DNA of 11,539 nt from Candidatus Nealsonbacteria bacterium RIFCSPHIGHO2_02_FULL_43_13 (GTDB taxonomy: Bacteria > Patescibacteriota > Minisyncoccia > Minisyncoccales > MHMH01): contig MHMD01000006.1 in NCBI GenBank assembly GCA_001819295.1, forward strand, positions 1 through 11,539, read 5' to 3'. The first letter of the stretch is position 1. Every line of letters starts with the position of its first letter. The notes under the pieces were generated by a model, which saw only the letters and a list, made by a program, of their open reading frames with translations, was not told where the DNA came from and ran no database searches. Positions 1-11,539 of this stretch are shown here, one piece after another. Both the position numbers and the translations under genes were made by a program.

Positions 1-52
1 GTGGGTAGTTGTGGTCTTAAGACAGGTTCTAACGTCGTCTACTACTCCCCGC

Positions 53-90
53 AAAATTCAAGGAGGCCATTTTGGCCTCTTTTGAATTTT
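53..90. terminator. Long bidirectional terminator-like hairpin (copy 1)
   Basis: A long stem: AAAATTCAA (53-61) pairs with TTGAATTTT (82-90), and GAGGCCA (63-69) pairs with TGGCCTC (73-79), closing a TTT loop. The A-rich 5' arm and T-rich 3' arm would allow it to work on either strand. It separates the 54-nt core from the branched palindrome. Confidence 0.65.
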
Positions 91-96
91 ATGATG

Positions 97-186
97 GACG
101 AGACTCGAACGCCACCGAGCGAAGCCCAAAGGGCGAAGCGAGAGTGGCGAGTGCCCAGCCCGAAGAGGCGTGGGGCGAGTCTCGTC
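97..186. other. Branched palindromic element (possible structured RNA or DNA), copy 1
   Basis: An 11-bp perfect inverted repeat (GACGAGACTCG 97-107 with CGAGTCTCGTC 176-186) encloses two further stems. Arm 1 is CGCCAC (110-115) with GTGGCG (144-149), holding an inner GCCC-AAA-GGGC hairpin (124-134). Arm 2 is about 153-160 with 167-174 around CGAAGA. The result is a two-armed junction closed by a long stem. It ends in CTCGTCGTCCCCGCCA, and the minus strand carries a TTCGAGT T-loop-like string, so it recalls tRNA 3' ends. No full cloverleaf can be drawn. It lies just upstream of the promoter at 201. Function unknown. Confidence 0.6.
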
Positions 187-200
187 GTCCCCGCCAACTA

Positions 201-229
201 TTGACAATACCACAAAGATGTGGTATTAT
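201..229 (+). promoter_or_regulatory. Sigma70-type promoter with inverted repeat in the spacer (copy 1)
   Basis: TTGACA (201-206) and TATTAT (224-229) are separated by exactly 17 bp. A 9-bp perfect inverted repeat, AATACCACA (206-214) and TGTGGTATT (219-227) around AAGA, fills the spacer and touches both boxes, where a dimeric repressor could bind. Transcription should start near 236, giving a leader of about 29 nt with a good SD before the ATG at 265. The regulator is unknown. Confidence 0.75.
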
Positions 230-264
230 TATAGTATAGAGAATTGGATAAGGAGAGGGTTAAA

Positions 265-522
265 ATGAGTAAATTAAAGAATTGTCCTGATTGTGGTGTA
301 GCACCTGGTCAACCTCACAAAACTGGCTGTGATGTAGAACGCTGTAGTGTTTGTGGTCATCAACGCATAAGTTGTGACTGCAAAAAACGACAAGACAAGG
401 CATTCGCCAGATGGACCGGGTTCTGGCCAGGCGAACTCGAAGCAAGGGAGCTCGGCATAGACTTGAATGAGTTCCATAGACAAGGGTTTCATCAAGTATT
501 CTTTGTAAAACCCAAGGTGTAG
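265..522 (+). CDS. Small cysteine-rich (zinc-knuckle-like) protein, copy 1
   Basis: An 85-aa protein of unknown function. The ATG at 265 is chosen because the SD AGGAGAGGG (251-259) sits at the right distance; a TTG at 244 lies before that SD and is unlikely. The first half has seven Cys (7, 10, 22, 27, 30, 37, 39) and His 18 and 32, arranged as CxxC, a second CxxC and CxC, which suggests two small zinc-binding knuckles. The second half has a conserved-looking WTGFWPGELEARELG segment (residues 50-64) and an acidic, aromatic tail. No signal peptide or membrane segment is seen. I have the impression that similar short hypothetical proteins occur across several phyla, but this is from memory. 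It has its own promoter-operator and terminator, so it is a single-gene cassette. It could be a nucleic-acid-binding or regulatory protein; this is inference. Confidence 0.82.
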   Translation: MSKLKNCPDCGVAPGQPHKTGCDVERCSVCGHQRISCDCKKRQDKAFARWTGFWPGELEARELGIDLNEFHRQGFHQVFFVKPKV

Positions 523-553
523 CTACTTAGAAGGGGCTAATTATTTAGCCTCA

Positions 554-594
554 AACTCCCGAACACAATGCGTGTCTCGGGAGTTCTTGTTTTT
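554..594 (+). terminator. Intrinsic terminator after the cysteine-rich gene (copy 1)
   Basis: A 9-bp stem, AACTCCCGA (554-562) with TCGGGAGTT (577-585), has an inner ACAC/GTGT stem and is followed by a T-rich run to 594. A smaller hairpin GGCTAA/TTAGCC (535-550) precedes it. The 595-741 stretch after it has no convincing gene: it is pyrimidine-rich at first and ends in the sequence leading to the 54-nt core. Confidence 0.85.
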
Positions 595-793
595 ACACAA
601 ACCTCATTTCTCTTATTTCTTCTCTTATCTCTCCCAACTAAAAGTCTAAACGTGTCCAATGGAGGTAAGATATAGTGAATAGCGGGATAGGGTAATTTAG
701 TTGATTTTTGCCGCTTCCAGCGATAACCTCGGAATGAAGAAGTGGGTAGTTGTGGTCTTAAGACAGGTTCTAACGTCGTCTACTACTCCCCGC

Positions 794-831
794 AAAATTC
801 AAGGAGGCCATTTTGGCCTCTTTTGAATTTT
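794..831. terminator. Long bidirectional terminator-like hairpin (copy 2)
   Basis: Same hairpin as at 53-90, in the second repeat unit. Confidence 0.65.
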
Positions 832-837
832 ATGATG

Positions 838-927
838 GACGAGACTCGAACGCCACCGAGCGAAGCCCAAAGGGCGAAGCGAGAGTGGCGAGTGCCCAGC
901 CCGAAGAGGCGTGGGGCGAGTCTCGTC
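838..927. other. Branched palindromic element, copy 2
   Basis: Identical to 97-186, in the second repeat unit. Confidence 0.6.
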
Positions 928-941
928 GTCCCCGCCAACTA

Positions 942-970
942 TTGACAATACCACAAAGATGTGGTATTAT
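942..970 (+). promoter_or_regulatory. Sigma70-type promoter with inverted repeat in the spacer (copy 2)
   Basis: Identical to 201-229: TTGACA 942-947, TATTAT 965-970, and the same 9-bp inverted repeat at 947-968. It drives the second copy of the 85-aa gene. Confidence 0.75.
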
Positions 971-1005
971 TATAGTATAGAGAATTGGATAAGGAGAGGG
1001 TTAAA

Positions 1006-1263
1006 ATGAGTAAATTAAAGAATTGTCCTGATTGTGGTGTAGCACCTGGTCAACCTCACAAAACTGGCTGTGATGTAGAACGCTGTAGTGTTTGTGGTCA
1101 TCAACGCATAAGTTGTGACTGCAAAAAACGACAAGACAAGGCATTCGCCAGATGGACCGGGTTCTGGCCAGGCGAACTCGAAGCAAGGGAGCTCGGCATA
1201 GACTTGAATGAGTTCCATAGACAAGGGTTTCATCAAGTATTCTTTGTAAAACCCAAGGTGTAG
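1006..1263 (+). CDS. Small cysteine-rich (zinc-knuckle-like) protein, copy 2
   Basis: Identical 85-aa product to the gene at 265-522, in the second tandem unit, with the same SD (AGGAGAGGG at 992-1000), promoter and terminator. Two unaltered copies mean either recent duplication, gene-dosage amplification or an assembly artefact. The protein's Cys pairs and WPG-containing second half are as described for copy 1. Confidence 0.82.
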   Translation: MSKLKNCPDCGVAPGQPHKTGCDVERCSVCGHQRISCDCKKRQDKAFARWTGFWPGELEARELGIDLNEFHRQGFHQVFFVKPKV

Positions 1264-1294
1264 CTACTTAGAAGGGGCTAATTATTTAGCCTCA

Positions 1295-1335
1295 AACTCC
1301 CGAACACAATGCGTGTCTCGGGAGTTCTTGTTTTT
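1295..1335 (+). terminator. Intrinsic terminator after the cysteine-rich gene (copy 2)
   Basis: Identical to 554-594, in the second repeat unit. Confidence 0.85.
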
Positions 1336-1482
1336 ACACAAACCTCATTTCTCTTATTTCTTCTCTTATCTCTCCCAACTAAAAGTCTAAACGTGTCCAA
1401 TGGAGGTAAGATATAGTGAATAGCGGGATAGGGTAATTTAGTTGATTTTTGCCGCTTCCAGCGATAACCTCGGAATGAAGAA

Positions 1483-1536
1483 GTGGGTAGTTGTGGTCTT
1501 AAGACAGGTTCTAACGTCGTCTACTACTCCCCGCAA
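1483..1536. repeat. Partial third copy of the repeat (54-nt core)
   Basis: The first 54 nt of the unit recur here and identity ends after position 1536, where unique sequence begins. The layout is therefore core-insert-core-insert-core. The 54 nt can fold: GTAGT (1487-1491) and AGAC (1502-1505) pair with the adjacent GTCT and ACTAC (1519-1527). It also contains the 10-bp palindrome GTCTTAAGAC. In this last copy the core runs straight into an intrinsic terminator (1543-1568), so it could be the 3' end of a small RNA or an attachment-like site. Confidence 0.8.
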
Positions 1537-1542
1537 CGGTTT

Positions 1543-1568
1543 TCAAGCCATCAGGGCTTGATTTTTTT
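1543..1568 (+). terminator. Intrinsic terminator after the partial third repeat
   Basis: TCAAGCC (1543-1549) pairs with GGCTTGA (1555-1561) across a 5-nt loop, followed by seven T (1562-1568). It lies 7 nt after the 54-nt core, so any RNA ending in the core would stop here. In the full copies a different hairpin (53-90) occupies the same position. Confidence 0.85.
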
Positions 1569-1584
1569 ATTGCAGGTAGTATAA

Positions 1585-1602
1585 AGAAAATAGCTATTTT
1601 CT
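1585..1602. promoter_or_regulatory. 18-bp perfect palindrome, candidate operator
   Basis: AGAAAATAG (1585-1593) is followed directly by its reverse complement CTATTTTCT (1594-1602). It lies between the terminator at 1543-1568 and the 52-aa gene at 1638. A weak TTGCAG (1570-1575) could be a -35 box, with TATTTT (1595-1600) as a poorly spaced -10. It is the right size for a dimeric repressor site; no regulator is identified. Confidence 0.45.
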
Positions 1603-1637
1603 AATTACCAATAAAGAAACACTTAAGGAGGTATGTA

Positions 1638-1796
1638 ATGCAAAAAGTATTGACTCCCAGTAAAGTCAGAGAAATGCTTGAAAAAGCAAGTAGGGACCTT
1701 CGTGAAGAGGAAAGAAGAAGGAAAAAGATGGGCATAAGAAGACCAGAAGAGCCAGGCCTTACCCCCGAAGCAAGACATTTCCAGTTTAAATTTTAG
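1638..1796 (+). CDS. Small basic protein of unknown function (52 aa)
   Basis: The ATG at 1638 follows a strong SD, AAGGAGG (1625-1631), with a 6-nt gap, and the frame runs 52 codons to TAG. The N-terminal half begins LTPSKVREMLEKAS and continues into a highly charged helix rich in Arg, Glu and Lys (residues 9-35). The C-terminal part is PEEPGLTPEARHFQFKF. No Cys, signal peptide or membrane segment is present. The family is not recognised. It probably shares a transcript with the 49-aa gene 30 nt downstream, ending at the terminator at 2004. The SD and lack of internal stops support a real gene, but short length keeps confidence moderate. Confidence 0.6.
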   Translation: MQKVLTPSKVREMLEKASRDLREEERRRKKMGIRRPEEPGLTPEARHFQFKF

Positions 1797-1826
1797 TTGT
1801 AAAGAACAGAAATTCAGGGGAAAACA

Positions 1827-1976
1827 GTGACTCATCCTGTTTGGAATGGTCCGTTTCCGCTTTCCGGCAGCGGCGAGGTTCGATCCGAAACAGTTCCTTT
1901 TTGTCCGAAATGCGAAGAAGAGCCAGGTTCCCACGGGGTGCCGATAAGTCCCAAGGGTAGCTACCATAATCCTTAG
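1827..1976 (+). CDS. Very small CxxC protein of unknown function (49 aa)
   Basis: A GTG start at 1827 preceded by AGGGGAAAA (1816-1824), which gives a usable SD. The 49 codons read through to TAG and contain VPFCPKCEEEPGSHGVPIS (residues 23-41). Cys26 and Cys29 form a single CxxC, with His36 nearby: half of a zinc site, so it might need to dimerise or bind a partner. It follows the 52-aa gene by 30 nt and precedes a terminator. It is a third small Cys-containing gene in the same neighbourhood as the tandem 85-aa genes, suggesting a cluster of related accessory small proteins. This is suggestive only. Confidence 0.5.
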   Translation: MTHPVWNGPFPLSGSGEVRSETVPFCPKCEEEPGSHGVPISPKGSYHNP

Positions 1977-2003
1977 TCCAATTATCTTAAGGGGACGTAA
2001 ATT

Positions 2004-2033
2004 AGCGGGGCGATGATTTCACCCCGCTTTTTC
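2004..2033 (+). terminator. Intrinsic terminator after the small-gene pair
   Basis: AGCGGGG (2004-2010) pairs with CCCCGCT (2022-2028), followed by a T run to 2032. Confidence 0.88.
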
Positions 2034-2082
2034 ATTTTTCCAAACTCAAAATTGGCACTCTCAAAACCCTCCTTTGTATAAA

Positions 2083-2132
2083 GCTTCGGATGGGCGAAGC
2101 AGGTTCTGATTCGACTACGCTCACTAACGACG
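2083..2132. repeat. Hairpin plus TTCGACTACGCTCACT-type dispersed-repeat fragment
   Basis: GCTTCG (2083-2088) pairs with CGAAGC (2095-2100), followed by TTCGACTACGCTCACTAACG (2110-2129). Strings of this kind (TTCGACTACGCTCA) recur as intergenic repeats in many environmental bacterial genomes; this is from memory. No gene is seen between the terminator at 2033 and the promoter at 2135. Confidence 0.35.
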
Positions 2133-2134
2133 GC

Positions 2135-2164
2135 TTGACACTGTAATTTAATACACGATATAAT
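2135..2164 (+). promoter_or_regulatory. Consensus promoter for a leaderless transcript
   Basis: TTGACA (2135-2140) and TATAAT (2159-2164), both perfect consensus, have an 18-bp spacer. A start about 7 nt after the -10 box falls at 2171, only two bases before the ATG at 2173. There is no room for an SD, so the mRNA should be leaderless. Confidence 0.85.
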
Positions 2165-2172
2165 ATAAATAT

Positions 2173-2490
2173 ATGGACAAAGATTTCAGCGAAATAATTG
2201 AATATTTAGACGGAAAATTTTCTGGGGTGGACGAAAAATTCTCCGGCATAGACGAAAAATTCTCCGGCATAGACGGAAGGCTTATTGATTTAGATAATAA
2301 AATAGAAGAACTTAAAGAGAATAAGGCAGATAAATCAGATATTAGCACACTAATGAGCGCTATCGATGCTTATGCCAAGAAAGCCGATACGTATTTTCAA
2401 GAAATGGTAATGTTGAGCCATAAAGTTAATAGATTAGAAAAATGGATTCAAGAAATAGCCGAGAAGGTGGGGATTAGATTGGAATATTAA
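2173..2490 (+). CDS. Heptad-repeat coiled-coil protein (105 aa)
   Basis: Function unknown. Residues 10-50 are a run of heptads, with near-identical units GKFSGVD, EKFSGID, EKFSGID, GRLIDLD and NKIEELK, giving regular hydrophobic positions for a coiled coil. A second helical part (residues 57-98) ends in an amphipathic segment with LEKWIQEIAEKVGIRLEY at the C-terminus. No Cys, signal peptide or membrane segment. Short coiled-coil proteins of this look are frequent in CPR genomes, and the heptads resemble phage tail-fibre or SlyX-like stalks, but no specific role follows. The start is fixed by the promoter: the ATG lies at the predicted transcription start. It is the only gene left of 6150 without an SD. 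Confidence 0.85.
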   Translation: MDKDFSEIIEYLDGKFSGVDEKFSGIDEKFSGIDGRLIDLDNKIEELKENKADKSDISTLMSAIDAYAKKADTYFQEMVMLSHKVNRLEKWIQEIAEKVGIRLEY

Positions 2491-2519
2491 ATAAAATTGA
2501 TTTTTGCGTTTTTAATTTT

Positions 2520-2545
2520 CAGGCCCGCAAGAGCTTGTTTTTCTT
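2520..2545 (+). terminator. Weak intrinsic terminator after the coiled-coil gene
   Basis: CAGGC (2520-2524) pairs with GCTTG (2533-2537, one G-T pair) across an 8-nt loop, followed by TTTTTCTTTTT. The stem is short, so termination may be partial. Confidence 0.4.
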
Positions 2546-2600
2546 TTTGGGATGTGATAGAAAGATCGGAGGAAAAAGGAGGTGAAATAGGGTAAGTTTT

Positions 2601-2656
2601 TTGACAACAAAATAGGGGCTAAAAAATAAAAAAACGATAAGGAGGAAAGGAAAAAC
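2601..2656 (+). promoter_or_regulatory. Possible promoter and leader of pyrF
   Basis: TTGACA (2601-2606) is a perfect -35 box, but the expected -10 position (2624-2629, AAATAA) is poor. A good SD, AAGGAGG (2639-2645), lies 11 nt before pyrF. A second SD-like AAGGAGGTGAAAT at 2577-2589 leads to no open frame. No PyrR-type attenuator or riboswitch is seen. Confidence 0.4.
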
Positions 2657-3397
2657 ATGGAAGTAAGTGAAAGGTTGATTGTAGCGGCGGATTACGATCC
2701 CAGGAAATTAGGCGGCATAATCGGTGTTAAGAACGAAGTATTGAAGCTCGCGGAATCGTTAAAGGGTCTCGGCGTCATCATCAAGGTTAACTCCGTGCTT
2801 CGCGCCCGTGGCTATGAGCTCATTGAAGGTCTGCACGGTCTCGGTCTGCGGGTTTTTGCCGACCTGAAGCTCATCGATATCCCAAACACTATGGAAACGG
2901 ACGGCGCCATGCTCGCCGAGGTCAAGCCGGAGCTTGTGACCGTAATGTGCTGTGCCGGCATCGATGGAATGCGCGCCGTGCAGAAAGCAATCGGCGGAAC
3001 CACTGAAGTGCTCGGCGTCTCGGTTCTTACTTCCCTTGACGAGGAAGAATGCCAGGCTATCTTTACCTGTTCTACCAAAGCCGGAGTACTCCGTTTCGCG
3101 CGCATGGCTCAGCTTGCCGACTTGGGAGGCCTCATTCTCTCGTCGCAAGAGGCGGAAATGCTCGGGGCAAAGCAAGAATTGGTACTTACTCTCAATACGC
3201 CGGGCATCAGACCAGATTGGTCTCTGGTGGCGGGTGACGATCAAAAGAGAGTGATGACTCCAGGGAAGGCAATCAAGGCTGGCGTTAAACGCATTGTCGT
3301 TGGCCGCCCGATTACTCAAGCGAAGGATCCCAGAGGGGCGGTGGAAAAAACTCTTCAAGAGATTGAAGAGGCACTGAAGGAAAGTAGCACGGTTTAA
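2657..3397 (+). CDS. pyrF: Orotidine 5'-phosphate decarboxylase
   Basis: Catalyses OMP to UMP, the last step of de novo UMP synthesis, in the cytoplasm. At 246 aa it has normal length for the family. The family signature is present: substrate-binding Asp12, Lys43 in IIKVN, and the catalytic set DLKLIDIPNT with Asp69, Lys71 and Asp74. The usual His of LKFHDIP is Ile73 here. TPGIRP (181-186) and VVGRPI (214-219) form the phosphate-binding side of the TIM barrel. It starts at an ATG with SD AAGGAGG. pyrE follows after 34 nt and pyrD-pyrC lie further down, consistent with a pyrimidine operon. The coding sequence looks GC-richer than the core genes at the right end, a hint of different ancestry. 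Confidence 0.96.
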   Translation: MEVSERLIVAADYDPRKLGGIIGVKNEVLKLAESLKGLGVIIKVNSVLRARGYELIEGLHGLGLRVFADLKLIDIPNTMETDGAMLAEVKPELVTVMCCAGIDGMRAVQKAIGGTTEVLGVSVLTSLDEEECQAIFTCSTKAGVLRFARMAQLADLGGLILSSQEAEMLGAKQELVLTLNTPGIRPDWSLVAGDDQKRVMTPGKAIKAGVKRIVVGRPITQAKDPRGAVEKTLQEIEEALKESSTV

Positions 3398-3431
3398 GCC
3401 GCGCCACTAAAAAATCCAAGGAGGTGAAAAG

Positions 3432-4019
3432 GTGAACCAAGAAGAAAGGATTGAGTTATTCAGGCAAACAACCGCTTTTCTCTCCGGCCACTTCCTCTTG
3501 CACTCCGGTCTTCATGCCGATAAATATGTGGCAAAGAGGCGTCTATATTCAAGTCCTCGCAAGGTAAAGGAATTGTGCCTCGAGATTACTAAGCATTTCC
3601 GGGATCTGGAAGTGCAAGCTGTTGCTTCTCCAGCAGTCGGGGGAGTGGCTCTGTCGCAATGGGTTGGAATTCATTTCGCCGATTTGCTTGGTCGCGAGGT
3701 TCCGGCTGTATTTGTGGAAAAAGACGAGGATAATCCGAGAGAATTCAAATTCTCGGAAGGGTGCGGCGACTTTATCGTCGGCAAAAAAACCCTGCTCGTC
3801 GATGACGTTTTGACAACGGGTGGGTCAATTGAAGCCGCGCGAAGGGCTATCATCAAAGCAGGTGGCACCGTGATTGCAGTGGCTGTCCTGTGGCAGAGAT
3901 GCGAAAAGATAGAGCTGGACGTGCCCTTCTATGCGCTGATACACAAGGTCTTTCCGTCGTGGGCTCCTCCAGAATGCCCTCTCTGTGCAAAAAATATCCC
4001 TTTGATTAAGCCACACTAA
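3432..4019 (+). CDS. pyrE: Orotate phosphoribosyltransferase
   Basis: Joins orotate and PRPP to give OMP, the substrate of the PyrF encoded just upstream. It has 195 aa. It starts at GTG, fixed by the SD AAGGAGGTG directly before it. GHFLLHSGLHADKYV (19-33) is the substrate loop seen in the family, and LLVDDVLTTGGS (121-132) is the PRPP-binding motif with acidic Asp124-Asp125. The C-terminus, CPLCAKNIPLIKPH, carries a CxxC and resembles the Thermus-type OPRT subfamily (TIGR01367, from memory) rather than the E. coli type. The gap after pyrF is 34 nt. An intrinsic terminator immediately follows, so pyrFE and pyrDC can be separate transcripts. Confidence 0.96.
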   Translation: MNQEERIELFRQTTAFLSGHFLLHSGLHADKYVAKRRLYSSPRKVKELCLEITKHFRDLEVQAVASPAVGGVALSQWVGIHFADLLGREVPAVFVEKDEDNPREFKFSEGCGDFIVGKKTLLVDDVLTTGGSIEAARRAIIKAGGTVIAVAVLWQRCEKIELDVPFYALIHKVFPSWAPPECPLCAKNIPLIKPH

Positions 4020-4032
4020 GGAATAGGCAAAT

Positions 4033-4077
4033 CCGCTGGAGGCTGAGTTTTAAGCCTCAGCACCAGCGGCTTTTTTA
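4033..4077 (+). terminator. Strong intrinsic terminator after pyrE
   Basis: CCGCTGG (4033-4039) pairs with CCAGCGG (4063-4069), and inner GCTGAG (4042-4047) pairs with CTCAGC (4056-4061). Six T follow at 4071-4076. It sits in the middle of the pyr cluster. Confidence 0.9.
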
Positions 4078-4081
4078 TTCT

Positions 4082-4109
4082 TTGACTAACTTTTTAGATG
4101 TGGTAACTT
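4082..4109 (+). promoter_or_regulatory. Probable promoter of pyrD-pyrC
   Basis: TTGACT (4082-4087) and TAACTT (4104-4109) have a 16-bp spacer, with an extended TG at 4101-4102. It starts 5 nt after the terminator, so pyrDC can be transcribed on its own. The -10 box is weak. Confidence 0.45.
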
Positions 4110-4128
4110 CAAAAGGAGGAGGTGTACC

Positions 4129-5049
4129 TTGATAAAATTAAGTAACGGTCACCAGCTTGAATTTGTAGCAGCTTCAGGAAGTTTAGCTTTCGATGGCCGA
4201 GGTTGGCCTTGGGAATGGCCACTTCGCTGGACGGGACTGTTGGATCCGCGCCTATTTACCGTCACCGCGAAGACCCTACTTCCGACAGAATGGAAGGGCA
4301 ATCTTCGCTGGGCTCATCCTTTTGACGTGTTGAAGTTTGTTTCCAGAGAAGGCAATCCTATTAATCCCGCCATCGCCATTGCAAGGCGCGGTTCAATCGG
4401 TGGTGTAGTTAACGCCATCGGGCTGACCGGCCCCGGGATTGATAAGTGGCTGAAAAGGGATTACCCCGTTATCGAGAGTAAGGGTTACAAGGTTATCGTT
4501 TCCATTACTGGCCCTGGGGGCGGCCAAGGGTGCTTTGAAATGGTGAAACGTCTCGAAGGCATCAATATCGTAGGTATTGAATTTAATGCTTCCTGCCCGA
4601 ATACTGACCCGACGCTTTTGCAAAATCCGGACATAGTTGTTGCGCAATGTCGTGCGATAAAAGAAGCAACGGATCGCCCGCTTTTATTGAAATTAAGCTA
4701 CAGCCAGCCTTATTGCGAAATTGCCAAAAGGGTCGAGGGCCTTGTCGAGGCGATCAGTATCAACACTGTTCCCTGGAAATTAGTTTTCGGAGACAAAGCG
4801 TCTCCTTTGGCAAGATACGGCGGCGGTGGCGTTTCTGGTCCTGTTGCCCAGCCCTTTATCTGGAGAATGATCTCAGAGTTGGCAAGAACTACATCTATTC
4901 CGATTATTGGAGCTGGCGTTTGGGAATACGAAGACATTGCTCGTCTTAAAACACTCAGAGCTTCAGCTATTCATTTCGGAACAATCTTTTTCCACCCTTG
5001 GAAGCCGACTAGTTATGTTAAAAAATGGATGGAGGTAAGGTATGAGTGA
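4129..5049 (+). CDS. pyrD: Dihydroorotate dehydrogenase (class 1-like)
   Basis: Oxidises dihydroorotate to orotate with FMN. Its 306 aa match soluble class 1 enzymes; there is no N-terminal membrane helix of the class 2 type. The TTG start is set by a very strong SD (AAAAGGAGGAGG, 4111-4122). Visible motifs: NAIGLTGPG (95-103), IEFNASCPNT (150-159) with catalytic Cys156 as in class 1, FMN-contacting Lys188 in LLLKLS, INT (211-213), the phosphate loop GGGGVSGP (231-238), and IIGAGV in place of the usual IxGvGGI. No pyrK partner is present, so a class 1A-type (fumarate) or other acceptor is likely; the sequence does not decide. The 3' end overlaps pyrC by 8 nt. Confidence 0.94.
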   Translation: MIKLSNGHQLEFVAASGSLAFDGRGWPWEWPLRWTGLLDPRLFTVTAKTLLPTEWKGNLRWAHPFDVLKFVSREGNPINPAIAIARRGSIGGVVNAIGLTGPGIDKWLKRDYPVIESKGYKVIVSITGPGGGQGCFEMVKRLEGINIVGIEFNASCPNTDPTLLQNPDIVVAQCRAIKEATDRPLLLKLSYSQPYCEIAKRVEGLVEAISINTVPWKLVFGDKASPLARYGGGGVSGPVAQPFIWRMISELARTTSIPIIGAGVWEYEDIARLKTLRASAIHFGTIFFHPWKPTSYVKKWMEVRYE

Positions 5050-6079
5050 CAGAATAACACTGCGAAGATTTGACGACATGCATTGCCATTTCAGGATGGG
5101 ACACCTCTTGAATGAGGTGTTACCTGTCACGGCGTTGTATGCTGGGCGCGCGATCGCAATGCCGAACACGCGGCCACGCGCAATTCTCACCGGAAAAGAT
5201 GTGTCATGGTATCGCGACCAAATTTATCGAGCGGGCAATTGGTTTGCGAAACAGCTTTCTTTTGAGCCGCTCATGACCATAGAGATAAGAGATAGTACGA
5301 CACCTGAAATGATTGCCGAGGCGAAACGCGCGGGAGCAGTTGCCGGGAAAGTGTATCCGTTAGGGGTAACCACAAATTCCGACGAAGGGCTCCGTGATTT
5401 CTTCAGGCCGGAAATTTCAGACACTTTCCGGGCAATGGAGGAAGCCGGCATGCTCCTTCTTCTCCATGGCGAATTGGATCAGGAGAGGACGCTTGTCACA
5501 AAACGGGAGGAAGTTTTTCTTCCAACGCTTGTAATGCTGGCTAAAAAGTTCCCGAATCTAAAGATTGTTCTCGAGCACGTTTCTACGAGAGCGGGGATTG
5601 AGATGGTAAAGCAGCTTGGGAAGAATGTCGCGGCGACAATCACTGCTCATCATCTATGCTTGACGCTGAACGACGTTATCGGTTACGGCATACAACCGCA
5701 TAATGCGTGCAATCCGATGCCGAAAGACTTCGACGATCGCGATGCGCTCATTAAAGCAGCGACCAGCGGCAATCCGAAGTTTTTCTTGGGATCGGACACC
5801 GCACCACATACGCGGGATAAGAAAGAATGTGCTAAGGGAGCCTGCGGAGTATTTACAGCGCCCGTGCTTCCAGAGCTTCTTGTTGAGATTTTTGAACAGG
5901 CCGGGCATCTCGGCCAGCTTGAAGACTTTACTTCGCGTTTTGGGGCGGAGTTCTACGGCCTCCCTCTCAATGAAGGCGAGGTCGTTCTTGTTAAAAGAGA
6001 ATGGGTCGTGCCGAAACAAATTGGAAGCGTTGTACCATTCCGGGCCGGCACCAAGCTTCAGTGGAAATTATCGCAGTAA
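5042..6079 (+). CDS. pyrC: Dihydroorotase (E. coli-type, class II)
   Basis: Cyclises carbamoyl-aspartate to dihydroorotate, the substrate of PyrD. Its 345 aa are close to the E. coli PyrC length. All expected metal and catalytic residues are visible: His14 and His16 in DDMHCHFR, carboxylated Lys103 in GKVYPLGVTTNSDEG, His142 in LLLHGE, His179 in LEHVSTRAG, and Asp252 in FLGSDTAPH. ATITAHHLCLTLND and PHNACNPMPKD are also typical. The ATG overlaps the end of pyrD (ATGAGTGA, 5042-5049), with GGAGG at 5030-5034, indicating translational coupling. A terminator follows directly. pyrB and carAB, which would supply its substrate, are not in the window. Confidence 0.96.
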   Translation: MSDRITLRRFDDMHCHFRMGHLLNEVLPVTALYAGRAIAMPNTRPRAILTGKDVSWYRDQIYRAGNWFAKQLSFEPLMTIEIRDSTTPEMIAEAKRAGAVAGKVYPLGVTTNSDEGLRDFFRPEISDTFRAMEEAGMLLLLHGELDQERTLVTKREEVFLPTLVMLAKKFPNLKIVLEHVSTRAGIEMVKQLGKNVAATITAHHLCLTLNDVIGYGIQPHNACNPMPKDFDDRDALIKAATSGNPKFFLGSDTAPHTRDKKECAKGACGVFTAPVLPELLVEIFEQAGHLGQLEDFTSRFGAEFYGLPLNEGEVVLVKREWVVPKQIGSVVPFRAGTKLQWKLSQ

Positions 6080-6092
6080 GTCAACCTAATAT

Positions 6093-6127
6093 AAAGGTCT
6101 CGCGGGGTAATCCTACGAGACCTTTTT
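6093..6127 (+). terminator. Intrinsic terminator after pyrC
   Basis: AAAGGTCTCG (6093-6102) pairs with CGAGACCTTT (6116-6125), followed by a T run to 6127. It closes the pyr block. Confidence 0.9.
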
Positions 6128-6155
6128 CCTTGGAAGTTATCCCCAGTTTTTGGAG

Positions 6156-6184
6156 TTGATTTTAGTCTATTTTTAGGGTAAAAT
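6156..6184 (+). promoter_or_regulatory. Promoter of the pheS gene, probably leaderless
   Basis: TTGATT (6156-6161) and TAAAAT (6179-6184) have exactly 17 bp between them. The expected start, about 7 nt after the -10 box, coincides with the ATG at 6191. If the first base is that A, the transcript has no 5' leader. An ATG at 6197 would leave a leader of only 6 nt. Confidence 0.75.
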
Positions 6185-6190
6185 AGAGGA

Positions 6191-7342
6191 ATGAGTATGC
6201 GCAAAAACATTATCATAAAAGACGAAAAGGAGGATGCTTTAATCGAAGAATTAAACAAAAGAAACGATATTAAGGCGGAAAGAATCAGGAGGCTGTTAGA
6301 ACTTACCGACCTGACGAAAAAAGAAAACTCTCCCATAAAAATTCTAGCCGATCAGATAATAAAATTGCCGAGGTTTAAAGATTTTGACCTGATTGATTTC
6401 CCGAGAATAGTTTCGGTCGGACAAAACTTCGATCTTTTAAATACTCCCAAAGACCATTCGAGCAGAAGGGAAACGGACACTTATTACGTTTCAGCTGAGT
6501 ATGTTCTAAGAACCCAGACGACAGACATGTGGTCTTTCCATCTTAAAGACCCTGAAATTTTGGAAAAATTGAAGAAAGAAGGGAGAGTCGGCGCGCTCTC
6601 AACCGGGATAGTTTTCAGGAAAGACGAAATTGATCGAAAGCATTTTCCGGCTTTTCACCAAATAGACGGCTTATATGTTTGTAAAAAATCAGACAAAGTT
6701 CTTGCCCAGAAGGACTTAGAAGATGTTTTGGTCGATATTGCAAAAAGCATTTTTGGGCAAGAGATAGAATATAAATTCGCGGTGGATTCTTTTCCGTTCA
6801 CCGACCCGTCGGTTGAAATGAGTCTGAATTTTAACGGCCAATGGATGGAAATTTTAGGTTCCGGGATTGTGCATCAGCAGGTTTTTAAAAATCTTGGTTT
6901 AGATCCCGAAATTTATAACGGTTGGGCGTTCGGTATGGGCATAGAAAGATTGGCGATGGTAAAAATGGGCATCCCCGACATCAGAATACTTTGGTCAGGA
7001 GATTCAAGAATTACGAGCCAGTTTAAAGACATAGACAGTCGATATGAAGAAGTAAGCAAGTATCCGGAAATTTCCAGAGATATTTCTTTTGTGATTGCAA
7101 AAACAATTAACTTGAATAATTATTACGAAATTGTCAGGGATTTTGCCCAAAACCTAATTGAAGAGGTGAAACTCATTGACAGCTACGAAGATGAAAAGAA
7201 ATTCGGCAAAGATAACAAGAGCTATACCTTTAGGATTGTCTATCGTTCTCCGGAAAGAACCCTAACGAACGATGAAGTAAATAAAATCCAGGAAGCAATA
7301 AGAAATAAAACAAAACAAGATTTAAACGCCATGTTACGTTAA
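6191..7342 (+). CDS. pheS: Single-chain phenylalanyl-tRNA synthetase (mitochondrial-type architecture)
   Basis: Charges tRNA-Phe with phenylalanine. Its 383 aa join a class II catalytic core (about 60-275) to a C-terminal ferredoxin-fold anticodon-binding domain (about 290-383). Core signatures are QNFDLLNTPKDHSSR (78-92), motif 2 GIVFRKDEIDRKHFPAFHQ (139-157), FPFTDPS (201-207) and motif 3 GWAFGMGIERLAM (244-256). The tail has YPEISRDISF (291-300), FRIVYRSPERTL and a terminal helix, as in FDX-ACB domains. In ordinary bacteria this tail ends the beta subunit PheT and the enzyme is alpha2beta2; here it is fused to the core, as in mitochondrial PheRS. No pheT follows; gyrB starts 9 nt later. 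It starts at ATG 6191 (or 6197) without SD. Confidence 0.93.
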   Translation: MSMRKNIIIKDEKEDALIEELNKRNDIKAERIRRLLELTDLTKKENSPIKILADQIIKLPRFKDFDLIDFPRIVSVGQNFDLLNTPKDHSSRRETDTYYVSAEYVLRTQTTDMWSFHLKDPEILEKLKKEGRVGALSTGIVFRKDEIDRKHFPAFHQIDGLYVCKKSDKVLAQKDLEDVLVDIAKSIFGQEIEYKFAVDSFPFTDPSVEMSLNFNGQWMEILGSGIVHQQVFKNLGLDPEIYNGWAFGMGIERLAMVKMGIPDIRILWSGDSRITSQFKDIDSRYEEVSKYPEISRDISFVIAKTINLNNYYEIVRDFAQNLIEEVKLIDSYEDEKKFGKDNKSYTFRIVYRSPERTLTNDEVNKIQEAIRNKTKQDLNAMLR

Positions 7343-7351
7343 TTAAATAAT

Positions 7352-9286
7352 ATGCCACAAAAACCAACAGAAAAAATCGAGGCAGGCTATACAGCCAAAG
7401 ATATTTATGTTTTGCAGGGCCTTGATCCGGTCAGACGCCGCCCGGGTATGTATATTGGGTCAACCGGCCCCGAAGGTCTGCATCATTTGGTTTGGGAGTG
7501 CGTTGATAACAGTATTGATGAGGCTATGGCCGGTTATGCCAAAAACGTCCAGGTTGTTTTGTTGCCTCAAAATCGGGTAAAAACCGTTGATGACGGCCGA
7601 GGCATCCCCGTGGAAAAGCATCCTCAGACCAAGAAATCAGCTTTAGAAACCGTCATGACCACGCTTCACAAGGGAGCTAAGTTCGGCAGCCAGGCTTATA
7701 AGATATCCGGCGGGCTTCATGGCGTGGGCGTAGCGGTAGTGTGCGCCCTTTCTAAATGGTCCCGGGCCGAGGTTTGTCGGGGAGGAGTCAGGTATTTTCA
7801 GGAATATGTTAAAGGCAAGCCCATGGGCCCCGTCAAGAAAGACATTAAATGCAGCCAAACCGGCACGACCATAATTTTTGAACCTGATCCGGAAATTTTC
7901 CCGGAAATAAAATTTGATGCCAAAAAAGTTTTAACTCACTTGCGCCAGCAGGCCTACTTAACCAAAGGAATCAGGATCAGCATAATTGATGAACGCGAAA
8001 AACCAGCCAAGCCCTATACTTTTTATTTCGAAGGGGGATTGCAGTCTTATGTTAAATACCTCGTTCACGGCGCTGTGCCTATCCAGCAGAATGTTTTTTA
8101 TGCGGCCAACGAAAAAGACGGTATTGCCGTGGAAGCGGCTTTCCAATATACCCGCGACCGCGAATTTTATGAAGAAAGCTTTGCCAATAATATTCATACC
8201 GGAGAGGGCGGCACTCACACGACCGGTTTTCGGGGCGCTTTAACCAGATCGCTCAACGATTACGCCCGAAAAAACAGTTTTTTAAAAGAGAAAGACGAGA
8301 ATCTAACCGGTGAAGATTTAAGAGACGGATTTACCGGCGTAATTTCTGTTAAATTAAGGGAGCCTCAATTTGAAGGCCAGACAAAAGCGAAATTAGGCAA
8401 TCCTGAAGTTAAATCAGCTGTTGAGGCCGTGGTTTTAGAGGGCCTGACGGATTTTTTAGAAAGAAATCCGCAAGATGCCAGGGGGATTATTGAAATGTGC
8501 TTATTGTCAGCTAAAGCGAGAAAAGCCGCCAAGGCGGCTCGACAGACGGTTTTAAGAAAAGGCGCTTTGGACGGCTTAGCTTTACCCGGAAAACTGGCTG
8601 ACTGCTCTTCGCGCAACCCCGAAGAATCAGAACTTTTCATCGTGGAGGGCGACTCCGCCGGCGGCAGCTGTAAAATGGGCCGCAACAGAGCGTTCCAGGC
8701 TATTCTGCCTTTGCGCGGCAAGATTTTAAACATTGAAAGAGCAAGGCTCGATAAGATGCTGGCTTCTAAAGAGATTAGAGCCTTGATTATCGCTTTGGGC
8801 ACGGCCATTGGTGAAGACTTTAATCTGGAAAATTTGAGGTATCACCGCATTATTTTGACTTTGGATGCTGATGTGGACGGATCGCATATCAGAACGCTGC
8901 TGCTGACTCTTTTTTATCGCCACTTCCAGCCGATTATCGCCGGGGGACATTTATATATTGCCCAGCCGCCTTTATACAAGATTCAATTGGGAAAAAAAAT
9001 GGAATATGCCTATAATGATGAGGATAAGGCCGAGATTACGGGCGCTATGAAAAAAGAAGCGAAAGGCAATCCGATTATTCAGCGCTATAAGGGCCTCGGA
9101 GAAATGAACCCGGAACAGTTGTGGGAAACGACCATGAATCCGGAAAACAGGATTTTATTAAGAGTGGATATTGAAGATGCTCGGGAAGCTGACCGGGTTT
9201 TCGACGTTCTGATGGGCGATGATGTTTTGCCCAGGAAAAAATTCATTCAGGCCCACGCCAAAAAAGTGAAGAATTTAGATATTTAA
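7352..9286 (+). CDS. gyrB: DNA gyrase subunit B
   Basis: ATPase and TOPRIM subunit of gyrase, which introduces negative supercoils with GyrA. Its 644 aa are normal for the short (non-E. coli) GyrB. The GHKL ATPase shows ECVDNSIDEA (Glu49, Asn53), DDGRGIP (80-86) and GGLHGVG (120-126). The transducer has a QTKAKLGN motif. The TOPRIM domain has EGDSAGG (432-438) and LDADVDGSHI (504-513), followed by the C-terminal QRYKGLGEMNPEQLW (577-591). ParE is possible in principle, but VMTTLHKGAKFG and the overall layout favour GyrB. It follows pheS by 9 nt and precedes the next gene by 2 nt, so it is probably co-transcribed. No SD precedes its ATG (TTAATTAAATAAT). gyrA is not in the window. Confidence 0.95.
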   Translation: MPQKPTEKIEAGYTAKDIYVLQGLDPVRRRPGMYIGSTGPEGLHHLVWECVDNSIDEAMAGYAKNVQVVLLPQNRVKTVDDGRGIPVEKHPQTKKSALETVMTTLHKGAKFGSQAYKISGGLHGVGVAVVCALSKWSRAEVCRGGVRYFQEYVKGKPMGPVKKDIKCSQTGTTIIFEPDPEIFPEIKFDAKKVLTHLRQQAYLTKGIRISIIDEREKPAKPYTFYFEGGLQSYVKYLVHGAVPIQQNVFYAANEKDGIAVEAAFQYTRDREFYEESFANNIHTGEGGTHTTGFRGALTRSLNDYARKNSFLKEKDENLTGEDLRDGFTGVISVKLREPQFEGQTKAKLGNPEVKSAVEAVVLEGLTDFLERNPQDARGIIEMCLLSAKARKAAKAARQTVLRKGALDGLALPGKLADCSSRNPEESELFIVEGDSAGGSCKMGRNRAFQAILPLRGKILNIERARLDKMLASKEIRALIIALGTAIGEDFNLENLRYHRIILTLDADVDGSHIRTLLLTLFYRHFQPIIAGGHLYIAQPPLYKIQLGKKMEYAYNDEDKAEITGAMKKEAKGNPIIQRYKGLGEMNPEQLWETTMNPENRILLRVDIEDAREADRVFDVLMGDDVLPRKKFIQAHAKKVKNLDI

Positions 9287-9288
9287 AT

Positions 9289-9735
9289 ATGGCAGAACAA
9301 GAAACCGATAAAAAAGGAATAATCAAGGCTTTGATTTTCGCGCTTTTGCTAGCTTTTTTAGGCATCGGGATTTTGGGTTGGCAGTATCGTAAAATAGAAA
9401 CCGAAAAAATTCCGGTTTTAGAAGAAAAAATTGAGCAAAAAACTGCGGAGTCCGCTTTGGATAAATTTATGCGTGCGCGCATTGGGAAAAACGAACAAGC
9501 CGCCTTAAATTACTTAACCGAATTCGCAATGGAGCAGAAAAATAGCGACAGATTTTCATTATTGGGCGATTTTCAAACTTACGAAATTTTAAACCAAGAC
9601 AAATTGCCCGACGGTCGCTATCGTTTTGCCGTGAAAATTTATGATAGCGACGAAATGAATGATCGGGTGGAAATTATCATCTCGGTCAAAATTTTAGACC
9701 GATATTACATTGATTCGATTGAGTTGGGCGGTTGA
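9289..9735 (+). CDS. Membrane-anchored protein of unknown function (148 aa)
   Basis: Residues 1-10 are polar, and 11-31 (IIKALIFALLLAFLGIGILGW) form one transmembrane helix or uncleaved signal anchor. A charged helical linker (about 34-55) leads to a soluble domain outside the membrane (about 56-148). That domain begins ALDKFMRARIGKNEQAALNY and ends in beta-like stretches, recalling NTF2-like or DUF4878-type folds; this is a guess from pattern, not a family match. No Cys or catalytic motif is seen. It starts 2 nt after gyrB without SD, so it is likely the last gene of the pheS-gyrB transcript. No terminator hairpin is obvious before the next promoter. Confidence 0.8.
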   Translation: MAEQETDKKGIIKALIFALLLAFLGIGILGWQYRKIETEKIPVLEEKIEQKTAESALDKFMRARIGKNEQAALNYLTEFAMEQKNSDRFSLLGDFQTYEILNQDKLPDGRYRFAVKIYDSDEMNDRVEIIISVKILDRYYIDSIELGG

Positions 9736-9745
9736 GATCGGGCGG

Positions 9746-9774
9746 TTGACTTAAGGTTAAGGCTTTGCTATTAT
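9746..9774 (+). promoter_or_regulatory. Promoter of the secE-nusG-rplK operon
   Basis: TTGACT (9746-9751) and TATTAT (9769-9774) are 17 bp apart. Transcription should begin near 9781, about 29 nt before the secE ATG. Confidence 0.78.
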
Positions 9775-9781
9775 AGGGATG

Positions 9782-9798
9782 AAGCGCCCAAGGCGCTT
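9782..9798 (+). promoter_or_regulatory. Hairpin at the predicted 5' end of the secE mRNA
   Basis: AAGCGCC (9782-9788) pairs with GGCGCTT (9792-9798) over a 3-nt loop, starting one base after the predicted transcription start. It could protect the 5' end of the mRNA or, with the four T after it (9797-9800), act as a weak attenuator. No SD lies between it and the ATG at 9810. Confidence 0.45.
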
Positions 9799-9809
9799 TT
9801 AAAAAACTC

Positions 9810-9995
9810 ATGTTTAGCAAAATTATTACATTTTTGAAAGAAGTCAAATTGGAGATAAAAAAGGTTAACTGGCCGACGCGCCACCAGACGATCAAGTATA
9901 CCCTGATTGTTTTGGGGATATCTTTGGTTATCGCCCTGTTTTTAGGGGGACTGGATTTTCTCTTTACCAAATTATTAGAAAAGTTTATACTCTAA
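9810..9995 (+). CDS. secE: Preprotein translocase subunit SecE
   Basis: Small essential subunit of the SecYEG channel. At 61 aa it is the short single-helix form usual outside Enterobacteria. FLKEVKLEIKKVNWPTRHQT (8-27) is the conserved amphipathic surface helix with the invariant W-P-T. One transmembrane helix follows (about 30-51). Its place just before nusG is the classical order. No SD precedes the ATG; the upstream bases are AAAAAACTC. nusG begins 1 nt after the stop codon. Confidence 0.95.
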   Translation: MFSKIITFLKEVKLEIKKVNWPTRHQTIKYTLIVLGISLVIALFLGGLDFLFTKLLEKFIL

Positions 9996-9996
9996 T

Positions 9997-10542
9997 ATGC
10001 CAAAACAACAAATCGAGCAACAGAGGAATTGGTACGTCATTCATACCTATTCGGGGTATGAGGATGCGGTGGCCAAGAACTTGAAGCAGAGAATCGAATC
10101 TTTAGGTATGGAAGATAAAATTTTCAACGTGATTGTGCCCAAAGAAAAGAAAATCAAGATTAAAGACGGTAAAAGAAAGGTGCAAGAAGAGAAGATCTAC
10201 CCGGGATATGTTTTGGTGGAAATGATTGTGACCGATGACTCCTGGTACGTGGTCAGAAACACCCCTAATGTTACGGGATTTGTCGGAGCGGGTACGACCC
10301 CGGTGCCGGTTTCTCTTTCAGAAATCGATATTTTAAAGAAAAAGATGGGCGTGGAAACGCCACAGTATAAGATTGACGTCAAGACCGGGGATGCCGTCAA
10401 AATTGTCGACGGGCCTTTCAAGGATTTCGACGGCAAGGTTTCCGAAATCGACGAAACCCGAGGCAAAATTAAAGTTTTGGTCAATATGTTCGGCCGAGAT
10501 ACGCCCGTAGAGCTCGATTCATTACAGATTAAAAAGATATGA
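9997..10542 (+). CDS. nusG: Transcription elongation and antitermination factor NusG
   Basis: Binds RNA polymerase and couples transcription with Rho or ribosomes. It has 181 aa, normal length. The NGN domain (about 10-120) shows [13 protein letters not shown] (11-23) and YPGYVLVEM (68-76). The C-terminal KOW domain (about 128-180) shows [10 protein letters not shown] and [10 protein letters not shown]. It lies 1 nt after secE and overlaps rplK by 4 nt (ATGA), as expected for a tightly coupled operon. No SD before the start. Confidence 0.97.
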
Positions 10543-10958
10543 AAAAAATTAAAGCGATCGTTAAATTACAGATTCAGGCGGGAGCGGCGACTCCGGCGCC
10601 GCCCGTGGGTCCGGCTTTGGCCCAGCACGGTTTGAATATTGTTGAGTTTTGCCAAAAATTCAATGCGGCGACAAAATCCCAGCAAGGATTTAAGCTGCCG
10701 GTGGAAATCACGGTTTTTGAGGACAGAACCTATGCCTTTAAGGTGAAACAGCCGCCCGCATCCGAACTTTTGAAAAAAGCGGCCGGCATTGAGAAGGGTT
10801 CGGGCGCTCCTAATAAAACCAAAGTGGCCAAAATCACTCGTGATCAATTGAGAAAAATCGCCGAACAGAAAATTGAAGATATGAATGCCTCTAATGTCGA
10901 AGCCGCCATGAGAACCATCGAAGGCACGGCGAAAAACATGGGCATCACTATCGAGTAG
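10539..10958 (+). CDS. rplK: 50S ribosomal protein L11
   Basis: Binds the GTPase-associated region of 23S rRNA. It has 139 aa, normal length. The N-terminal domain carries [20 protein letters not shown] (residues 10-29) and [11 protein letters not shown]. The C-terminal domain has [19 protein letters not shown] and ends in the helix-rich rRNA-binding part. It starts by a 4-nt overlap with nusG, so its translation is probably coupled. In most bacteria rplA (L1) follows; here a nucleotide deaminase follows after 19 nt. Confidence 0.97.
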
Positions 10959-10977
10959 TTTAATTTTTCTATAAAAA

Positions 10978-11472
10978 ATGGAAGAAAAAAAATACGTACG
11001 TCCAACCTGGGATGAATATTTTTTGGAACTAATAGAACCAATCGGCGAAAGAGCCACTTGCGACAGGGGACGCAGCGGAGCTGTCATTGTCAGTCCGCAT
11101 CATACTATTTTAGCTACCGGCTACGTCGGAGCTCCTCCGGGACAATCGCACTGTGATGAAGTCGGCCATATGATGAGGACGGTTATTGATGAAGCAGGCA
11201 ATCAATCTCAGCACTGTGTAAGAACCTTGCACGCCGAAGAAAACGCCATCTTGCAATGCGCCAAGGATGGCATAAAAATTGAAGGAGCGACGCTTTATTG
11301 TAAAATGGTTCCCTGTTACAACTGCGCCATGAGAATCGTCAGGGTGGGCATCAAAAAAGTGGTGGCGCAAAAAAGATACCACGCCGATGCATTATCCGTA
11401 AAATTATTCAATGATGCCGGCGTAAAATTGATAGTTATAGATGATACGACGGAAGAATACAAAAATCAATGA
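10978..11472 (+). CDS. Deoxycytidylate (dCMP) deaminase, ComEB-type
   Basis: Zinc enzyme that deaminates dCMP to dUMP, the substrate of thymidylate synthase. It has 164 aa, the usual size. The catalytic zinc site is visible: His85 and proton-shuttling Glu87 in LHAEENAI, and Cys113 and Cys116 in PCYNC. Upstream CDRGRSGAVIVSP and ATGYVGAPPG with a nearby HCDE match the dCMP deaminase fold, in which extra Cys/His residues often bind a second zinc. It begins 19 nt after rplK without SD and overlaps the next gene, a thymidylate kinase start, by 4 nt. The pair points to dTTP supply. Cytidine or tRNA adenosine deaminase are less likely given the neighbours and N-terminal motifs. Confidence 0.92.
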   Translation: MEEKKYVRPTWDEYFLELIEPIGERATCDRGRSGAVIVSPHHTILATGYVGAPPGQSHCDEVGHMMRTVIDEAGNQSQHCVRTLHAEENAILQCAKDGIKIEGATLYCKMVPCYNCAMRIVRVGIKKVVAQKRYHADALSVKLFNDAGVKLIVIDDTTEEYKNQ

Positions 11473-11539
11473 CCAATAATCCTTATCCGGGGAAATTCAT
11501 TGTTTTTGAAGGCCTGGACGGTTCGGGACAGTCAACCCA
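11469..11539 (+). CDS. tmk: Thymidylate kinase, 5' end only (cut by window edge)
   Basis: Only 23 complete codons are visible. The ATG at 11469 overlaps the deaminase stop codon (ATGA). The peptide contains KFIVFEGLDGSGQST (9-23), which aligns with the thymidylate kinase P-loop FEGxDGxGKST. The Walker A lysine is replaced by glutamine (Gln21). dTMP kinase fits the neighbouring dCMP deaminase. With so little sequence, another P-loop nucleoside or nucleotide kinase cannot be excluded. Confidence 0.75.
   Translation, partial: MTNNPYPGKFIVFEGLDGSGQST

Follow-up and report, generated by a model that had tools for sequence, protein, structure and literature searches.

Cis-mobilizable elements keep their att sites, lack a recombinase and pile up at one site; those that are known are large. 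Tycheposons are tyrosine-recombinase elements of marine picoplankton. Very small genomes of the sort considered here are usually pictured as streamlined. For the ssrA islands of Dehalococcoides, the excerpted account describes islands lying in tandem where an RNA gene ends, each bounded by short direct repeats of that 3' end; some of these islands have no integration module, a large serine recombinase is encoded on the reverse strand next to attL, and site-specific accretion is mentioned (PMC3146451, in part).

The locus described here opens an 11,539-nt stretch of DNA (the window) from Candidatus Nealsonbacteria bacterium RIFCSPHIGHO2_02_FULL_43_13. It carries two 741-bp units which are likely two copies of one recombinase-less cassette, standing in an array that probably lies behind tRNA-Asp, and probably inserted by a large serine recombinase that targets tRNA genes. 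Since such a recombinase likely inserts the cassettes, these bacteria would have an integron-like way of gathering single genes that needs no integron. No description of such a system was found among the matches listed when the integron, cassette, genomic island and recombinase literature on these bacteria was searched in open-licence PubMed Central (titles and abstract starts).

Organization of the duplicated cassette

Sequence comparison within the window showed that positions 1-741 and 742-1482 are the same letter for letter, which bears out the original prediction of 741-bp tandem units without mismatch, and that 54 nt of a third copy follow the second unit. The hairpin, branched palindrome, promoter-like sequence with a repeat, Cys-rich gene and terminator that had been predicted were each found in both units. 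Elsewhere in the genome, a search with the unit found no match at E <= 0.001. The features are as follows.

1..54, + strand: right end (RE) belonging to an earlier cassette or copy that the contig edge truncates; same sequence as 742-795 and 1483-1536
55..795, + strand: cassette copy 1 (741 bp), running from the first base past one core up to the last base of the following core, with the boundary set where the tRNA-matching core ends
796..1536, + strand: cassette copy 2, identical to copy 1
25..39, 766..780 and 1507..1521, + strand: three copies of the 15-nt motif GGTTCTAACGTCGTC, from the motif search
46..54, 787..795 and 1528..1536, + strand: three copies of the core TCCCCGCAA, equal to the genome's own tRNA-Asp 3' end plus the next bases AA
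696..795 and 1437..1536, + strand: conserved cassette right end, from the match to the element L329 (see below) and copy identity
55..91 and 796..832, + strand: terminator-like hairpin directly after the core, from sequence and fold
97..186 and 838..927, + strand: branched palindrome with outer arms GACGAGACTCG / CGAGTCTCGTC, from the fold
176..194 and 917..935, + strand: 19 nt identical to the 3' end of the genome's tRNA-Asp gene, from a scan of the genome
201..229 and 942..970, + strand: promoter-like TTGACA - 17 nt - TATTAT, from sequence, with an inverted repeat (208-225) in the spacer
265..522 and 1006..1263, + strand: gene of an 85-aa Cys-rich protein, predicted to bind zinc, from the ORF and its homologues
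554..595 and 1295..1336, + strand: intrinsic-terminator-like hairpin of the Cys-rich gene, from sequence
1537..1576, + strand: right flank, with a different terminator-like hairpin after the last core, from sequence

The cassette thus carries a single gene, with a promoter-like sequence ahead of it and a terminator-like hairpin behind it; the cassette's right end combines a conserved stretch with the motif and with a core that equals the tRNA-Asp 3' end. It has att-type ends and no recombinase of its own. The chromosomal flank begins at 1537, directly after the third core. Region 1-260 folds with z = -6.4, and the 19-mer occurs only at window positions 176 and 917 and at L223 9598, within the tRNA itself, in the 503,688 of 524,307 bases of the genome that were scanned. 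The tRNA-Asp gene lies on another contig, C15 (L223 9542-9616), and is followed by AATG.

A 54-nt core had also been predicted. Its right edge (1536) stands as a change of sequence, and its left edge is the contig end only, because the window begins at base 1 of its contig, C6 (11,966 bp). As a free-standing site it does not hold: the recurring pieces are smaller than 54 nt, and the site comprises the 15-nt motif and a 7-9-nt core copied from the tRNA 3' end.

The 85-aa protein has 360 homologues, with 20 invariant positions among 37 aligned, and gave no match in Pfam, NCBIfam or PHROGs; its AlphaFold model has a mean pLDDT of 68, and no conclusion was drawn from it. Near homologues of this zinc protein (98 loci, L007-L104) the motif gave seven loose matches, none convincing, and the gene family as a whole is therefore not tied to the site. 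The same promoter-like sequence with its repeat was found ahead of another gene (L108) and at L203:7784, with a looser variant at L253:4615. At up to one mismatch the promoter-operator repeat occurs at four places in 1.3 Mb, including both copies in the window, and scrambled arms gave 0, 0 and 0; at up to two mismatches it occurs at nine places against 5, 3 and 2, which makes the signal at that threshold weak.

A site shared by arrays of unlike genes

Where the units meet, the 15-nt motif GGTTCTAACRTCGTC stands ahead of the short core, itself a copy of a tRNA 3' end, and this junction looks like a recombination site. The exact motif was found in 65 of 383 genomes sampled from the class (one match for a reversed control pattern) and, with up to one mismatch, in 84 of 247 genomes of the order (14 control matches), both counts including the genome studied here. 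A phylum scan outside the class found it in 4 of 347 sampled genomes against three control matches, and the motif is therefore mainly a feature of this class; in G623, one of those four genomes, the core matches tRNA-His at 7/7 positions. Viral contigs were set aside, their 51 exact stretches being about as many as chance is estimated to produce for a 15-mer, given the size of the collection, and window positions 1-1536 had no match in plasmid and phage records.

In relatives the motif occurs in same-strand arrays of unlike genes, and in about half of the testable cases these lie behind a tRNA gene whose end the core copies. All 40 loci with at least two sites are one-stranded, among array loci that were selected for holding the motif, and only 5 of 130 sites fall inside ORFs of at least 80 aa. 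Sites are spaced at a median of 1,011 bp (quartiles 0.55-1.86 kb), the longest ORF between neighbours lying on the motif's strand 53 times and on the opposite strand 15 times, and one array (L246) holds up to 16 motif copies at up to two mismatches. The Pfam search took in 130 of the 214 array ORFs, and these 130 match 91 families; 25 of the 91 were inspected, so that a rare recombinase among the cassettes is possible.

The core follows the neighbouring tRNA

The core was compared with tRNA ends in 48 of the 49 array loci (L247 has no site), the window contig being left out; in 21 of the 48 the fetched stretch shows no tRNA in the 5 kb upstream. In 13 of the remaining 27 the core equals the upstream tRNA end at 6-7 of 7 positions, against a mean of 3.3 and a maximum of 10 in 50,000 shuffles, and in nine it does so at all seven (shuffle mean 1.2, maximum 7). 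The other 14 stay below 6 of 7 to the nearest tRNA, L196 and L254 at 3 and L307 and L317 at 2. An initial test on 80 sites had given a mean match of 5.0/7 to the nearest tRNA vs 3.6 to other tRNAs. A left end shared after the tRNA and after the site is clear in 5 of the 27 only.

At the far boundary, the tRNA 3' end recurs as a direct repeat in four settings: the genome's own tRNA-Trp array, in which three sites carry the tRNA-Trp end CCCCTGC; the window, whose core matches the genome's tRNA-Asp; a pair of loci from one genus; and the element L329. The genus pair has tRNA-Asn with inserts (L209) and without them (L208), and homology resumes at CGGAGCCAA; the last site of L209 is GGTTCTAACAAAGTC, two positions off the motif. 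As for the anchor of the window array, one contig of a relative (G007) has tRNA-Met, tRNA-Met, tRNA-Asp, one cassette and the site, and later a region with homology to the pheS-like gene of the window. In the genome studied here, contig C15 ends in the same three tRNA genes; C15 and C6 are separate contigs with no physical join.

Candidate recombinases

An element of 8,370 bp (8.4 kb) at tRNA-Gly in a relative of another family (L329) encodes a large serine recombinase (PF00239, PF07508 and PF13408) on the opposite strand. On its left side tRNA-Gly is followed by GGTTCTAACC 59 nt in, and its right end carries the core CCCGCTC, which is the tRNA-Gly end. Window positions 696-761 match this right end at 79% over 66 nt (blastn, E 1e-9), reaching 46 nt further left than the predicted 54-nt core, of which this copy starts at 742; the two right ends align with a score of 33 against a shuffled maximum of 9. 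On C15, tRNA-Asp is likewise followed by GGTTCTAACC, 60 nt in, and by a 47-aa reading that shares 71% identity, over 45 aa, with the C-terminal part of the L329 enzyme. L255 has the layout of L329, with a 506-residue open stretch; in both the recombinase gene adjoins the tRNA, and in the genome studied here only a C-terminal piece does so, at the contig end.

Among 14 large serine recombinase genes examined, nine lie on the strand opposite a tRNA gene and stop no more than 160 nt from its 3' end, and five have no adjoining tRNA; of 14 PF00239 matches one, below the cut-off, was left out of the fetched loci. One genome with six motif matches (G046) had neither a PF00239 nor a PF00589 match.

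Proposed mechanism and alternative explanations

We infer that one cassette, devoid of a recombinase, is present twice in a tRNA-anchored array through recombinase action, a duplication in assembly being possible. The recombinase would join the site of a circular cassette to the tRNA end; the tRNA would stay whole, and the far side would gain its own copy of the core. Arrays and the tandem pair may then arise by further rounds of the same event or by exchange from core to core. The 15-nt motif may be a half-site of the enzyme, and its GGTTC start may mimic the T-arm of tRNA genes, so that one enzyme family could use many tRNAs. The original proposal of tandem integration at a site is upheld in kind by the recurring site at the junction, the relatives' arrays with the same motif and the filled and empty pair, and fails as to the 54-nt core; the other route proposed, a rolling circle of about 741 bp, need not be invoked. 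As a more tentative generalization, with odds a little below even, this may be a form of gene capture independent of integrons: large serine recombinases of one family would recognise a T-arm-like half-site (GGTTC...) together with an exchangeable core copied from the tRNA end, and many different tRNA genes would anchor arrays of small cassettes, of which some bring their own promoters, throughout an entire class of bacteria with small genomes.

The copy number itself has a serious competitor, one that the original proposal already allowed for and to which we give somewhat less than an even chance: a single cassette between two right-end sites may have been walked twice, as a loop, at the contig end. 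There is no mismatch in 795 nt and the contig starts within the repeat; N gaps occur in the scaffolds, one of them in C6 just beyond the window, which means that C6 is a scaffolded assembly and could hold a false second copy. Among 35 loci tested, a set that left out 15 later-fetched loci, the window locus alone has a direct repeat of more than 200 bp at 85% identity or above, the other 34 showing nothing comparable. Such an artefact would leave the cassette, the site and the arrays elsewhere unexplained, however, and recent duplicates of a cassette would be identical too. Unequal homologous recombination, possible at any direct repeat, might instead have duplicated a 741-bp chromosomal stretch with no part played by the site; this is quite unlikely, as the right edge of the repeat coincides with the end of the tRNA-matching core.

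As to what moves the cassettes, a host Xer-type tyrosine recombinase would fit the presence of a PF00589 protein in 20 of 21 motif-bearing genomes, exactly one in 13 of them, and the finding of serine recombinases in only 10 of 22, the genome studied here having just the short C-terminal piece. Against this, PF00589 proteins occur in 215 of 247 genomes of the order irrespective of the motif, the motif is absent from all 23 recognised tyrosine recombinase loci (27 fetched, as stretches of a few kb), and the element with a window-type right end encodes a serine recombinase; a tyrosine helper, showing no link to the arrays, was rejected and is unlikely. That the site is an RNA signal, a tRNA-like 3' end or a leader or terminator element kept for RNA processing, with mobility an illusion, would agree with the position of 81 of 126 sites within 150 bp after a stop codon and with the terminator-like hairpins that follow 29 of 129 sites against 31 of 644 random positions. 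The leader idea was dropped because the core changes with the neighbouring tRNA; moreover, the insertion in the L208/L209 pair falls exactly at the core, a recombinase-bearing element ends with the site, and Rfam gave no match at gathering level in the window (one chance-level match lies in 640-1010), which makes this reading very unlikely. Least probable are true integrons or integrase-less integron arrays (CALIN), with an IntI-type enzyme acting at attC sites. Cassettes of mostly one or few genes, same-strand arrays and a site after the stop codon recall them, but GTTRRRY within 116 nt downstream of the motif shows no enrichment (present at 9 of 129 sites and at 58 of 643 controls), and on TIGR02249, where the cut-off is 265 bits, the six tyrosine recombinases tested reach 68-117, the genome's only PF00589 protein scoring 83; the idea was dropped after these two tests. 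The cores follow the neighbouring tRNA, the window cassette has its own promoter-like sequence, and the first base of TTCTAAC does not fit the attC consensus RYYYAAC. In the right-end hairpin the 3' part, judged by eye, varies with the tRNA while the upstream part is constant, and no attC-like fold is claimed for that reason.

Comparison with known systems

If cassette insertion by a tRNA-targeting serine recombinase holds true, a tRNA-anchored site would give very small genomes an integron-like route to new genes, arrays could be annotated automatically from the 15-nt motif and the tRNA end, and serine recombinase sites with an exchangeable core would be on offer. Integrons and CALIN likewise line up small cassettes that are unrelated to one another, all facing the same way and each gene followed by a site; the arrays described here differ from them in having no IntI, no attC-type pair, a tRNA gene as anchor and, in the window's cassette, a promoter-like sequence. 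Cis-mobilizable elements and accretion at tRNA genes share the kept att sites, the absent recombinase and the piling up at one site, from which the present arrays are set apart by their small units and by as many as 16 motif copies in an array. The tycheposons, likened and set apart by description only, are also tRNA-associated cargo elements in small genomes. The Dehalococcoides ssrA islands, as far as the excerpted account describes them, are alike in their tandem order at an RNA gene 3' end, their boundary repeats, the absence of the integration module from some and a large serine recombinase on the reverse strand next to attL, and differ in having one target (tmRNA), a 20-bp repeat and a six-gene integration module (PMC3146451, in part), whereas the anchors found for the arrays described here are tRNA genes, and several of them, not tmRNA (ssrA), with small cassettes, a shared 15-nt motif and a core whose sequence varies with the tRNA.

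Tandem cassettes in the window

The tandem identity put forward in the original prediction is borne out, as window 742-1482 repeats 1-741 without change and is followed by 54 nt of a third copy. Of the 54-nt core proposed there, the right edge at 1536 coincides with a real sequence change, but the left edge is just that of the contig, since the window opens at base 1 of contig C6 (11,966 bp). Searches of the 524-kb own genome (G000) returned no further match to the unit at E <= 0.001 and no further match to its protein. Identical cassettes in a row are compatible with one cassette having been captured or copied twice, and also with an assembly loop.

After the core, the cassette consists of a terminator-like hairpin, a branched palindrome, a promoter-like sequence, the gene of an 85-aa protein and a second terminator-like hairpin. 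Two of its features, in window coordinates, are:

176-194, 19-nt exact copy of the 3' end of the own tRNA-Asp, terminating the branched palindrome
201-229, promoter-like sequence with the inverted repeat TACCACA-N4-TGTGGTA in its spacer

Outside the unit, the 19-nt copy is present solely in tRNA-Asp itself (503,688 own-genome bases scanned). The Cys-rich 85-aa protein has 360 homologues in a large protein set, the majority on short contigs among the 120 matches listed, and an alignment of 37 shows 20 invariant positions; no match was obtained in Pfam, NCBIfam or PHROGs, and the prediction of zinc binding comes from its cysteines alone. The same promoter-operator precedes a different gene in genome G008 (L108:83-111) and recurs in G213 (L203:7784) behind sequence resembling a tRNA-Asn end, with a looser variant at L253:4615 behind a tRNA-Asn end. 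In the window, L203 and L253 the promoter-like sequence lies directly behind tRNA-3'-end-like sequence, and the genes downstream of it, including that in L108, are unrelated; one common repressor could possibly act on the cassettes.

Distribution of the 15-nt motif

Searching with the unit recovered the core in one family member, G007 (92% over 50 nt), where it stands behind tRNA-Asp and ahead of a different gene. Within the core region lies the 15-mer GGTTCTAACRTCGTC, which together with a 7-9-nt core forms the site. This motif is strongly enriched: it is present with at most one mismatch in 84 of the 247 genomes of the order, and exactly in 65 of 383 genomes sampled from the class, against 14 matches and 1 match, respectively, for reversed-pattern controls counted from the tables. 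Outside the class the figures (4/347 genomes versus 3 control matches) are at chance level. Judged by size and gene content, the genomes probably belong to Patescibacteria. Sites are arranged in same-strand series, often 3' of the stop codons of small genes. Among 130 cassette ORFs scanned, small GIY-YIG proteins were the commonest Pfam family (four, including L107:2784-3032, reverse strand). In stretch L246, which also holds a recombinase remnant at 15826-16101, several sites are paired 55-57 bp apart, one followed, for example, by CCCTTCCC and the other by GGGGGAGC; a full site may comprise two motif copies.

Site cores and tRNA ends

The motif often continues into a tRNA end. In the matching cases the distance from GTTC to the end of the site is 27 nt and the core equals the last bases of an upstream tRNA gene on the same strand. 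The agreement across arrays is well above the shuffled expectation, yet not universal. Core and tRNA agree at 6 or more of 7 positions in 13 of 27 arrays; for 21 of 48 arrays the fetched sequence shows no tRNA in the 5 kb upstream. Matches at 6-7 of 7 positions were seen for Asp, Asn, Gln, Trp, Val and His tRNAs, and L329, which carries a recombinase-bearing element, supplies a Gly case. In the own genome, all three sites of an array behind tRNA-Trp (contig C7) end in CCCCTGC, the tRNA-Trp end, and the core in the window, TCCCCGC, equals the tRNA-Asp end; C23 holds one more match of the same spaced pattern, not called as a tRNA. Arrays also contain tRNA-end copies longer than the 7-9-nt core, since a 16-nt tRNA-Asn end occurs three times in L253 (2104, 2206 and 4587).

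Probable genomic position of the window array

A single contig of G007 carries two tRNA-Met genes, tRNA-Asp, one cassette, a site and sequence with homology to window 6196-6810 (pheS-like). The own genome has this tRNA trio at the end of contig C15, and its pheS-like gene lies inside the window. From the G007 arrangement, the array in the window most likely follows on from C15 at its tRNA-Asp end, a C15-C6 link that is absent from the assembly. The tRNA-Asp sequence differs in five other family members (G001, G002, G004, G005 and G008), and the fetched stretch behind it contains no motif in any of them (only 18 nt for G002). The best NCBIfam match of the PheS-like protein (6191-7339) is NF051887 (PheS-related ligase SrmL), under the cut-off. 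Downstream of the array, 2173-2490 encodes a coiled-coil-like protein with a 21-bp tandem repeat at 2207-2275; by eye, its C-terminal half is near-identical to L215:6974-7216 (reverse strand), the first gene behind the own tRNA-Trp. The gene at 2173-2490 may be a further, worn cassette.

Filled and empty tRNA ends

G082 and G083 belong to a single genus and have in common a syntenic region (80% over 2.9 kb; dnaG and rpoD, from ORFs read by eye) with tRNA-Asn behind it. In G082 the tRNA-Asn end CGGAGCCAA passes directly into the flank, whereas in G083 two site-bounded pieces intervene and homology returns at CGGAGCCAA past the last site, which departs from the motif at 2 positions. Five of 27 arrays (L248, L249, L252, L311 and L313) show 16-20 matching positions between the 20 nt that follow the tRNA and the 20 nt that follow a site, and their cassettes therefore have a common left end too. 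ARAGORN reported intron-bearing tRNA genes at L209:7972-8290 (Asn, 244 nt), L255:15395-15994 (Thr, 527 nt) and L298:395-1168 (Met, 699 nt); the first intron, group I-like by eye and in the anticodon loop, is missing from the sister genome (L208).

Candidate enzyme and proposed mechanism

Tyrosine recombinases (PF00589) occur in 20 of 21 motif-bearing genomes, just as they do in 215 of the order's 247 genomes, and the six tested were Xer-like, not IntI, by score; they give no hint as to the mover. Serine recombinases do provide a hint. At tRNA-Gly, G081 (L329) carries an 8,370-bp element, from left to right:

tRNA end
GGTTCTAACC, at 59 nt
large serine recombinase gene (PF00239, PF07508, PF13408), opposite strand, reading frame extending into the tRNA
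cargo
right end, with a motif 2 off consensus and the core CCCGCTC, equal to the tRNA-Gly end

Over the 66 nt immediately left of the motif, this element is 79% identical to the window cassette. On C15, GGTTCTAACC appears again, 60 nt past tRNA-Asp, and beyond an N gap a 47-aa reading shares 71% identity across 45 aa with the C-terminal part of the G081 enzyme. The same layout is found in L255, whose open stretch of 506 residues has a Pfam match in the N-terminal domain only; in G027 a serine recombinase adjoins tRNA-Asn (L325), with a site bearing the tRNA-Asn core CCGGAGC about 11 kb on. Of 14 large serine recombinase genes examined, 9 lie on the strand opposite to a tRNA and end no more than 160 nt from its 3' end.

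We infer a mechanism in which full elements would encode a serine recombinase joining the cassette's site to the tRNA end; recombination would keep the tRNA intact, with a copy of the core left on the far side, and cassettes with ends but without a recombinase gene would ride along and accumulate. A serine recombinase was found in just 10 of the 22 genomes that bear the motif, so a good many of the arrays would be relics or rely on an outside enzyme.

Comparison with known systems

The arrays bear an outward likeness to integrons, but this reading was dropped after negative results in two defining tests, the IntI score and the attC-type site. Among the papers listed in searches of the open-licence PubMed Central literature, none describes such a system, nor do the passages checked in PMC9580842 and PMC6851277. 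The nearest described case that we found is that of the tandem ssrA islands of Dehalococcoides (PMC3146451), in which a serine recombinase gene adjoins attL and is encoded on the reverse strand.
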